A DNA stretch of 64,000 nucleotides from Methanotorris igneus Kol 5 (GTDB taxonomy: Archaea > AGJL01 > Methanococci > Methanococcales > Methanococcaceae), in contig NC_015562.1 of assembly GCF_000214415.1 (NCBI RefSeq), positions 186,001 through 250,000 of the forward strand. The letters are read 5' to 3'. The notes under the pieces were generated by a model. It had not been told where the DNA came from. It ran no database searches and was given only the letters and a program-made list of their open reading frames with translations. The position numbers and the translations under genes are program-made. Positions 1 through 64,000 of the stretch are shown here, piece by piece; the first letter of the stretch is position 1, and every line of letters begins with the position of its first letter.

Positions 1-909
1 GGAAGAGCATGCTTTGATATCATCGCTAACAGAGGATATGTAAGATTGTTGATAAAAATATTAAAAAATATTGACAGTTTAAGTGAAGAACAGTCAAAAG
101 AACTCTTGAAAATAGCAAACATCTTATCCGCAGTTCCAATAATAATTGGAATAAGAACGAGAAATGCTATGATGGAGCATGGTGTAGTGTACGATAGATA
201 CAACATAAAAGCAGTTACATTTGAGACCTTTGAGGAATACCTGAAAGGTAGCCCACCCGTAGTGTATGCGCATAGGGGTGGATTCTTCGTAAAAATTGAT
301 GGCGAGGCATTAAAAAGAGCAAGAGAGAGGTTAAATGTATCTGTTGGAGAGTTGGCTGAGGCATCAGGGGTCTCAAGAAAAACCATATACAAATATGAGC
401 AAAATAAGGCAAATCCATCAGTAGAAGTTGCTATGAGAATTGAAGAATATTTAGATGTCCCATTGGCAAAAGGTATAGATTTATTTGAACCAGTAAATGT
501 CCAAAAAGATAACGAAAGTCAGAAAAGAGGACCTCCATTTCCTCCAGACGAAGAAATCAACATTGAGGAATATAAAAAACAGGCACTAAATATATTGAAT
601 GAATTGGGTTTCAACTTAATACCAACTTTAAGAGCTCCTTTTGATGCTGTTGCAGAAAAACATGAAGAAAAACACAACATTCTATTAACAAACATTGGAG
701 AGCAGGAAAATGAAGACATAAGAAGAAGAGCAATATTGGTCAGAGAAATATCAAAACTCTTAGATGGATATTCACTATTAATTTTGGAGAAAAAAGAAAG
801 ACACTACAAAAATTTGGCAGTAATTAGCATGAAAGAACTTGAAAAAATGGATGATGCATTAGATTTAATTGAATTTATAAAGGATATGTTAAAGTCAGAC
901 AAATGGTAA
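1..909 (+). CDS. XRE-type HTH transcriptional regulator (MJ1164-like), 5' end outside window
   Basis: The frame is open from base 1, so the gene begins upstream. The first in-window start-like codon (TTG at 46) lies inside the domain, because the preceding codons (ACFDIIANRGYVR) look like native sequence. After a mixed alpha/beta N-terminal part there is a helix-turn-helix around bases 310-440 (LKRARERLNVSVGELAEASG, then SRKTIYKYEQ), followed by a C-terminal domain of about 120 residues. This arrangement is that of the archaeal putative HTH regulator family typified by M. jannaschii MJ1164 (recalled, not searched). It is probably a DNA-binding repressor or activator; ligand and targets are unknown. 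It converges on the UPF0173 hydrolase gene with an 11-bp gap, the same neighbour I remember for MJ1164. Confidence 0.85.
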   Translation, partial: GRACFDIIANRGYVRLLIKILKNIDSLSEEQSKELLKIANILSAVPIIIGIRTRNAMMEHGVVYDRYNIKAVTFETFEEYLKGSPPVVYAHRGGFFVKIDGEALKRARERLNVSVGELAEASGVSRKTIYKYEQNKANPSVEVAMRIEEYLDVPLAKGIDLFEPVNVQKDNESQKRGPPFPPDEEINIEEYKKQALNILNELGFNLIPTLRAPFDAVAEKHEEKHNILLTNIGEQENEDIRRRAILVREISKLLDGYSLLILEKKERHYKNLAVISMKELEKMDDALDLIEFIKDMLKSDKW

Positions 910-920
910 GGAACCAAACT

Positions 921-1574
921 TTAGAGATCTATCGGCTCTCCTATTTTTGGAATTATAACTTCAACTCCCAAGCCCTCTGCTAATTTTTTGAATTCGTTAG
1001 GGTCTGCTTTTATTAATGGGAATGTATTGTAGTGCATTGGAATAACAACTTCAGGATAGAGTAACTCAATAGCTATTAAAGCCTCTTTTATATCCATCGT
1101 GTATCTTCCACCAATTGGTAATAGTGCAATACTTGGTGAATAAATTTCCCCAATCAACTCCATATCACTAAACACTCCAGTGTCTCCCGCATGGTAAACC
1201 CTATCATTTACAATAAATCCTCCTGCAACTCCTCCACTGATGTTGGGGGCAATATCTGAAGAATGTTCCGCTTTAACCATGGTCAATTTTGCATTGTTTA
1301 TAACAATAGTCCCCCCAATATTCATGCCTTCTGCACAAACCCCCAATTCTTGTAAATAAACGCTAATCTCATGATTTGCCACAACAGGAACATTGTATTC
1401 TTTTGAAAGTTTCTCTGCATTACCTAAATGATCTCCATGCCCATGAGTTACCGCTATTACATCTACACCTTCCATAATCTCATCAAATGGAATATCACAG
1501 AGAGGATTTGGAACAAATGGATCTATAAGGACATTATCAACTTTAAAGCATGCATGTCCATACCACGTTATCAT
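921..1574 (-). CDS. UPF0173 metal-dependent hydrolase (metallo-beta-lactamase fold)
   Basis: The 217-residue protein carries the metal-binding motif THGHGDH at residues 43-49, a downstream AEHSSD segment, AGDTG and a late PMHYNTFP histidine, in the order of the metallo-beta-lactamase superfamily. The short all-domain length and the opening MITWYGHACF fit the UPF0173 family (MJ1163-like). The start ATG at 1574 has a GGTGG ribosome binding site. It is probably a cytosolic binuclear-metal hydrolase; the substrate is not predictable from sequence. It is convergent with the upstream regulator gene and co-oriented with tldD, from which it is separated by 670 bp of repeats. Confidence 0.9.
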   Translation of the reverse strand: MITWYGHACFKVDNVLIDPFVPNPLCDIPFDEIMEGVDVIAVTHGHGDHLGNAEKLSKEYNVPVVANHEISVYLQELGVCAEGMNIGGTIVINNAKLTMVKAEHSSDIAPNISGGVAGGFIVNDRVYHAGDTGVFSDMELIGEIYSPSIALLPIGGRYTMDIKEALIAIELLYPEVVIPMHYNTFPLIKADPNEFKKLAEGLGVEVIIPKIGEPIDL

Positions 1575-1830
1575 ATAACCACCCCAAATGAATCTTAAAT
1601 TTTCTTTTTCTTTTATTTTTAATTTTTAGTTTTTTTAATTTATCTTATATCTCTATTAGTATATAAAAATGTATGCCGTTCATTTATTTATAGACTTAAA
1701 AATTTCAATATAATTATTAGCAGTCTTACCAACATATCCACTTCTTCAAAATTGTATAAGTTCTTTTTAAATTCAATGCACACTATATTTATAAATCTAC
1801 GGGTAAAAGGGATTTTCTACCACTTTGCAC
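1575..1830. other. AT-rich intergenic with a partial leader-like repeat
   Basis: No gene is seen. Bases 1746-1783 (TTGTATAAGTTCTTTTTAAA, then TTCAATGCACAC) resemble 2045-2082 and 14311-14350, which lie within the leader-like long repeats beside the CRISPR relics. This region therefore also holds a decayed piece of the long repeat. Confidence 0.5.
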
Positions 1831-1943
1831 GTTTCCATCCTTGTTTTAATGGATGAGTAATTCAAACAGTTTGAATTGGTTTTTACTCTATAACCTTAGC
1901 ACTATTGTTTCCATCCTTGTTTTAATGGATGAGGTATTCAAAC
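1831..1943 (-). CRISPR. Orphan two-repeat CRISPR mini-array
   Basis: Two 37-nt repeats (1831-1867 and 1907-1943, two mismatches apart) flank one 39-nt spacer (1868-1906). On the minus strand each repeat begins GTTTGAAT, has a CATCC/GGATG stem and ends GGATGGAAAC. The last eight bases, ATGGAAAC, are the same as in the main array at 34885-35597, although the rest of the repeat differs. A leader-like long repeat adjoins on the right, so transcription would run leftward. There are no cas genes nearby. Confidence 0.75.
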
Positions 1944-2160
1944 CCTATAACTTCATCCTTATTTTATGCCCAAACTCCTATATAAATTTTTTTTCAACCC
2001 GAATTTTCTTACTGCCCAATTATTGAAACCTTTATAAGAGTAAGAAAAATTGTGCAAGTTCTTTTTAAATCCAATGCACAACCACGCCAACAAATCTCAA
2101 TGATTAAACTTATTTCATATAATCCAAAACCAATTCAAACTTAAAATAACACAAACTCAT
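1944..2160 (-). repeat. CRISPR leader-like long repeat, copy 1
   Basis: This segment directly abuts the orphan array and is clearly homologous over about 215 bp to 14208-14428. Shared blocks include ACTTCATCCTTATTTT, TGCCCAAA, TATATAAAT, TTATTGAAACC and TTGTGCAAGTT, then AATGCACAACCA. Long AT-rich segments placed before short repeats are the classical M. jannaschii arrangement (long repeat followed by short CRISPR repeats). It probably acts as, or derives from, a leader. Confidence 0.65.
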
Positions 2161-2170
2161 TTATAATCTC

Positions 2171-2215
2171 AAAATTCCTTCGGAATTTTTACGACTTACT
2201 CACTTCGTTCGTAAG
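2171..2215 (-). terminator. Two adjacent hairpins downstream of tldD
   Basis: AAAATTCC/GGAATTTT (2171-2178 and 2182-2189, 3-nt loop) is followed by CTTAC/GTAAG (2195-2199 and 2211-2215) around CTCACTTCGTTC. They lie 30-70 bp beyond the tldD stop. They may help end or stabilise the tldD transcript. The second hairpin resembles the CGCTTCGCTCG-type hairpins found elsewhere in the window, so it may instead be a repeat relic. Confidence 0.35.
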
Positions 2216-2242
2216 AAGCAAGAAAAGAGAATTAAAAATTGG

Positions 2243-3598
2243 TTAGGATAATATTGCGATAGTCCTTATACTTCCCCCTCCATCTCCAACAGGAACACTC
2301 TGTCCATTCTTGCCACAATAACCAACACTCAACTTAAATTCTTTTGTTACAGCATCTACGTTATATAATATATTCAATATCTCCCCACTTAACCCAGCAT
2401 CTTTTAAAGGGGTTGTTAATTCCCCATTTTCAATTAAGAATGCTTCAACTGCACTAAATTGGAACAATCCTTTTCCAGTATCAACTTGACCCCCTCTTGA
2501 ACCTTTTAAGAATATTCCATCTTTTGTGTCCTCCAACAACTCCTCAAAGTCCCAATCTCCCGGTTTTATAAATGTGTTACTCATCCTTACAATTGGTCTA
2601 TTCAACCCTTCTGCCCTCGCATTTCCTGTAACTTCCATATTCAACCTTCCTGCAGTCTCTCTTGTGTGAAGGAAGTTCTTTAATATACCATTTTCAATTA
2701 TTATTGTTTCTCTCCCCTTCACACCTTCATCATCATACTTATATGAACCAAAGCCTTCAACTTCTGGACTATCTATGACGGTTACATATTCACTTCCAAC
2801 TTTTTCTCCTATCTTGTCCTTAAAGACGCTGTCATTCTGTAAAACCAAATCTGCCTCTGATGCGTGCCCTACTGCTTCATGGATAAATACCCCTGTCAAT
2901 TCTGGGTCAAGAATAACTTTAAATTTTCCTTTTGGGCATGGTTTTGCATAAAGTAATCTTATTGCCCTCTCTTTTGCAGATTTTGCAATGTTTTCAATGT
3001 TTGCATTTTTTATAACCTCAAATCCATCCCCACCAACCCTCTCAGATGCATACTGCAAAGTTCCATCCTTTGCAACTGCCGTTAGATACATTATTGTCCT
3101 CATTCTTTCGGATTCTATTCTTGTTCCCTCACTGTTCATAAATAATGAATATCCAACAGCATCTGAGTAAGAGACAGAAGTGCTAACTACCTTATCCCCA
3201 AACATATTCTCATGTGCCAATAAAACAAATTCCTTTTTTTCATCAATATTAACATCTTTTGGATTTATTTTTGCCTTTGGTTTAACTTTATCAACAACCG
3301 CTTTAACTTCTTTTAAAATAACCTCTTTATCCGTATATTCATTAGAAACCTTAGCCATCTTATATGCCTTATTTATTAGGTTCTCAATTTCTTTCAAATC
3401 AATAACATTTGAAGTAGCAAATCCCCATGCATTTTTATATAAAACCCTAACTGCAACTCCTCCTCCTGCTCCAGATGAAATCTCATCTATCTTCCCATCT
3501 TTTAAAATTATGTGGTTGCTTTCCCCATGATTTATTCTTATATCTGCGTAGGTTCCAACTTCTAAGAGTTTCTCCAATTTTTCAATGTTGATATCCAT
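2243..3598 (-). CDS. tldD: TldD-family metalloprotease
   Basis: The 451-residue protein is full length for TldD/PmbA proteins. It contains the TldD zinc motif HEAVGH at residues 240-245 and the glycine-rich C-terminal segment ending GDGGGSIRTIAILS. TldD normally forms a heterodimer with TldE/PmbA and degrades unfolded peptides or processes RiPP precursors; the HExxxH motif marks this as the catalytic TldD partner rather than PmbA. The partner gene is not in the window. The start ATG at 3598 has a GGTGAT site 3-4 nt upstream. It is divergent from the hemD-hypD operon, with a palindromic element (3643-3670) between them. Confidence 0.93.
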   Translation of the reverse strand: MDINIEKLEKLLEVGTYADIRINHGESNHIILKDGKIDEISSGAGGGVAVRVLYKNAWGFATSNVIDLKEIENLINKAYKMAKVSNEYTDKEVILKEVKAVVDKVKPKAKINPKDVNIDEKKEFVLLAHENMFGDKVVSTSVSYSDAVGYSLFMNSEGTRIESERMRTIMYLTAVAKDGTLQYASERVGGDGFEVIKNANIENIAKSAKERAIRLLYAKPCPKGKFKVILDPELTGVFIHEAVGHASEADLVLQNDSVFKDKIGEKVGSEYVTVIDSPEVEGFGSYKYDDEGVKGRETIIIENGILKNFLHTRETAGRLNMEVTGNARAEGLNRPIVRMSNTFIKPGDWDFEELLEDTKDGIFLKGSRGGQVDTGKGLFQFSAVEAFLIENGELTTPLKDAGLSGEILNILYNVDAVTKEFKLSVGYCGKNGQSVPVGDGGGSIRTIAILS

Positions 3599-3642
3599 AT
3601 CATCACCAAAAAACTTTTATGTTTTTGTGGCTAAAATTTGTT

Positions 3643-3670
3643 GGCAAAACCCAAAGGGTTTTGCCGTATA
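3643..3670. repeat. Palindromic element P (GGCAAAACCC / GGGTTTTGCC)
   Basis: A near-perfect palindrome GGCAAAACCC-AAA-GGGTTTTGCC followed by GTATA. It recurs at 6411, 20710, 40824, 41068, 41165 and 42333, with relics at 38598 and 63920. Here it stands alone, without the long terminal inverted repeats, in the divergent tldD/unknown-gene promoter region. Confidence 0.85.
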
Positions 3671-3687
3671 AAGAATAAGGTGGGATT

Positions 3688-4344
3688 TTGAGGAAATTTA
3701 TTCTATTTTTCGTATTAATAAATGTTCTACCAGTAGTTATTGCTGGATGGTATTTATATGAAAATATTGGGGGTGCAGAGTCCGTAGATGAAGTTATTGA
3801 AAATGCCCCATTTGGTGAATTTATATACCTCGACCACAATATGATTATAGCAAATAAGGATAATATGAATAACTTACACGGAATCTATAAAGACCTTTTA
3901 ATATTTATCAACGGAATTTATATTAGTAGCGACGGAAAATCTTTTGGAATAAAGATGCCCCTTGCATCTACATTAAAATATGTTAGGATTGATAACTATA
4001 CCTATTATAATGGCTGTGTAATAAAAGGTAATGTCCAATTGGAGAAACCTACATCAAATGATCTAATTACGTTAATACCTCAAAGCTTTAAGGATATTGT
4101 TGTTTATAGAAAAGATAGCGTTATCGGTGGATTAATTGAAAATAATGAAATCAAATATGTGTGGGTTTTTAGAAAAAAGAAAAATATTAATGCTAAGATA
4201 ATTAGGACATATCTTGACAATGTCAAAAAGCATAACCCAAATTTAATTGACTATAGTGTTATCGATTATGGAGACAAGGTTTATGTATATCTCGAATATA
4301 GAGGGCTTAGCATAGAATTACCCAATATGAATGTGATAAAATGA
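3688..4344 (+). CDS. Unknown single-pass membrane protein upstream of hemD
   Basis: A TTG start at 3688 is chosen because AAGGTGGG precedes it at normal spacing; no ATG is available before the hydrophobic segment. Residues 3-22 (KFILFFVLINVLPVVIAGWY) form a membrane anchor or uncleaved signal, leaving about 190 residues probably outside the membrane. I recognise no domain. Its stop overlaps the hemD ATG (ATGA), so it is translationally coupled to hemD and hypD. The same neighbour order (MJ0993-MJ0996) is remembered for M. jannaschii. The coupling suggests conserved membership of this operon, but not a function. Confidence 0.75.
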   Translation: MRKFILFFVLINVLPVVIAGWYLYENIGGAESVDEVIENAPFGEFIYLDHNMIIANKDNMNNLHGIYKDLLIFINGIYISSDGKSFGIKMPLASTLKYVRIDNYTYYNGCVIKGNVQLEKPTSNDLITLIPQSFKDIVVYRKDSVIGGLIENNEIKYVWVFRKKKNINAKIIRTYLDNVKKHNPNLIDYSVIDYGDKVYVYLEYRGLSIELPNMNVIK

Positions 4345-5072
4345 AGGTAGTAATAACGAGACCAAGGGAAAGGGCAAGTTATTTTGCTAAGTTATTGGAG
4401 GATAATGGTTTTGAGCCAATTTTAATCCCAACATTAGAGTTGGTTTATAAAAAGGACGTTAAGATTGACGTTGACAAATATGACTGGATTCTTTTCACAT
4501 CCCCAAGCGGTGTAAAGGGGTTGTATGATATAATAGATGACAAAGAAAAAGAAAAAGTCAAAAATAAGAAAATTGGTGCAATTGGGATTAAAACTGCTAA
4601 GGCATTTGAGAAGTATTTTGGAAAATATCCAGATGTGGTTCCAAAAGAATATACTGCTGAAGGGTTATTGGAGGAATTAAGAAAAATGATTAATGGAGAT
4701 GAGAGGTTTTTAATTCCAACAACACCATCAACAAGAGATGTTTTGAAGAATAATTTAAATGCAGATTTGTTTTTTGTTTATACTTCAGAGGAGCCAAAAG
4801 ATATAAAGGAAAAAGTGGAAAAGTTGAAGGAAATAATAAAAGAAGAGAGTAAAAAAAATAAAAGGATAATCCTCACATTTACAAGTGGCTTAACTGCAAG
4901 GAATTTCTTTAAAAATGCAGATAATGAACTCAAAGAACTATTGAAAAACCAATATATCGTTGCAATAGGTCCGGTAACAAAGAAAGAAATAAATAAATTT
5001 GGATTTAATGCCTTAACACCAAAAGAATACACCATCGAGGGGATGTTAGAGGTTATTAAAAATTTAAAATGA
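4341..5072 (+). CDS. hemD: Uroporphyrinogen-III synthase
   Basis: This 243-residue protein has the HemD two-domain layout: ITRPRERASYFAKLLEDNGF at residues 4-23, WILFTSPSGVKGL in the first lobe, IPTTPSTRD, then FTSGLTARNFF and AIGPVTKKEINKFGF in the second lobe. HemD cyclises and inverts ring D of hydroxymethylbilane to give uroporphyrinogen III, the precursor of F430, cobalamin and sirohaem, all needed by a methanogen. Start and stop both overlap neighbours by 4 bp (ATGA), giving a tightly coupled three-gene unit with the membrane protein and hypD. The assignment rests on motif order; overall sequence conservation in this family is low. Confidence 0.88.
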   Translation: MKVVITRPRERASYFAKLLEDNGFEPILIPTLELVYKKDVKIDVDKYDWILFTSPSGVKGLYDIIDDKEKEKVKNKKIGAIGIKTAKAFEKYFGKYPDVVPKEYTAEGLLEELRKMINGDERFLIPTTPSTRDVLKNNLNADLFFVYTSEEPKDIKEKVEKLKEIIKEESKKNKRIILTFTSGLTARNFFKNADNELKELLKNQYIVAIGPVTKKEINKFGFNALTPKEYTIEGMLEVIKNLK

Positions 5073-6241
5073 AACTTTTAGAAAAAGTTGAACGAGGAAA
5101 ACCTCTTTCAGGTTTTTGTAGCCATAAAATAAAATTTGGTGAAAGGATGATAAATATCAACGATAAGCAGATGATAAGGAAGGCAATAGAGACAATAAAC
5201 AAACTTTCTCAAAAAGTGGATGATGTTAAGATAATGCACGTTTGCGGTTCTCATGAGCACACAATTTGTAAGTATGGAATTAGGGAAGTTTTGCCAGATA
5301 ACATAACCGTAATCCCCGGTCCTGGATGTCCTGTTTGTGTCACAACGCAGAAAGAGATAGATACTGCAATATATTTGGCAGAAAATGGCTACACAATAGC
5401 AACATTGGGGGATATGTATAGGGTTCCAGGAAGTGAGAAATCATTAATGGAAGCACAATCAGAGGGATATGATGTTAGGATTGTTTATGGTATAAATGAT
5501 GCAGTGAAAATAGCAAAAAAAGAAGGTAATAAAGTTGTTTTTGTTGCTATTGGATTTGAAACAACTGCTCCAACAACAGCAGCAGAACTTATTGGCCTCA
5601 AAAATAAAAATGACAACATAAACTTTTATATCTTAAACTGCCATAGGCAAACCCCACCTGTAATGGAATTTTTGTTAAATGAAGGGAATGTTAATTTAGA
5701 TGGGTTTATCTGCCCTGGGCATGTTTCAACAATAACCGGGCTAAAGCCCTACTACGAGCCATGTAAAAAATACAATGCCCCAATGGTAGTTGCTGGATTT
5801 GAGCCGATAGATGTTTTAATGGCAATAATTATGATTTTAAAGCAGATAATAAATAGAGAAGCAAAGGTAGAGAACGAATATAAAAGAGTAGTGAGAGAGA
5901 AAGGTAATGTAATGGCCCAAAAAATTATGAATGAAGTTTTTGAACCAATAGATATTCCATGGAGAGGATTTCCAGTCATTAAAAATGGTGGTTTGGGATT
6001 AAAGGAGGAATACAAAAAATTCGACATATTTGAAGTAGAGGACATCCCTCCAATAAAGGAAAAAATACCAAAAGGTTGCATCTGCGATAAAATATTGAGG
6101 GGAGAGAAATTTCCAACTGACTGTAAATTGTTTGGAACTGTATGCACTCCTTTAAACCCAGTTGGAAGTTGCATGGTTTCTGATGAGGGAACTTGCAGGA
6201 TATTCTATAAATATAAAAAATTTCAAATGAATGAATTATAA
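5069..6241 (+). CDS. hypD: Hydrogenase maturation factor HypD
   Basis: HypD builds the Fe(CN)2CO moiety of [NiFe]-hydrogenases with HypC and HypE. Conserved segments visible in order are PLSGFCSHKI, MHVCGSHEHTICKYGIR, PGPGCPVCVT, ATLGDMYRVPGS, GFETTAPTTA, CPGHVSTITG, AGFEPIDVL, and the C-terminal Cys cluster (KGCICDKILRG, DCKLFGTVCTP, CMVSDEGTCR) that holds a 4Fe-4S centre. The length of 390 residues is slightly above the usual 360-380 because of an N-terminal lead. The ATG at 5069 is favoured by its ATGA overlap with hemD; an internal ATG at 5147 is possible but would remove the conserved SGFCSHKI segment. Its client in this window is the Ehb hydrogenase. Confidence 0.95.
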   Translation: MKLLEKVERGKPLSGFCSHKIKFGERMININDKQMIRKAIETINKLSQKVDDVKIMHVCGSHEHTICKYGIREVLPDNITVIPGPGCPVCVTTQKEIDTAIYLAENGYTIATLGDMYRVPGSEKSLMEAQSEGYDVRIVYGINDAVKIAKKEGNKVVFVAIGFETTAPTTAAELIGLKNKNDNINFYILNCHRQTPPVMEFLLNEGNVNLDGFICPGHVSTITGLKPYYEPCKKYNAPMVVAGFEPIDVLMAIIMILKQIINREAKVENEYKRVVREKGNVMAQKIMNEVFEPIDIPWRGFPVIKNGGLGLKEEYKKFDIFEVEDIPPIKEKIPKGCICDKILRGEKFPTDCKLFGTVCTPLNPVGSCMVSDEGTCRIFYKYKKFQMNEL

Positions 6242-6277
6242 TTTTAAATTTTATATAGGGGATTTTGTTTTCTATTA

Positions 6278-6455
6278 TAGTTGTGTGCGTTAGAAATTGA
6301 ACATAACTTCAATAAAATTTATGGTATTAAACACTTAATTTTAAAAATTTAAAAGGGAATAATGACCACTTAAAATTTTATAAGTTTATAAATTAAGTTT
6401 AAAAATTAATGGCAAAACCCAAAGGGTTTTGCCGTATATATTTCGCACACAACTA
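6278..6455. mobile_element. Family A miniature inverted-repeat element, copy A1
   Basis: The 178-bp element has terminal inverted repeats TAGTTGTGTGCG (6278-6289) and CGCACACAACTA (6444-6455), each flanked by TA (6276-6277 and 6456-6457). It has no coding capacity. Near its right end is palindromic element P (6411-6438). The right end, ACTATATATTG, lies about 55 bp upstream of the transaldolase start, at a plausible distance for a TATA box. Confidence 0.8.
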
Positions 6456-6515
6456 TATATTGCATCAAAAATAATTAAAAAATACTATTGAATATAAAAG
6501 TAAACAGGTGAGAGG

Positions 6516-7169
6516 ATGAAGTTTTTCTTAGACACTGCAAACGTTGAGCAAATAAAGAAGTTTGTTGAGTTAGGTTTGGTTGATGGAGTTACCACAAACC
6601 CAACATTAATAGCGAAAGAAGGTAAGGACTTCCACACTGTCATAAAAGAAATCTGTGAAATTGTTGATGGTCCTGTTAGTGCTGAGGTTGTTTCCTTAGA
6701 TGCGGAAGGTATGATTAAAGAGGCAAGAGAACTCGCAAGTTTGGCAGATAATGTTGTTATAAAAATACCAATGACAAAAGAGGGAATGAAAGCAGTAAAT
6801 GTCTTATCAAAAGAAGGAATAAAAACAAACGTTACATTGGTTTTCTCCCCATTACAAGCGTTAATAGCAGCAAAGGCAGGAGCAACTTATGTATCCCCAT
6901 TCGTCGGTAGGTTAGATGACATTGGGCATGTTGGAATGAAGTTGATTGAGGATGTTGTTAAAATCTACAGAAACTACGACATAAAAACAGAGGTTATTGT
7001 TGCATCAGTGAGACACCCAATGCATGTTTTAGAGGCAGCAAGAATTGGAGCAGATATTGCAACAATACCATTTGATGTAATGGATAAAATGTTTAAACAC
7101 CCATTAACAGACATTGGAATAGAGAGATTCATGAAAGATTGGGAAAACTACTTAAAAAACAAAAAATAA
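6516..7169 (+). CDS. tal: Transaldolase / fructose-6-phosphate aldolase family
   Basis: At 217 residues this belongs to the short single-domain (type 3B) transaldolases such as MJ0960. [10 protein letters not shown] at the N-terminus, [14 protein letters not shown] (residues 23-36), the Schiff-base lysine K83 in [17 protein letters not shown], and [15 protein letters not shown] form the TIM-barrel active site. It transfers dihydroxyacetone units between sugar phosphates or cleaves fructose 6-phosphate, and so supplies pentoses or erythrose 4-phosphate. GGTGAGAGG directly precedes the ATG. The gene stands alone; its promoter may lie at the end of element A1. Confidence 0.93.
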
Positions 7170-7205
7170 AATAAAGGCAAAATAAATAATTACAACATAA
7201 ATAGA

Positions 7206-7961
7206 TTATAGCGTTATCTCTTCGAAAACTGGCTTTTCTTTTATAACCTTTGCATATACTGAAACATAGTCCTTAATTCCACTCCATTTTATCTTTTCTC
7301 CTAAGATTTCTTGGATTTGGAATATTCCTGCTTCATTTGATAATATAACCTCAATATGTATAGGTTTTTTTGTTCCTTCTTTTATAATAACCTCTTTTAT
7401 TGCTGCTGCTGAAACTGAGTGGATATCATAACATCCTTTGCATATCGGCACTCTTGACCTACCTTCTGTCATATCTGTCCCATCTGCAACTGCAACAACC
7501 CCTGCCTCAATTGTCTGCCCCATTATCCCTTCATTGTGGGAATAAATAGCGTGGAGAGTTTCAGTTATAATTGGAGTTGGGTTTTTGTAGTATTTTTTTA
7601 GGATTCTCTCTAAGATTGGCCTTGCCAAGTATGTGGAATGGAAATGATGGTTTAATCTATGTACTGCATTCCCAATGTCATGCAAATATGCGGAGAGTAG
7701 GACAATAACCAAAGAATCTTCAAAAGTTCCATTATAATCTCTTACAAAACTTGGTTTAATACCATTTTTGTATAGAATTTTGAGCATTTTTATAGCGTTA
7801 TTTGCCACGATTTTTGCATGAGTTTTCCCATGGTCATTAAAGCCCATCCTTTTAACAGCCATTATGTTGGACATTTTGAGGAGAGATTTTATTTCTGCAT
7901 CTTTGCTTATTTCCTCGTATATTTTTTTGGGAATCCCCTCTAAGTTTTGTAGTTCTTCCAT
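7206..7961 (-). CDS. HD-domain metal-dependent phosphohydrolase
   Basis: The ATG at 7961 is preferred over the upstream GTG (7970) and ATG (7964) because GAGGTG then sits at normal spacing. HD-superfamily metal ligands are visible as DHGKTHAKIV (residues 43-52), LHDIGN (residues 93-98, HD at 94-95), the NHHFHSTYLA helix, and a late DGTDM aspartate. These proteins hydrolyse phosphate esters of nucleotides or related compounds; the substrate cannot be told from sequence. It is convergent with the transaldolase gene (36-bp gap) and is monocistronic. Confidence 0.85.
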   Translation of the reverse strand: MEELQNLEGIPKKIYEEISKDAEIKSLLKMSNIMAVKRMGFNDHGKTHAKIVANNAIKMLKILYKNGIKPSFVRDYNGTFEDSLVIVLLSAYLHDIGNAVHRLNHHFHSTYLARPILERILKKYYKNPTPIITETLHAIYSHNEGIMGQTIEAGVVAVADGTDMTEGRSRVPICKGCYDIHSVSAAAIKEVIIKEGTKKPIHIEVILSNEAGIFQIQEILGEKIKWSGIKDYVSVYAKVIKEKPVFEEITL

Positions 7962-8028
7962 CATCTGCACCTCAAAAGTGTTTAGATGTTTGTTATTGAA
8001 TTTTTTTGGAATTTAGTCTGGTGTTATA

Positions 8029-8140
8029 TAGTCAATGACAGAAGATATTAAAATAATATTTAAGGTAAAAATGGTTGTCTCCCTAATGAGAGACAATCAG
8101 ATATTCCTTAGTCAATTTTAAAAAGTTTTGTCACTGGCTA
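8029..8140. mobile_element. Family C miniature inverted-repeat element, copy C2
   Basis: The 112-bp element begins TAGTCAATGACA and ends TGTCACTGGCTA, flanked by TA at 8027-8028 and 8141-8142. A central hairpin, TTGTCTC/GAGACAA, lies at 8074-8096. It aligns throughout with the reverse complement of copy C1 at 12292-12400. It is non-coding. Confidence 0.8.
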
Positions 8141-8520
8141 TAATTTTTATGTTGTTTAGCGTTATTCCAAATCAAAAAGGTAAATATTGAATTTCTTTAT
8201 AGTTATAAAATGAGTATCAAAAATTTTGCAAACTACTGTGCCTTTATAATCTCGAATAGCATTAAAATTATCATTTTTATTTTGTTTTTGTCACTTTATA
8301 CTTTATTTTTTCATTAATTTAGGGCTTATTCTGAGTATGAATATCATAAATAAAGAAATCTTTATATAAAATAAGGAAAACTTTAAATAATATGGTTGCT
8401 ATTATTACCATTTGTATCAAAAACATGTTTTGGTAATAACATAAATAGAAAAGTATATATATGATAATACTAATTTTAGAAATAATAATAAATAATGCAG
8501 CATAGGATAGGGGAGATATT
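8141..8520. other. AT-rich gap with an inverted repeat and a likely promoter
   Basis: No gene is seen in the 380 bp beyond element C2. TTATTACCA (8402-8410) is inverted at 8431-8439 (TGGTAATAA), a possible operator or transcript hairpin. TATATATAT at 8454-8462 lies at a suitable distance to drive the small gene at 8521. Confidence 0.4.
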
Positions 8521-8706
8521 ATGGACGAAATCGATAAAAAAGCCATAGAAATGCTTTTAAAAGCCCCGTTTATGACCGAGGAGGAGATGAAAAATACTGT
8601 TAAAATATTAAAACAAATGGCAAGGATGAAAAAGAACAAAGGTAGTATAAAAGAAATTTTAGATTACTGGGCAAATCAAGCATACATATTATCCATGGAA
8701 GCATAA
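8521..8706 (+). CDS. Small helical hypothetical protein (61 aa)
   Basis: The start is supported by GGGGAGAT seven bases before ATG and by TATATATAT about 60 bp upstream. The protein is charged and probably all-helical (MDEIDKKAIEMLLKAPF, then MTEEEMKNTVKILKQMAR), with no cysteines and no membrane segment. I recognise no family. The spaced hydrophobic residues suggest a two- or three-helix protein, perhaps a partner or regulator. It is isolated, with mobile-element debris upstream and the RNA unit downstream. Confidence 0.6.
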   Translation: MDEIDKKAIEMLLKAPFMTEEEMKNTVKILKQMARMKKNKGSIKEILDYWANQAYILSMEA

Positions 8707-8721
8707 ATTTTACCATTTGGT

Positions 8722-8756
8722 TGTCGCTAAGAAAGCACCACCCTTTAGGGCGGAGA
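8722..8756. repeat. Possible IS200/IS605-type end hairpin relic
   Basis: AAAGCACCACCCTTTAGGGC followed by GGAGAG forms a short CCCT-TT-AGGG hairpin in a context like the right ends of IS605-group elements (hairpin followed by a GGAG-type tail). No tnpA or tnpB remains. It directly abuts the RNA unit. The resemblance is to remembered ends only. Confidence 0.25.
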
Positions 8757-8772
8757 GCCGTTTGAAACTGTT
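8757..8772 (+). promoter_or_regulatory. Conserved upstream box of RNA unit, copy 1
   Basis: GCCGTTTGAAACTGTT, 53 nt upstream of the TATATAT box that starts at 8826. The same box stands 53 nt (copy 2) and 55 nt (copy 3) upstream of the TATA box in the other two units. Constant spacing at three loci argues for a functional promoter element. Confidence 0.65.
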
Positions 8773-8854
8773 TAATTTTTCATTGACGAATGTGGACATT
8801 AATGTATTTTCGTTTTCGAAATTTTTATATATGCGTTTATATACATGTAAATAT

Positions 8855-9108
8855 AAGGATGATGCCTCTGATGAAGGTGGATACTGGAGACCTAAGGAGG
8901 CGGACTTTACTGAGTGTTAAACCTATGGGCGGAGCTGGGGTTCTCCCGGAGCGAAGCGACGGGAACTTAAAAACCGTTAGGTTTTTATGTCCGTGACAGG
9001 GATGGAGACCGATGATATGTTCCCGATGAACCCAGAGGGAACTGAGGCCGATGACATCCAAGTCCAACGTGGGCATTTGTCTATGATTGTTCACGTTGGA
9101 CAGACCCC
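8855..9108 (+). ncRNA. GC-rich structured RNA, copy 1 (hgcC-like)
   Basis: A GC-rich island that aligns with copies on the minus strand at 13789-14097 and 54146-54306. The 5' end is estimated from a TATA box at 8826. Visible pairings are GGGGT (8939-8943) with ACCCC at the 3' end (9104-9108), a CCCG/CGGG stem around GAGCGAAGCGA, AAAAACC/GGTTTTT with a GTTA loop, GTTCCC/GGGAAC (9022-9045), and GTCCAACGTG/CACGTTGGAC near the 3' end. GATGA and CTGA motifs beside the stems suggest kink-turns that could bind L7Ae. It resembles the high-GC RNAs (hgc, perhaps hgcC) described in M. jannaschii; that identity is from memory. It ends 1 bp before the convergent archease stop. Confidence 0.75.
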
Positions 9109-9109
9109 G

Positions 9110-9529
9110 TCATAGATCAACAATGAATTTAACTACCCACTTATCCCCTTCTTGTTTAACCTCCATTTTGTGGTAAGTTATTGCCTTAACTTCCTCTTTT
9201 GGTTCGTGCTTTTCCTTATCAAATTCTTCCCCGTATGCTGTGCATTTTAAATGATAAGTTTCCTCTTCTTTGTCTATTTTTACATCAAATTCAGAAAAAA
9301 CCAAAAACTCACTATCATGCAAAATTAAAAGCTCAGTTAAAAAATCACACAACAAATCACACAAATTATCTGCAGATACTTCAATTGTTCTTTTTTCTTT
9401 TTTTTCAACCTTCTCTATATCAACCATAAGATTAAATAATCCCTTTGCAGCATTGGAAAATGCCTCCTCTAAGGTCTTCCCCTCTGCAATAATTCCCATA
9501 TCAGCGGTAGTTTCAAAATACTTAAACAT
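9110..9529 (-). CDS. Archease (RtcB/RNA-ligase cofactor protein)
   Basis: 139 residues beginning [20 protein letters not shown], the archease signature with the metal-binding aspartate of TADMGI, and ending with the acidic C-terminal strand WVVKFIVDL. Archease helps the tRNA-splicing ligase RtcB through GTP-dependent guanylylation and widens its nucleotide use. GAGGGGT precedes the ATG. It lies 2 bp after rtcA, the RNA 3'-phosphate cyclase, so the pair forms an RNA-end-processing operon. rtcB itself is not in the window. Confidence 0.93.
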
Positions 9530-9531
9530 AG

Positions 9532-10557
9532 TTACCCCTCTGTTTTAATTATGTGACCGTTGCAACCATTTTCATTATATTCCTCAATCTCAAATTTAAC
9601 GTCAAAGAAATTTTCCACAACATAGATGTTAGTGCGAGTATGGTTGGTTATTTTTGAAACTCCAACTCTACCTTTTCCCATCGCTAAGAATGGTATTATT
9701 TGGTCTCCCATGTATTTATCTAAAGCCATTCCACTTTTAAGTTCCTCCAATAACCTTTCAGCAGCCATTTTACCAACGATTTCTGACCTTAAACCTTTCT
9801 CCCCTAAACAACTTTCCCCAACAGTATCACACCACAAAACTATCCCTGCCCCAGTTGATATACCCTTTGAGTTTTCAAGTTTTATGTTTGGGAGGTAACC
9901 GTTCTTCATTAACAATTCTGAGCAGGATTTTCTCATTCTTTTTGGAATATCATCAGTTAAATTCTGAGCGTAGGCAATACCTTCTACTTTTTTATCCTCG
10001 CTATGCTCAATTAATTCAATCTCTTTTATTTTTGAAGGTTTTAATGTTAATTTTACAACTCCTCCACCTTCTGGATAAAATCCCCTCTTTAAAACCTCTA
10101 TATTTGCATCAACTCCCACACAGCTTAAAACTTTCAAAACCACATTTTTCATATAGTCAATTGGTGGAGCATTCTTAACATCAGTTCCACCAGTTATTGT
10201 TATGGTTGTTGGCTTTTTTATAACTGCAGAGATAGGTAAAAGTGTCTGAATAACCAAAGATATGCTCCCAGCGGTTCCAATATCAAGTTTAAAACTTTTT
10301 GGGGATATTTTGTTTGGATAAAATGTTAATTCCTCTGAACCAACATAGAGCCCATCAACATCTGCATTACATAATTTTTTAACTGCTTTTACGCATGCAA
10401 TATGTTGATAAGAGAGCCCTTTATTTTTTCTTTTTTTCCTAATGTTTATTATCTTCACTGGTTTTTGTGTTATTGCAGATAGTGCAATAGAAGTCCTAAC
10501 AATTTGTCCTCCTCCCTCCAAATAACTACCATCAATAACAATCACATCTTCGCTCAA
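9532..10557 (-). CDS. rtcA: RNA 3'-terminal phosphate cyclase
   Basis: RtcA turns RNA 3'-phosphates into 2',3'-cyclic phosphates using ATP through an RtcA-AMP intermediate. The opening [20 protein letters not shown] (residues 10-29), the internal [15 protein letters not shown] and the [15 protein letters not shown] block with the histidine nucleophile region ([12 protein letters not shown]) match the family, and 341 residues is normal. The start is TTG at 10557 with a GGTGAT site; the nearby ATG is out of frame. It forms an operon with archease and follows the small regulator gene by only 4 bp. Confidence 0.95.
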
Positions 10558-10561
10558 AGCA

Positions 10562-10969
10562 TCACCTTAATAATCTTTTTAATATAAAAATAATAATGTC
10601 CAATTCATCATCAGAAATTTCATCAGACCTCATAATTTTTAGAATTTTATGTATTTTTGAATAATCTTTCTTATAAATTTCAAAAATCTTTTCGGAATTT
10701 TCTGTTAATTTATAAATCTTTTTTTCTTTTCCCGTTTTTGTTTTTTCAATGGACTTAATCTCTAAACAATTCAATTTTTTTAGTTCATTTATTGCATCAC
10801 TTATAGTTTGTTCTTTGATATAATGCTTTTCAATATCAACACATTTTAGGTTTTTAATATTTTGATTGAGTTTCTTTGTGATATTATATATCGTTAGTTC
10901 TTCCCCTTTTTTACCAAGAATGAGTATATCTTCCATTATTTTTAATTTGTCGTGAACTTTTTTTGGCAT
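10562..10969 (-). CDS. Small winged-helix-like regulator, unknown family
   Basis: The ATG at 10969 ([10 protein letters not shown]) is chosen because GGTGG precedes it at good spacing. An in-frame TTG at 10999 would add ten residues. The protein (135 residues) is lysine-rich, with helices around [20 protein letters not shown] and a following beta pair ([13 protein letters not shown]) typical of winged-helix DNA-binding domains. It lies 4 bp upstream of rtcA, so it is likely co-transcribed with rtcA and archease and might regulate them. No named family is recognised. Confidence 0.65.
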
Positions 10970-11028
10970 TCTACCCCACCTTTTTAAAACAAACTTCAAA
11001 AAGGGATGCTGGATTTTTTGAATATTTC

Positions 11029-11038
11029 TTTATATACC
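11029..11038 (+). promoter_or_regulatory. TATA box for the micro-ORF
   Basis: TTTATATACC about 40 bp upstream of a strong ribosome binding site (GGGGGTGA, 11067-11074). This places the predicted transcription start near 11055-11062. Confidence 0.45.
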
Positions 11039-11078
11039 CACGAATTTAGGGTATATTAGAACCTGCGGGGGTGAAATG

Positions 11079-11117
11079 ATGGTTGCTCCAAGAAAACCAA
11101 AAAGTCCAAAAAAATAA
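11079..11117 (+). CDS. Possible 12-residue basic micropeptide
   Basis: ATG at 11079 (or 11076) follows GGGGGTGA at normal spacing and encodes MVAPRKPKSPKK before TAA. TATA box, ribosome site, start and stop are all in the right order, in a gap between a divergent and a convergent gene. The peptide is half lysine/arginine and proline. It could be a true micropeptide or the surviving 5' end of a lost gene. I know no homologue. Confidence 0.35.
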   Translation: MVAPRKPKSPKK

Positions 11118-11122
11118 CATAA

Positions 11123-12246
<1,124 letters not shown>

Positions 12247-12477
12247 TATGAATTAACTTCATCACCTTCTTAATATTGTGTAAAGTAATTATAGTCAGTG
12301 ACAAAACTTTCTGAATTAAATAAGGAATATTTGACTACCTTCCTAATGGAAGGTAGTCATTTTTACCTTGATTAATTTTAATACCTTTTGTCACTGACTA
12401 TAAAAAACACAAAACCCATAACATTTAAAGAATTTTGATATAATTACATATTTATATGTTTGATGAGAACTATGGTT
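12247..12477. repeat. Repeat D, copy 1 (interrupted by element C1)
   Basis: Bases 12247-12289 and 12403-12477 match the reverse complement of 20167-20283 almost base for base (ATGAATTAACTTCATC, then CTTCTTAATATTGT; AACATTTAAAGAATTTTGAT, then ATAATTACATATTTATATG and TTTGATGAGAACTA). The two halves are separated here by element C1. Non-coding. Confidence 0.8.
12292..12400. mobile_element. Family C miniature inverted-repeat element, copy C1 (filled site)
   Basis: The 109-bp element has perfect 15-bp terminal inverted repeats (TAGTCAGTGACAAAA / TTTTGTCACTGACTA), a central hairpin GACTACCTTCC/GGAAGGTAGTC, and TA on each side (12290-12291, 12401-12402). The uninterrupted copy of the host repeat at 20167-20283 has a single TA at the same point, so this is an insertion with a TA target duplication. 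It encodes nothing and must have been mobilised in trans. Confidence 0.9.
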
Positions 12478-12588
12478 TAGTAAATTACTTGAAACTAAAT
12501 TAATCATATTTGATCAATTAGCGTATAAAATAAGCAAAAGCTATATATACCCACATAAATATTCTGAAATCTTTTTGTAATGTGTAAA

Positions 12589-12727
12589 TATACAGCCCTC
12601 CGAACAAAAATATTTGGAACATTAACATCATCAAAATTTTCTATAAAAGTTTATTTATTTCAACAAAATTTGATTTTGAATATTATAAATCACCGTAATT
12701 TTCCACTTATTAATGTCTGGGACTATA
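12589..12727. mobile_element. Family B miniature element, copy B1
   Basis: A roughly 139-bp non-coding segment bounded by TATACAGCCCTCCGAACA and TGTCTGGGACTATA, an imperfect inverted pair. It aligns with 20515-20757 (CAACAAAATTTGATTTT core) and with the left part of 40771-40799 (reverse strand, ACATTAATAAGTGGAAA). Confidence 0.6.
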
Positions 12728-12815
12728 ATCTAACAATAAGATTATAACCAATAAATTATAACCAAATAAACATTATTATTAGGATCATCTATCAAAAATT
12801 TGGGAAAGGGAGATT

Positions 12816-13742
12816 GTGATAGAGAGAGCAAAAATATCTCATGAAAACAAAGTTTCAGATGGACTTAAGAAATTTAGTAATATTATTATTGATGAGAGGA
12901 ATTACGATACATTTATCTGGACAAAAGAGATTTTATACAAAGAAGATTTGAAAATTTGGGCCGAATCTATAGCAAGCGAAATTGAAAAAGGAAAAAATAT
13001 ATACAACATGGCACGACTCTACCGTGTTAATGATGTTAAAAGTTTAATGGATTTGGCTTATAGTTATGGAGTTGAGGTTTTTGACACTTCAAACCCACAG
13101 AGATTTAAAGAATTGAGAAAATTTGCAGAGGAAGGGCTAAAAGGCATAAAAAGTAAAGTAATAACCATAATGGGGACTGGGAGACAGTGTGGAAAATTTA
13201 CGACATCCTTTATTCTTAAAAAAGAATTGGAAAAAAGAGGTTATAGTGTTGGTGTTGTTGGGACTGACCCACATGCATTGTTGTGTGGAGCAGATGAAAT
13301 GGTTATTCCACAAGTTATAGAAGCCTGCCATGTAGCTCCAACAATATTCGGTGCAGTAAAAAAGGTAGATCTAATGGATAAAGATGTCATTATTGTTTCA
13401 AGCCAGACTGGAATCCTTGCTGATGCTTTGGAGGTTGGAACAGGTAGGGGAGGGGGAGTTATAAGCACGGCAATTTTAATGGGCTCAAAGCCAGATTTTG
13501 TGATATTGGCTACAAAAGAAACCAATATAGAACTAATAAAAAAGAATATCAAAATCATAGAACTCCTAAGCGATAAAGAGGTTATAGGAATTACATTCAA
13601 CAGCAAAAATTTAGGACATGAGGAGACAAAAAGAACAATAGAACATCTAAGTTCTAAGTTAAATTTACCTATTGCTGATGTCGTGAAAAATATCAACTTA
13701 AAAGAGCTAATAGATTGTGTCGAAGAGCATATATCAAAGTGA
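12816..13742 (+). CDS. P-loop NTPase-like protein, DUF1611-type
   Basis: GTG at 12816 follows GGGAG at normal spacing. The N-terminal 100 residues are helical. From about residue 113 comes a nucleotide-binding fold: ITIMGTGRQCGKFTTSFIL is a Walker-A-like loop (GTGRQCGKFTT), followed by VGVVGTDPHALLCGADEMV, VIIVSSQTGI and a TGRGGG loop. The order fits the DUF1611 group, in which DgcN-type enzymes modify acidic amino acids, but substrate cannot be inferred. The protein is cytosolic and monocistronic, with mobile-element debris upstream and a CRISPR relic 22 bp downstream. Confidence 0.7.
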   Translation: MIERAKISHENKVSDGLKKFSNIIIDERNYDTFIWTKEILYKEDLKIWAESIASEIEKGKNIYNMARLYRVNDVKSLMDLAYSYGVEVFDTSNPQRFKELRKFAEEGLKGIKSKVITIMGTGRQCGKFTTSFILKKELEKRGYSVGVVGTDPHALLCGADEMVIPQVIEACHVAPTIFGAVKKVDLMDKDVIIVSSQTGILADALEVGTGRGGGVISTAILMGSKPDFVILATKETNIELIKKNIKIIELLSDKEVIGITFNSKNLGHEETKRTIEHLSSKLNLPIADVVKNINLKELIDCVEEHISK

Positions 13743-13763
13743 TTTTATCTCTGGTTAAATTCT

Positions 13764-13788
13764 ATTTCTATACTTGTTTTAATGGATT
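13764..13788 (-). CRISPR. Split CRISPR repeat, leader-distal fragment
   Basis: Bases 13764-13788 match positions 1-25 of the 37-nt repeat seen at 1831-1867 (TTGTTTTAATGGAT core intact, four changes). Positions 29-37 of the same repeat (AATTCAAAC) stand at 14199-14207, on the far side of the RNA unit and against a leader-like repeat. Confidence 0.6.
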
Positions 13789-14097
13789 GGGGTCTTCCCG
13801 ATGTGAGTGTAAGTGAATTTTTATACTCGTAGAAGAGTTTTGCCATAATATTTGGGTGACATCGGCCTCAACTCTCCTCTGGGTTCATTGGAGAGTAAAT
13901 CATCGACCTCCACCCCAGCCACGGACATAAAAACCTAACGGTTTTTAAGTTCCCGTCGCTTCGCTCCGGGAGAACCCCAACTCCGCCTATGCAATGGTTT
14001 TAACCCTGCCCTCTTGGGACTCCATTTTACTCCCGCATCTGGGCAGGAGTATAAAAAACTCCCAACCGAAATCGTACAGACTTACAAGATTAAACAC
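13789..14097 (-). ncRNA. GC-rich structured RNA, copy 2 (hgcC-like)
   Basis: On the minus strand this shares with copy 1 a 60-nt block of near identity (GGGGTTCTCCCGGAGCGAAG, then CGACGGGAACTTAAAAACC, then GTTAGGTTTTTATGTCCGT), CCGAT/TCGATGAT-type motifs, AATGAACCCAGAGG and the terminal GACCCC. It has a longer 5' region with GGGAGT/ACTCC stems, and its 3' stem has diverged. The 5' end is inferred from a TATA box at 14129-14123. Length is about 309 nt. Confidence 0.7.
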
Positions 14098-14182
14098 AAT
14101 TAGCAGTTATGCATATTATCGTATATATAGTTTTCTAATACATTATTGATCACTAGTAATCACAAATGCACATATAAAACAC

Positions 14183-14198
14183 AACAGTTTCAAACGGC
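14183..14198 (-). promoter_or_regulatory. Conserved upstream box of RNA unit, copy 2
   Basis: GCCGTTTGAAACTGTT on the minus strand, identical to copy 1 and separated by 53 nt from the TATATATA box that starts at 14129. Its outer end is also the edge of the unit: the next bases (14199-14207) belong to a CRISPR repeat. Confidence 0.65.
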
Positions 14199-14428
14199 AA
14201 TTCAAACCCTTCAACTTCATCCTTATTTTGTGCCCAAATTCCCCATATAAATCTTCTTTTTTAACCCTATTTTTCTTACTCATGATTATTGAAACCCTAT
14301 ATAAAAGCAAGAAAGATTGTGCAAGTTATTCTTAAATTCAATGCACAACCATGACAATAAATATCAATAATTAGTAGAGATTTTACACAATTTAAAGCCA
14401 ATCCAAACTTAAAGCAATATAAATAACA
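14199..14428 (-). repeat. CRISPR repeat stub and leader-like long repeat, copy 2
   Basis: Nine bases of CRISPR repeat (14199-14207) are followed by a segment homologous to 1944-2160 (shared blocks AACTTCATCCTTATTTT, TTATTGAAACCCTATATAA-like, GATTGTGCAAGTT, AATGCACAACCAT, AATCCAAACTTAAA). The repeat-leader order is the same as at the orphan array, so this was once a CRISPR locus. Confidence 0.65.
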
Positions 14429-14718
14429 ATAAACAACTAAAATATTCCAAAAATCTCAATTTTAATTTGTTTAATTTGAAAAAATTAGTAATACTTTTTC
14501 CCAATTTTCTAATACCAAAATTCACCAACCCCTTTATAAACGCAAGAAAATAAAATTAGAAAAATTAATAGCGACATTAAAAATTAAAAACTAAGAGGCG
14601 CTGCTATCCATAGAACAAAACTTTAATAAAATTAAAAACAAAATTTTTGCACTCATTTCAGAAAAAGGTATTTACAATTTAGAGCTATTAACAATAATGA
14701 AGCGTAGGTGGTCTAAGA
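14429..14718. other. AT-rich gap before cca
   Basis: No gene is seen. CCCTTTATAAACGC at 14530-14543 looks like a TATA region but lies about 180 bp from the cca start. TAGGTGGTCT at 14705-14714 is the cca ribosome site. Confidence 0.3.
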
Positions 14719-16065
14719 ATGAACATTGATGAAATTTTAGAAGAGGTCTTAGATGACATAAAACCAACGGAAGAAGAGCAGAGAGAACTAAAAGAAATGT
14801 CAAGTAAAATCATAAATAAAATTAACGAGATTATCAAGCAGAATCCAAAATACTCTGTAATCATTGATGTTGTTCAAGTTGGTTCAACGGCAAGAAACAC
14901 ACATTTAAGGAACAACTATGATATTGACATCTTTTTGGTATTTGATAAAAACACGGAGAGAGAAGTTTTAGAGGAAATTGGCTTAGAAGTTGGAAAAAAG
15001 GTTGTAGAGGAATTGGGTGGGGAATATTGGACAGAGTATGCAGAACACCCCTACACCTCTGCTGTAATAGACAAGTACTCCCTTGACATTGTCCCATGCT
15101 ATAGGATAGACTGGGGAGAAAAAATCATCTCTGCAGTGGATAGGACCCCTTTGCATAATGAATTTGTAAAAAGGAAGTTGGAAAAAAATGAAAGATTGTG
15201 TGATGAGGTTAGATTATTCAAGAAATTTTTAAAGAGTATTGGAATTTACGGTTCTGACTTAAAAACTAAGGGATTCTCTGGATATTTGTGTGAATTGTTG
15301 GTTATTCATTATGGTGGTTTTATCGAGGTCTTAAAGAATGCAAAAGATTGGAAGATAGGGGAGAAGATAATCTTAGAAGATATATACAAAATTTATAATT
15401 TAGACAAAAACTATAAATTCAGAAAATTTGACGCCCCTCTAATTGTTTATGACCCAGTAGATATAAATAGAAACGTTGCTGCTGCTTTGAGTAAGGATAA
15501 CTTCTGTAAATTTGTATTCTATGCATCATTATTCTTAAAAAACCCCTCGAAGGGATTCTTTTATGATTACTATAAACACGTTGACCAAAAGTTGGAAGAT
15601 AGAGAACATGGGGCCTTATTGACTTTAAAGATAAAGAGGGATAAGGATATTGTTGACGATATTATATATCCACAAATGGAAAAACTTCAAAGGAGTATAA
15701 ATAAAATCATTGAGGAGAATGAGTTTGTTATTCTAAGGTGTGATGTTCATGCCGATGAGGAGTTTTGCTATTTATCATGGGAATTTTTGGTTTATGAATT
15801 GCCAAACGTTAGGCTTAGAGAGGGCCCATCAATCTTTAAAAAAGAGAGGGTTGAAAGGTTTATAAGAAAATATGATAAATATTTTATTAGGGATTGTAAG
15901 TTATATGCATACACAACCAGAAAATATAAAAATGTGTATGAGTTATTTAATGACATTATCCATGGAAAACTTAGAGGAAAAATTTCATATCCAAAATATG
16001 TAAATCCCGAGAATGGAGTAATCTGTAAAATGTATGTCAAAGACACTATAAAAGTGGCCGAATGA
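14719..16065 (+). CDS. cca: CCA-adding tRNA nucleotidyltransferase (archaeal class I)
   Basis: The enzyme adds CCA to tRNA 3' ends without a nucleic-acid template. VVQVGSTARNTHLRNNYDIDIFLVF (residues 50-74) holds the nucleotidyltransferase GS motif and two of the three catalytic aspartates; SLDIVPCYRI supplies the third. The LSKDNFCKFVFYASLFLKNPS region and C-terminal YPKYVNPENGV fit the archaeal class I tail and body domains. 448 residues is typical. GGTGG precedes the ATG. It is followed by a gene of unknown function after 146 bp, which may share its transcript. Confidence 0.93.
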   Translation: MNIDEILEEVLDDIKPTEEEQRELKEMSSKIINKINEIIKQNPKYSVIIDVVQVGSTARNTHLRNNYDIDIFLVFDKNTEREVLEEIGLEVGKKVVEELGGEYWTEYAEHPYTSAVIDKYSLDIVPCYRIDWGEKIISAVDRTPLHNEFVKRKLEKNERLCDEVRLFKKFLKSIGIYGSDLKTKGFSGYLCELLVIHYGGFIEVLKNAKDWKIGEKIILEDIYKIYNLDKNYKFRKFDAPLIVYDPVDINRNVAAALSKDNFCKFVFYASLFLKNPSKGFFYDYYKHVDQKLEDREHGALLTLKIKRDKDIVDDIIYPQMEKLQRSINKIIEENEFVILRCDVHADEEFCYLSWEFLVYELPNVRLREGPSIFKKERVERFIRKYDKYFIRDCKLYAYTTRKYKNVYELFNDIIHGKLRGKISYPKYVNPENGVICKMYVKDTIKVAE

Positions 16066-16211
16066 TTTTTAAATTTTTAACAATATTATTTATTTGATTG
16101 AATATTCATTAATTTATAGTTCTTAAGAAAATTTAAATAGTTAAATCTGATCCGCTTTTTTATTGTCACTGTTTTAAAAAATACCATTATCTAACAACTT
16201 TTGTGATTGTT

Positions 16212-17651
16212 ATGGAAAGTAGTGAACTAATAAGGGAAAGCAATGAATTTTTAGACAACCTAAAAAGATTGAAATTTGAGATAGAAGAATTATTGAAAAA
16301 AAAGTTAGAGGATAGTGTAATTGAAGAGTATGCTAAAAAATTGGAGGAAAATTTAAAGATTTTAGAAGAATTAAAAGAAAAAATGGAGTTACTTGGATTT
16401 GATACACCATATACAAATGTAGGAAAATTGAAGGGATTTGATAGTGATGAATTGTACGAAATTATGAATTATACTTCCTATTTGAGAAGAATAGCTAATG
16501 AAAAGAAGGGAGTTCTTGAGAGAATAAGGCATTCTGTCGTATCTCATAAAATAGCATTGGGACATCTATTGGAGGATATTGGTAACAAAAAAATAATACA
16601 ACACCTACCTTATGATGGTTCCTACAAAATCTCAATTACGGGACTCTCACCATACTTAATCAACGCATATAAAGAAATGTTAAATATATTACAATCCCAA
16701 GGAAAAGGTGTAGTCACTTCAATAACATTATCATTGATTGTTTTTAAAGATGGGAAGAGAGAATTCAAAAGAATAAAGATAGAAGATGAAAACTATGAAG
16801 ATTACATAAAAAAACACTACAAAGACGCAATAATAACATCAATGAAGAGGAACTACTCAAAAAATAAACTCATCGATGACCAGTACGTTAGGAGGGTTTT
16901 AGCTGTTGGGTATTTAAATGCATATAAAGATGATATTGAGAAGGTTATTAGGGATAAGCTTAATGAATTACTAACAGGTGAACAAAAAAAGATGCTCGAA
17001 ACCTACAAAAAGATAGTTGGTGTTGAAGAAGAGGAGGACTATGAAGGTGGGATTTTTGACATGAGAGTATTGGATGAGAAAAAAGTTAGAGAATTGGAAA
17101 CCATAGAAAAATTAGAAAAAGAGGGATTATACAGAAATGGAAGACCAATAGAAGATCTTAAAATTGCATTAGATACTGAAAAGGAAATATCCAAAAAAGT
17201 TGCTACCGAAATTTTAACTGAGCAACTTTCAAGGGATATATTTATGTATTATTTGCATAAATCACCTGATGAAAGAACCCGTTCAAATTTATTCCCATCA
17301 ATAATGACCACACCTTCAAAAGCCCATTTAAAATGGATGAAAGTTAGTGGTATTGACGTCCCAAAGGTACTTGATTTGAAGTTTTTACTTGAGAAGGAAT
17401 TACCAAAATACAACATTCCTTTAAAAGACCTTGGTGGGTTGGTTCTATATTTGGTTTATGATTGGGATAAAGTGGAGGAATTCAAATTCAAAAAGAAAAA
17501 CGTTGAAGACCTCCTTAAAAAGATTGCTCCAATAGAAAGCATAAAAGACATTTTAAAGGATAAAGACGTTGATATTTCCAAAATTGAAAAATACTCCAAA
17601 GTTAAAAAAGAAAAAACTAAAAAATTCTTGGAAGCCCTCGGGAAACTCTAA
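16212..17651 (+). CDS. Conserved-looking hypothetical protein, coiled-coil N-terminus (480 aa)
   Basis: ATG at 16212 is preferred to the GTG three codons upstream, though the ribosome site (GTGAT) is weak. Residues 1-60 are heptad-rich and charged (ESSELIRESNEFLDNLKRLK, then FEIEELLKKKLED), suggesting a coiled coil. The middle contains HSVVSHKIALGHLLEDIGNKK, and the end SKVKKEKTKKFLEALGKL is basic. There are no membrane segments and no cysteines of note. It may be a methanogen-specific DUF530-like protein, but I am not sure of the family. It sits between cca and cbiB on the same strand, 29 bp before cbiB. Confidence 0.6.
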   Translation: MESSELIRESNEFLDNLKRLKFEIEELLKKKLEDSVIEEYAKKLEENLKILEELKEKMELLGFDTPYTNVGKLKGFDSDELYEIMNYTSYLRRIANEKKGVLERIRHSVVSHKIALGHLLEDIGNKKIIQHLPYDGSYKISITGLSPYLINAYKEMLNILQSQGKGVVTSITLSLIVFKDGKREFKRIKIEDENYEDYIKKHYKDAIITSMKRNYSKNKLIDDQYVRRVLAVGYLNAYKDDIEKVIRDKLNELLTGEQKKMLETYKKIVGVEEEEDYEGGIFDMRVLDEKKVRELETIEKLEKEGLYRNGRPIEDLKIALDTEKEISKKVATEILTEQLSRDIFMYYLHKSPDERTRSNLFPSIMTTPSKAHLKWMKVSGIDVPKVLDLKFLLEKELPKYNIPLKDLGGLVLYLVYDWDKVEEFKFKKKNVEDLLKKIAPIESIKDILKDKDVDISKIEKYSKVKKEKTKKFLEALGKL

Positions 17652-17680
17652 AAATAAACTCTCTTTTAATGAGGGAAATT

Positions 17681-18610
17681 ATGCTAAATCCTCTAATCTT
17701 ATTTTTAGTAGTTGTTATTGATAGGATTTTTGGAGAACCTCCCGAAAAGATACATCCAACTGTTTTGATAGGGAAGTTAATAGCATTTCTTGAAAAAACT
17801 TTTCCATCTTCAAATTCAAAAAATAAGTTTAGAGATTTTGTTTTTGGGAGCTTAGTAGTTTTTACAGTTATTTTTGTTGTTTTTGTTATATCAATACTTA
17901 TTGAAAAGATAATAAATTCCATAGAAAATGAGATATTGAAAGACTTTGTTTATGCTGTTATTTTATCAACGACCATTGGGTATAGGTCTCTCTTAGAATT
18001 TTCAAAAAAGCCAATAGATTATTTAAAAGATGGGGATTTAGAAAATGCAAGAAAATATGTCCAGTGTATAGTTAGTAGGGATGCATCAAAATTGGATGAA
18101 GAGCATGTTTTATCTGCTGCAATTGAGAGTGCATCTGAAAATATAACTGATAGCATTATCGCCCCTCTATTTTATGCAGTTATTTTTGGTTTGCCGGGGG
18201 CATTTGTATATAGAGCAATAAACACCATGGATGCGATGATGGGCTATAAAAACAGCAAATACAGCTACTACGGAAAAGTTGCTGCAAGATTGGATGATTT
18301 AGCTAATCTAATACCTTCTCGACTCGCTGGAATTTTGCTTATTTTAACAGCTCCATTGTATAATGGGGACATAAAAAAGGCAATATACGGTTTTTTAAAG
18401 GAGGGGAATAAAACGCCATCTCCAAACTCTGGCTATACAATGGCAACACTTGCAAACGCCTTAAATATAACATTGGAAAAAATAGACCATTATAAGTTGG
18501 GAAATGGGAAAATAACCATTAAAAAATCATACAAAGCTTTAAAAGCCATTGATATTGTTGTTTTTGTGTTTTTATTATTTTATTTACTTCTTTTTATAAT
18601 TTTAATGTAG
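17681..18610 (+). CDS. cbiB: Adenosylcobinamide-phosphate synthase CbiB/CobD
   Basis: This membrane enzyme joins the aminopropanol arm to adenosylcobyric acid in cobalamin synthesis. ILFLVVVIDRIFGEPPEKIHPTVLIGKLI at the N-terminus, ESASENITDSIIAPLFYA, YRAINTMDAMMGYKN, FGKVAARLDDLANLIPSRL-like sequence and SPNSGYTMA are hallmark segments. There are membrane helices near residues 5-17, 57-77, 92-107, 158-175 and at the C-terminus (IVVFVFLLFYLLLFIILM). ATG 17681 has GAGG upstream; the earlier ATG at 17669 lacks a good site. A methanogen needs corrinoids for its methyltransferase, Mtr. Confidence 0.93.
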   Translation: MLNPLILFLVVVIDRIFGEPPEKIHPTVLIGKLIAFLEKTFPSSNSKNKFRDFVFGSLVVFTVIFVVFVISILIEKIINSIENEILKDFVYAVILSTTIGYRSLLEFSKKPIDYLKDGDLENARKYVQCIVSRDASKLDEEHVLSAAIESASENITDSIIAPLFYAVIFGLPGAFVYRAINTMDAMMGYKNSKYSYYGKVAARLDDLANLIPSRLAGILLILTAPLYNGDIKKAIYGFLKEGNKTPSPNSGYTMATLANALNITLEKIDHYKLGNGKITIKKSYKALKAIDIVVFVFLLFYLLLFIILM

Positions 18611-18641
18611 ATTTTTTTAACCTTAATAATTTAATAATTCC

Positions 18642-18791
18642 TTAATTTTCTTTTGCAAATAAGTGTCTGTGAGCTTTATTCACGTGCTTTGTGTAATCTT
18701 TGCTTTTTCTAAAGAGTTTTCCACATCTTGGGCATCTGAACATGACTTCTCCATCCCTATCTAAGATTTTTATTGCCTCCAACTTTACCAT
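18642..18791 (-). CDS. 49-residue C2H2-type zinc-finger protein
   Basis: A short gene with an excellent ribosome site (GGGGGTGA) before ATG. The product [20 protein letters not shown] continues [21 protein letters not shown], giving C-P-x-C-G, a 14-residue spacer, then H-x4-H, which is a classical single zinc finger. Its basic C-terminus RHLFAKEN follows. Proteins this small with one finger are common in Euryarchaeota, and some bind nucleic acid or partner proteins. It is convergent with cbiB (31 bp). Confidence 0.85.
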
Positions 18792-19039
18792 TCCCTCACC
18801 CCCAAAAATTGTGAATTAAAGGTATGCCAAAATAAGAATAAAATATAGCATCATTATTTAAAATTTTCTTCCTTCGATTTATTTAATAGTTATTTAAGTT
18901 ATTTATTTATATAGAATGGTGCACAATTAAAAATTTAAATATAATAAGGTAAATTTTAAGTTTTGAGATAAAAATAAAAAATAACGGGTCATAAAAAATC
19001 TGACCTATTAATTCTTGCTAAGGAAATTCTTTTTGAACT
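18792..19039. repeat. AT-rich gap with a direct repeat of 20432-20460
   Basis: ATGGTGCACAATTAAAAA followed by TTTAAATAT (18916-18942) recurs as ATGGTGCATAATTAAAAA followed by ACTTAAATAT at 20434-20460. The two lie on either side of the ATPase gene. No other feature is seen. Confidence 0.45.
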
Positions 19040-20110
19040 TCATAATACTCTCTTTATGGCATTCCAAATTAAAAAACTCTGTGGTTTTAAACTTTCCTCA
19101 ATTGGATTTAAAAATAAAACATTTCTTTCAATTAAAAATTCTTTTGTATCCTCATCTATTTGATATTCATTAATCTCATAGTTTTCTTTGAATAATCTCA
19201 AAGCATTTACTACCTTTTCATAATCAATCCTTTCAAACCTATTATTTTTTACCATAACCAATAATTTTTTAAGTTTAGAAGTTTTATCTTTAAGCATATA
19301 CTCTAAAACTTCATTTAAATTCTTAAAACTACTCTCTTCAACAACATATTTTATGTCCTTTGATTTTCCACCAACATAAGAATATATTAACTTCTTATCT
19401 TCATCAGGAAGTTTCTTTCCTAAAATATCTTCCGATAAAAAATCCATAAACTTTAAGGCAGTTTCTTTATCAAAATCATCCACTAATAGATATTTAACCC
19501 TTCCTTCCAAATCTCCAGTGTTATAAACATACTCAATAAACAAACTATCAGAACTTAGACAAAAAACATGACATAAGTGTTGTTCTTTTGTTAAAGAAAC
19601 TAAAAATTGGAACAATTCTTTTAATAAATATTTTTGCCCATTTAAAACAACATCTTTAATCATTTGTAATTCATCCAATATTAAAATTGGTTTTTTCCCA
19701 TTCTTTTTAACTGTTAATAACATATTATTCAAATACTGAAAAGCATCATTTATCTTCTCATCAAATAACTTATCAAATTCAACTTCAGGAATGGGAACTC
19801 CAGTCAAAACTTTAGCCCCCTTAGTTATCAACCTTAAAACCTCATTCTTGTCCTTTATCTTATCAAACAAATCACCCTTTTTTGTAGTAAAAATCGCCTC
19901 AATAAACTCCCTCTTCTCTGAAATTAAATAAGTCCTAAAATTAATATAAAATACTTTATACTCATAACCAAGCTTATCTTCTACAATATGCTTTATTAAA
20001 GTTGTTTTACCAGAATTCATAGGACCATAAACAAAATAAATATCGTCAGGCTCCCTACTCAAAATATGCAAAACTTCATTAATCTCTCTTTCTCTATTAA
20101 AAAACCTCAT
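19040..20110 (-). CDS. Archaeal STAND-type ATPase (lone paralogue of the 48.7-54.1 kb cluster)
   Basis: The 356-residue protein begins [22 protein letters not shown] and has a Walker A loop [14 protein letters not shown] (near residue 30), Walker [11 protein letters not shown], a [10 protein letters not shown] sensor segment, and [19 protein letters not shown]. It ends with a winged-helix-like C-terminal domain and [14 protein letters not shown]. This is the archaeal ATPase family expanded in Methanocaldococcus, whose roles are unclear. Its C-terminal half matches neither C-terminal type of the tandem cluster. Flanked by a short direct repeat and by mobile-element relics, so it may have arrived as a cassette. 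Confidence 0.85.
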
Positions 20111-20166
20111 TCTACCACCATAAATTTTTAATTATCATTTCACTTAAGGATCTATTTACAACATAA

Positions 20167-20283
20167 CCGTAGTTCTCATCAAACATATAAATATGTAATT
20201 ATATCAAAATTCTTTAAATGTTATTAGGTTTTGTGTTTTTTAATTGCTTTACAATATTAAGAAGGCGATGAAGTTAATTCATG
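20167..20283. repeat. Repeat D, copy 2 (empty site for element C1)
   Basis: The reverse complement of this 117-bp stretch is the uninterrupted form of 12247-12477. At the insertion point it reads GCAATTAAAAAACAC with a single TA. Lies just upstream of the lone ATPase gene. Confidence 0.85.
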
Positions 20284-20514
20284 CCAATTTATTATTAACA
20301 AAGCAATATCATTAAAAAGATGAAAAAATCAATTAACATTCATAAATATTTAAATACGTAATGGGAATTGAGGTATGAATTTTTTGATTGGTATAAAAAT
20401 AGGAAGTTGAAATTTTAATGAATTACCAACAGTATGGTGCATAATTAAAAAACTTAAATATCAAGCTAAAAAAATAGAATACAAAAAGCGATAAAAATCT
20501 CTTAATTAAAATTA

Positions 20515-20757
20515 TAGTCTTGGACAAAAATATTCACAATATTAGCGTTATTGAATTTTCTAAGGGATTACCTATCTCAACAAAATTTGATTTTTGAATG
20601 TAAAGAAACAGTATAGTTGTTTGCCTTTACTTCTTCATTAAATTATATGAAGTAATTAACCTTTATTTGGAATTTTACAATTGATTTATCGTCCTTTTAA
20701 AAAATAAATGGCAAAACAAAGTTTTGCCGTATATATAATAATGTCTGAAGCTATGAC
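20515..20757. mobile_element. Family B element, copy B2, with a nested family A relic
   Basis: It begins TAGTCTTGGACAAAAATATT after TA (20513-20514) and matches B1 through CAACAAAATTTGATTTTTGAA. At about 20614 it is broken by TAGTTGTTTGC, a degenerate family A end. After palindromic element P (20710-20735) it resumes with AATGTCTG, the B-type right end. So a family A element seems to have inserted in B and then decayed. TATATATAAT at the junction may serve the IPK gene as a TATA box. Confidence 0.55.
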
Positions 20758-20790
20758 CTTGCACTAAATTAACGTTAATTTGGTGAGAAT

Positions 20791-21564
20791 ATGCTTATTA
20801 TTTTAAAATTGGGAGGGAGTATTTTATCTGACAAGAATACACCTTTTTCAGTTAAATGGGACAACTTAGAGAGGTTTGGAGAAGAGATAAGGAATGCTAT
20901 GGAATACTATAAAGAAAAGAATGAAAAATTAAATTTAATAATTGTTCATGGTGGTGGCTCTTTTGGACATCCTGTTGCAAAAAAGTATCTAAGAGATGGG
21001 AAGTTTTGCAATATGCAGAAGGGATTTTGGGAAATTCAAAAAGCAATGAGGAGATTCAACAATTTAGTTATTGATACACTCCACTTTTATGACATCCCTG
21101 CTGTATCTATTCAGCCATCTTCCTTCGTGGTTTTTAAGAAGGACAGTTTAATTTTTGATTTAAGTGCCATTAAAGAACTTTTGAAAAGGGATTTAGTTCC
21201 TGTTGTTCATGGAGATATTGTTGTGGACGATGATGATAATTATAAAATCCTATCTGGAGACCATATTTTGCCATATCTAACCAAAAAGTTAAATGTTGAT
21301 TTGAGTTTACACGCCTCTGATGTCGATGGTGTTTTGGATGAGAATGGGAATGTTATTGAAAAGATTGACAAAAGCAACATAGACGATGTTTTAAAAATGC
21401 TAAAAGATTCTAAGGGGATAGACGTCACTGGTGGAATGTATTTAAAGGTTATGGAAGCATATAAGATGGGAGTGAAAACAATTATTTTCAATGGAAACAA
21501 AAGGGGTAATATATACAATGCGTTAATTGGGAATGTTATGGGAACGGTCATCATAGGTGATTAA
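20791..21564 (+). CDS. ipk: Isopentenyl phosphate kinase
   Basis: IPK phosphorylates isopentenyl phosphate to the diphosphate, the last step of the archaeal mevalonate pathway. The amino-acid-kinase fold opens with LIILKLGGSILSDKNTPFSV, then HGGGSFGHPVA with the histidine characteristic of IPK (as in MJ0044), VVHGDIV, LSGDHILPYL, and DVTGGMYLKVMEA near the end. GGTGAG precedes ATG. The TGA/TAA end is immediately followed by the mevalonate kinase ATG with no gap, so the two isoprenoid kinases are co-translated. Products feed ether lipids. Confidence 0.95.
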   Translation: MLIILKLGGSILSDKNTPFSVKWDNLERFGEEIRNAMEYYKEKNEKLNLIIVHGGGSFGHPVAKKYLRDGKFCNMQKGFWEIQKAMRRFNNLVIDTLHFYDIPAVSIQPSSFVVFKKDSLIFDLSAIKELLKRDLVPVVHGDIVVDDDDNYKILSGDHILPYLTKKLNVDLSLHASDVDGVLDENGNVIEKIDKSNIDDVLKMLKDSKGIDVTGGMYLKVMEAYKMGVKTIIFNGNKRGNIYNALIGNVMGTVIIGD

Positions 21565-22518
21565 ATGGTCGTAGTGGAGAGTCCTGCAAAGGTTATTTTA
21601 TTTGGAGAGCACGCTGTGGTTTATGGATATAGGGCAATATCGATGGCGATTGATTTAAAAACAACATGCACAGTAGAAGAAAGTGATACAACAATCATCA
21701 ATTTGAAAGATTTAAAAAAGAGCCTAAAAATTCCAATTGAGGAGATATTAAACTTAAATGTTAATGAATACGGGGACTTTAGGTATGTGTTGTGTGCAAT
21801 AAAGAACACCATTCTCTATTTACTCTCACATAAAAATTTAGATTTAAAGGACTTAAAGCCATTTAAATTGACCATAACTTCCCAAATTCCGATAAGTTGT
21901 GGTTTGGGCTCTTCTGCATCAACAACTATATCAACAATAAAGGGCATATCGGCATTCTATGAGCGTCCTTTGGACGACAATGAAATCGCCACAATTGGTT
22001 ATCATGTTGAGAAGGAAGTCCAAGGAAAGGCAAGCGTAACAGACACAGCAACAATAACGTATAAGGGACTTTTAGAAATTGAAAACAATACTATCAGAAG
22101 AATAGAAGGAGGGTTAAAAGACTTCATCAAAAGTTGTAAGTTTTTAATATGTTATTGTGAGGAGAGAAAAAAGAAAACTGCTGAATTGGTTAATGAGGTC
22201 GCTAACCACAAAAATAGAGACGACATATTTAAATTAATTGAAAAAGTCGTTGATACTTCAAAAACTACATTTGATAAAGAAATTTTTGGAGAGTTAATGT
22301 ACATAAACCACAATTTGTTGAAAAGGTTGGGGGTTTCAACGCCAAAATTGGATGAAGTTGTTGAGATTGGAAAAACTTATGGTTATGGGGCTAAATTAAC
22401 GGGAGCTGGTGGAGGAGGGTGCGTCATAATTTTAGTTAATGAAAATAAAGAAGATGAGTTGATAAATAAACTAAAAGAAAAGGGTGTTGAGTATTTTGAA
22501 TGTAGAATGGTATATTAA
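21565..22518 (+). CDS. mvk: Mevalonate kinase
   Basis: A GHMP kinase of 317 residues. ESPAKVILFGEHAVVYGYRA (residues 4-23) holds the mevalonate kinase signature, PISCGLGSSASTTIS the ATP loop, DTATITYKG the catalytic aspartate region, and GAKLTGAGGGGCVIIL the C-terminal GHMP motif. It phosphorylates mevalonate in archaeal isoprenoid lipid synthesis. It starts directly after the IPK stop; the ribosome site GGTGATT lies inside the IPK coding end, consistent with translational coupling. Confidence 0.96.
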   Translation: MVVVESPAKVILFGEHAVVYGYRAISMAIDLKTTCTVEESDTTIINLKDLKKSLKIPIEEILNLNVNEYGDFRYVLCAIKNTILYLLSHKNLDLKDLKPFKLTITSQIPISCGLGSSASTTISTIKGISAFYERPLDDNEIATIGYHVEKEVQGKASVTDTATITYKGLLEIENNTIRRIEGGLKDFIKSCKFLICYCEERKKKTAELVNEVANHKNRDDIFKLIEKVVDTSKTTFDKEIFGELMYINHNLLKRLGVSTPKLDEVVEIGKTYGYGAKLTGAGGGGCVIILVNENKEDELINKLKEKGVEYFECRMVY

Positions 22519-22712
22519 TATATGGTATATTAATTATAGTTATTTGCGAATTTTTTGAAGTTGTTTATATACTACTTACAATTTCAAACTAATCTCTATT
22601 TAATTAAATTTTGAAATAATTTCTAAATGACTTCATAAAATTTCATTTAGGCAAAAATTATTTAATACATTAAACTTAACACTGTAATATACAACAGTTA
22701 TTGGTGAAATTG

Positions 22713-23045
22713 ATGTCTTGCATAGATAAATATAACTACGAGATTTTGTTTAGGGGTTCTTTTAAGGAGTGTGCAAAATTCATAAGAGAGAATTGTAAAA
22801 ATATAAAAGAAGTCAATCCCGGTGAAGAGGTTATTGAAGGGGTTATGCTTATAGGAATCCCACCAATTCCAGTAGGTTATGAGGAAGATTGCATAATAAT
22901 ACCATACACAAAACCGTGCTATGGAACTTTTGTTTTGAAAGTTAAAATTGAAGAAGAAAAAGATAAAAAAGAAAGTAAAGAAAATAAAGAAAATGAAGAT
23001 AAAAAAGATAAAAAAGGAATATTATCAAAATTAAAATTCTGGTGA
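22713..23045 (+). CDS. Methanogen small protein, DUF1894-like
   Basis: ATG 22713 is preferred, since GGTGA sits 5 nt upstream; TTG 22701 would precede the ribosome site. The 110 residues start MSCIDKYNYEILFRGSFKEC, with three early cysteines, then GVMLIGIPPIPVGYEEDCII, and a very charged K/E tail ending SKLKFW. The pairing with the next gene suggests the DUF1894/DUF1890 pair of methanogens, but the family call is from memory. Role unknown. The tail looks disordered. Confidence 0.65.
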   Translation: MSCIDKYNYEILFRGSFKECAKFIRENCKNIKEVNPGEEVIEGVMLIGIPPIPVGYEEDCIIIPYTKPCYGTFVLKVKIEEEKDKKESKENKENEDKKDKKGILSKLKFW

Positions 23046-23049
23046 AATC

Positions 23050-23511
23050 ATGAGAGTTTTAGTATTACTCGGATGTCCAGAGCCGCCAGTTTTGGTTCCA
23101 TCATTTATTTATTTAACAAATATGCTAAAGAAGAAAGGTTGTGAAGTGTTTGTATCAGCAAACCCTGCAGCATTGAAGTTAGTTGAAACCGCAGACCCAG
23201 AAAAGTTATATATAAAAAATGTTGGATTTCAAGAGATTGATGAGGGATTGAAGGAGGCGTTTGATGTAGATTATATTATCAGCTTTGTCCACAACGATGC
23301 GGGGGTTAGCTATACAATAACTTACATGCACAAATACAAGGCAAAAACCATAGGAATTGTATTTGGTAGAGAAATGAAAGAGGACTTTGTAAATACATTA
23401 AAAGAGAACGGTGTAGAAGCATACTTTGTTAGGGCATTCCACAACCCAACACCAATAGTTGTAACTTTAAAGAGAATCTTAGAAAATATCTTTGAAAATA
23501 ATAAAGAATAA
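23050..23511 (+). CDS. Methanogen protein, DUF1890-like
   Basis: 153 residues with a Rossmann-like opening MRVLVLLGCPEPPVLVPSFI, followed by VFVSANPAALKLVE, VDYIISFVHNDAGVSYTITY, and TIGIVFGREM. The fold suggests a small-molecule or cofactor-binding protein with the GCPEPP loop near the site. Four bp separate it from the previous gene, and GGTGAAATC precedes the ATG, so the two form an operon. Known only as a conserved methanogen family; function is not established as far as I know. Confidence 0.7.
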   Translation: MRVLVLLGCPEPPVLVPSFIYLTNMLKKKGCEVFVSANPAALKLVETADPEKLYIKNVGFQEIDEGLKEAFDVDYIISFVHNDAGVSYTITYMHKYKAKTIGIVFGREMKEDFVNTLKENGVEAYFVRAFHNPTPIVVTLKRILENIFENNKE

Positions 23512-23578
23512 ATAATAAATAAAAAATAAAAATTAACATTAACAAAAAATATAGAATGAAAATAGATAAATTGGTCAT

Positions 23579-24583
23579 TTAGTATTTTTCAACTCTTTTT
23601 GCAACTTCTTCTGCCATTTGGAAAGTTGTTAAGTTACCTCCCAAGTCAGGAGTTGTTAATCCCTCTGCTAAAACTTCCTCCAATGCCCTCTCTATTTTAT
23701 CTGCAGCTTCGAACTCTTTTAAGTATCTAAGCATTAAGACCCCACTCAATATTGTTGCTGTTGGGTTTGCTATTCCCTTTCCTGCAATATCTGGGGCAGA
23801 ACCGTGAACTGGCTCAAACAATCCATGTTCATCCCCAATGTTTGCTGATGGAGCCAATCCAAGCCCCCCAACAGTTCCAGCTGCACCATCTGATAAGATA
23901 TCCCCAAACAAGTTGGATGTAACAACTACATCAAATGTTTGTGGTTTTGTTATGATATACATGTTCATTGCATCTATATAGTAGTCCTCTGCTTTAATAT
24001 CATCATATTGCTCTGCTACTTCATAGAATACCTTCTTGAACAACCCATCTGTTATTTTTAAAACATTTGCCTTGTGAGCACATGTTACTTTTCCTTCTTT
24101 ACCTTGTTTTTTCCTATCTCTTGCCAATTCAAATGCAAATTTAAATATTCTCTCACATGCTTTTCTTGTTATTACTCTTGTTGCTGTTGTAACTCCTTCA
24201 TCAATCTCTGCCTCTAATCCCTTATAGAGTCCTTCAGTGTTTTCTCTAACAATTACATAGTCAATATCATCTCTTAAGCATTTTATTCCCTTGTATGCTT
24301 TAACTGGTCTAACATTAGCGTAGGTTTTTAAAATTTGTCTCAATTTAACAATAACATCTGCTGCTGTCTCCCCTGCTGCTCCAAAGAAGACAGCATCACA
24401 TTCTAATGCTTTCTCTATTGTTTCTTCTGGTAATGCAACTCCTGTTTTTTCAAAAACCTCATCTCCTGCCTCAGCATGGATGAATTCGAAATCTACACCA
24501 GTTGCCTCTAAAACCTTAATTGCCGCTGGAATTACTTCTTTCCCAATTCCGTCTCCTTCTATTACACAAATTTTGTGTGCCAT
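23579..24583 (-). CDS. leuB: 3-isopropylmalate (methylmalate) dehydrogenase
   Basis: A beta-decarboxylating dehydrogenase. IEGDGIGKEVIPAAIKVLEA, VRENTEGLYKG, the K/Y pair region THCAHKANVLK-like (VTCAHKANVLKIT), DAMNMYIITKP, SNLFGDILSDGAAGTVGGLG, and EPVHGSAPDIAGKGIANP give the NAD and substrate sites. Sequence is closest in memory to MJ0720, the isopropylmalate/methylmalate enzyme, rather than the homoisocitrate enzyme AksF, which cannot be fully excluded. ATG 24583 (MAHKICV) has GGTGAT; an in-frame upstream codon at 24595 would overlap this site. Leucine and isoleucine (citramalate route) synthesis. Confidence 0.88.
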   Translation of the reverse strand: MAHKICVIEGDGIGKEVIPAAIKVLEATGVDFEFIHAEAGDEVFEKTGVALPEETIEKALECDAVFFGAAGETAADVIVKLRQILKTYANVRPVKAYKGIKCLRDDIDYVIVRENTEGLYKGLEAEIDEGVTTATRVITRKACERIFKFAFELARDRKKQGKEGKVTCAHKANVLKITDGLFKKVFYEVAEQYDDIKAEDYYIDAMNMYIITKPQTFDVVVTSNLFGDILSDGAAGTVGGLGLAPSANIGDEHGLFEPVHGSAPDIAGKGIANPTATILSGVLMLRYLKEFEAADKIERALEEVLAEGLTTPDLGGNLTTFQMAEEVAKRVEKY

Positions 24584-24745
24584 TGTTATCACCACAGATA
24601 CTTTTGATGATTATACATAAAAAGAAATAAAATATAAAAATTTTGGGTAGGAAATCCTAAAACTTGGATACATTTATTTGAGGCAATATTTTATAATTCT
24701 TGGTGTTGAGAGATTTGTTATCTAAAATGCTATAAAGGGATTGAT

Positions 24746-25780
24746 ATGGAAAAAATAGAAATTTTAAAGGAAAAATTAAACAAAAATGCAGTTGTTACAG
24801 AAATAGCCAAAGAAAAAAGTCCATTTAAGGTTTTAATTTCAACAATTTTAAGTGCGAGGACAAAGGATGAAGTGACAGAAGAAGTTTCAAAGAGGTTGTT
24901 TGAAAAAGTTAAGAATGTTGATGATTTGCTAAAGATTGATTTGGAGGAATTGGAAAAGCTCATCTACCCTGTTGGATTTTATAGAATGAAGGCAAAGAAT
25001 TTGAAGAAATTAGCTAAGATTTTGAAGGAGAATTATAATGGAAAGGTTCCAAATGAATTGGATGAACTTTTAAAACTCCCAGGTGTTGGGAGGAAAACGG
25101 CGAATTTGGTTATAACGTTAGCTTTTGATGATTATGGGATTTGTGTAGATACCCATGTGCATAGGATATGTAATAGATGGGGATATGTTGAGACAGAAAA
25201 CCCGGAAGAAACTGAGATGGAGCTGAGGAAAAAACTACCAAAAAAATATTGGAAAATAATAAATAATTTGCTCGTTGTTTTTGGAAGGGAAATTTGCTCT
25301 CCAACACCGAAATGTGAGGAGTGTTTTGAGGAGATTAGGGAAAGATGTCCATATTATAAAAAGATTGCGTATTTTGATGAGATTTTGAAAAAATATGAGT
25401 TTGAAAAGGTCTCAAAAAACAACATCCCCGCTGAAAAAGGTACATACATTTTAAAAATCAAACTTAATAGAGGAAGAAAGATAAAATTTGGAAATAAGGA
25501 GAGGTTTTTTAGGAAAGGTTATTATTTCTATGTTGGTTCTGCCCTTGGAAAAAGTATGAACTTAAAAAATAGGATAGGTAGGCATTTAAAAAAGGAGAAG
25601 AAAAAGTTCTGGCATATTGATTATCTTTTGGAGTTTGGGGATGTTAAGGGCATATATATCTCAAATAAAGGTTGTGAGTGCGAGGTTGCAAAGGATTTAG
25701 CTGAGGTATTTAAGTGTGTCGAGGGCTTTGGATGTTCTGATTGTAAATGCGAGAGTCATTTGTTTTATATGCCATTGTAA
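24746..25780 (+). CDS. nth: Endonuclease III with C-terminal DUF123 domain
   Basis: Residues 1-200 are a base-excision DNA glycosylase/lyase: [10 protein letters not shown], the helix-hairpin-helix [13 protein letters not shown] with catalytic lysine, [12 protein letters not shown] with catalytic aspartate, and the 4Fe-4S motif [18 protein letters not shown]. The last 120 residues ([55 protein letters not shown]) form a DUF123 domain related to GIY-YIG folds. The same fused 344-residue architecture is remembered for MJ0613. It removes oxidised pyrimidines. It ends head to tail with the CARF regulator, with no gap. Confidence 0.92.
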
Positions 25781-26383
25781 TTAGTTTAATTTAACTATTC
25801 TCCTTCTTCCAATCTTTTCGGTTTTTATTAGTCCTTTATTTTCCAAAGAATTTACATACTTAACTATTGCTGGTAAAGAAACATTAAATTCTTTTGCCAA
25901 ATCAGTTATGGTTTTGTCTCCTTCATTTAATGATACTAAAATTTTTCTTTCAAATTTTGTTAGGTTGTATGGATGGGCTAACTTTGGAAGTTCAATAATT
26001 CTCTTTTTATGCACATAAACAATCTTATGAACTTTTTGAAACTCATAAAGAGATGCATACAATAAAGCAAGAGATGTTATCTTTCTTCCACCTGTTATAT
26101 TTACAATAACCTTGCCTTCTTTTTTTATAATGTTTCTTAAAATTTCAACATTCTTTTCAAATTCTACTCCATTTATTTTTGCTTCTTCACATTCAATCCC
26201 AAGCATATTACAGAGTTCTTTTGCTTTTTTTAATGCATCATCAACCTTTTTTAGGTCTTCTTCTTTTGTATATTCTTCCTTATCTTTTGAATAAACAAGA
26301 ATTACTTTTTTTGCACCATATTCTGCAATTGGTTTGTATATATGCTCCACATGAAATCCAATGTTTATTATATGTGTTGTCAT
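25781..26383 (-). CDS. csa3: CARF-HTH transcriptional regulator (Csa3-like)
   Basis: Residues 1-130 form a CARF-type ligand domain (THIINIGFHVEHIYKPI, VILVYSK, NITGGRKITSLALLYASLYE with the NxTGGRK-like ligand loop). Residues 140-200 form a winged helix (TKFERKILVSLNEGDKTITD, LAKEFNVSLPAIVKYVNSLE, GRRRIVKLN). Csa3 proteins control cas genes and spacer uptake, probably through cyclic oligonucleotides or other ligands. Here it is divergent from cas10d across 151 bp, in which AACTTAAC and GTTAATAGTT form an imperfect inverted repeat next to the cas10d TATA box. Confidence 0.85.
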   Translation of the reverse strand: MTTHIINIGFHVEHIYKPIAEYGAKKVILVYSKDKEEYTKEEDLKKVDDALKKAKELCNMLGIECEEAKINGVEFEKNVEILRNIIKKEGKVIVNITGGRKITSLALLYASLYEFQKVHKIVYVHKKRIIELPKLAHPYNLTKFERKILVSLNEGDKTITDLAKEFNVSLPAIVKYVNSLENKGLIKTEKIGRRRIVKLN

Positions 26384-26439
26384 GTTATCCCATCATTTTT
26401 ATTACCCTATTCTTTTTAAAGTTAATGGATACATACAAA

Positions 26440-26476
26440 AACTTAACCAAAAAAGTTAATAGTTAAATTTATATAT
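26440..26476 (+). promoter_or_regulatory. cas operon promoter and possible operator
   Basis: AACTTAACC...GTTAATAGTT (26440-26466) is an imperfect inverted repeat, overlapping the upstream side of TTTATATATC (26467-26476), a good TATA box about 60 bp before the cas10d ATG. A natural target for the divergent CARF-HTH regulator. Confidence 0.45.
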
Positions 26477-26534
26477 CAAAAAAATATACTAATTCACTGA
26501 AGTGCTGTATAATATATATCAAAGTGGTGGCATT

Positions 26535-29111
26535 ATGGAAATCAAGATAAAATCAAAAAAGATATTTAAAACTAAATTATTCTTAAGAGAAACAAAAGTT
26601 TATTTTAATAAAGTTTTTATTAAATTGTTTGAAAAATATCGCTTAAAACCAGCAAAAGGGGGCAAAGCATTCGAAGAAAAAGTTAGGATTGGAGAAATTG
26701 GAGGGGTGGATTTACCGGACATGAGTTATCCGATGCATGTTTTAAATGGTATAATTCCATCTTTAAAAGTTTTAGAGAACAAATGGTTAAATAAAGGTTT
26801 AATAAATGAAGATAACGAAGATGACGACATAAAAATGCTTTTAAAGTGCCTGTTGGTCGCATTTACATTCCACGACATAAATAAATTACATAATGAAATT
26901 GATTTGAAAACATCTGTTGAAAAATATTTTGAAGAGGATTTAAAGGATTTAGAAATTGAACTAAATGAAGAAGAAAAAGAGATTGTAAAATATCTTGTAT
27001 TGGCAACAGAGGAAAGAACAAGATTTGTTATTCCAGATGACAAATTACCAACAAGGAGGGGACTCAACAGATTAATAAAAGATGATTTAATTGAAATTAT
27101 TCATTTAGCTGATAGTATTTCCATTCCGATTGGGAACTACAACGATTTGTTGAAAATTTGGAGAAAATTGAGAGATTATGCCGATGTAAATGTATTTTAC
27201 TTTGATGAAATTCCCTACGAGGTTTTAGCAAGGTTTATTGTTGAGAGGTTAAGAGAAAGTGTGGATTGTTACGTCATTTCCCCAAGAGGATTTATTTACG
27301 AGGGGGATTTGGAAATAAATGAAGATTATTTAATAAAATCATTTGAAGAATTCTTATACAGAAACATTGAAAAAATGGTTGAAATCGATAGGCAAAAAGC
27401 ACAACTAGACATATTTAGGTTTATTGACATTACAGAAGAAAACATTTTAAAATTAATAGAAAAAATGGTAAATTATTTTGGGTTTGAATACTTTTATAAA
27501 GATATCAGCCAAAATAAGGAAATAAAAGACATTTTTACAAAAAAATTTGAAGAATTTGACGAAAAGGAAGCAAAAACTTTTGTGATTTTAAAATTCTTAC
27601 TTCAAATTACAGAAAATGAAAGTAGAAAAAAGGATGTTAAAAAACTAAAATCAAAATTCAACGATAAATATTTTAAGATAGATGAAAATTTTGATTTAGA
27701 TGAAGATTTCGTTGAAAAAATTAAAAATAGTAAAGATACTGGGTTAAAGAACTATCTAAAACTTTACATTGCTACAAAAAAAGAATTTGATGAAAAAGAA
27801 ATACTGAATGATTTGATAACATTATTAAATGAGAATTATGGCGGTTCTGAAAAGGCAGATTTAAAAGAAATTATTGATGAATTGCTTGGATATGCCTATT
27901 TAAACGGAAAAAAGATTAGGGGCATAAAATTTGGAGATATAGGCTCAAAAAAGAATATGTGTTCATTATGTGGAAAGGAAACAAAAACAGTAGCAATAGC
28001 AAATTTATGTTTTGGGTTTAAACCAAGGGGATTCACAAATAGAACCATTGTATCTTTAAGTAATACTCAAAAGAATATCTGCTCAGTATGTTTAACTGAA
28101 ATAACATTTAGAAAACTAATTTTTGGTAAAAAAGAAAATGTTCAGGCAGTATATATTGATGCTTATGACTACTTTGTCCCGCTGATGGACGAGAAATTAA
28201 CGGAATACATTGAAAGTGTTGGAAAGAATTTGGAAAATTTAATGAACGATGCTAAATCGTTTATAAGTGCAATTTATGGGTTTAATGTGAAAAAAGAAGA
28301 AGAATTATTCCCATTCCTAATGAGTTTTGTAGACATATCTAAACAAATTGAGTTTATACGATTCTATAAGAAGATTTTGGATTTTGTCTATGAAACAGGA
28401 TTTAAGATTTATCTAACATATCCATTTAATCCAGATAAGGCAAAAAGAGAGACAATAATATTTGATTATGCCCCAAAATCATTTAAAAAATTAGGATGGG
28501 ATAAAGTTAGGATAGATGAAATTGAAAAAATTAGAAACGAGTTTGAATTACTTTGGAAATTAGGATATACCTTGAGAAGAGGTTCAAAATCAGATAATGT
28601 TGTAGTTTCATTGTTCAATGATTACGCCGACAATCCTATGGCATTTTACTTCTATTTGTTTAAATTAGATTATCCACACTCATTTGCTGAAAAATACAAC
28701 TTAAATCTTATAAATCAAAGAATTGGGGTGGAAAAAATGAACATTATTGAAAAATTGGCGGATATTGCTTCAGATATAGAGTGGGCTAAGGGTAGTGCAT
28801 CATCAAAGACATCAATGATTAGAGAATCTCTGGAAGTGCTAAAAACTGGAGTAAAGAGGGGATATGGTGATGAAGAAGTAAAATCCATGATGGCAGGGAT
28901 GCTTTATAGGAAATATCCTTATCCAAGTAAAAAAGAAAAAATTGAGGAGTTTTGTAAAGTGGTGTATGATGAATTGTTTAAAAAGTTGTGGAATAGCAAA
29001 TTACCATCAAAAAAAGAGCTTAGATATTGGATATACGCATTTGCTTTCCATTATGATGTAAAATCAAAAGAAAAAAGAAATTCTAAAACTAACAAAGAAG
29101 ATACTCAATAA
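26535..29111 (+). CDS. cas10d: Type I-D large subunit Cas10d (HD nuclease)
   Basis: Cas10d combines the large Cascade subunit with the HD nuclease that in other type I systems is fused to Cas3. ATG 26535 follows GTGG; upstream codons from 26502 lack a site. An HD signature HDINKLHNE is at residues 113-121. A zinc finger CSLCGKE...CSVCLTE lies near residues 475-516, as in Cas10 proteins. The polymerase-like palm shows no GGDD motif, as expected for Cas10d. The 858 residues are normal. It is first in the cas10d-csc2-csc1-cas3'-cas4-cas1 operon, and probably acts in PAM recognition and DNA cleavage. Confidence 0.88.
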   Translation: MEIKIKSKKIFKTKLFLRETKVYFNKVFIKLFEKYRLKPAKGGKAFEEKVRIGEIGGVDLPDMSYPMHVLNGIIPSLKVLENKWLNKGLINEDNEDDDIKMLLKCLLVAFTFHDINKLHNEIDLKTSVEKYFEEDLKDLEIELNEEEKEIVKYLVLATEERTRFVIPDDKLPTRRGLNRLIKDDLIEIIHLADSISIPIGNYNDLLKIWRKLRDYADVNVFYFDEIPYEVLARFIVERLRESVDCYVISPRGFIYEGDLEINEDYLIKSFEEFLYRNIEKMVEIDRQKAQLDIFRFIDITEENILKLIEKMVNYFGFEYFYKDISQNKEIKDIFTKKFEEFDEKEAKTFVILKFLLQITENESRKKDVKKLKSKFNDKYFKIDENFDLDEDFVEKIKNSKDTGLKNYLKLYIATKKEFDEKEILNDLITLLNENYGGSEKADLKEIIDELLGYAYLNGKKIRGIKFGDIGSKKNMCSLCGKETKTVAIANLCFGFKPRGFTNRTIVSLSNTQKNICSVCLTEITFRKLIFGKKENVQAVYIDAYDYFVPLMDEKLTEYIESVGKNLENLMNDAKSFISAIYGFNVKKEEELFPFLMSFVDISKQIEFIRFYKKILDFVYETGFKIYLTYPFNPDKAKRETIIFDYAPKSFKKLGWDKVRIDEIEKIRNEFELLWKLGYTLRRGSKSDNVVVSLFNDYADNPMAFYFYLFKLDYPHSFAEKYNLNLINQRIGVEKMNIIEKLADIASDIEWAKGSASSKTSMIRESLEVLKTGVKRGYGDEEVKSMMAGMLYRKYPYPSKKEKIEEFCKVVYDELFKKLWNSKLPSKKELRYWIYAFAFHYDVKSKEKRNSKTNKEDTQ

Positions 29112-29126
29112 AATGGGGTGATGACA

Positions 29127-30173
29127 ATGGCAAAGCAAAAGAAGTTAGTTGAAAATGGATACAAAAAATATGTTGAGTATGATGAGAATATTGTCAATGA
29201 GTTTAGAGAAAAACTCTATTCAATAATCCCAGAAGAATATTTCCAAGAAACATACACGAAAAGGACTCCAAATGTAATAAAAGTAGCGACAATAAGAACT
29301 ACAACTGGTTATTTAATTAATCGTTCAACAGAGCCAGATGAAGTCATAAGCACAACAATTGGTAATAAAGATGTGGTTGTCATTCCTTCAAGAAAATTAA
29401 AATCAAGAGAAAAATTAACAGGGTTGGTTTTGTGTAGGAAATTTAAAGTAATTCATCCAGAGGTTGAATATAACTTTATTGATAAGCAAGAACACTTGGC
29501 TAATCCTAATTCATTAGTTTTTGGTGATTCAGTTACTAAAACAAACGAAGCTGTTGCACTACCTTCAAGAGTTATCTATGAATGGGCATATTCAATTAGA
29601 GATAAGGATGAAATAACAGAGGAGCTAACTCACAATGCCTTAAGTGAAGATGGAACAATGTGGGACAAAAATGAAGGTTCCCAAAGACAAAGTTTGTATG
29701 GGATTCAATATATTAAACCTGGAGTTTATTTCCCACACTTCCTAACATTCTATGACATAACACCAGAAGGATTCATCCATGCTTTAATATCTCATTTAAA
29801 AACAACAAGATATGGAGCACAATCAAATGTTATGGATGCAAATATGAAAAATGAGATTATTGCAATAGCCTTAGACACCTTTGAGCCACCAGTGTCTTCC
29901 TATCTAATTTCAAAAGAATTTGAAGGAGAAGTAAATTTTGAGAACGTAAAAGAGTTTGTTAAAAATAAACTAAGAGAAAATTCATCCATATTGATTGAAA
30001 ATGAGAAGTTAGAGGAACTCTTAAAGTTAATTGATGAATATCTAAAAGATGAAGAAAAATTGAAGCAACTTTATTTGAAGCATTTAAATGATTGCATAAA
30101 CTACTTAGTTGAATGTAAAATCATCAAAAAAGAAGATGTTATTAAAAAGTTATTAGAAGAAATGGGTGTCTAA
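29127..30173 (+). CDS. csc2: Type I-D backbone subunit Csc2 (Cas7d)
   Basis: Csc2 forms the helical backbone along the crRNA. ATG 29127 lies 6 nt after GGGGTG; the GTG at 29118 is part of that site. The conserved LTGLVLCRKFKVIHPEVEYN, NPNSLVFGDSVTK and ALPSRVIYEWAYSIRD, then GSQRQSLYGIQYIKPGVYFPHFLTF, match the Csc2 family. 348 residues. There are 15 bp between it and cas10d, and it runs into csc1. Confidence 0.9.
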   Translation: MAKQKKLVENGYKKYVEYDENIVNEFREKLYSIIPEEYFQETYTKRTPNVIKVATIRTTTGYLINRSTEPDEVISTTIGNKDVVVIPSRKLKSREKLTGLVLCRKFKVIHPEVEYNFIDKQEHLANPNSLVFGDSVTKTNEAVALPSRVIYEWAYSIRDKDEITEELTHNALSEDGTMWDKNEGSQRQSLYGIQYIKPGVYFPHFLTFYDITPEGFIHALISHLKTTRYGAQSNVMDANMKNEIIAIALDTFEPPVSSYLISKEFEGEVNFENVKEFVKNKLRENSSILIENEKLEELLKLIDEYLKDEEKLKQLYLKHLNDCINYLVECKIIKKEDVIKKLLEEMGV

Positions 30174-30174
30174 T

Positions 30175-30807
30175 ATGCTTAGGCATTATAAAATAACTCT
30201 TCTCTCTCCTTTATTTTGTTATAACAAAACAGAGGGAGGGGTTGCATCAACAGAGCCATTTATTGGGGATATTGCGTTGGACTATGCATTAAATTTTGCA
30301 TTGGCAAAGAAGAGAGAATATACTTACCAAATAAAAGATAAACCAGATTATGATGAGATTAAAGAGTTTGGGTTTATTTGGACTATTGGAAGGCCAATAT
30401 ATTATGAAAAAACTCCAATATTTGCGAGAAAAACATCAGAAATTTCCGATTACATGGTTAGAAGAGATATAATTGAACAGATGGGAAAAGGATTGTTTAA
30501 AAATTACTTCCACATTCAAGGAATAAAGGAAGGTTCGGTTTTTGAGGCGTCTTTATTAACATTTGAAGATATCAAACTTCCAAAAACATTTACTTTGAGG
30601 ATAGGGGTTGGTAGGGAGTGTCTTTTATTATTTGAAGAAAAAAAGGAAAAACCAGAGGAAATTTGGTTAAATCTCTACACAATTAAGAAGATATTTGGCA
30701 AAGATGTGAAGTTAAAGGAATCTCAGATGTTAAGATTCGTTCTTTCCCACTATATTATTGGAACAGGATTCAAAGTTGAAGATTTAGAAAAGATATTCTC
30801 CAACTAA
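30175..30807 (+). CDS. csc1: Type I-D subunit Csc1 (Cas5d)
   Basis: A Cas5-like RAMP of 210 residues that binds the crRNA 5' handle. HYKITLLSPLFCYNKTEGGV (residues 4-23), GDIALDYALNFAL, FGFIWTIGRPIYYEKTP and FTLRIGVGRECLLLFEE agree with Csc1. The ATG at 30175 begins one base after the csc2 stop, with GGGTG at 30162-30166; the GTG at 30166 would overlap csc2 by 8 bp and is less likely. Confidence 0.85.
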   Translation: MLRHYKITLLSPLFCYNKTEGGVASTEPFIGDIALDYALNFALAKKREYTYQIKDKPDYDEIKEFGFIWTIGRPIYYEKTPIFARKTSEISDYMVRRDIIEQMGKGLFKNYFHIQGIKEGSVFEASLLTFEDIKLPKTFTLRIGVGRECLLLFEEKKEKPEEIWLNLYTIKKIFGKDVKLKESQMLRFVLSHYIIGTGFKVEDLEKIFSN

Positions 30808-30828
30808 TTCTTTTTTGAGGGGATTCTC

Positions 30829-34586
<3,758 letters not shown>

Positions 34587-34644
34587 AGTATCATCTATTT
34601 AGTTTAAAAATTCTCTAAGTTATTTTGTCTTTATTTATTTTTTG

Positions 34645-34674
34645 ATTTCCATCCCCCTAAGGCTCTAATTGAAA
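34645..34674 (-). CRISPR. Decayed terminal CRISPR repeat
   Basis: ATTTCCATCCCCCTAAGG followed by CTCTAATTGAAA aligns with the 30-nt array repeat with several changes. Another decayed repeat (ATTTCCATCCTAAGGTG, then ATTTTAAC) lies at 34824-34848. Both are beyond the leader-distal end of the intact array. Confidence 0.6.
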
Positions 34675-34811
34675 CTTTAGAAAAGTTTCATCAAAAGGGA
34701 TGCATTGCTTCGCTTCGCTCAGCAATGCCTCTTAGCTTCTATAAGAAACCTTTTAAAAAAAGTTTCATCCAAATCGGATGCACCGCCTCGCTACGCTCGG
34801 CAGTGCCTCTA
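34671..34811. repeat. Two tandem multi-hairpin elements (family H) between decayed repeats
   Basis: Copy Ha (34671-34733) and copy Hb (34745-34811) each contain GAAAC...GTTTC, ATCC...GGAT and a GC-rich stem around TCGCTTCGCTC (GCATTGC/GCAATGC; CACCGCC/GGCAGTG). A third copy at 40861-40927 is the most regular: GAAACC/GGTTTC, ATCCAA/TTGGAT, GCACTACC/GGTAGTGC. Confidence 0.7.
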
Positions 34812-34884
34812 CTAAAAAATAAAATTTCCATCCTAAGGTGATTTTAACAAATCACTTAATTTTGATAAAAAACTTCTTTTTTCT

Positions 34885-35597
34885 ATTTTCATCCCCCTAT
34901 GGGTCTGATTTTAACTATTTAAAGGACTTGTGGAGTGAATTACCTATACAGTAATTTCCATCCCCCTATGGGTCTGATTTTAACACTAACATAAAAAGAA
35001 GATAGAGAAGAGAAGATATAAGTTTCCATCCCCCTATGGGTCTGATTTTAACACAGTCATAATCATAGCAAAACCCATTGCCAGCATGTAATGTTTCCAT
35101 CCCCCTATGGGTCTGATTTTAATTTTTTGAAAAAGAAGCCCAAATAAACGACCTAATGGAGTTTCCATCCCCCTATGGGTCTGATTTTAATTAAATTTTA
35201 TTAATTCATCAATATATTTATATGTAATGTTTCCATCCCCCTATGGGTCTGATTTTAATCATATTTGGAGGCAGAGGATAACAATTATCAGAACATGTTT
35301 CCATCCCCCTATGGGTCTGATTTTAATTATATTAGTGAGATAGCACAAGCAACGGAGAGTATAGTTTCCATCCCCCTATGGGTCTGATTTTAATCGAGGT
35401 TGGTGTTTCGTGGCACAAAATTAGAAAACTTAGTTTCCATCCCCCTATGGGTCTGATTTTAATTAGAAGTGGATTTAGTGTTGAGAGAGGTTAAAGCAGT
35501 TGTTTCCATCCCCCTATGGGTCTGATTTTAATTTCGTTGTTGAAAATATTCCTTAGACCATGTATCTGTTTCCATCCCCCTATGGGTCTGATTTTAA
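34885..35597 (-). CRISPR. Type I-D CRISPR array: 11 repeats, 10 spacers
   Basis: Repeats of 30 nt start at 34885, 34954, 35022, 35093, 35161, 35229, 35297, 35364, 35433, 35502 and 35568. Spacers are 36-41 nt (39, 38, 41, 38, 38, 38, 37, 39, 39, 36). The plus-strand repeat begins GTTTCCATCCCCCTATGG and ends TGATTTTAA. The two leftmost repeats are the degenerate ones, so the leader is on the right and the transcript runs leftward, giving an ATGGAAAC handle on each crRNA. Confidence 0.97.
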
Positions 35598-35994
35598 TAG
35601 GACAATATTTTGCTCTTTTTCCTATATAAAGTTTTCTATTTGCTTCTTTTTGGGACGTTAATTTTCGAAGGGGTATTAACAGTGTTCATTTATATACCTC
35701 TGCACTTCCCTAAAAATCGTTTAAAATCGAAATAATTCTTTAAAATCGTTTTAAATCGTTAAATAAACCCTATCAATCGGGGAAAATTTGAAATATAATC
35801 TATTAGGTTTTTAAATCAAAAAATCTCAATAAATCATTAAATTTAAATATGCAAATTTTTCAAAATAAAGCACCCTTCGAAATTTGATAAAAATCCTTAA
35901 AATTAAAAAATAACCCCTAAAAATCCTTAAAATCAAAAAATAAAAATTTTTAGCGAGGGAGAGTAGTCTACTTACAATATTTAACACACCGTAA
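35598..35994 (-). promoter_or_regulatory. CRISPR leader
   Basis: About 400 bp of non-coding AT-rich sequence at the young end of the array. A minus-strand TATA box, TATATAAATG (35697-35688), is placed to start transcription near 35665, about 70 bp before the first repeat. Internal direct repeats are present: AAAATCGTTT/AAATCGTT units around 35714-35760, and AAAAATCCTTAAAAT at 35888-35903 and 35917-35931, perhaps sites for leader-binding proteins. Confidence 0.7.
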
Positions 35995-35995
35995 T

Positions 35996-36006
35996 ATTTA
36001 TATACA
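35996..36006 (+). promoter_or_regulatory. TATA box of the ehb operon
   Basis: ATTTATATACA, 59 bp before the ehbE ATG and well placed for a short leader transcript. Confidence 0.5.
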
Positions 36007-36064
36007 TAGTGGTGGATAATTTGTCATTAATTATAATGATAAATTTTTGTTGCTTGGTGGGATT

Positions 36065-36421
36065 ATGGAACTTCAAGTGGCATCATTTATTACCGCAGGG
36101 TTGTTAATTGTTATTGGATTATATGGTGTTTTTTTTGTTGATAATGTTATTAAAAAGATTATTGCTTTATCTGCAATGGGTAATGGAGTTAATTTGGTTT
36201 TAATAGCGATGGGTTATAACGGAGGAGTAGTTCCAATAAAACTTCCAAACATGCCTTTTGAGGTTTTTGCATCAAAGAGCGCCTATCCACTACCACAAGC
36301 ACTGGTCTTAACAAATATCGTCATTGAAGCATCAATGTTAGCTATCATGTTGGCTCTTTCAATGGTCTTATATAAAAAATACAAAACACTCAAAGCATCG
36401 GTAATTTTAAAGGAAGATTAA
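36065..36421 (+). CDS. ehbE: Energy-converting hydrogenase B subunit, MnhC/NuoK-like
   Basis: A 118-residue three-helix membrane protein (helices near 8-24, 29-49 and 81-103) with GNGVNLVLIAMGYNGG and PLPQALVLTNIVIEASMLAIMLAL, the NuoK/MrpC pattern used in cation transport. ATG 36065 has GGTGGG; the upstream TTG at 36047 does not. It starts an operon whose order matches ehbE-F-G-H/I-J-K-L. Ehb couples ion flow to low-potential ferredoxin reduction for anabolic CO2 fixation. The subunit letter is inferred from order. Confidence 0.75.
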   Translation: MELQVASFITAGLLIVIGLYGVFFVDNVIKKIIALSAMGNGVNLVLIAMGYNGGVVPIKLPNMPFEVFASKSAYPLPQALVLTNIVIEASMLAIMLALSMVLYKKYKTLKASVILKED

Positions 36422-36433
36422 AAGGTGGAAATG

Positions 36434-37879
36434 ATGAACTTTTTACCATTAATCGTGGTGTTTCCACTAATGATGGCAATAATATTGAATTATTTACATG
36501 GAAAGGAGAAAATTGTTAGATTTTTGACTTTTTTGGTGGCGTTGGCTTTAATTGTCCTACCGTTCATTGGAGAGTATGGATTTTACTATTTTAGTGGGCA
36601 TGGTGTTGAGAATGGTTTAATATCGGGTATTGCATATCTATTCAACCAAACAAAGCAGGTTGTAATCTTTACTTTAATGCTTATTGGTTCATTGGTTTTA
36701 ATAACGGGAATGGGAGAAAAACATGCAAATGGGATGTTCACTGCTTTAACGTTGATGGGATTGGCAAGTGTTTCTGCTGTTGTTTTGTCGGATGATTTGT
36801 TTAATTTGTATGTATTTTATGAAATAGCAGCAGTTGCTCAAACAGGATTGGTTATTGCATCTGGAACAGAGAAGGCATACAAAGCGGCGTTTAGATACAT
36901 GCTTATGGGATGTGTTGCAGGAAGTTTGTTGCTATTGGGAATTGCTTTCTTATTATCTGCAACAGGAACTTTAAACATAACTGACATGAAAAACTACCTA
37001 ATAAACGCAAACCCTATGGTCTATGGTGGATTATTAATGCTTATAATTGGGTTAACTTATGGTTCTGGTCTTCCTCCGTTCCATACAGTTAAAGCTGATT
37101 TATATGCAAGGGCAAAGCCATTTATTGCTGCTATGTTGCAAACATATTCAAAATTCGTCCTCGTTGCAATGATGCTTGTAATTTTGAAGTTATTCTATGG
37201 AATGCCCTACTTCAACACCGCACATGGGGCTTTGATAGCATTATCAATCTTTGGAATGGTGTTTGGGGTAGTGATGGCATTGATGCAGAGTGATTATAGA
37301 AAACTTTTGGCATACCACGCCATTAGCCAAGGAGGTTATGTTGCTGCTGGATTGGCATTGGGAACACCATTGGGAATTGTTGCTGGGATTTTCCATGCGA
37401 TAAATCACGTTATTTATAAGAGTGCATTATTTTTGGGGGCATATATTGTCCACAAAAAGAAAGGAAGCAATTTGGCAAAGTTAGGAGGATTACTACCAAT
37501 AATACCATCAGTTGCATTTATGGTGTTGTGTGCAAAACTTGCAATAAGTGGAGTTCCTCCGTTTAATGGATTTCAAAGCAAATGGATGTTAGCAGAGGCA
37601 GCAATGGAAGTAAATATGCCAGAATTAGCAGTAATTATGATTATTGTTAGTATTGGGACTTTTGTTTCCATGATGAAGGCATTCTATCTAATATATCTAA
37701 AACCGTGCAGTGAAGAGCAAATAAACGAGTATAAAAGCAAAGAAGTGCCAAAGCTTGCAATATTTTCCTTAGCGGTCTTGACATTTCTATGCATTTTGTT
37801 GGGAATTTATCCAGATATTGTGGTTGAAAAGCTTTATCCTTACGCCTATGAAATTGGAAGGACTTGGGCATTGAAATGA
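36434..37879 (+). CDS. ehbF: Energy-converting hydrogenase B subunit, NuoL/M/N (MnhD)-like antiporter
   Basis: An approximately 481-residue protein with about 14 hydrophobic segments. The antiporter core is visible: FNLYVFYEIAAVAQTGLVIA with the key glutamate, TYGSGLPPFHTVKADLYARAKPFIAAML (lysine helix), DYRKLLAYHAISQGGYVAAG, and HAINHVIYKSALFLGAY. Proton or sodium translocation by Ehb passes through this subunit. ATG 36434 sits 6 nt after AAGGTG; the ATG at 36431 and GTG at 36425 are too close to it. It starts 12 bp after ehbE. Confidence 0.9.
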   Translation: MNFLPLIVVFPLMMAIILNYLHGKEKIVRFLTFLVALALIVLPFIGEYGFYYFSGHGVENGLISGIAYLFNQTKQVVIFTLMLIGSLVLITGMGEKHANGMFTALTLMGLASVSAVVLSDDLFNLYVFYEIAAVAQTGLVIASGTEKAYKAAFRYMLMGCVAGSLLLLGIAFLLSATGTLNITDMKNYLINANPMVYGGLLMLIIGLTYGSGLPPFHTVKADLYARAKPFIAAMLQTYSKFVLVAMMLVILKLFYGMPYFNTAHGALIALSIFGMVFGVVMALMQSDYRKLLAYHAISQGGYVAAGLALGTPLGIVAGIFHAINHVIYKSALFLGAYIVHKKKGSNLAKLGGLLPIIPSVAFMVLCAKLAISGVPPFNGFQSKWMLAEAAMEVNMPELAVIMIIVSIGTFVSMMKAFYLIYLKPCSEEQINEYKSKEVPKLAIFSLAVLTFLCILLGIYPDIVVEKLYPYAYEIGRTWALK

Positions 37880-37889
37880 GGTGGTCTTA

Positions 37890-38237
37890 GTGAAAACAAT
37901 AGAAACCAAAGATATCAAACTTAAAAAGGTAATAACAAAAACTGACGCTGAACTCTATGTGATTGAACTTTCAAAGAATCATTTCTTTATTGAACAAAAT
38001 CCTTTAAAAAAGTCAAAATATGGAGAGGCATATAGAAAATTAAAAGAAAAGTATCCTGAATTTTATATGTTTTGGGAAATAAAAAACAATAGATACACTG
38101 GAAAACTCTTAGCAGGATTGATTGTTAAAAAGAAGGATATTGATGGATTTATCACCGATATAATAAAAAGTGATGACTACAAGAAGTTTGAAGATATAAT
38201 GGATGAAATTGAAGAATATGAGCAAGAAGAAGATTAA
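37890..38237 (+). CDS. Unknown small charged protein within the ehb operon
   Basis: GTG at 37890 follows GAGGTGGT at good spacing (115 residues; an earlier in-frame GTG at 37881 overlaps the site). The product is soluble, lysine-rich and ends in an acidic stretch EDIMDEIEEYEQEED. No domain is recognised. It separates ehbF from ehbG, so it is likely co-expressed with the hydrogenase and may be a lineage-specific accessory protein. Confidence 0.6.
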   Translation: MKTIETKDIKLKKVITKTDAELYVIELSKNHFFIEQNPLKKSKYGEAYRKLKEKYPEFYMFWEIKNNRYTGKLLAGLIVKKKDIDGFITDIIKSDDYKKFEDIMDEIEEYEQEED

Positions 38238-38284
38238 GTTTTGTATTTGTCATTTTTTACAAATTTTGCAATTTGGGTGAAAGA

Positions 38285-38593
38285 ATGGACTACGACAAAT
38301 TCCAAAAAGAAATGGAAAAAAATTCCCACGGTGATGGAATCTCTATTGGAGCTGGATGGACAGGAGAGTTTACACTCTATGGATTTTTTGTTTTCAGTGC
38401 ATTTTTGTTAGGTAGAGTATTTGGTAAGGTTCCATTAGTTTTGTTAGGGATTATGGTTGTGGGAATTTTGCTATCATTTTCTCCAGCAATATTCACATTT
38501 GAGAAAGAAAATTCCAATGCAATAAATTATCAGTTATTCTGGCTTTCAGTATTCTGCGGAGTTTTGGCGTTGGTAATTTATAGTTGTATGTGA
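38285..38593 (+). CDS. ehbG: Small membrane subunit of Ehb (ehbG-like)
   Basis: ATG 38285 follows GGGTGA. The 102 residues comprise a soluble start (MDYDKFQKEMEKNSHGDGIS), then three membrane helices (about 30-45, 48-67 and 80-100). Position between ehbF and the MnhB-like gene suggests EhbG, a poorly conserved subunit. The last four residues (YSCM) and stop are encoded by TAGTTGTATGTG, a family A terminal repeat, so the C-terminus was set by a mobile-element relic. Confidence 0.55.
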   Translation: MDYDKFQKEMEKNSHGDGISIGAGWTGEFTLYGFFVFSAFLLGRVFGKVPLVLLGIMVVGILLSFSPAIFTFEKENSNAINYQLFWLSVFCGVLALVIYSCM

Positions 38594-38610
38594 AGAATTT
38601 TTGCCGTATA
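38581..38610. mobile_element. Internally deleted family A relic
   Basis: TAGTTGTATGTG (left terminal repeat, after TA) is joined within a few bases to TTTTTGCCGTATA, the right half of palindrome P. It spans the end of ehbG and the spacer before the TPR gene. Confidence 0.6.
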
Positions 38611-38622
38611 CGGGGTGAGATT

Positions 38623-39948
38623 ATGAACAGTTTAAATAAAGACGAAAAAATTAATGAATTTATTAATTATATTGGAGAGGGTGCATTCTTTTATATAAAA
38701 TTGCTAATGGCGATAGGCAAATGCATAGAGGATAACCTATCTGATGAAGATGATGATTTAGTAGATAAGTTATTATTTGACGAAAATAAAGATGAAGATT
38801 TTGATGATGATTTAGTATATGAAATGGCAGAAGAAACTTACAAACAATGGTATAAAGCGTGGGACTTGTTTAAAGAATTGAAAATAAAGGATTCCAATCT
38901 TTTGGAATTTTATGATAAGTATAATGTGGATCTTGAACGGTGGATGGATGATTTTGTTTTGGTATTAAAAGTTTTAACAAGAAAAGATAAAAAATATGTC
39001 GAAAAGGCTAAAGAAATTATAAATTATCTAATTGAGCACTCCAGTGATGAGGAATCTAAGTTAATCTACTTATATGAACTTGGTCATTTATATAGCTTAA
39101 TTGGTGAGTATAAAAAAGCAGAAGATATCTATAGAGAAGTTATTGATAAACTGCCTGATTATCCTATAACATACATAGAATATGCTCAATTATTGATAGA
39201 AACAGGCAGGTTTGGGGACGCTGAAAAAATTATGGAAAGGTATTATGAAAACTGTGAAATGGTTTGTGATGCGTTATATGAGAGTGTTATTGGGGCAATA
39301 TATCTCAACTTAAAAGAAAGGGGGATAAACCAAATTTCAGAAAAATTGAGGAGTTATTATAATTTAAGGGATAAAATTACAGATGTTACCGATAGATTAT
39401 ATGATGAGGTGGGTGCTGAAAGATTCAAAAAATCTATTAAAATCTTAGAATTTCCATTTGAAAATAATACTTTTTTTGCTGATGAGGAGGAGGAACTTGC
39501 AATTTTAGCTGATTTTATGATTTTTGGGAGTATTGATGGAGTTAGGACTATTGATAATGTTGATGAAAGTAAATATGATAATGAAATCTTAGATGCATTG
39601 AAGAAATCAAAATATTCGTTATTTAAAGTGGTATCTACAAATCCAAAAGAGCATATAGTTGAAATTGAAGATGTTTTTGAAAATAAAAGGTATACTGTTA
39701 TGGATGTCATGATGAGCAAAACAGTTGATGTTGGATATTTATTCACTTCAAGATATGTTCCATTTGAGAATTATGGCATTATACTGGTGTGTGGATACGC
39801 ATTTAGTCCAAAATCTGAAACTATTCTCCTTAAAAAATTTAAAAAACTCATGAAAAAATTAAATTATGGGGATGAAGAAACAAAAAAATTTATTGCATTG
39901 CATAAACTCGGAAAAAGATATGGTGATTTGATGACTGCATTGTGGTGA
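38623..39948 (+). CDS. TPR-repeat protein inside the ehb operon
   Basis: ATG 38623 has GGGGTGAG; the open frame upstream to 38584 runs through a mobile-element relic and is not used. The 441-residue, acidic, soluble protein has tetratricopeptide-like helices around residues 130-210 (LIYLYELGHLYSLIGEYKKA, EDIYREVIDKLPDYPITYIE, YAQLLIETGRFGDAEKIMER). The C-terminal 180 residues are mixed alpha/beta (FGIDGVRT-like, YTVMDVMMSKTVDVGYLF). TPRs mediate protein contacts, possibly complex assembly. It is not part of the classical ehb set, and it overlaps the next gene's ribosome site. Confidence 0.7.
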   Translation: MNSLNKDEKINEFINYIGEGAFFYIKLLMAIGKCIEDNLSDEDDDLVDKLLFDENKDEDFDDDLVYEMAEETYKQWYKAWDLFKELKIKDSNLLEFYDKYNVDLERWMDDFVLVLKVLTRKDKKYVEKAKEIINYLIEHSSDEESKLIYLYELGHLYSLIGEYKKAEDIYREVIDKLPDYPITYIEYAQLLIETGRFGDAEKIMERYYENCEMVCDALYESVIGAIYLNLKERGINQISEKLRSYYNLRDKITDVTDRLYDEVGAERFKKSIKILEFPFENNTFFADEEEELAILADFMIFGSIDGVRTIDNVDESKYDNEILDALKKSKYSLFKVVSTNPKEHIVEIEDVFENKRYTVMDVMMSKTVDVGYLFTSRYVPFENYGIILVCGYAFSPKSETILLKKFKKLMKKLNYGDEETKKFIALHKLGKRYGDLMTALW

Positions 39949-39953
39949 TGATG

Positions 39954-40727
39954 ATGAGTTTAAAGAGAGAAATGGCAGTATCTTTATCATTCATCTTCTT
40001 TGGGGCATCGATAATTTATTCATTGTATCACATGGAAGTTGTTAGCGGGGTTAATGATATTTACACCCACACATACATCATCCCAAACTTGGTAACTGCA
40101 GTGTTATTTGATTGGAGGGCATTCGATACACTTGGAGAGGCATTAATATTAGTTACCTCAGTTCTCGTTACTGGAATGGTATTTGGGAAGGGGTTGTATA
40201 ACTACAAGTTTTTAAAGGATGTTTACCATGCCCCAGAAAGTGATGATTATTTAACTTTAAGTAAATGGGAAGAATTCACCCCAATAATTAAAACTTTAGC
40301 ATTACCTATGAGCATATTTTTAATGGCACTTGGAATTATCATTATATTGGGTGGACATATAACACCAGGAGGAGGTTTCCAAGGAGGAGCTTTGATAGCA
40401 GCGGCATATATATTAAGTATTGTCTCATTTGGTTCAAAAAGCCCATTGTGGTTTAAACATAAGTTCCTTGAAAAACTTGAAACCTTTGGGGCTTTGATGT
40501 TTATGATATTTGGTTTGATAGGGATGGTTGTTAGTGGATACTACCTATTTAATTTCAACGAGTTGTTTGGATTTGCAGTATTTCCATCACCAATTGAGTT
40601 AAAGAATGCTGGGATAATCCCCTATCTAAACATAAGTGTTGGTTTAAAGGTTCTTGCTGGTTTGTCAACATTAACTTTCCTTTTAACATGTGAAAAAGTG
40701 ATTATTGAGAAAATTATGGATAAATAA
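39954..40727 (+). CDS. ehbI: Ehb membrane subunit, MbhE/MnhB-like (H and I segments joined)
   Basis: ATG 39954 lies 6 nt after GGTG; three earlier in-frame start codons are closer or overlap the site. The N-terminal part ITHTYIIPN-like (DIYTHTYIIPNLVTAVLFDW, then RAFDTLGEALILVTSVLV) resembles the MbhE/MrpA C-terminal piece. The C-terminal half has the MnhB hallmark GGHITPGGGFQGGALIAAAY and four helices. In some methanogens these are separate genes, ehbH and ehbI; here one 257-residue frame covers both. Membrane arm of Ehb. Confidence 0.75.
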   Translation: MSLKREMAVSLSFIFFGASIIYSLYHMEVVSGVNDIYTHTYIIPNLVTAVLFDWRAFDTLGEALILVTSVLVTGMVFGKGLYNYKFLKDVYHAPESDDYLTLSKWEEFTPIIKTLALPMSIFLMALGIIIILGGHITPGGGFQGGALIAAAYILSIVSFGSKSPLWFKHKFLEKLETFGALMFMIFGLIGMVVSGYYLFNFNELFGFAVFPSPIELKNAGIIPYLNISVGLKVLAGLSTLTFLLTCEKVIIEKIMDK

Positions 40728-40799
40728 GAAAAAACATAAAAAAATAGTGTTAGAATGGATGCTAACTTTATAGTCTCGGACATTAATAAGTGGAAATTA
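40728..40799. mobile_element. Family B element relic B3
   Basis: TAGTCTCGGACATTAATAAG then TGGAAAT (40771-40797), preceded by TA, is the reverse of the right end of B1. It is cut at 40799 by family A copy A2. Sequence after A2 (TATTCAAAACCAAAATTTT, 41141-41160) resembles the interior of B1, so A2 is nested in B3. Confidence 0.55.
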
Positions 40800-41113
40800 T
40801 AGTTGTGTGCGTTAGAGATATTTGGCAAAATCCAAAGGATTTTGCCGTATAATTTGAAAAGAAACCTTTAAAAAAGGTTTCATCCAAATTGGATGCACTA
40901 CCTCGCTTCGCTCGGTAGTGCCTCTTAGATATGTTATAGCTATGTGTTATAATTTGAAATATTAATTTGGAAATATGCTGTTGGTGAATTTTTAATGATT
41001 GTAAGCCATTTCAAATTTTAAGGAAGAATTATTACTATTTGAAATTCATTAATGTATAAATATAAACGGCAAAACCCATAAGTTTTGCCGTATATTAATT
41101 CCGCACACAACTA
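40800..41113. mobile_element. Family A element, copy A2, carrying hairpin element H
   Basis: A 314-bp element with terminal repeats TAGTTGTGTGCG (40800-40811) and CGCACACAACTA (41102-41113), TA on both sides. Palindrome P occurs twice (40824-40851 and 41068-41094). Between them is hairpin element H (40861-40927), absent from A1, which explains the extra length. No coding capacity. Confidence 0.8.
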
Positions 41114-41164
41114 TATATTGTTTGGAAAATTATAGTATCTTTATATTCAAAACCAAAATTTTTC

Positions 41165-41247
41165 GGCAAAACAAAGTTTTGCTGTATTTACGTTAGGTTT
41201 GATTTCATCAGGGAAATAGGATATCTCGTTTCACTCGATATCCTTTT
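41165..41247. repeat. Solo palindrome P and a separate hairpin
   Basis: GGCAAAACAAAGTTTTGCTG (41165-41184) is a solo copy of P. GGATATCTCG/CGATATCC with a TTTCACT loop (41219-41243) is an independent strong hairpin 40 bp before ehbJ. Confidence 0.6.
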
Positions 41248-41284
41248 ATTGATTATATAGAGAACAATTTCTGTGGGTGTTAAA

Positions 41285-41527
41285 ATGGATATTGGTTTAT
41301 ATTTTGCACCAATCGTTGGATTTTTAATTGGAATGGTTCTTGGAACTAAGTTTAGAGAAAAAATAAAGGTAATTTCATTTTATTTAATTGTTGGAGCAAT
41401 AATAGCGTATTTTTTAAAGCCACTTCCCTATTATAACTTCCCAGTGCCATTGTCCTTAACTTACTTTTTGTCAGTTCTTGGAATAATTGTAGGAAATCTC
41501 TTATTCGGAGGAAAGTGGGTAGAATAA
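41285..41527 (+). CDS. ehbJ: Small Ehb membrane subunit (ehbJ-like)
   Basis: 80 residues from ATG 41285 (GGGTG site). Three hydrophobic helices: [35 protein letters not shown], and [19 protein letters not shown]. Place between the MnhB-like gene and the polyferredoxin matches EhbJ. A 557-bp mobile-element-filled gap upstream suggests it may need its own promoter; the end of A2 (ACTATATATTG) and other AT-rich sites are candidates. 16 bp separate it from ehbK. Confidence 0.6.
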
Positions 41528-41543
41528 AATTTTGGTGATATGG

Positions 41544-42992
41544 ATGATAATAACCATCTTAGAAAAATGCAGACCCGAGGAAAAATGTGAAACATGCCCA
41601 TTTAAAACAAAATCAAAGTGTATGGAAGTTTGCCCCACAGATGCTATAATGCTATTAGACAATAAAGCATTTTCATGCATAACTTGTGGAACTTGTGCAA
41701 GAGAATGCCCCAACAATGCCATAAGGAAGAATGAGTTTGGTGGCTACTACGTTGATAGAAAGAGATGCACTGGTTGTGGGATTTGTGCAAATGTCTGTCC
41801 AATTGGCATTATAAAAATGGTGGAAAAAGAGGGGAAAAGGTTTCCAATGGGCATTTGTATAATGTGCGATTTGTGTGTTGAAGCATGTCCATACAACGCA
41901 AGGGTTTCTGGAGTTGAGTGTATTGATTTAAAAAGAACTGCTTATGCTGAGAAGTATGCAACAAAAATTTTCAATATTATAAAAATGATAAAAAAAGAAG
42001 AAATTGAAGAAATTGAGGAGGAAAGCAAAAAAACAAAAAATAACAAAATTAGAGTTTCAATCAAAATTGATAAAGAAAAATGCGTTGGTTGTGGAAAATG
42101 CTCCTACCTCTGCCCAAGAGAGACCATAATCCCAAACAAAGACGTTGATGCATGCACATCTTGCAATATCTGCGGGGATGTTTGTCCAAACGATGCCATA
42201 GAAAATGGAACAATTAAAGAGGATGGAAATTGTGTTTTATGCCTTAGGTGTGTAAACTCCTGCCCAAAGAATGCTTTAAAAGTTGAGAATTTCAAAGTTG
42301 TTAAAATAAAGGAAGATAAAAGGATAATTAATGGCAAAACCAAAGGTTTTGCCGTATATTCGCTCAGGCATTGTATAAATTGTGGTCTCTGCGTTGATAA
42401 CTGTCCATCAGGGGCATTGAAGAAAGAGGATGACAAGATTTTGTATGATGCTTCAATCTGCTGGAAGTGCAATAAATGTGTTGATGTTTGCCCACAGAAG
42501 GTTAGGGTCAATAAAGGGGATTATATTTCAGGAGGATGCTCTCTTTGTGGAATTTGTGTAGAAATGTGTCCAAAAAATGCAATAAGTATTGAGAAAATTG
42601 GGTGGAAAAATATTAGAGATGAGAATTGCATAACCTGCGGAACATGTGCAAATGTCTGCCCAAACGATGCCGTAACAATCAAAATAAATAGTAAAGAAAT
42701 CATCTTCAACAACAACTGCGTGATGTGTGAAACTTGCTCCATTCACTGCCCAAGAGATGTGATACCAAACACTACAGGATACAAAAAGGTAGTTGACAGA
42801 GAGAATTCATTCATTAGGACGGATTTCGCGTTCTGCACAAGATGTGGTTTATGCACAAAGATCTGTCCAAATGACGCTATTAAAGATGGGGAGATTGATA
42901 TTGAGAAATGTGAATTCTGCTCCGCCTGTGTGAACATTTGTCCAACTCATGCAATTTATATTTATAGAACCTGGAAAAATAAGGAAATCTAA
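41544..42992 (+). CDS. ehbK: 14-cluster polyferredoxin EhbK
   Basis: ATG 41544 follows GGTGAT. I count fourteen C-x2-C-x2-C-x3-CP-type motifs along 482 residues (the first is the variant [17 protein letters not shown]), matching the 14[4Fe-4S] polyferredoxin of Ehb and not the smaller ones of Eha. It would wire electrons from the hydrogenase to reductive enzymes. Around residues 262-274 the reading frame runs through palindrome P (42333-42360), encoding [10 protein letters not shown] between the seventh and eighth motifs, with the frame kept open and motif spacing on either side intact. Confidence 0.93.
42333..42360. repeat. Palindrome P in frame inside ehbK
   Basis: GGCAAAACC-AAA-GGTTTTGCC followed by GTATATT is the same palindrome as at 6411 and 40824. 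It lies wholly within coding sequence, in a linker between cluster motifs, and adds a translatable peptide without stop. Confidence 0.8.
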
Positions 42993-43035
42993 ATTAATTA
43001 TTTCATTTATTTAAAATTGCTTCTTGGGGGTATTT

Positions 43036-43533
43036 ATGGAGGAAAAAATGCTAAAAAATTTAGCAAAAATTTTCATCACCGGAATATACGAGAATCTTGA
43101 AAGGATTTTGTTTGGTAAGGATAGATACACATCAATAGAGATGAGAAATAAGATATTGGAAGGCATTGAATTGCCAAGAATGGTTTTTGAGGAGTTATGC
43201 ATTGGCTGTGGAGGTTGTGCAAACGCATGCCCAACAAATGCCATAGAGATGGTCCCAATTGAACCTGTTAAGATAACTGAATACTACACAAAAGATAAAA
43301 TCCCAAAAATAGATGCTGAAAAATGCGTCTATTGTTTATATTGCCATGATTTTTGTCCAGTATTTGCAGTGTTTAATGAAATCTCCCCGATACATCCAAG
43401 ACATGTAGGTGATGAGTGCATTAAAGTTGATTTATCTCAAGTTCTTAAAAAGCCAGTTGAGATTCGTGAAGAGCAAATTAAAAAAATTGCAAAGATACTC
43501 TCTATAAATTTAAGACATATCCTTACAAAATAG
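43036..43533 (+). CDS. ehbL: Ehb 2[4Fe-4S] ferredoxin subunit
   Basis: 165 residues with CIGCGGCANACP and CVYCLYCHDFCP, two 4Fe-4S motifs preceded by a 50-residue N-terminal helix region (MLKNLAKIFITGIYENLERI), as in hydrogenase-linked electron-input subunits. ATG 43036 has GGGGG upstream; ATG 43048, with GGAGG in front, is a real alternative. Genes for EhbM, N and O are not in the window; Ehb genes are known to be scattered in Methanocaldococcales. Confidence 0.85.
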   Translation: MEEKMLKNLAKIFITGIYENLERILFGKDRYTSIEMRNKILEGIELPRMVFEELCIGCGGCANACPTNAIEMVPIEPVKITEYYTKDKIPKIDAEKCVYCLYCHDFCPVFAVFNEISPIHPRHVGDECIKVDLSQVLKKPVEIREEQIKKIAKILSINLRHILTK

Positions 43534-43540
43534 GGAAATT

Positions 43541-44491
43541 ATGACACTCTTGGATATTTGCAATGAGATTATTGAGGGAGAGGATGGGAAAGTTAAGGAC
43601 TTTGCTCATACTATAAAATTAACTTATTTGAGTGAATTTGAAAGATTTGAAAAAGAAGATATGAAAGTAAAACTAAGAAAGCTAAATATAGCTGAAGAAG
43701 ATGGATTGCTGTTTTATGGAAAGGATTATCTCATATTTAAATCCATCTATTACTTTAATGAAGTTCCAGTTTTTAGAAAAGAGGAAGATGCAATTATATT
43801 TTTGAATAAAATAGGTATAGAGCCAAATAGAACATTGAAATCATTAAGTTTTGAGGAAAAGAGAAAATTGGGAAATGAATTTTTAAACAAAGCGTTAATA
43901 TGTGTTCCTAAAGAATATTCAAAATACCTCCCCTACATAATTTTTGGGAAAGAATATTATTTTAAGGGTATTGAGTTGAAGGAATACGTTTCTTCTTTAA
44001 ATGGACTTTATAAGATTGGAAAACGGAAGAAAGTTAGAGATTTAATTGTTAATATGGAAATTCCTGATGAAGATGACGTTAAAAAATATAAAAAGAAAAT
44101 TGCAAAAAGGATAAACAAGTTTAAAAAGAAATTGAATGATGAATATGAAATAAATTATTTTAATTTGAAATTTAAAGGTAAAAAATTTAAATGCCAATAC
44201 ATTTATATAAAACCATCCCTTTGGGATCATGTAAAAAGTTTCTTTGGGGAAGGTATTGAATTGAAGTATTATCCTACTTTGATTAATGTTGCCTATTCAT
44301 CGGAGAAAATTGATTTTTTAAAACCATTGTTTATTTTTGTTGATAAAAAAGATGTAGCTGTTTATGCAAAGGTTCCTAAGTTGGTTTATTTGAAAAATAA
44401 CCTATCTTTAAATCATTTAAATTTGGAGGGGAAATATATTTTCTATGGAAATTGGAGTGATGAAGAGTTTTATAAATTTCTAAAAATTTAA
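43541..44491 (+). CDS. Unknown soluble protein (316 aa)
   Basis: ATG 43541 is 8 bp after ehbL, preceded by AGGGAAATT. The protein is rich in lysine, tyrosine and phenylalanine, with no membrane helix and few cysteines (3). The middle, EDDVKKYKKKIAKRINKFKK, is a basic helix; the rest is alpha/beta without a motif I can name. The next gene starts 10 bp later, so the two unknown genes probably share a transcript with ehbL. Confidence 0.6.
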   Translation: MTLLDICNEIIEGEDGKVKDFAHTIKLTYLSEFERFEKEDMKVKLRKLNIAEEDGLLFYGKDYLIFKSIYYFNEVPVFRKEEDAIIFLNKIGIEPNRTLKSLSFEEKRKLGNEFLNKALICVPKEYSKYLPYIIFGKEYYFKGIELKEYVSSLNGLYKIGKRKKVRDLIVNMEIPDEDDVKKYKKKIAKRINKFKKKLNDEYEINYFNLKFKGKKFKCQYIYIKPSLWDHVKSFFGEGIELKYYPTLINVAYSSEKIDFLKPLFIFVDKKDVAVYAKVPKLVYLKNNLSLNHLNLEGKYIFYGNWSDEEFYKFLKI

Positions 44492-44501
44492 AGGGCATAA
44501 T

Positions 44502-45002
44502 ATGAGAATAAGCAAAATTAAAATATTTATATTTGTATTAATTTTTGTGAAATTGATTGAAGTTGATGCTTATTATTTTGACTACATTAAGGTAAATGAA
44601 AAGCAAAATGTTTCTGTGGAATTTGAATGTGATAAAATTGGCAATTACACTTACAAACTTCATTTTATCCATTATGGGAATATAAAAGAGAATATGCAAA
44701 TAAATATTTATTTAAATGGAAATTTGGTTTATAAGATTGGTGATTCTAATGATGCCTCTCCTGCACACGAGAAAAATGTCACTGTTGATATAACAGACTA
44801 TTTAAAAGATGGAGAAAATGTTTTAAGGGTCGAAGGGATTAGTATTAAGGGGAATGAAACTTATCATCCTTATTACGTTTTAGATGAGGTTTATATAAAT
44901 GAGCCGATAAAAAGTCCTATAAGTTTTAGAAGTGTTGTTTTAACTTTAATCTTAACAACATTTATTATCTTGAAGATGGAAATACTTAATAAAAACAAAT
45001 AA
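44502..45002 (+). CDS. Secreted, C-terminally anchored beta-sandwich protein
   Basis: 166 residues. Residues 6-22 (KIFIFVLIFVKLIEVDA) form a signal peptide or anchor. The middle is strand-rich with four N-x-S/T sequons (QNVSVEF, GNYTYKL, KNVTVDI, GNETYHP), suggesting an N-glycosylated outer domain like a jelly-roll. Residues 142-160 (FRSVVLTLILTTFIILKME) form a C-terminal membrane segment. It stands just before the surface-sugar genes, which fits a cell-surface role. Confidence 0.65.
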   Translation: MRISKIKIFIFVLIFVKLIEVDAYYFDYIKVNEKQNVSVEFECDKIGNYTYKLHFIHYGNIKENMQINIYLNGNLVYKIGDSNDASPAHEKNVTVDITDYLKDGENVLRVEGISIKGNETYHPYYVLDEVYINEPIKSPISFRSVVLTLILTTFIILKMEILNKNK

Positions 45003-45019
45003 AAAAGTTTGGTGATGTC

Positions 45020-47722
45020 ATGAAAATTTCAGTTGTAGGGACTGGTTATGTTGGTTTAATTCAAAGTGTTGGATTGGCAGAGTTTGGTTTTGAAGTTGTG
45101 GGGATAGATATTGATGAAACAAAGGTAAAGCAGTTAAATAAAGGAAAATCTCCATTGTATGAAGAAGGTTTAGAAGAGCTTTTAAAAAAGCATGTAAATA
45201 AAAATTTAACTTTTACTACATCTTATGAACCAATAAAAGATTCAGACGTTGTTTTTTTATGTGTTGGGACTCCACAGGATAATGAAGGAAATGCAGATTT
45301 AAGATTTCTGTTTTCTGCTGTTGAAAAAATGAAAGATTATTTGGATGAAAAATATAGGGTTATCGTTATAAAGTCTACTGTTCCTGTAGGAACTAATAGA
45401 AAGGTTAAAGAATTTTTGAAGGGTTATAATGTTGATGTTGTGTCAAACCCTGAGTTTTTGAGGGAGGGAATTGCAGTTTATGACTTCTTCAATCCAGAGA
45501 GAATAGTTTTAGGGTTTGAAGATCTAAGTAATAAAAAACCAATTGAAATTATGGAAACTGTCTATAAGTATTTTAAAGAGAAAAATGTTCCTTTTATAAT
45601 AACCAATTGGGAAACATCAGAATTGATAAAGTATGCTTCAAATGCTTTCTTAGCAACAAAAATATCTTTTATAAATGAGTTGGCAAAGTTATCTGATAAA
45701 GTAGGGGCAGATATAAAAACAATAAGCTATGCTATGGGTTTGGATAAGAGGATAGGAGATAAATTTTTAAATGCGGGAATAGGCTATGGTGGAAGCTGTT
45801 TCCATCCTGATGAAATACTATTTGTGGATTTTGGAGATGGATTGGAGTGTATGACATTTAAAGAACTATTTGATAAGCTAAGTAAAGATAATAAAAGATG
45901 TGTAAAAGTATTATCTGTCAATAAAAATTTAAAATTGGATTTAGTAAATCTAAAATTAATAACAAAGAGAGATTACTCTGATGATTTAATTGTTTTAAAA
46001 ACATCAATGGGAAGAGAAATAAAAATAACAAAAGACCATCCCGTTGTTGTATTGAGTGGGGATAAAATACAAGTTAAATTAGCGGAAAATATTAAGGAGG
46101 GGGATGAAGTAATACTACCTACTGGAGAATTTGGGAATAATGATGTAATTACAATAGATGTTTTAGAGGAAATAAAAAATACTCCATTAATTGAAAAAAC
46201 ATTTTTAAATAATAAAAATATGGTGTTAAATGAATTTGAGAATATAAGAACTTATCTATCAAATAAATACATTCACGATGTAAAGAAAAGTGGAACCGTA
46301 AAAGCAAAGGATATGCTACCGATAAGAAGCATATTAAATAAATATAATTATAATTCAAATAGATTATTTACTGTTAGAAGCAAATCTACAACAATTCCAT
46401 CTAAGATTAAAATAGATGGCGATTTTGCCAGGTTAATAGGGTATTATTTAGCAGAAGGTTGGATTTCAGAGGATGGTAAAAAAAATGGTGCTATTAGAAA
46501 AAGGATTGGTTTTTCATTCGGAGCTCATGAGAAAGAACATATCAACGATGTTAAAAATATATTGAATAAATTGGGTATAAAATATATTGAAAAAATTAGA
46601 AATGGTTCTCACTCTATAATAATATCTTCAAAATTATTGGCATATATCTTCGAAGAAGTATTAAAATGTGGAAATAATTGTTATAACAAGCAAATACCGC
46701 CACAAATATTTAATTCACCATCAGATATTAAATGGGAATTTTTAAAAGGTATTTTAAGAGGAGATGGTTGCATTGTTAAATTAAATAATAACAAAAATTT
46801 AGTTATTGAATATGGAACGGTTAGTAAAAAATTGGCAAATTCTTTGTTATTGCTATTGCAATCACTTGGTATAGTTGCATCATTAAAAAGATGCTACAAT
46901 AACAAAAGCACAACATTAACATACATTATAAGAATAAATGGATTAAACCAGGTTAAAAAAATCGGAGAATTATTTGGGGACAAATGGAGTAATTACAAGA
47001 AAATTACAGATAGATACAAGAGAAATATAAAACCTATTGGTTATAAAAAATTTGATAATTATGTTTCATTAAAGGTTAAATCCGTTGAAAGAGAGTATTA
47101 CGATGGAGAGGTATATAGTGTAGAAACAGATAATAATTTGTTAATATCATCTTATGGATTACTAATTCACAACTGCTTCCCTAAGGATGTTAAAGCTTTA
47201 ATAAAACAGTTTGAAAACAACAATATAGAGCCAATATTAATAAAAGCTACTGATAAGGTTAATGAGGAGCAAATAAAATGGTTCTTTGAGAAGATTAAAG
47301 GTTATTATGGAAATTTAAATGGAAAGACCTTTGCAGTTTTAGGATTGGCATTTAAACCAAATACTGATGATTTGAGGGAGAGTAGGGCAATAAAACTAAT
47401 AGATATGCTTTTAGATAGTGGAGCAATTGTAAAAGGGTTTGACTATGTGGAGAAGGCAAGAGAAAATACCATCAATATGTATAAGTTAAACAAATCCAAA
47501 GTATTTTATGGATATAACCTATATGTGTTGGACGATTTATATGAGGCAGTTAAAGATGTTGATGGAATAATAATAGCAACAGAATATGACTATAATAAAG
47601 AAGACTGGAAAAAAATAGGGAATTTGGTTAAGGAAAAAGTTATATTTGATGGAAGGAACGTTTTAGATGTTAAAAAGGTTAAAAAATTGGGCTTTAAATA
47701 CTATGGGGTTGGTAGGAGATGA
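45020..47722 (+). CDS. UDP-glucose/UDP-sugar 6-dehydrogenase with intein
   Basis: The extein parts (residues 1-259 and 719-900) form a 441-residue UDP-sugar dehydrogenase: VVGTGYVGLIQSVGLAEFGF (NAD site), KSTVPVGTNRKVK, VSNPEFLREGIAVYDFFNPE, EHIKYASNAFLA-like (SELIKYASNAFLATKISFIN), and GIGYGGS|CFPKDVKAL with the catalytic cysteine. C-terminal FAVLGLAFKPNTDDLRESRA. It oxidises a UDP-hexose to the uronate for surface polysaccharide. Same gene and intein site as MJ1054 in memory. The 3' end overlaps the epimerase gene (ATGA). Confidence 0.95.
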   Translation: MKISVVGTGYVGLIQSVGLAEFGFEVVGIDIDETKVKQLNKGKSPLYEEGLEELLKKHVNKNLTFTTSYEPIKDSDVVFLCVGTPQDNEGNADLRFLFSAVEKMKDYLDEKYRVIVIKSTVPVGTNRKVKEFLKGYNVDVVSNPEFLREGIAVYDFFNPERIVLGFEDLSNKKPIEIMETVYKYFKEKNVPFIITNWETSELIKYASNAFLATKISFINELAKLSDKVGADIKTISYAMGLDKRIGDKFLNAGIGYGGSCFHPDEILFVDFGDGLECMTFKELFDKLSKDNKRCVKVLSVNKNLKLDLVNLKLITKRDYSDDLIVLKTSMGREIKITKDHPVVVLSGDKIQVKLAENIKEGDEVILPTGEFGNNDVITIDVLEEIKNTPLIEKTFLNNKNMVLNEFENIRTYLSNKYIHDVKKSGTVKAKDMLPIRSILNKYNYNSNRLFTVRSKSTTIPSKIKIDGDFARLIGYYLAEGWISEDGKKNGAIRKRIGFSFGAHEKEHINDVKNILNKLGIKYIEKIRNGSHSIIISSKLLAYIFEEVLKCGNNCYNKQIPPQIFNSPSDIKWEFLKGILRGDGCIVKLNNNKNLVIEYGTVSKKLANSLLLLLQSLGIVASLKRCYNNKSTTLTYIIRINGLNQVKKIGELFGDKWSNYKKITDRYKRNIKPIGYKKFDNYVSLKVKSVEREYYDGEVYSVETDNNLLISSYGLLIHNCFPKDVKALIKQFENNNIEPILIKATDKVNEEQIKWFFEKIKGYYGNLNGKTFAVLGLAFKPNTDDLRESRAIKLIDMLLDSGAIVKGFDYVEKARENTINMYKLNKSKVFYGYNLYVLDDLYEAVKDVDGIIIATEYDYNKEDWKKIGNLVKEKVIFDGRNVLDVKKVKKLGFKYYGVGRR
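45797..47173 (+). other. Intein (459 aa) with LAGLIDADG homing endonuclease
   Basis: In-frame insertion from Cys260 to Asn718. Block A is CFHPDEILFVDFGDGLE, block B contains TKDHPVVV, and two LAGLIDADG-type motifs are LIGYYLAEGWIS and LKGILRGDGCIV. The C-terminal block ends GLLIHN before Cys719 of the extein, so splicing residues Cys1, His-Asn and Cys+1 are all present. The +1 cysteine is also the enzyme's catalytic cysteine. Splicing and endonuclease both look intact. Confidence 0.95.
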
Positions 47723-48699
47723 AGTATAAAAATATATTAGTTACTGGAAGTGCAGGCTTTATAGGATTTCATTTAAGTAAATACTTATTAGAAAATTATG
47801 ATGATGTAAATGTTATAGGAATAGACAACTTAAACAACTACTATAATCCAATGTTAAAAGAGAAAAGAAATGAAATTTTAAAGAATTATGAAAATTATCA
47901 CTTTATAAAATTAGATTTTTCAGATTGGGATAGTTTAGTTGAAAATTTAAAAGATAGAGAAATTGATTTAATTGTTCATTTGGGAGCCCAGGCTGGTGTT
48001 AGATATTCTTTGGAAAATCCTTGGACTTATATAAAGAGTAATGATATGGGAACTTTAAACATCTTTGAGCTTGCAAGGAAGTTAGATATTGAGAAAGTTG
48101 TTTATGCTTCATCTTCCTCTGTTTATGGAGGGAATAAAAAAATTCCTTTTTCTGAAGACGATAGAGTTGATAATCCAATCTCGTTATATGCTGCAACAAA
48201 AAGAAGTAATGAGTTAATGGCCTATACGTATCATCATTTATACGGCATTAAGATGATTGGTTTGAGGTTCTTTACTGTTTATGGTGAATATGGAAGGCCA
48301 GATATGGCATTTTGGAAATTTACAAAAAATATTCTCTTAGGAAAGCCTATTGAAGTTTATAATTATGGAAAGATGGAGAGAGATTTCACCTATATATCTG
48401 ATATAGTTGATGGAATAATAAAAAGTATAGATAAAAATTTTGACTATGAAATATTCAACTTAGGAAATGATAATCCTACAAATTTAGAATATGCTATTTC
48501 TTTAATAGAGAAATACTTAGGGAAGAAAGCTATCAAAGATTATAAACCTATTCAGCCAGGAGATGTTGAGAGAACTTGGGCTGATTTAACAAAAAGTAGA
48601 AAGCTCTTAGGATATGATCCAAAGGTTAGGATAGAGGAAGGTTTAAAAAGATTTTGTGAGTGGTTTTTGAAAAATAAAGATTGGACCTTAAAAATTTAG
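47719..48699 (+). CDS. NAD-dependent UDP-uronate epimerase (CapI/MJ1055-like)
   Basis: An extended short-chain dehydrogenase/reductase of 326 residues. [18 protein letters not shown] (residues 8-25) binds [41 protein letters not shown] and [13 protein letters not shown] (catalytic Y and K) follow. The pattern ([20 protein letters not shown]) is that of UDP-glucuronate 4-epimerases. It would act directly on the product of the upstream dehydrogenase, with which it overlaps by 4 bp. Confidence 0.9.
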
Positions 48700-48724
48700 A
48701 TTTAAAAAATTTTTGGTGATTTTT

Positions 48725-49804
48725 ATGGACCTCTTTAATAGAGAAAAAGAAATAAATGAAATAATGTCCATCATAGAAAGTGAGCCAAATTTTATTTATT
48801 TTCTTTACGGCCCTATAAATAGTGGAAAAACAGCTTTAATAAACGAAATAATTAATAATAGATTAGATAAAGATAAATATGTAGTGTTTTATTTTGATTT
48901 GAGAGAGATTTTTATCTCTAAATATGATGATTTTATTGAAGTTTTGTTTGAGGAATATAATGAAAATAAAAAGCCAGTTGAAATAATAAAAGGTCTAATT
49001 AAAGATACTCCATTGTTATTTGGTGTTCCAGTTCCAAAGAATACTTTGGAAGAGTTATTAAATAAAAAAACCACCAAAAATGTTTTTAGATATATAACTA
49101 ACATACTATTAGAAATTAAAAAATCTGGAAAGATACCGATAATTATTTTAGATGAACTTCAAAAGATTGGAGATCTAAAGATTAACGGCTTTCTTATCTA
49201 TGAGTTATTTAACTATTTTATCAGCTTAACAAAGCATAAACACCTATGCCATGTATTTTGTTTATCTTCTGATAGCTTGTTTATAGAGAAGGTTTATAGC
49301 GAAGCAATACTAAATGGAAGAGCTAAATATCTTTTGGTCGATGATTTTGATAAAGAGACGGCAATAAAGTTTATGGATTTTTTATCTAAAAGAATTTTAA
49401 ATAAAAAGCTTTCTAATGAAGAGAAAGAGCTAATTTATAGCTATGTAGGAGGGAAGTCAATTGATATAATTTATATAATTCAAGAGCTCAAAAATAAAAA
49501 CTTAGAGGAAATTTTGGATTATTTACTTAAAGATGCTATTCAAAAGTTGGATATGTTCTTAGAAATTTTAAATTACTCTAAACCAAAAATAGAGATTGGA
49601 AATGAAATTATAGAGTTGAAAAAAGAAGACATAATTAATGCATTAAGATTATTTAAAGAGAAATATATGATAAATAAAAAGGAAATTCCAACGCCTGTTT
49701 ATATGTATTTGGTTAAGAAGAATATCTTATTTTTAAACCCTGTTGAAGGAACTTTAAGACCACAGAGTTTTTTAATCTGGAATGGGATAAAGAGATTGAT
49801 TTAA
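48725..49804 (+). CDS. Archaeal STAND ATPase, tandem copy 1 (C-terminal type X)
   Basis: First of five consecutive paralogues. ATG 48725 has GGTGAT; TTG 48713 is upstream of that site. [20 protein letters not shown] opens the protein, then Walker [15 protein letters not shown], Walker [27 protein letters not shown] and [17 protein letters not shown]. The C-terminal domain is type X ([20 protein letters not shown] ... [20 protein letters not shown]) and ends [14 protein letters not shown]. These AAA/STAND-like ATPases are amplified in methanococci and have no settled function; a role as a sensor or defence switch is speculation. Confidence 0.85.
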
Positions 49805-49824
49805 AAAATTAAAAAAGTGAAACT

Positions 49825-50874
49825 ATGAACCTCTTTAATAGAGAAAAAGAAATGAAAGAGATTCTGTCAATTATTGAATTTGAGCCGAATTTTATTTATT
49901 TTATTTATGGCCCTATAAATAGTGGAAAAACGGCTTTAATTAATGAGATAATTAATAATAGATTGGATAAAGATAAGTATGTAGTGTTTTACATAAATCT
50001 AAGAAGATATTTTATCTCAAAGTATGGTGATTTTGTTGAAGTTTTGTTTAAAGAATATGAGGAGAATAAAAAACCTATAGAGTTAGTTAAAGGCCTAATT
50101 AAAGATACTCCTATGTTATTTGGAATTCCAATTCCTAAAAATACTTTGGAAACTTTGTTATCTAAAAAAGAAGAGAAGAATATATTTGATTACATAACTA
50201 ACATTTTATTAGAAATTAAAGAAGATGGAAAACAGCCAATAATTATTTTAGACGAGCTTCAAAAGATTGGAGATCTAAAGATTAACGGCTTCCTAATTTA
50301 TGAACTATTTAATTACTTTATAAGCCTAACCAAAGAACTGCACTTATGCCACGTATTCTGCCTAAGTTCAGATAGCTTATTCATTGAGAAAGTTTATAGC
50401 GAAGCAATATTAAATGGAAGAGCTAAGTACCTCTTAGTCGATGACTTTGATAAAGAGACGGCAATAAAGTTTATGGATTTTTTATCTGAAAGGGTTTTGG
50501 ATAAAAAGCTTTCTAATGAAGAAAAAGAGCTAATCTACTCCTATGCTGGAGGAAAGCCAGTTGATATAATTTATGTGATTCAAAAGCTTAAGGATAAAAA
50601 TCTAAAAGAGGTTTTAAACTACCTCTTAAATGATGTGAAGCAAAAACTAAAATACTTCTTAGAGGACGTTAAGGAGGAAGATGAAAAGCTTTATAAAGAA
50701 GTCTTAGAAGCTTTAAAAATATTTAAAGAAAGCTATGAGGTTGAAGATATAACAATAGATAAAAAAGTTAGAGAGTTTTTAGTTAAGGGAAATATTTTAT
50801 TTTTAGATCCTATTGAAGGGATTTTAAGGCCGCAGAGTTTTTTAGTTTGGAATGCCATAAAAATATTGATTTAA
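49825..50874 (+). CDS. Archaeal STAND ATPase, tandem copy 2 (C-terminal type Y)
   Basis: 349 residues. The N-terminal ATPase part is nearly the same as copy 1 ([40 protein letters not shown]). The C-terminal part differs in kind: [40 protein letters not shown], then [14 protein letters not shown]. This Y type may carry another specificity or partner. It follows copy 1 after a 20-bp spacer (AAAAAATTAAAAAAGTGAAA-like) that is repeated between all members, with GTGA as the ribosome site. Confidence 0.85.
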
Positions 50875-50894
50875 AAAATTAAAAGAGTGAAACT

Positions 50895-51941
50895 ATGAAA
50901 TTCTTTAACAGAGATAAGGAGATTAAGAAGATTTTATCAATAATTGAGAGCGAGCCGAATTTTATTTACTTTTTATACGGTCCTATAAACTCTGGTAAGA
51001 CAACTTTAATTAATGAAATTATTAACAGGCTTGATAAGGATAGATATGTTGTATTTTATATAAACCTAAGGAGATACTTTGTTTCTAAGTATAGAGATTT
51101 TATTGAGGTTTTGTTTGAGGAGTATGAGGAAGATAAAAACCCAATTGAGTTAATTAAAAGTTTAATAAAAGATTCAAGCATTATTTATGGAATTCCAGTT
51201 CCAAAGAATACCTTAGAAGTCTTAACATCAAAAAAGGACTCTAAGAATATATTTAGATATATAACTGACATTTTAATGAAAATAAAAGAAAGCGGTAAGC
51301 AACCAATAATTGTAATAGATGAGTTACAGAAGATAGGAGATTTAGAGATAAACGGCTATTTGATTTATGAGCTTTTTAATTATTTTATAAGTTTAACTAA
51401 AGAGATGCATCTTAGCCATGTTTTCTGTCTATCTTCTGATAGTTTGTTTATTGAAAGAGTTTATAGCGAGGCGATGCTTGAGGATAGGGCGGATTATATC
51501 TTAGTAGATGACTTCGATAAAGAGACGGCTTTAAAGTTTATGGATTTCTTAGCTGGAGAGGTTTTAAATAGGGCTCTCTCAGAGGAAAAAAAAGAATTAA
51601 TTTATAACTATGTAGGAGGAAAGCCGGTTCTAATAATAAAAGTGATAAATAAAATGAGAGCTGAGGAATTAGATGAAATTTTAAATTTTATGTTGAATGA
51701 TACTAAGCAAAGGTTAAAATATTCATTAGAAGACATAAGGGAAGAAAATGAAGAGCTATATAAGGAAATAATAAAAGCTTTGAGTTTATTTAAAGAAAGC
51801 TATGAGGTTGAAGATATAACAATAGATAAAAAAGTTAGAGAGTTTTTAGTTAAAAGGAACATTTTATTCTTAGATACAATAAAAGGGGTTATAAAACCAC
51901 AGAGTTTTTTAATCTGGAATGCCATAAAAATATTGATTTAA
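50895..51941 (+). CDS. Archaeal STAND ATPase, tandem copy 3 (C-terminal type Y, most divergent)
   Basis: 348 residues with Walker [15 protein letters not shown], Walker [16 protein letters not shown] and the sensor block [17 protein letters not shown]. It differs from its neighbours in many positions across the middle ([40 protein letters not shown]). The last 60 residues are Y type and nearly identical to copy 2 ([19 protein letters not shown]), suggesting local gene conversion. Confidence 0.85.
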
Positions 51942-51961
51942 AAAATTAAAAGAGTGAAACT

Positions 51962-53041
51962 ATGGAATTCTTTAACCGAGAGAAGGAGATTAAAATAACC
52001 CTCTCAATTATTGAAGATGAGCCAGATGATACATATTTTATCTATGGCCCCATAAATAGTGGAAAAACAACTTTAATTAATGAAATAATTAACAATAAGT
52101 TGAATAAAGATAAATACGTAGTGTTTTACATAAATCTTAGGAGATATTTTATTTCCAAGTATGATGATTTTATTGCTTTACTTTTTAAAGAATATTCAGA
52201 AGATAAAAAACCATTAGAGTTAATAAAAGGCTTAATAAAAGATTCTCCTCTAATATTTGGAATTCCAATTCCTAAAAATACCTTAGAGATTTTACTATCA
52301 AAGAATGAAGAGGTTAATGTCTTTGATTATATAACAAATTTTTTATTAGATATTAAAAAAGAAGGAAAACAACCGATAATTATTTTAGATGAACTTCAGA
52401 AGATAGGGGATTTAAAAATAAACGGTTTCTTAATTTATGAGCTATTTAATTACTTTATAAGCTTAACCAAAGAGATGCACCTTAGCCATGTGTTTTGTTT
52501 ATCTTCTGATTCTTTATTTATTGAGAGAGTTTATAACGAGGCTGTGCTAAATGGAAGGGCTAAGTATCTTTTAGTTGATGACTTTGATAAAGAGACAGCA
52601 ATGAAGTTTATGGATTTTTTATCTGAAAGAATTTTAAATAAAAAGCTTTCCAATGAAGAGAAAGAATTAATTTATAGCTATGTAGGAGGAAAGCCAAAGG
52701 ATATAATTTATGTTATTAAAAGGTTAAGAGTTGAGAATTTAAAAGAAATCTTGGATTATCTATTAAATGATGCTAAACAGAAGTTAGATATGCTTTTAGA
52801 GGTTTTAGATTATTCTACACCAAAGGTCGTAGTTGGAGATAAAGAAGTTGAGGTTAAAAAAGAGGACATAATTAATGCATTAAGATTATTCAAAGAGAAA
52901 TATATGATAAATAAAAAGGAAATTCCAACGCCTGTTTATATGTATTTAGTTAAGAAGAATATCTTATTTTTAAATCCTGTTGAAGGAACTTTAAGACCAC
53001 AGAGTTTTTTAATCTGGAATGGGATAAAGAGATTGATTTAA
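51962..53041 (+). CDS. Archaeal STAND ATPase, tandem copy 4 (C-terminal type X)
   Basis: 359 residues: [20 protein letters not shown], Walker [15 protein letters not shown], Walker [14 protein letters not shown]. The C-terminus is again type X ([20 protein letters not shown], then [20 protein letters not shown]), with the last 55 residues identical to copy 1 though two Y-type genes lie between. The DNA of this end is also almost identical (52871-53041 versus 49634-49804). Confidence 0.85.
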
Positions 53042-53061
53042 AAAATTAAAAAAGTGAAACT

Positions 53062-54114
53062 ATGAAGTTCTTTAACAGAGATAAGGAGATTAAGAAGATT
53101 TTATCTATATTGGGGGATGAACCAGATGATATTTATTTTCTTTACGGCCCTATAAATAGTGGTAAAACTGCTTTAATTAATGAAATAATTAACAATAGGC
53201 TTGATAAAGATAAATATGTGGTATTCTATATAAACCTCAGGAGATACTTTATTTCTAAGTACGATGATTTTATTGAAGTTTTATTCGAAGAATATGAGGA
53301 AGATAAAAAGCCAGCTGAATTAATAAAAGGCCTAATTAAAGATTCTCCTTTAATATTCGGAATTCCAATTCCTAAAAATACATTAGAGACTTTATTCTCT
53401 GATAAAAGCGAGAAAAATGTGTTTAAGTATATAACAAATCTTTTATTAAGTATAAAGAAAGAAGATAAGCAGCCGATAATTATAATGGATGAACTTCAGA
53501 AGATAGGAGATTTAAAAATAAACGGCTTCTTAATTTATGAGCTATTTAATTACTTTATAAGCTTAACCAAAGAACTGCATTTATGTCATATATTTTGCTT
53601 AAGTTCAGACAGCCTGTTTATAGAGAAAGTTTATAACGAGGCTATGCTAAATGGAAGGGCCAAATATCTTTTAGTCGATGACTTTGATAAAGAAACCGCC
53701 TTAAAATTTATGGATTTTTTATCTGAAAGAATTTTAAATAAAAAGCTTTCCAATGAAGAGAAAGAATTAATTTATAGCTATGTAGGAGGAAAGCCAAAGG
53801 ATATAATTTATGTTATAAAAAGCTTAAAAACTGATAAACTAAAAGAAATTTTAAACTATCTCTTAAATGATGCCAAACAAAAATTAAAATACTTCTTAGA
53901 AGATGTTAAAGAGGAAAATGAAGAACTTTATAAAAAAGTAGTTGATGCTTTAAAAATATTTAAGGAAAGCTATGAGGTTGAAGATATAACAATAGGGAAA
54001 AAAATTAGAGAGTTTTTAGTTAAGAGAAATATTTTATTTTTAGATCCTATTGAAGGGATTTTAAGGCCGCAGAGTTTTTTGATTTGGAATGGGATAAAAG
54101 AGTTAAAAAGGTGA
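53062..54114 (+). CDS. Archaeal STAND ATPase, tandem copy 5 (C-terminal type Y)
   Basis: 350 residues: [20 protein letters not shown] like copy 3 at the N-terminus, but a middle like copy 4 ([35 protein letters not shown]), and a Y-type end ([40 protein letters not shown]) closing in a unique GIKELKR. The mosaic shows exchange among the tandem genes. The RNA unit copy 3 begins 32 bp beyond its stop, in convergent orientation. Confidence 0.85.
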
Positions 54115-54145
54115 ATATATGAAAAAATTTATGTGTTATTGGTTT

Positions 54146-54306
54146 GGGGTCTGTCCAATGTGGGTATTGGTGAGTAAGTACCCATATTGGACTTGGGCGT
54201 CATCAGCCACACGAGAGTGTCTCTGCCCCTGTCGTGGACATAAAAACCTAACGGTTTTTAAGTTCTCGTCGCTTCGCTCCGAGATGACCCCAAGCTCCAC
54301 CCATCT
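54146..54306 (-). ncRNA. GC-rich structured RNA, copy 3 (hgcC-like, shortest)
   Basis: On the minus strand: GGAGCTTGGGGTC then CTCGGAGCGAAGCGACGAG, the AAAAACC/GGTTTTT hairpin with GTTA loop, ACACTC/GTGTG-type small stem, GGCTGATGACGCC (kink-turn-like), a long GTCCAATATGGGT/ACCCACATTGGAC stem and terminal GACCCC paired with GGGGTC. The 5' end is predicted near 54306 from TATA at 54336. About 160 nt, so it defines the minimal unit. Compensating changes relative to copy 1 (CTCCCG/CGGGAA to CATCTCG/CGAGAA) support the folded stem. Confidence 0.75.
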
Positions 54307-54391
54307 ATTTTTTTTATCTTTATAAAGTCCTATATAAATATATCTAAAACTCATAAACACACATACCCTCACAAATACTTACAAAAAACTA

Positions 54392-54407
54392 AACAGTTTT
54401 GAACGGC
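54392..54407 (-). promoter_or_regulatory. Conserved upstream box of RNA unit, copy 3
   Basis: GCCGTTCAAAACTGTT on the minus strand (two changes from copies 1 and 2), 55 nt upstream of the TATATA box that starts at 54336. Confidence 0.6.
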
Positions 54408-54477
54408 ATATGTTGGTTTACAATTTACCATAAAAATGGATAAATAGTAAAAGGATTTATCTATTGGGGGCTCTAAA

Positions 54478-56352
54478 ATGTGTGGAATTAATGGTATTGT
54501 TAGATTTGATAATGAGATTTTAGAAGAAGAAATTAAAAGGATGAACAAAGCTATTAAACATAGAGGACCTGATGATGAAGGAGTTTATGTAAATAATTTT
54601 ATTGGTTTAGGGCATGTTAGATTGGCTATTCTTGACTTGTCAGAGAAAGGGCATCAGCCAATGGGATTAACTAAAAATGGTAAAATTATTTATAGAGATG
54701 AGGAGCTTGATAAAGCCAAATATATTATTGTCTATAATGGGGAGGTGTATAATTATAAAGAGTTGATAGAGAAGTTTAATTTAAAGACAGAGACAGGGAC
54801 TGATACTGAAGTTATATTAAAGCTTTATCAAAAACTTGGTTTCGACTGTGTTAAAGAATTCAATGGCATGTGGGCATTTGTTATTTATGATAGAGAAAAA
54901 AATATTATTTTTGCTTCAAGGGATAGGTTAGGGGTTAAGCCCTTTTATTACTATTGGGATGGGGAGGAGTTTATATTCAGCTCTGAATTAAAAGGAATTT
55001 TAGCTGTTAAAGAATTGAATAGAAAAGAGAATATAAATAAAGAGGCAGTTCAACTTTACTTTGCTCTTGGTTTTATTCCTTCTCCCTGGACTATATATAA
55101 TAAAACTTTTAAGTTAGAGGCTGCTCACAACTTAGTTTTAGATTTGGGTAAAAAAGAAATAAAAAAGTGGAGATATTGGGAGCTTCCTAAGTATAATCCA
55201 ATTTATGATAAAAAGAAGTTAATAGAAGAGGGTAAAAAGCTTTTAGAGGATGCTGTAAAAATAAGATTAAGATCAGATGTTCCTGTAGGGGCTTTTTTAA
55301 GTGGTGGATTAGATAGCTCTACAGTTGTTGCTGTTATGAGCAAATTTACTGATTTGAAAAAGTTGCATACTTTTTCTATTGGCTTTGAAGGAAAGTATGA
55401 TGAAACCCCTTACATAAAAATAGTTGTTGATTATTTAAGAACCCAACATCACCACTATTATTTTAAAGAGAAAGATTTTGAGGTGCTAATTGATAAGTAT
55501 GTCTGGATTTATGATGAGCCATTTGGAGATTACTCTGGCTTTCCTACTTATAAAGTTTCTGAGATGGCTAAGAAATATGTAACTGTTGTTTTAAGCGGTG
55601 ATGGCGGGGATGAGGTTTTTGGAGGATATAAATTTCATATTATTAGTAGAAGAATAGAATACCTAAAAAAGATTCCATTATTTATTAGATTAATGTTTCT
55701 GAAAATATTAAATAATATTTCTTTAAAAAAAAATTTCACGTTGTATTTAATTAAAGAGGCTATTAAACTATCTTTGGTTAGTAATGAAAAATTTTATTCG
55801 GAATTGTTTGATGGAGACTTTATTATTTCTAATGAGGGCAAAATTTGGATAGAAAAAAATTTAAAGTACTGTTTAGAAAATACAGACAATAACCTTTCAG
55901 AATCCATTAGAATTTTTGATTTACTATTTAGGACGTTATCTGATAATTTCTTAGTTAAAGTTGATAGGGCATCAATGGCCAACTCTTTAGAGGTTAGAAG
56001 TCCTTTTTTAGATTATCGATTTGCTGAATTTAGCCAGAAAATACCAACAGAATGGAAAGTAGATTTTTTTAAAACTAAGAAATTAATGAGAGAAATTATA
56101 AAAGATATTTTGCCAGATGAGATAGTTAATAGAGGAAAAGGAGGTTTTGAACCTCCATTAGCTGATTGGATTTTGAAAGAAGAGTATTTAAATGAGGTTT
56201 ATAAAAATGTTGTAATACTGAAAGATATTGACGAAAGTCTTTATAATTTTTTCAAAGAAAAAGTTTTTAAAAATAAAGAAAATTTATTGTATAGGATTTA
56301 TTTAATAAGATTATTTATATTTATAAAATGGTGGAAAAGATGGATAAAGTAA
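54478..56352 (+). CDS. asnB: Glutamine-hydrolysing asparagine synthase family protein
   Basis: MCGINGIVRF places the glutaminase nucleophile Cys at position 2. HRGPDDEGVYV, GHVRLAILDLSEKGHQPM, YNGEVYNYKEL, and RDRLGVKPFYYYW make up the glutamine domain. FLSGGLDSSTVVAVM is the PP-loop of the synthetase domain, and SGDGGDEVFGGYKFH follows. 624 residues, full length. Members in polysaccharide clusters (as for MJ1056) often amidate sugars or uronates rather than make free asparagine; the setting beside uronate genes favours that here. Confidence 0.9.
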   Translation: MCGINGIVRFDNEILEEEIKRMNKAIKHRGPDDEGVYVNNFIGLGHVRLAILDLSEKGHQPMGLTKNGKIIYRDEELDKAKYIIVYNGEVYNYKELIEKFNLKTETGTDTEVILKLYQKLGFDCVKEFNGMWAFVIYDREKNIIFASRDRLGVKPFYYYWDGEEFIFSSELKGILAVKELNRKENINKEAVQLYFALGFIPSPWTIYNKTFKLEAAHNLVLDLGKKEIKKWRYWELPKYNPIYDKKKLIEEGKKLLEDAVKIRLRSDVPVGAFLSGGLDSSTVVAVMSKFTDLKKLHTFSIGFEGKYDETPYIKIVVDYLRTQHHHYYFKEKDFEVLIDKYVWIYDEPFGDYSGFPTYKVSEMAKKYVTVVLSGDGGDEVFGGYKFHIISRRIEYLKKIPLFIRLMFLKILNNISLKKNFTLYLIKEAIKLSLVSNEKFYSELFDGDFIISNEGKIWIEKNLKYCLENTDNNLSESIRIFDLLFRTLSDNFLVKVDRASMANSLEVRSPFLDYRFAEFSQKIPTEWKVDFFKTKKLMREIIKDILPDEIVNRGKGGFEPPLADWILKEEYLNEVYKNVVILKDIDESLYNFFKEKVFKNKENLLYRIYLIRLFIFIKWWKRWIK

Positions 56353-56618
56353 GCTTTGACAAATTAGTTGATATAATTTTTAGGGAGTTAATACCTAAAT
56401 TAGTCTATAATAGAGGAGTATCAAAGTTTGCTGAAGAAAGATCAAAATTTGAAGGATGGCTAAAAGCATAATAATATAATAGAAATTGGAGAAGACATTT
56501 ATATAAAATATTAAAGGAATTAGGTAATGATAATCTTAAATATAAAGAGTTTAGATTTAAATCAGGAGTACCTGGCGTAATTTACATAGGCAAGGTTTAT
56601 TGGCTTAAAAATATTTAA
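56340..56618 (+). pseudogene. Decayed small gene downstream of asnB
   Basis: ATG 56340 (overlapping the asnB end) encodes 43 residues (MDKVSFDKLVDIIFRELIPK, VYNRGVSKFAEERSKFEGWLKA) to a double stop at 56472. A second open stretch (RNWRRHLYKILKELGNDNLK, EFRFKSGVPGVIYIGKVYWL) ends at TAA 56618. The two pieces look like the start and end of one protein with a lost middle. Family not recognised. Confidence 0.45.
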
Positions 56619-56707
56619 ATTTTATAAAAATAAAGTGTTTAATGAAACAATAAACTTTATAATGTTTATAAAATTAGATTATTTTTGTTTGTGAAGTGGT
56701 GGGATAA

Positions 56708-57877
56708 ATGGATAACGAACTAAAAAAACTTAAAAATTATTTTAAGTACTTTGTTGTTAAAAGTGTGGAGATTCCATTTTATATAAAATATTCTCTTAAT
56801 ACAAAAAAAGAGATAGATTATCAAAAATCTTTTAAAAAAATAGCATTAATTTGTACAAAACCAATGGGATTAGGGGATTTAATAATGGATACTCCTTTTA
56901 TCAAGGAATTAAGAAAAAATTTCCCAGATTCTGAAATACATTTAATAACTGATAAAGATATCTTTGACAAAGTTAGGGAAATAGATAAAATAATAATAGT
57001 TAAAGGGAATACTTTAAAGTTAATTAAAGAATTTTATAAGTTAAAAAAAGAAAAATATGATTTAGGGATAGTAATGAATAGAGGTATAAACCAAACATTC
57101 TATTTAGAAGTTTTAAATCCCAAATATAAACTTGGTTACTTAGCCGGTTGGAAAATTTTATCAAATTTTAAATTAAAAAAAGAAGGTTTGAGATTTACTA
57201 AAAATGAGCATTATTGGGATATGGCATTAAAAATATTACATAGTCTGGGTATTGAAATAAATAAAGAAGAGTTAGTTGAAGTAGATTTTAATAAGGATGT
57301 AAAGCAAAATGTTGAAGAAATATATAAAAAACTAAAAATAGATGAAAATAAAAAAACTATTATAATTAACCCATTTGTTCGTTGGAGAACAAGGATGTGG
57401 GATGCAGATAACTATATAAAATTAATTAAAGAAATCCACAAAGATTTTAATATTATTCTATATGGGGGTAAAGACTCTCTAAAAACTGTTAACTATATAG
57501 TTAATAAGTTAAAAAATGAAGGTATATATATAGAAAACGTTGCAGGTAAATTAGGCCTTAAAGAAGCCATTTATTTTTTAAAATTTGCAGATTTATTTAT
57601 TACTTCTGACAGTGGGCCTATGCATTTTGCATTTTTAATGAAAGTTCCTACTTTAGCATTATTTGGTCCAGTTAATCCATTACATAGATTACCAAAAAAT
57701 TTTAAAAAATATGGTATTTATGATTACCTTTGGTATAATGATTTTAAACCATTAAAAAAATTTTATAATTATGAGTATGAATATATGGATAAAGAGTTAG
57801 AGGGGTTAAAAGCTATTCCCGTAGAAGCTGTAAAAAGTAAAATATACAAATTCTTTGAAAATGGAAGATTTTATTAA
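56708..57877 (+). CDS. Glycosyltransferase family 9 (heptosyltransferase-like)
   Basis: GT-B enzyme, 389 residues. IALICTKPMGLGDLIMDTPF (residues 45-64) is the GT9 N-terminal site, IIINPFVRWRTRMWDADNYI the linker, and FITSDSGPMHFAFLMKVPTLALFGPVNPLHR the donor-site signature. It adds a nucleotide-activated sugar during surface glycan assembly on the cytoplasmic face. GGTGGG precedes ATG. The next glycosyltransferase follows after 13 bp. Confidence 0.88.
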   Translation: MDNELKKLKNYFKYFVVKSVEIPFYIKYSLNTKKEIDYQKSFKKIALICTKPMGLGDLIMDTPFIKELRKNFPDSEIHLITDKDIFDKVREIDKIIIVKGNTLKLIKEFYKLKKEKYDLGIVMNRGINQTFYLEVLNPKYKLGYLAGWKILSNFKLKKEGLRFTKNEHYWDMALKILHSLGIEINKEELVEVDFNKDVKQNVEEIYKKLKIDENKKTIIINPFVRWRTRMWDADNYIKLIKEIHKDFNIILYGGKDSLKTVNYIVNKLKNEGIYIENVAGKLGLKEAIYFLKFADLFITSDSGPMHFAFLMKVPTLALFGPVNPLHRLPKNFKKYGIYDYLWYNDFKPLKKFYNYEYEYMDKELEGLKAIPVEAVKSKIYKFFENGRFY

Positions 57878-57890
57878 TAAAGGTGTAAAA

Positions 57891-59018
57891 ATGAAAAAAA
57901 TATTAGTATTATATCAAGATTGGGATAATTGGTTTTTAAATTCCTATGAAAAATTTGAACATTGGTTTAAAGAAAAAGATGGAGCATATAGTAAAGATAA
58001 CGAATACTACATTTTATCACTAAGCACATGTAATAAAATATTAAAACCTGAAAACAATATAACAGTAGAATTATTTAAATCCTCCCCAACAAAACAACTA
58101 TTTGATTTAATCAAATTTAAGAAAAGATTAAAAGAAGTTATTAATGAATTTAAACCAGATTATATTTATGTACCATTTTTATACCTTGCTTCAACAATCC
58201 CAAAAGATAGAAATTTTAAGGTTATATCTTTTTTAAGAGACATAACTCCCGAAATGATTAAAGGAAAAGGAGGTATAAGGAAAATATTAGGTAATATTTT
58301 TTATATTTTAGACTATTTGGCTCTTAAAAAAACTGATATTTTGTTGTATAATGCATTCCATTTGAAGGAATATGCCTTAAAGATGAGATATAAGGGAAAA
58401 TTAATATTCTGTCCAAGGGATATTACTGACAAAGAATATTTTAATGAAATTAGTGAAAAAGAAATAATAGAAATAGTTAGAAAATACAATCTTAAAAATA
58501 AAAGGATAATATTAACTGTTGCAAGATTAACACCGGAGAAAAACATAGAAATGGGTATCAAAGCTTTGAGGTTTCTGCCTAAAGATTATGTATATATAAT
58601 TGTTGGAGAAGGAAGAGATGAAAAAAGACTTGTAAATTTGGCTAAGAAATTAGGTGTTTATGATAGAGTTGTGTTCATTGGTTATGTAAAACATAAAGAA
58701 ATTTGGAAATACTATAAAGTTGCTGATGTTTTGTGGTTACTAAGTAAGTCTAACTTTGAAGGAATTCCTAATGTTATAATGGAATCTTGGTATTCAAAAA
58801 CTCCAGTAATTGTATCTAATATAAAAGTATTTAAATATTTAATTAAAAATTATAAGACAGGAATTGTACTAAAATCTTGGGATGAAAAAGAATTAGCAGA
58901 GAAAACAGAAGAGTTACTGAAGAACAATAAACTTTATAAAGATATATGTGAAAATGGTTGGAAATATGTAAATGAGTTAATTAGACACCATATTGATGTC
59001 AGAGAATTGTTTAGGTGA
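57891..59018 (+). CDS. Glycosyltransferase family 4
   Basis: ATG 57891 has AAAGGTG upstream; the frame open from 57855 overlaps the GT9 gene. 375 residues. The C-terminal domain shows ILTVARLTPEKNIEMGIKAL, YIIVGEGRDEKRLVNLAKKLG, VVFIGYVKHKEIWKYYKVADVLWLLSKSNFEGIPNVIMES, which is the GT4 donor site with the E-x7-E motif (FEGIPNVIME). The stop is followed within 4 bp by the broken methyltransferase. Confidence 0.88.
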   Translation: MKKILVLYQDWDNWFLNSYEKFEHWFKEKDGAYSKDNEYYILSLSTCNKILKPENNITVELFKSSPTKQLFDLIKFKKRLKEVINEFKPDYIYVPFLYLASTIPKDRNFKVISFLRDITPEMIKGKGGIRKILGNIFYILDYLALKKTDILLYNAFHLKEYALKMRYKGKLIFCPRDITDKEYFNEISEKEIIEIVRKYNLKNKRIILTVARLTPEKNIEMGIKALRFLPKDYVYIIVGEGRDEKRLVNLAKKLGVYDRVVFIGYVKHKEIWKYYKVADVLWLLSKSNFEGIPNVIMESWYSKTPVIVSNIKVFKYLIKNYKTGIVLKSWDEKELAEKTEELLKNNKLYKDICENGWKYVNELIRHHIDVRELFR

Positions 59019-59022
59019 GTGT

Positions 59023-59657
59023 ATGGGAAGGAATTTAATTATTAAAAAATATATAAAAAATAAGGTAGTGTTAGATTTGGGATTTTTAGGCGAAAATAAG
59101 GATAAGGAATTTTCACAACTGCAGAATTTATACTAAAACATGCCAAAGAAGTGTGGGGGTTGGATATAGATAAAGAAAGAATATCTCAACTAAAAAACAA
59201 AGGATATAATGTCATATATGATGATGTTCAGAAATTCGAAAATTTAAAAAAATTAAATAAGAAGTTTGATGTTATTGTTGCTGGAGAAATTATAGAACAT
59301 TTAGAAAACCCTGGATTATTTTTAGATAAAGTGAAAGAATTTTTAAAAGAAGACGGTATTTTGATTATAACAACTCCAAATATGTTATCCTTAAGATTTA
59401 TTATTAGGCATACGTTATTTGGACAGGAATCTCCTTTTTGGAAAAATAGGGACGATGAAATTAGATATGGTCACGTAATTGGATTTTCTAAAATGTTATT
59501 GGAAAATTTATTATTAAGGAAGGGATATAAAATCTTAGAAATTAGATATACAATAAAAGATGAATATTCGGGAGTTAAAGGAAATATTGAAAAATTAATA
59601 TCAAAAATATTTCCAAGATTTTCACCTAATTTAATAGTTATTTGTAAAATAAAATAA
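59023..59657 (+). pseudogene. SAM-dependent methyltransferase, frameshifted
   Basis: ATG 59023 gives MGRNLIIKKYIKNKVVLDLG and FLGENKDKEFS, the start of a class I methyltransferase, to a stop at 59134-59136. The rest continues in another frame from about 59106 (GIFTTAEFILKHAKEVWGLD, IDKERISQLKNKGYNVIYDD, VIVAGEIIEHLENPGLFLDK, ITTPNMLSLRFIIRHT) to 59657. The break lies between 59103 and 59134. A single indel would restore a 211-residue protein. It is disabled here unless frameshifting or a sequence error is involved. Confidence 0.8.
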
Positions 59658-59669
59658 GAGTGATAAATA

Positions 59670-60830
59670 ATGATACTACATATCATAAATTCAGATTTTG
59701 GTGTAAAAAATACTATCGGTATAAGATCTTATTATATTACTAAAGAGGCTAATAATTATTTTTACATATTTTGTAGAAATTACAATAAAAATATAAATCT
59801 GCACAATGTAAAAATTAAACAAATATTTCCATTTGCTCATTATGTGATGAAATTTTTAACTGCTATTCCCATATATATTAAAAAGAATTTTCCTTCAAAT
59901 GAAATTAAAAACAATATATTTGAATTTGCACTAATTAGTAAAGTTAAAGATCTAAATTTAAAGAATGTAGATGTAATTCATTCTTGGGAGTTTCTCCCTA
60001 ATTTTTATAGATATATAAAAAGTAAGAATCCAGACATCAAAATTATTCAAGATGTTCCTATGGCTCTCCCAAATGTACTAAAAGATATAAAAAATTACGA
60101 AAAATTATTTGGAAAAGTTGAAATACCACAATATGTTAAAAAATCTTTAAATTATATAGATTACTACATATCCCCATCTGAATTTGTAAAGAAATCATTA
60201 ATAAATGAAGGAATAGATGAGAATAAAATTTTTGTTGTACCTTTTGGAGTAGATGTAGGGAGATTTAAACCTATTGAAAAGGATCACTTTGGAACATTTA
60301 AAGTTGCATTCTCTGGGAATGTCAATAATAGAAAGGGTATTCTCTATTTAATTCAAGCATGGAAAGAACTAAATCTCAAAAATGCTGAATTAAATCTTTA
60401 TGGTATTGTATATCCAGAAGTTAGAAAATATCTAAAAAATGCTAACAAATATAACATAAAACTTTATGGATTTGTTAAAAATATCGAATTAGAATTACCC
60501 AAGAACCACATTTATGTATTTCCGTCTTTATTAGAAGGATCAGCAAAATCAATATATGAAGCTTTAGCATGTGGATTACCTGTAATCACTACAGAAAATT
60601 CTGGAAGTGTAGTTGAAGATGGAAAAGACGGGTTTATAATTCCAGTACAAAACGTTGAAGCAATAAAAGAAAAAATATTATTTTTCTATGAAAATAGAAA
60701 TGAAATAGTAAAATTTGGGAAAAATGCAAGGAAAAAAGCTGAAAAATATACTTGGGAAAATTATGGTAAAAAAGTTAATGAAATTTATGAATTGGTGAAT
60801 AATCATGAGCAAAATTTTATATGTCCATAA
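59670..60830 (+). CDS. Glycosyltransferase family 4
   Basis: 386 residues; GAGTGAT lies before ATG. The N-terminal domain includes HSWEFLPNFYRYIKSKNPDI; the C-terminal domain has VVPFGVDVGRFKPIEKDHFG, VAFSGNVNNRKGILYLIQAW, IYVFPSLLEGSAKSIYEALACGLPVITTENSGSVVEDG (E-x7-E: EGSAKSIYEA). It probably builds the same surface glycan as its neighbours. Its end overlaps the next gene by 26 bp. Confidence 0.88.
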   Translation: MILHIINSDFGVKNTIGIRSYYITKEANNYFYIFCRNYNKNINLHNVKIKQIFPFAHYVMKFLTAIPIYIKKNFPSNEIKNNIFEFALISKVKDLNLKNVDVIHSWEFLPNFYRYIKSKNPDIKIIQDVPMALPNVLKDIKNYEKLFGKVEIPQYVKKSLNYIDYYISPSEFVKKSLINEGIDENKIFVVPFGVDVGRFKPIEKDHFGTFKVAFSGNVNNRKGILYLIQAWKELNLKNAELNLYGIVYPEVRKYLKNANKYNIKLYGFVKNIELELPKNHIYVFPSLLEGSAKSIYEALACGLPVITTENSGSVVEDGKDGFIIPVQNVEAIKEKILFFYENRNEIVKFGKNARKKAEKYTWENYGKKVNEIYELVNNHEQNFICP

Positions 60831-61908
60831 TGCGGATTTTTCAAAACCTTGTGCTAATAGAATTCAGGTTTTGAACATGTGTAGGGGATTTAAAAAAATT
60901 GGGCAGGATATTACACTTATGAGTTTTAATAATGATAAAAACACTCTCAAAAGAATTTATAATGAAGATATTGATTTTAATGTAATTTCTTTGAAACCTT
61001 TTGTAAATTATTATTTTAGAAGTTTTATTTTATTTTTGAAATTTCTGAGTATAAAAAATAAATATGATTACATCTATACAAGAGATTTGATATTTGCTTT
61101 TTTAGTTTCAAAATTCTTTAAAAATAAAAAGGTAATTTATGAATTACATGAAATTAACAAAAGAAAAATATGGATTTTTTTGCTTAAAAATTGTTTAAAT
61201 ACGTTATACTCAGTTGTTACTGTTAATCCAAATAATATAAAATTTTTTGAAGGAAATCATCATATTTCAAGAATAGTTTTTTTACCCAATGCGGTAGATT
61301 TACAAAGATTTGACATTAATATTTCAAAAAAGGATGCAAGGGAAAAATTAAACCTTCCAAAAGATAAAACACTAATAACATATACTGGAAGTTTGCAAAA
61401 TTGGAAGGGTTATGGTACTTTTTTAAAATCTTATAAATATTTAAAAAATAAAGAAAATATTATTTATTTGACAGTTGGAGGAAATAATGAACAAATAAAA
61501 GTTTTAAAAGAAAAATACAAAAGTGATAATATAGTTTTTATTCCGTATGTGGAAAATTCCAAGATTCCATTATTTTTAAAAGCATCTGACATATTGGTTA
61601 TTCCAAATTCCGCCAAATATGAAATTTCAGTTAAATACACCTCCCCTTTAAAACTCTTTGAATATATGGCTTCCAGAAGGCCAATAATAGCGAGTGATCT
61701 ACCGAGCATTAGAGAAATAGTTAGTGAAGAAGAAGTTCTATTCTTTAAACCTGATAATGAAAAAGATTTGGCAGAAAAGATAGAATACTTACTAAATAAT
61801 AAAGATTTAATAGAAAAACTTGCTAAGAATGCTTTTGAGAAAGTAAAGAACTATACCTGGGAAGAAAGGGCTAAGAGAATAATTGAGGTGTTTGAAGATG
61901 AAATTTAA
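60805..61908 (+). CDS. Glycosyltransferase family 4 (converted pair, member 1)
   Basis: ATG 60805 with TTGGTGA upstream overlaps the previous gene. 367 residues: VLYVHNADFSKP-like start (ILYVHNADFSKPCANRIQVL), then VFLPNAVDLQRFDINISKKD, ITYTGSLQNWKGYGTFLKSY, ASDILVIPNSAKYEISVKYT, SPLKLFEYMASRRPIIASDL (acidic K-L-F-E-Y-M-A donor motif). Its last 320 bp are nearly identical in DNA to the gene at 62566, including a 114-bp perfect run (61585-61698). Confidence 0.88.
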   Translation: MSKILYVHNADFSKPCANRIQVLNMCRGFKKIGQDITLMSFNNDKNTLKRIYNEDIDFNVISLKPFVNYYFRSFILFLKFLSIKNKYDYIYTRDLIFAFLVSKFFKNKKVIYELHEINKRKIWIFLLKNCLNTLYSVVTVNPNNIKFFEGNHHISRIVFLPNAVDLQRFDINISKKDAREKLNLPKDKTLITYTGSLQNWKGYGTFLKSYKYLKNKENIIYLTVGGNNEQIKVLKEKYKSDNIVFIPYVENSKIPLFLKASDILVIPNSAKYEISVKYTSPLKLFEYMASRRPIIASDLPSIREIVSEEEVLFFKPDNEKDLAEKIEYLLNNKDLIEKLAKNAFEKVKNYTWEERAKRIIEVFEDEI

Positions 61909-62521
61909 CCCACAAGTTCCACACGAACATTATATCAATAATTATGATAAAAAACATAGATGGATAAGTTATTGGTATCAAATTAATGAAGTGATAAGCA
62001 CAAAACCACAGAAAGTATTGGAAATTGGTCCTGGAAACGGAACAATATCAAACTATTTAAAGAAAATATGTAAAATTAATGTCACTACGGTAGATATAGA
62101 TAAAAATTTAAACCCTGATTATGTTTGTAGTGTTACAGAACTAAAAAATATCTTTAAGAAGGATAGTTTTGACACTGTTTTATGTGCTCAAGTGTTAGAA
62201 CACCTTCCATTTAGATATTTTGAAGAATCTTTAAAAAATATCCAATATGTAACAAAAAATTATGCAATAATAACTTTACCTCATTATGGCATTAATATAT
62301 CCTTTAAAATAAAAATATTATTTGGAGAATTTAATTTTGTATTATGTATTCCATATCCAAAAGAACACAAGTTTGATGGTCAACATTATTGGGAAATTGG
62401 AAAAAAAGGATATTCATTAAGAAGAATAGAAAAAATCATATCTAAATATTTTATTATATTAAAAAATTATCTTATTCCTGAACATCCATATCATAGGGTA
62501 TTTGTATTAAAGAAATTTTAA
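61898..62521 (+). CDS. Class I SAM-dependent methyltransferase
   Basis: ATG 61898 follows GAGGTG and overlaps the upstream gene by 11 bp. 207 residues: VLEIGPGNGTISNYLKKICK (SAM motif I), VTTVDIDKNLNPDYV (motif II), FDTVLCAQVLEHLPFRYFEE (motif IV with the EHLP of Methyltransf_11). C-terminal segment includes KFDGQHYWEIGKKGYSLRRI. Its likely target is a sugar or glycan hydroxyl in this cluster. The GC and codon use are as in its neighbours. Confidence 0.85.
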   Translation: MKFNPQVPHEHYINNYDKKHRWISYWYQINEVISTKPQKVLEIGPGNGTISNYLKKICKINVTTVDIDKNLNPDYVCSVTELKNIFKKDSFDTVLCAQVLEHLPFRYFEESLKNIQYVTKNYAIITLPHYGINISFKIKILFGEFNFVLCIPYPKEHKFDGQHYWEIGKKGYSLRRIEKIISKYFIILKNYLIPEHPYHRVFVLKKF

Positions 62522-62565
62522 AGAATTAAATTGATAAATATATACAATAATAAAGGATGATAATA

Positions 62566-63741
62566 ATGAAAGTTAATCATATTAAGAATAAAAAATATGT
62601 AAACGAGAACATAAAAATATATTACATTGAAAATTTTTCAATTCCAGGAAATTCTGCTCACTCCTTACAAATAGAGAATACCATAAAGGCATTATCCAAA
62701 ATATCAAATGTTACTTTAATATCAATTTCATTTAATACAGTTAAAAAATTAGATTTTTGCGAACATATTGTAATAAAATCACCAGATCTCTTTAAAAAAA
62801 TTATTCCTTATAGAGTGTTTTATTTATTGTACAAAATTAAAGATTTAAAATTTGAAAAAAATGCATATCTATATACACGTTCTCCAATAATAGCATATTA
62901 TCTTCACAAAAAATTTAAAAAGGTTATTGTTGAAATACATAACATTCCAAATTTAAAAGATAATATTTTTGAAAATCTCTTATTTCATATTCCTTTAAAT
63001 AATTTTTTTCTAAACAAGTTATATAATAGAGAAAATATTCATTTTGTTACAATTTCGAAGTCTTTAAAAGAAGATTTAATTAAACTCTTTAGTATTCCAG
63101 AAGAAAAAATAACCGTTCTTCCAGATGCAGTAGATCTAAACAAATTCAATATAAACATATCTAAAGAAGATGCAAGAGAGAAATTAAACCTTCCTAAAGA
63201 AAAAATAATTATAACCTACACTGGTAGCTTACAAGAATGGAAAGGATATAAAACTTTTTTAGAATCTTATAAATATTTAAAAAACAGAAAAAATGTAATT
63301 TATTTAATAGTTGGTGGGTCAGAAGACCAAATAAAAATTTTAAAAAAAGAATACGAAAATGAAAATATAATTTTTATTCCCTTTGTTGAACATTCGAAAA
63401 TACCATTATTTTTAAAAGTATCTGACATATTGGTTATTCCAAATTCCGCCAAATATGAAATTTCAGTTAAATACACCTCCCCTTTAAAACTCTTTGAATA
63501 TATGGCTTCCAGAAGGCCAATAATAGCGAGTGATTTGCCGAGTATTAGAGAAATAGTTAGTGAAGAAGAAGTTTTATTTTTCAGACCAGATAATGAAAAA
63601 GATTTAGCAGAAAAAATAGAGTATTTACTAAATAATAAAGATTTAATAGAAAAACTTGCTAAGAATGCTTTTGAGAAAGTAAAGAACTATACTTGGGAAA
63701 AGAGGGCTAAGAGGATTGTTGAGATTTTTGAGGTGGAATAA
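62566..63741 (+). CDS. Glycosyltransferase family 4 (converted pair, member 2)
   Basis: ATG 62566 has AAGGATGAT upstream; the ATG at 62557 is part of that site. 391 residues. FSIPGNSAHSLQIENTIKAL is the acceptor-domain start, unrelated to member 1, whereas VLPDAVDLNKFNINISKEDA, TYTGSLQEWKGYKTFLESYK and the whole end match member 1. This looks like one donor domain shared by two acceptor domains. The stop overlaps the next ATG (TAATG). Confidence 0.88.
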   Translation: MKVNHIKNKKYVNENIKIYYIENFSIPGNSAHSLQIENTIKALSKISNVTLISISFNTVKKLDFCEHIVIKSPDLFKKIIPYRVFYLLYKIKDLKFEKNAYLYTRSPIIAYYLHKKFKKVIVEIHNIPNLKDNIFENLLFHIPLNNFFLNKLYNRENIHFVTISKSLKEDLIKLFSIPEEKITVLPDAVDLNKFNINISKEDAREKLNLPKEKIIITYTGSLQEWKGYKTFLESYKYLKNRKNVIYLIVGGSEDQIKILKKEYENENIIFIPFVEHSKIPLFLKVSDILVIPNSAKYEISVKYTSPLKLFEYMASRRPIIASDLPSIREIVSEEEVLFFRPDNEKDLAEKIEYLLNNKDLIEKLAKNAFEKVKNYTWEKRAKRIVEIFEVE

Positions 63742-64000
63742 TGAAAGATTTTTTATACTATTTAATAAGATATTCTAAGATATTCTCAAGGGAAAACTTA
63801 TACAAATTTTTAGACGATTCTATAAAAAAATATACGCTCATGTTCATTCAAGATTACCTATATAAATAGTGTGCTGTTATCGTGGCTTTGCGGGCTGGTG
63901 CATATAAAAAATTATCAATGGTAAAACTTGTTTGCTATAAGTAATGATGTTTGAAGATGAGCGAAAATATATTAAAAAAGATGAGATATATACAATTAAC
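63741..64000 (+). pseudogene. Broken gene at the window end
   Basis: ATG 63741 opens 42 codons (MKDFLYYLIRYSKIFSREN, LYKFLDDSIKKYTLMFIQDY) to TAG 63867. Such starts occur in sugar-cluster methyltransferases, but no core domain follows in any frame. A decayed palindrome P (GGTAAAACTTGTTTGCTATA, 63920-63939) lies beyond the stop, so the gene may have been cut by an element. The window ends before this can be settled. Confidence 0.4.

Follow-up and report, generated by a model that had tools for sequence, protein, structure and literature searches.

How did two copies of one repeat in the genome of the hyperthermophilic methanogen Methanotorris igneus come to differ by a short block of DNA with a TA on each side? 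The window that we analyzed, a 64-kb stretch, comprises positions 186001–250000 of one 1,854,197-base contig with 30% G+C. The original prediction held that 12247–12477 and the reverse complement of 20167–20283 are the same repeat, filled at the first place and empty at the second, and the coordinates, the TAs and the alignment all agreed with this description. The analysis below indicates that the block is, with high probability, an IS630-type (IS630-Tc1-mariner) MITE moved in trans by a transposase that is now lost or located outside the chromosome.

The element and its insertion site

The element is a near-perfect palindrome at 12292–12400 (plus strand), 109 bp long between two TAs, and belongs to the non-autonomous kind (MITE). 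The alignment of empty and filled sites in the window marks these TAs, the left at 12290–12291 and the right at 12401–12402, as the two copies of the duplicated target. The ends of the element are TAGTCAGTGAC (12292–12302) and GTCACTGACTA (12390–12400), and its terminal inverted repeats pair over 17 outer base pairs, TA included, with zero mismatches. The perfect end TAGTCAGTGAC was confined, within the 64-kb window, to the two ends of this element. When one mismatch was allowed, four sites were detected, compared to 0.27 expected from shuffles; the two additional sites were the ends, in opposite orientation, of another copy of the element, a 112-bp sequence at 8029–8140 on the minus strand that has diverged to about 77% identity and has TA at 8027–8028 and 8141–8142. 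No ORF of at least 100 aa in the window list overlapped 12292–12400, and the element lies between genes, with an RsmB/F-type methyltransferase gene (11123–11917, minus strand) on one side and a DUF1611 gene (12816–13742, plus strand) on the other. The window also contains an inverted pair of 92 bases (8925–9016 and 13899–13990) that is 92% complementary.

The repeat that hosts the element is split into a left part at 12248–12289 and a right part at 12403–12477 (both plus strand), and its empty copy at 20165–20283 (minus strand) has a single TA at the insertion point. Besides a 111-base gap, corresponding to the element plus one TA, the reverse complement of 20167–20283 showed only small differences from 12247–12477. 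Five uninterrupted contiguous copies of the host repeat were present in the same genome (206151, which is the window copy, 875959, 325035, 1783379 and 450268), and the exact empty site AATTAAAAAACAC was found in four of the five, including the window copy. After the 111 bases were removed from the filled copy and the remainder was aligned to the other five, CAATTAAAAAACAC stood at the insertion point in four; copy 450268 was diverged at this point, yet uninterrupted. With one filled copy against five uninterrupted ones, insertion into a pre-existing repeat is the simple reading. A search of the genome with the empty sequence yielded 13 matches, including shorter partial ones, and two of these were the halves of the filled copy. 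The ATATTTATATGTTTGATGGGAACTACGG stretch of the host repeat (20165–20283 and its relatives) also occurs elsewhere in the genome without the rest of the repeat.

Copies across the genome and in relatives

A blastn search of the genome with the element gave 34 rows in all, of which five were full-length copies at 93–100% identity, the query place included, and the others were diverged, truncated or on the reverse strand. Two further copies were 98–99% identical to the 12292–12400 element, so its spread looks recent. A covariance model was built from eight copies and scored on 150 candidates per genome, a design in which diverged copies may be missed. It returned 24 matches in the genome, corresponding to at least 14 distinct places after strands were merged (eight were used for model building). 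The same model had zero matches in 21 other genomes of the family among the 150 candidates scored in each. A TA stood outside both element ends at all 12 places where both ends were read, a count that leaves out the partial or altered copies 1795609 and 350034. None of the 14 places was internal to an ORF of 100 aa or longer; at six of them the start or end of an ORF overlapped the element, and those ORFs were mechanical calls. In the copy at 415746 (L036 1503–1505), the upstream frame terminates on the first three element bases, TAG; in the sister species G021, that frame stops about two residues earlier.

The joined 200-base flanks of nine places were searched in 22 genomes, and six stretches of G021 were compared. 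The sister species has the neighboring genes of several element places. At the equivalents of 1321562 and 415746, the G021 sequence continues past the orthologous point with the element absent, small differences there blurring the exact TA; at 841063, 40380, 351269 and 194027, the alignments to G021 end at or before the junction. The original prediction had proposed a search for further copies and for more empty sites in relatives, and both were recovered here, the copies by the covariance model and the empty sites in G021. To judge from the sequences compared, two of the insertions are absent from the sister species, and the element occurs at several unrelated sites in its own genome.

The exact 17-base end, searched in 84,980 genomes (perhaps not including our own), occurred in 16 stretches, with a single match each and all in bacterial records, which we read as chance. 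There were five single matches in 2.9 million viral contigs, and the element itself had zero matches in plasmids and phages. At up to two mismatches, the end was found at 30 sites in the own genome and 14 sites across nine others among 36 genomes, and a control gave 22 sites over all 36; given this control, the sites outside the own genome, taken as a whole, are at chance level. Four of these sites were in the relative G017, three of which (C17, C96 and C80) resemble IS ends and one of which (C75) does not.

Folding of the element

As RNA, the 109-bp unit folds into one long hairpin of −53.5 kcal/mol (z −13.1), and among eight copies six pairs were changed on both sides, compared to 1.3 in shuffles, none of 500 reaching six. 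Both results favor the reading that the unit was retained as a structured RNA or regulatory hairpin and not as a mobile element. The paired changes may reflect selection on the hairpin or merely palindrome arms staying matched; they come from eight copies that are related to one another, with one diverged copy contributing most, and any palindrome with matching arms would show them. The MITE reading does not depend on these changes. Retention as an RNA, which we consider very unlikely, is further opposed by the way in which unrelated places carry near-identical copies, two of which are absent in G021, and by the lack of an Rfam match over the gathering score at the element. Elsewhere in the window, Rfam reported three CRISPR repeat matches, with direct-repeat matches at 1831–1943 and 34954–34984.

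Relationship of the ends to IS630 elements

The assignment of the mobile element to IS630/Tc1-mariner had been guessed from the TA alone, and it gained ground from IS630 elements of G017 that end in similar sequence. Among 36 genomes of the order, the IS630-type DDE profile PF13358 had matches in two, those of G017 and G033. The G017 IS630 (E 9.3e-28) is 1114 bp long from TA to TA, both TAs counted (L112). Its transposase consists of two overlapping frames with helix-turn-helix and DDE_3 domains and is about 37–41% identical to archaeal plasmid proteins, some of them annotated as IS630 family transposase. The mutual homology of the G017 copies ends at TATAGT[CT]AAG[AC]ACATAATT... termini. Over the 21 bases beyond TATAGTC, the 109-bp element shared 14 with the best G017 IS end, and 68 of 50,000 shuffles were as good when the best of the G017 ends was taken each time. 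Two other G017 ends are TATAGTCAGGAACAAAA, and one is the left end of a 133-bp unit. This unit is an internal-deletion derivative: the middle of the IS is missing, and each end is similar to that of the IS. The IS and the 133-bp unit thus show, in a relative, a similar end on an IS630 as well as on a MITE.

The G017 IS630 and its derivative (L112, L214) share with the 109-bp element the TATAGTCA... ends and the TA flanks, and the IS encodes a DDE_3 transposase. They differ in the interior, where clear homology to the G017 IS was not found beyond the ends, and the ends are 19–22 of 28 bases identical, by which the G017 IS630 is not the direct parent. Because this closest match comes from another genus, a direct parent was not identified. 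As background for the end similarity, 120 TATAGYY 28-mers, minus those with four prefixes of the element family, left 105, two of which scored 19 and 17 of 21 and the rest at most 12, compared to 14–15 for the G017 ends. The two high-scoring 28-mers are probably further ends of the element family that the prefixes missed. The G033 IS630 was rejected as a source of the ends, since its own ends, TATAGTGTTTTTC/TATAGTTCTTTTC, were 17–18 of 28 identical and gave no special match.

Search for a transposase

The original prediction described the window as free of transposases and proposed a genome search for one with matching ends. The first point was checked in part: of 65 listed ORFs (100 aa or longer), the 10 that surround the two repeats included no Pfam transposase, and PF13358 had zero matches in the entire genome. 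In the proposed search, no IS630 transposase was found in the own genome with PF13358, NF033545 or a protein search, nor in the sister species G021 with PF13358. NF033545 gave six matches in the own genome, none of which reached the cut-off and all of which were confined to the initial portion of the model. At the four places for which ORFs were listed, these corresponded by sequence to one IS481-like transposase, intact or split; two IS481-like proteins that were tested scored best with the IS481 model, still under its cut-off. The protein search had a best E of 0.057 in the own genome, within the frame of another gene, and this weak match at 1269392 was rejected as a transposase, as it sits in a 151-aa frame that by eye resembles a universal stress protein. 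Inspection by eye of 48 end matches (at most three mismatches of 17) revealed no facing pair 0.5–3 kb apart that could represent an autonomous copy. Among viral contigs, there were nine candidate stretches for relatives of the G017 transposase, and none was confirmed.

The own genome carries near-identical copies, some of them broken, of an IS481-like insertion sequence about 980 bp long, at 1652127, 1149932, 156090, 250960, 405443 and 903567. A resident transposase of another family, such as this one with its near-identical copies at six places, could be proposed as the agent that mobilizes the element; the IS481-like ends, TGTTGTATCC/TGTGGTATCC, are unlike TATAGTC, and this reading appears extremely improbable.

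Nor is there any real likelihood that precise excision produced the empty copies from an ancestral filled repeat: excision does occur in cut-and-paste elements, and the host copies are paralogues, so the direction rests on parsimony, but excision would have had to clear the element from all but one of six contiguous host copies, and the element is present at 13 other places, two of them element-free at the orthologous point in G021. The original prediction had itself named precise deletion as the counter-explanation, and this would require that five paralogues each lost the element cleanly and that it was lost in the relative as well. Its central claim, insertion at TA with duplication of the TA, is upheld by the uninterrupted host copies, the two element-free orthologous sites and the TAs outside both ends at every place counted.

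The element has the features of an IS630-derived MITE, namely, terminal inverted repeats, TA duplication, a short length without a transposase gene and several unrelated sites. IS630-like ends were found only by comparison with the IS630 of another genus (G017), and an IS630 transposase in the same genome, which is usual and not required, was absent by PF13358. For an IS630-type MITE, a DDE transposase acting in trans on the gene-less element would recognize both ends (TAGTCAGTGACAAAA...), cut the element from its donor site and join it to a TA dinucleotide, and repair would leave a TA on each side. The IS630 transposase may have been lost from the chromosome, or it may be carried by a plasmid or virus.

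A second family of TA elements

Another TATAGTC-ended repeat family occurs genome-wide; its ends are TATAGTCGTGTGCG/CGCACACGACTATA, and it is found in the window at, for example, 12205–12218 and 40798–40811. At up to one mismatch, the TATAGTCGTGTGCG end was counted 206 times in the own genome, eight times in G021, twice in G020 and not at all in 19 other genomes; its reversed control had zero occurrences in the own genome. With the distance for end pairs set to 40–400 bases, paired ends of the TATAGTCGTGTGCG type (at most two mismatches) bounded units of 112 to 363 bases at the own-genome loci examined. Palindromes of about 30–40 bp, GGCAAAAYCY..RGGRTTTTGCC(GTATA), were observed in units of the second family (L057, L059, L182, L186 and L189). 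Several positions may either have or lack one, which gives these palindromes the look of insertions in their own right.

Hybrid units, which combine an end from the 109-bp family with an end of the TATAGTCGTTTG kind, were located at 779844–779912 (L038, 69 bases) and 356418–356482 (L053, 65 bases). The copy at 415746–416123 reaches 378 bases through an internal 265-bp unit that has TA on both sides and the ends TAGCCGTTCTAC...GTAGAACGGCTA; removal of this unit leaves 113 bases, both TAs counted, which align over their full length with copy 1269892. The 40380 copy lies near the end of a unit of the second family. Its junction reads GGGAAGT-TA-AATAAC, and the uninterrupted copies have GGGAAGTTGAATAAC or GGGAAGTTGAATAAT/C-like sequence there. 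By this comparison, the target TA of the 40380 copy corresponds to TG in the uninterrupted copies of the second family.

Based on the 206-end family and the hybrid units, we think that the larger story is a set of TA elements with a common outermost end. As a tentative extension, and one we hold to be rather unlikely in full, the 109-bp, TATAGTCGTGTGCG and TAGYCGTTCTAC families could form an orphan guild of TA-inserting MITEs, nested and hybrid-ended, that share little beyond the outermost TATAGTC/TATAGCC and are cross-mobilized by one transposase from an extrachromosomal source. Cross-mobilization between families would be the inferred step here.

Discussion

The element adds a member to a familiar class of small genomic parasites. 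The repeat unit of pneumococcus (RUP) is about 107 bp long, A+T-rich, targeted to TA and without a reading frame, has ends like those of IS630-Spn1, and is present in about 108–110 copies with an IS630 in the same species (PMC2229807, PMC3049150). By description, the 109-bp element resembles RUP in size, A+T richness, TA target, IS630-like ends and the lack of a frame; it differs in its 14 model places, its archaeal host and a resident IS630 that was not found. Correia/NEMIS elements of Neisseria are about 107 bp long in the short form, have terminal inverted repeats with a terminal TA, and were sized via filled and empty sites (PMC2229807). Size, terminal TA and this way of sizing are alike on that account, whereas sequence and host differ. 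Correia ends begin TATAG.

Among archaea, the Sulfolobus MITEs SMN1 and SM3A are described as non-autonomous, moved in trans, linked to ISC1733 and ISC1058, and 320 and 164 bp in length (PMC3718332). By that description, they are non-autonomous archaeal elements like the 109-bp element, but are larger and have other IS links. Archaeal MITEs are listed for Sulfolobus, Halobacterium, Haloquadratum, a Desulfurococcus and "several other" genomes, possibly including methanogens (PMC10969869). In the literature covered, to which subscription papers mostly did not belong, no description of such an element was found for Methanotorris, Methanocaldococcus or Methanococcales.

As far as sequence comparison can tell, the MITE insertion appears real, well supported and apparently recent. 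It is ordinary in kind; the lack of a transposase seems unusual, and similar elements seem abundant. The locus offers clean filled and empty evidence for an IS630-type MITE in a methanogen lineage, and the question of where the transposase comes from arises, given that the copies are near-identical and a resident IS630 transposase was not found. The 206-end family suggests a large contribution of small TA elements to the intergenic DNA in this genome.

What the first reader, a model, noticed from the sequence alone, without database searches (positions are those of the whole stretch)
13764..14207. A CRISPR repeat split by a structured-RNA unit
Seen directly: bases 13764-13788 are positions 1-25, and 14199-14207 positions 29-37, of the 37-nt repeat intact at 1831-1867, next to the same leader-like sequence. 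Between them lies exactly the RNA unit whose ends (GCCG... and ...GACCCC) are defined independently by comparing three copies. Inference: the unit (upstream box, promoter and RNA) inserted as a cassette in the leader-proximal repeat, losing about three bases. Stable RNA genes are not known to me to move this way, so this may be an unrecognised mobile RNA cassette or a tool that silences a CRISPR locus.
Basis: partly seen in the sequence, partly recalled or inferred. Interest (0 to 1): 0.85.

Follow-up and report, generated by a model that had tools for sequence, protein, structure and literature searches.

The report
IS607 guide-RNA mini-element splits CRISPR repeat
The RNA unit that splits this CRISPR repeat is a stripped-down copy of a known kind of jumping gene (IS607 family) that carries the guide RNA of the transposon's TnpB protein; it landed in an already spacer-less CRISPR leader, so it is a neat but mostly explained insertion.

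Summary
A CRISPR repeat beside a genuine CRISPR leader is split at 13788/14198 by a 409-nt unit. No bases were lost: with the element's CC core counted once, the flanks rejoin to a full 37-nt repeat. They align without gaps to intact leader-proximal repeats in the same-genus genome G001.

The unit is not an unknown RNA gene. More than 30 copies lie in the genome. Some contain an IS607-family serine transposase (NCBIfam NF033518, E=3e-72) and TnpB. At least 21 are RNA-only, keeping the left end with a TATA box and the right end with the omegaRNA (reRNA), but no genes. Empty sites for other copies in G001 show target-duplication-free insertion after (T/A)G at CC, the IS607 mode. So this is a TnpA/TnpB-less IS607 derivative mobilised in trans.

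CRISPR silencing is not supported. The locus has one degenerate repeat and no spacers, and this copy's guide-proximal hairpin is broken.

The most interesting by-product is the partner TnpB. In every intact copy the third RuvC Asp is Gln, while dN/dS among relatives is about 0.1. A transposon-borne RNA-guided protein that binds but does not cut is therefore possible, though unproven.

The parts
13764..13788 (-). distal 25 nt of the interrupted CRISPR repeat (degenerate, 21/25 to the intact repeat at 1831-1867)
13789..14197 (-). IS607-derived, tnpA/tnpB-less element (409 nt, CC core at both ends: CCGTTTGAAAC...GACCCC)
   Evidence: ends shared with 30 copies
14196..14197 (-). CC core (overlap dinucleotide) at the left end
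   Evidence: left ends listed; exact CC in the empty site of copy L018
13789..13790 (-). CC core at the right end (only one of the two CC copies belongs to the target)
14045..14197 (-). left end with transposase-recognition-type sequence (GTTTGAAACTGTT) and TATA-like boxes
   Evidence: TATA-like box in 20 of 21 RNA-only copies, mostly at a fixed distance from the left end; promoter role inferred
13789..13987 (-). right end: omegaRNA (reRNA) scaffold overlapping the former 3' end of tnpB; terminal GACCCC can pair with upstream GGGGTY; guide-proximal hairpin lacks its 5' strand in this copy
14198..14198 (-). G preceding the core: native target base, part of the (T/A)G|CC target preference
14199..14207 (-). 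leader-side 9 nt of the interrupted CRISPR repeat
14208..14420 (-). CRISPR leader
1831..1867 (-). intact CRISPR repeat used for comparison (CRISPR-DR7)
8758..9108 (+). second RNA-only copy of the element family in the window
54146..54406 (-). third RNA-only copy of the element family in the window

Best explanation
The unit is a non-autonomous, MITE-like derivative of an IS607-family transposon. Shown: it keeps the two transposon ends and the structured right-end RNA (omegaRNA/reRNA) but has lost tnpA and tnpB, while intact tnpA and tnpB lie in other copies in the same genome. Inferred from the known IS607 pathway: TnpA acting in trans excised such an element as a circle and inserted it by serine-recombinase exchange at a CC dinucleotide preceded by TG, here inside a TGCC-containing variant of the leader-proximal repeat. 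That leaves no target duplication and loses no bases. Inferred: the RNA is transcribed from a promoter in the left end and binds TnpB, and sequence just past GACCCC would act as guide. In this copy that would be CRISPR-repeat sequence, but the guide-proximal hairpin is broken and no other examined repeat carries TGCC at that place, so it is most likely inert. The CRISPR locus is now a leader with one degenerate repeat and no spacers, so the insertion is most likely incidental.
For: Copies: 52 BLAST matches and 31 exact left ends in the own genome; 30 distinct right ends ending GACCCC, GAACCCC or a decayed GATCCT. Autonomous relatives: IS607 transposase NF033518 E=3e-72 with MerR HTH plus resolvase, and TnpB (Cas12f1-like TNB, guided_TnpB); tnpA open frames of 211 codons in L034, L035, L036 and L038. 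Right end overlaps the tnpB 3' end: RNA-only copies still match TnpB residues ~364-396. Empty sites in G001: L018 AAAATCG-CC-ATTCC vs AAAATTG-CC-ATTCC; L011, inside a coding sequence, GATG-CC-GCAAAA vs GACG-CT-GCGAAA, frame restored; L019; L023; and the CRISPR repeat itself against G001 leader-proximal repeats. Target preference: -1 is G in 29/31 flanks, -2 is T or A in 27/31. RNA structure: 97.8% of cells paired, 7 pairs with changes on both sides, 0 of 500 shuffles as high. IS607 mechanism (circular intermediate, GG overlap, matching dinucleotide in the target): PMC4058570. Right-flank nucleotide in the reRNA scaffold: PMC10711439.
Against: No orthologous empty site at this exact locus was available: in G001 the two neighbouring genes lie on different contigs with no leader between them. 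At four of the five aligned non-CRISPR empty sites the G001 dinucleotide is not exactly CC (CT, CT, GC, one gap), which could be divergence or looser target choice. Transcription and TnpB binding were not tested. TnpB's third RuvC Asp is missing, so guide-RNA function is uncertain. The structure model of TnpB was too poor to use (mean pLDDT 57).
Confidence: 0.93

Rival explanations
1. A self-mobile stable RNA gene of a new kind (RNA cassette) that spreads without a transposon.
For: 21 RNA-only copies with both ends, 20 of them with a TATA-like box; structured RNA.
Against: Same kind of ends and same target preference as copies with tnpA and tnpB; the RNA overlaps the tnpB 3' end; intact IS607 transposase in the genome.
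Confidence: 0.03
2. An adaptive silencer: the element was selected because it disables a CRISPR locus or redirects TnpB onto CRISPR repeats (its guide would match repeats at 15 of the first 16 positions).
For: Guide position holds repeat sequence; 78 of 79 other repeats in leader-linked arrays match 15/16 of its first 16 nt. IS insertion into cas genes and CRISPR loci is known to inactivate immunity (PMC10359306).
Against: Locus has one degenerate repeat and no spacers; none of these repeats has TGCC/AGCC in the adjacent-motif position, the closest being TGCT in 15; guide-proximal hairpin lacks one strand in this copy; TnpB lacks the RuvC-III Asp; the other insertions show no CRISPR preference.
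Confidence: 0.03
3. Insertion through another route, e.g. Cas1-Cas2 or casposase-like integration at the leader-repeat junction, or IS200/IS605 single-strand transposition.
For: Insertion lies in the leader-proximal repeat.
Against: Cas1-Cas2 would insert at repeat borders and duplicate the repeat; here the break is inside the repeat at TG|CC, exactly as at about 30 non-CRISPR sites. The transposase of the full-length relatives is IS607-type, not the Y1 type of IS200/IS605.
Confidence: 0.01

Closest known systems
IS607-family insertion sequences (MerR-HTH serine transposase TnpA plus TnpB)
   Same: Ends, absence of terminal inverted repeats and target duplications, shared core dinucleotide, tnpA-tnpB order and right-end RNA in the gene-bearing copies
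   Different: This copy has no genes; core is CC in the RNA orientation (GG on the other strand); target preference (T/A)G before the core
omegaRNA / reRNA of IS607 TnpB (e.g. ISXfa1, PMC10711439)
   Same: RNA at the right end overlapping the tnpB 3' end, pairing of the terminal GACCCC with an upstream G-run, core dinucleotide inside the scaffold
   Different: About 46-nt extra hairpin module in most copies; many stand-alone copies with their own TATA-like box; partner TnpB lacks the third RuvC Asp; this copy lost one strand of the guide-proximal hairpin
Pyrococcus abyssi repetitive ncRNAs sRkB, sRkC, sRk48, sRk52 (PMC3124441)
   Same: Repeated, separately transcribed archaeal RNA loci related to the 3' end of OrfB (TnpB) genes of IS607/IS605
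   Different: There six similar sRkB/sRkC-type loci with two transcribed; here over 20 complete copies with transposon ends and empty sites in a relative; transcription not tested here
Nuclease-dead relatives: TldR (PMC13418256) and Cas12m2 (PMC10442227)
   Same: RuvC site with a missing catalytic residue in an RNA-guided protein that is kept
   Different: Here TnpB is still transposon-borne (several copies next to tnpA); Cas12m2 has His-Asp-Asp in place of Asp-Glu-Asp, here Asp-Glu-Gln; no binding or silencing shown

Membership tests
IS607-family transposon (non-autonomous member) | TnpA is a serine recombinase with N-terminal MerR-type HTH | tested here: met
   Met in full-length relatives (NF033518 E=3e-72, PF00239, PF00376); absent from this copy, as expected for a derivative
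IS607-family transposon (non-autonomous member) | No terminal inverted repeats and no target-site duplication | tested here: met
   Empty-site alignments; ends CCGTTTGAAAC and GACCCC are not inverted repeats
IS607-family transposon (non-autonomous member) | Same dinucleotide (GG/CC) at both ends and in the target | tested here: met
   CC at left ends and at right ends (one decayed to GATCCT); exact CC in the L018 empty site; diverged in the other empty sites
IS607-family transposon (non-autonomous member) | Circular excision intermediate | not testable with these tools
   Only indirect: L037 copy begins directly at the right end GAACCCC of another copy
TnpB omegaRNA/reRNA | RNA at the right end overlapping the tnpB 3' end, guide beyond the end | tested here: met
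   Position shown; guide use not testable
TnpB omegaRNA/reRNA | Conserved guide-proximal hairpin and terminal pairing | tested here: met
   Family: 7 pairs with changes on both sides. Exception: this copy lacks the hairpin's 5' strand
Active TnpB nuclease (Asp-Glu-Asp RuvC) | RuvC-III Asp (DRDxNAA) | tested here: not met
   NRQ(V/F/L) in all intact members; other TnpBs of the same genomes keep RD or AD
CRISPR locus (CRISPR-DR7 type) | Leader followed by repeat-spacer units | tested here: not met
   Leader present but only one, degenerate repeat and no spacer

The most novel reading that the evidence does not exclude
This transposon family carries a TnpB that has lost its RuvC-III Asp but is kept under strong purifying selection, together with more than 20 mobile RNA-only guide loci that have their own TATA-like boxes. 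This would be a transposon-borne RNA-guided DNA-binding (non-cutting) system working with guide RNAs in trans, each guide set by whatever DNA the RNA-only copy lands beside.
Probability: 0.25. Interest if true: 0.72.

Novelty: new member of a known kind. Interest (0 to 1): 0.4.

Why it matters
It replaces a puzzling 'RNA gene inside a CRISPR repeat' with a specific, testable account: IS607 ends, CC core, TnpB guide RNA. It documents a high-copy archaeal family of stand-alone TnpB guide RNAs that move as their own units, with empty sites. It also points to a TnpB lineage with Asp-Glu-Gln in place of the Asp-Glu-Asp RuvC site that is nevertheless maintained by selection inside transposons, which bears on whether TnpB can serve a transposon without cutting DNA.

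Tried and rejected
Rfam at gathering and at E<=5: no known RNA family apart from the CRISPR repeat itself. Orthologous empty site at the 13.8-kb locus: not available, since in G001 the DUF1611 and CCA-transferase genes are on different contigs; genome contigs returned only a distant Nanoarchaeota hit. AlphaFold model of TnpB: mean pLDDT 57, active-site region below 50, so no fold search was run on it. Spacers against element copies: no convincing match (72 partly sampled spacers). Adaptive CRISPR silencing and re-targeting to repeats: rejected as default. A kink-turn in the RNA was considered by eye and left unclaimed.

Full report
OBSERVATION. The split repeat is real. On the - strand the sequence reads leader - GGGTTTGAATTG - CCGTTTGAAAC ... 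GACCCC - AATCCATTAAAACAAGTATAGAAAT. The leader-side 9 nt match the intact 37-nt repeat exactly. The other 25 nt match at 21 positions and alone would be weak (18.8 bits against CRISPR-DR7). What makes it certain is the adjoining 222-nt leader, which recurs at about 18 places in the genome; the full-length paralogues are 81-87% identical and most sit beside CRISPR arrays of this repeat.

NO BASES LOST. Counting the element's CC core once gives GTTTGAATTGCCAATCCATTAAAACAAGTATAGAAAT, exactly 37 nt. It aligns without gaps across the junction to leader-proximal repeats of the same-genus genome G001 (GGGTTTGAATCG-GT-AGTCCATTAAAACAAGGATGGAAA). Own-genome repeats vary at just these positions, with TGCTT, TGCTC and TGCTA variants.

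WHAT THE UNIT IS. A search of the own genome gave 52 matches and 31 exact left ends. Among distinct copies with both ends, 21 are RNA-only of 256-430 nt. Four further copies carry tnpB of one subfamily, and others are about 2 kb and carry tnpA and tnpB, with intact 211-codon tnpA frames in L034, L035, L036 and L038. The transposase is IS607 family (NF033518, E=3e-72; MerR HTH plus resolvase domain) and the second gene is TnpB. The tnpA-tnpB copies begin CCTTCCGAAACTGTT and end GACCCC. RNA-only copies still match TnpB residues of about 364-396, so the structured RNA is the right-end RNA, the omegaRNA or reRNA of TnpB.

HOW IT INSERTED. Left flanks have G at -1 in 29 of 31 and T or A at -2 in 27 of 31; right flanks show no clear pattern. 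Empty sites in G001 show clean insertion: L018 in AAAATTG-CC-ATTCC; L011 inside a coding sequence, where the joined flanks read GAT GCC GCA AAA against GAC GCT GCG AAA; and L019 and L023. [quoted passage not shown] One tnpB-bearing copy starts directly at the CC of another copy's right end (L037), as circle integration at CC would give. At four of five aligned non-CRISPR sites the G001 dinucleotide differs from CC, so strictness of the target is not proven.

THE RNA. Across 26 right ends, the guide-proximal hairpin and the pairing of GGGGTY with the terminal GACCCC give 97.8% paired cells. Seven pairs show changes on both sides, and no shuffle of 500 reaches the observed percentage paired, number of such pairs or covariation score; sliding the partner destroys the signal. 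The two window copies folded are more stable than shuffles (z -3.6 and -3.8). A TATA-like box lies in the left end of 20 of 21 RNA-only copies, mostly at a fixed distance. In the copy of the finding, the hairpin's 3' strand (CACATCGGGA, as in G001 locus L051) is present but its 5' strand (TCCCGATGTG) is missing. This copy is therefore probably a defective guide RNA. Transcription is inferred, not shown.

DOES IT SILENCE CRISPR? Not supported. The locus has a leader, one degenerate repeat and no spacer; whether spacers were present before the insertion cannot be told. The putative guide would share 15 of its first 16 nt with 78 of 79 other repeats in the leader-linked arrays examined, but none has the TGCC or AGCC expected at the adjacent position; 15 have TGCT. 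The insertion is one of about 30 at (T/A)G|CC sites, the others outside CRISPR repeats as far as seen. IS insertion in CRISPR loci and cas genes is already known (PMC10359306).

THE PARTNER PROTEIN. In all intact TnpBs of this family (own genome, G001, G021, and also the decayed G017 copy) the RuvC-III motif reads NRQ(V/F/L) where ISDra2 TnpB has DRDENAALNI and other TnpBs of the same genomes have RD or AD. The RuvC-I Asp and RuvC-II Glu are kept. Pairwise dN/dS within the two subfamilies is 0.07-0.12, so the protein is under selection. Cas12m2, with a non-canonical RuvC triad, binds without cutting double-stranded DNA (PMC10442227), and TldR proteins are RNA-guided transcription factors related to TnpB (PMC13418256). 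Whether the Asp-Glu-Gln site is inactive is not shown here; the AlphaFold model was too poor to judge.

PRECEDENT. Pyrococcus abyssi sRkB, sRkC, sRk48 and sRk52 are repeated, transcribed ncRNAs related to OrfB/TnpB 3' ends (PMC3124441). The present family extends that picture with transposon ends, empty sites and high copy number. In the library searched, no paper describing this family in Methanocaldococcus or Methanotorris was found.

VERDICT. A non-autonomous IS607 element carrying a TnpB guide RNA, inserted without base loss in a relict CRISPR leader. Known kind, new member. The TnpB active-site loss is the part worth following.

Noticed in passing
TnpB of the family, e.g. L040:2024-3211(-), L036:2060-3355(+): RuvC-III catalytic Asp replaced by Gln in every intact member across three genera, with dN/dS about 0.1.
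   Followed up: partly
window 13920-13970(-) and other right ends; absent in L014, L015, L028:153-261, L029, L051, L061: An approximately 46-nt double-hairpin module (ATCTCGGAGCGAAGCGACGAGAACTTAAAAACCGTTAGGTTTTTATGT) is present in most omegaRNAs and absent from others at the same position, also changing the TnpB C-terminus: possibly a nested mobile palindrome.
   Followed up: partly
window 34878-35598: A second CRISPR array with a different repeat (GTTTCCATCCCCCTATGGGTCTGATTTTAAT; CRISPR-DR39), downstream of a helicase gene with a weak Cas3 C-terminal match (30829-32817).
   Followed up: no
window 48713-54114 and 19040-20110(-): Five tandem paralogous ORFs, MJ1010-like ATPases (PF01637 + PF21690 in those tested), with a sixth inverted paralogue 29 kb away.
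   Followed up: no
window 45020-47722: UDP-glucose/GDP-mannose dehydrogenase interrupted by an intein with a LAGLIDADG domain.
   Followed up: no
window 3632-3670, 6400-6438, 40813-40851: Repeated palindrome GGCAAAACCCAAAGGGTTTTGCCGTATA, resembling short dispersed palindromes that also lie just beside several element copies.
   Followed up: no
genome G000:C1:661244-661395 (L198/L201): Another CRISPR leader with a single repeat and no spacers, showing that relict leaders occur in this genome.
   Followed up: no
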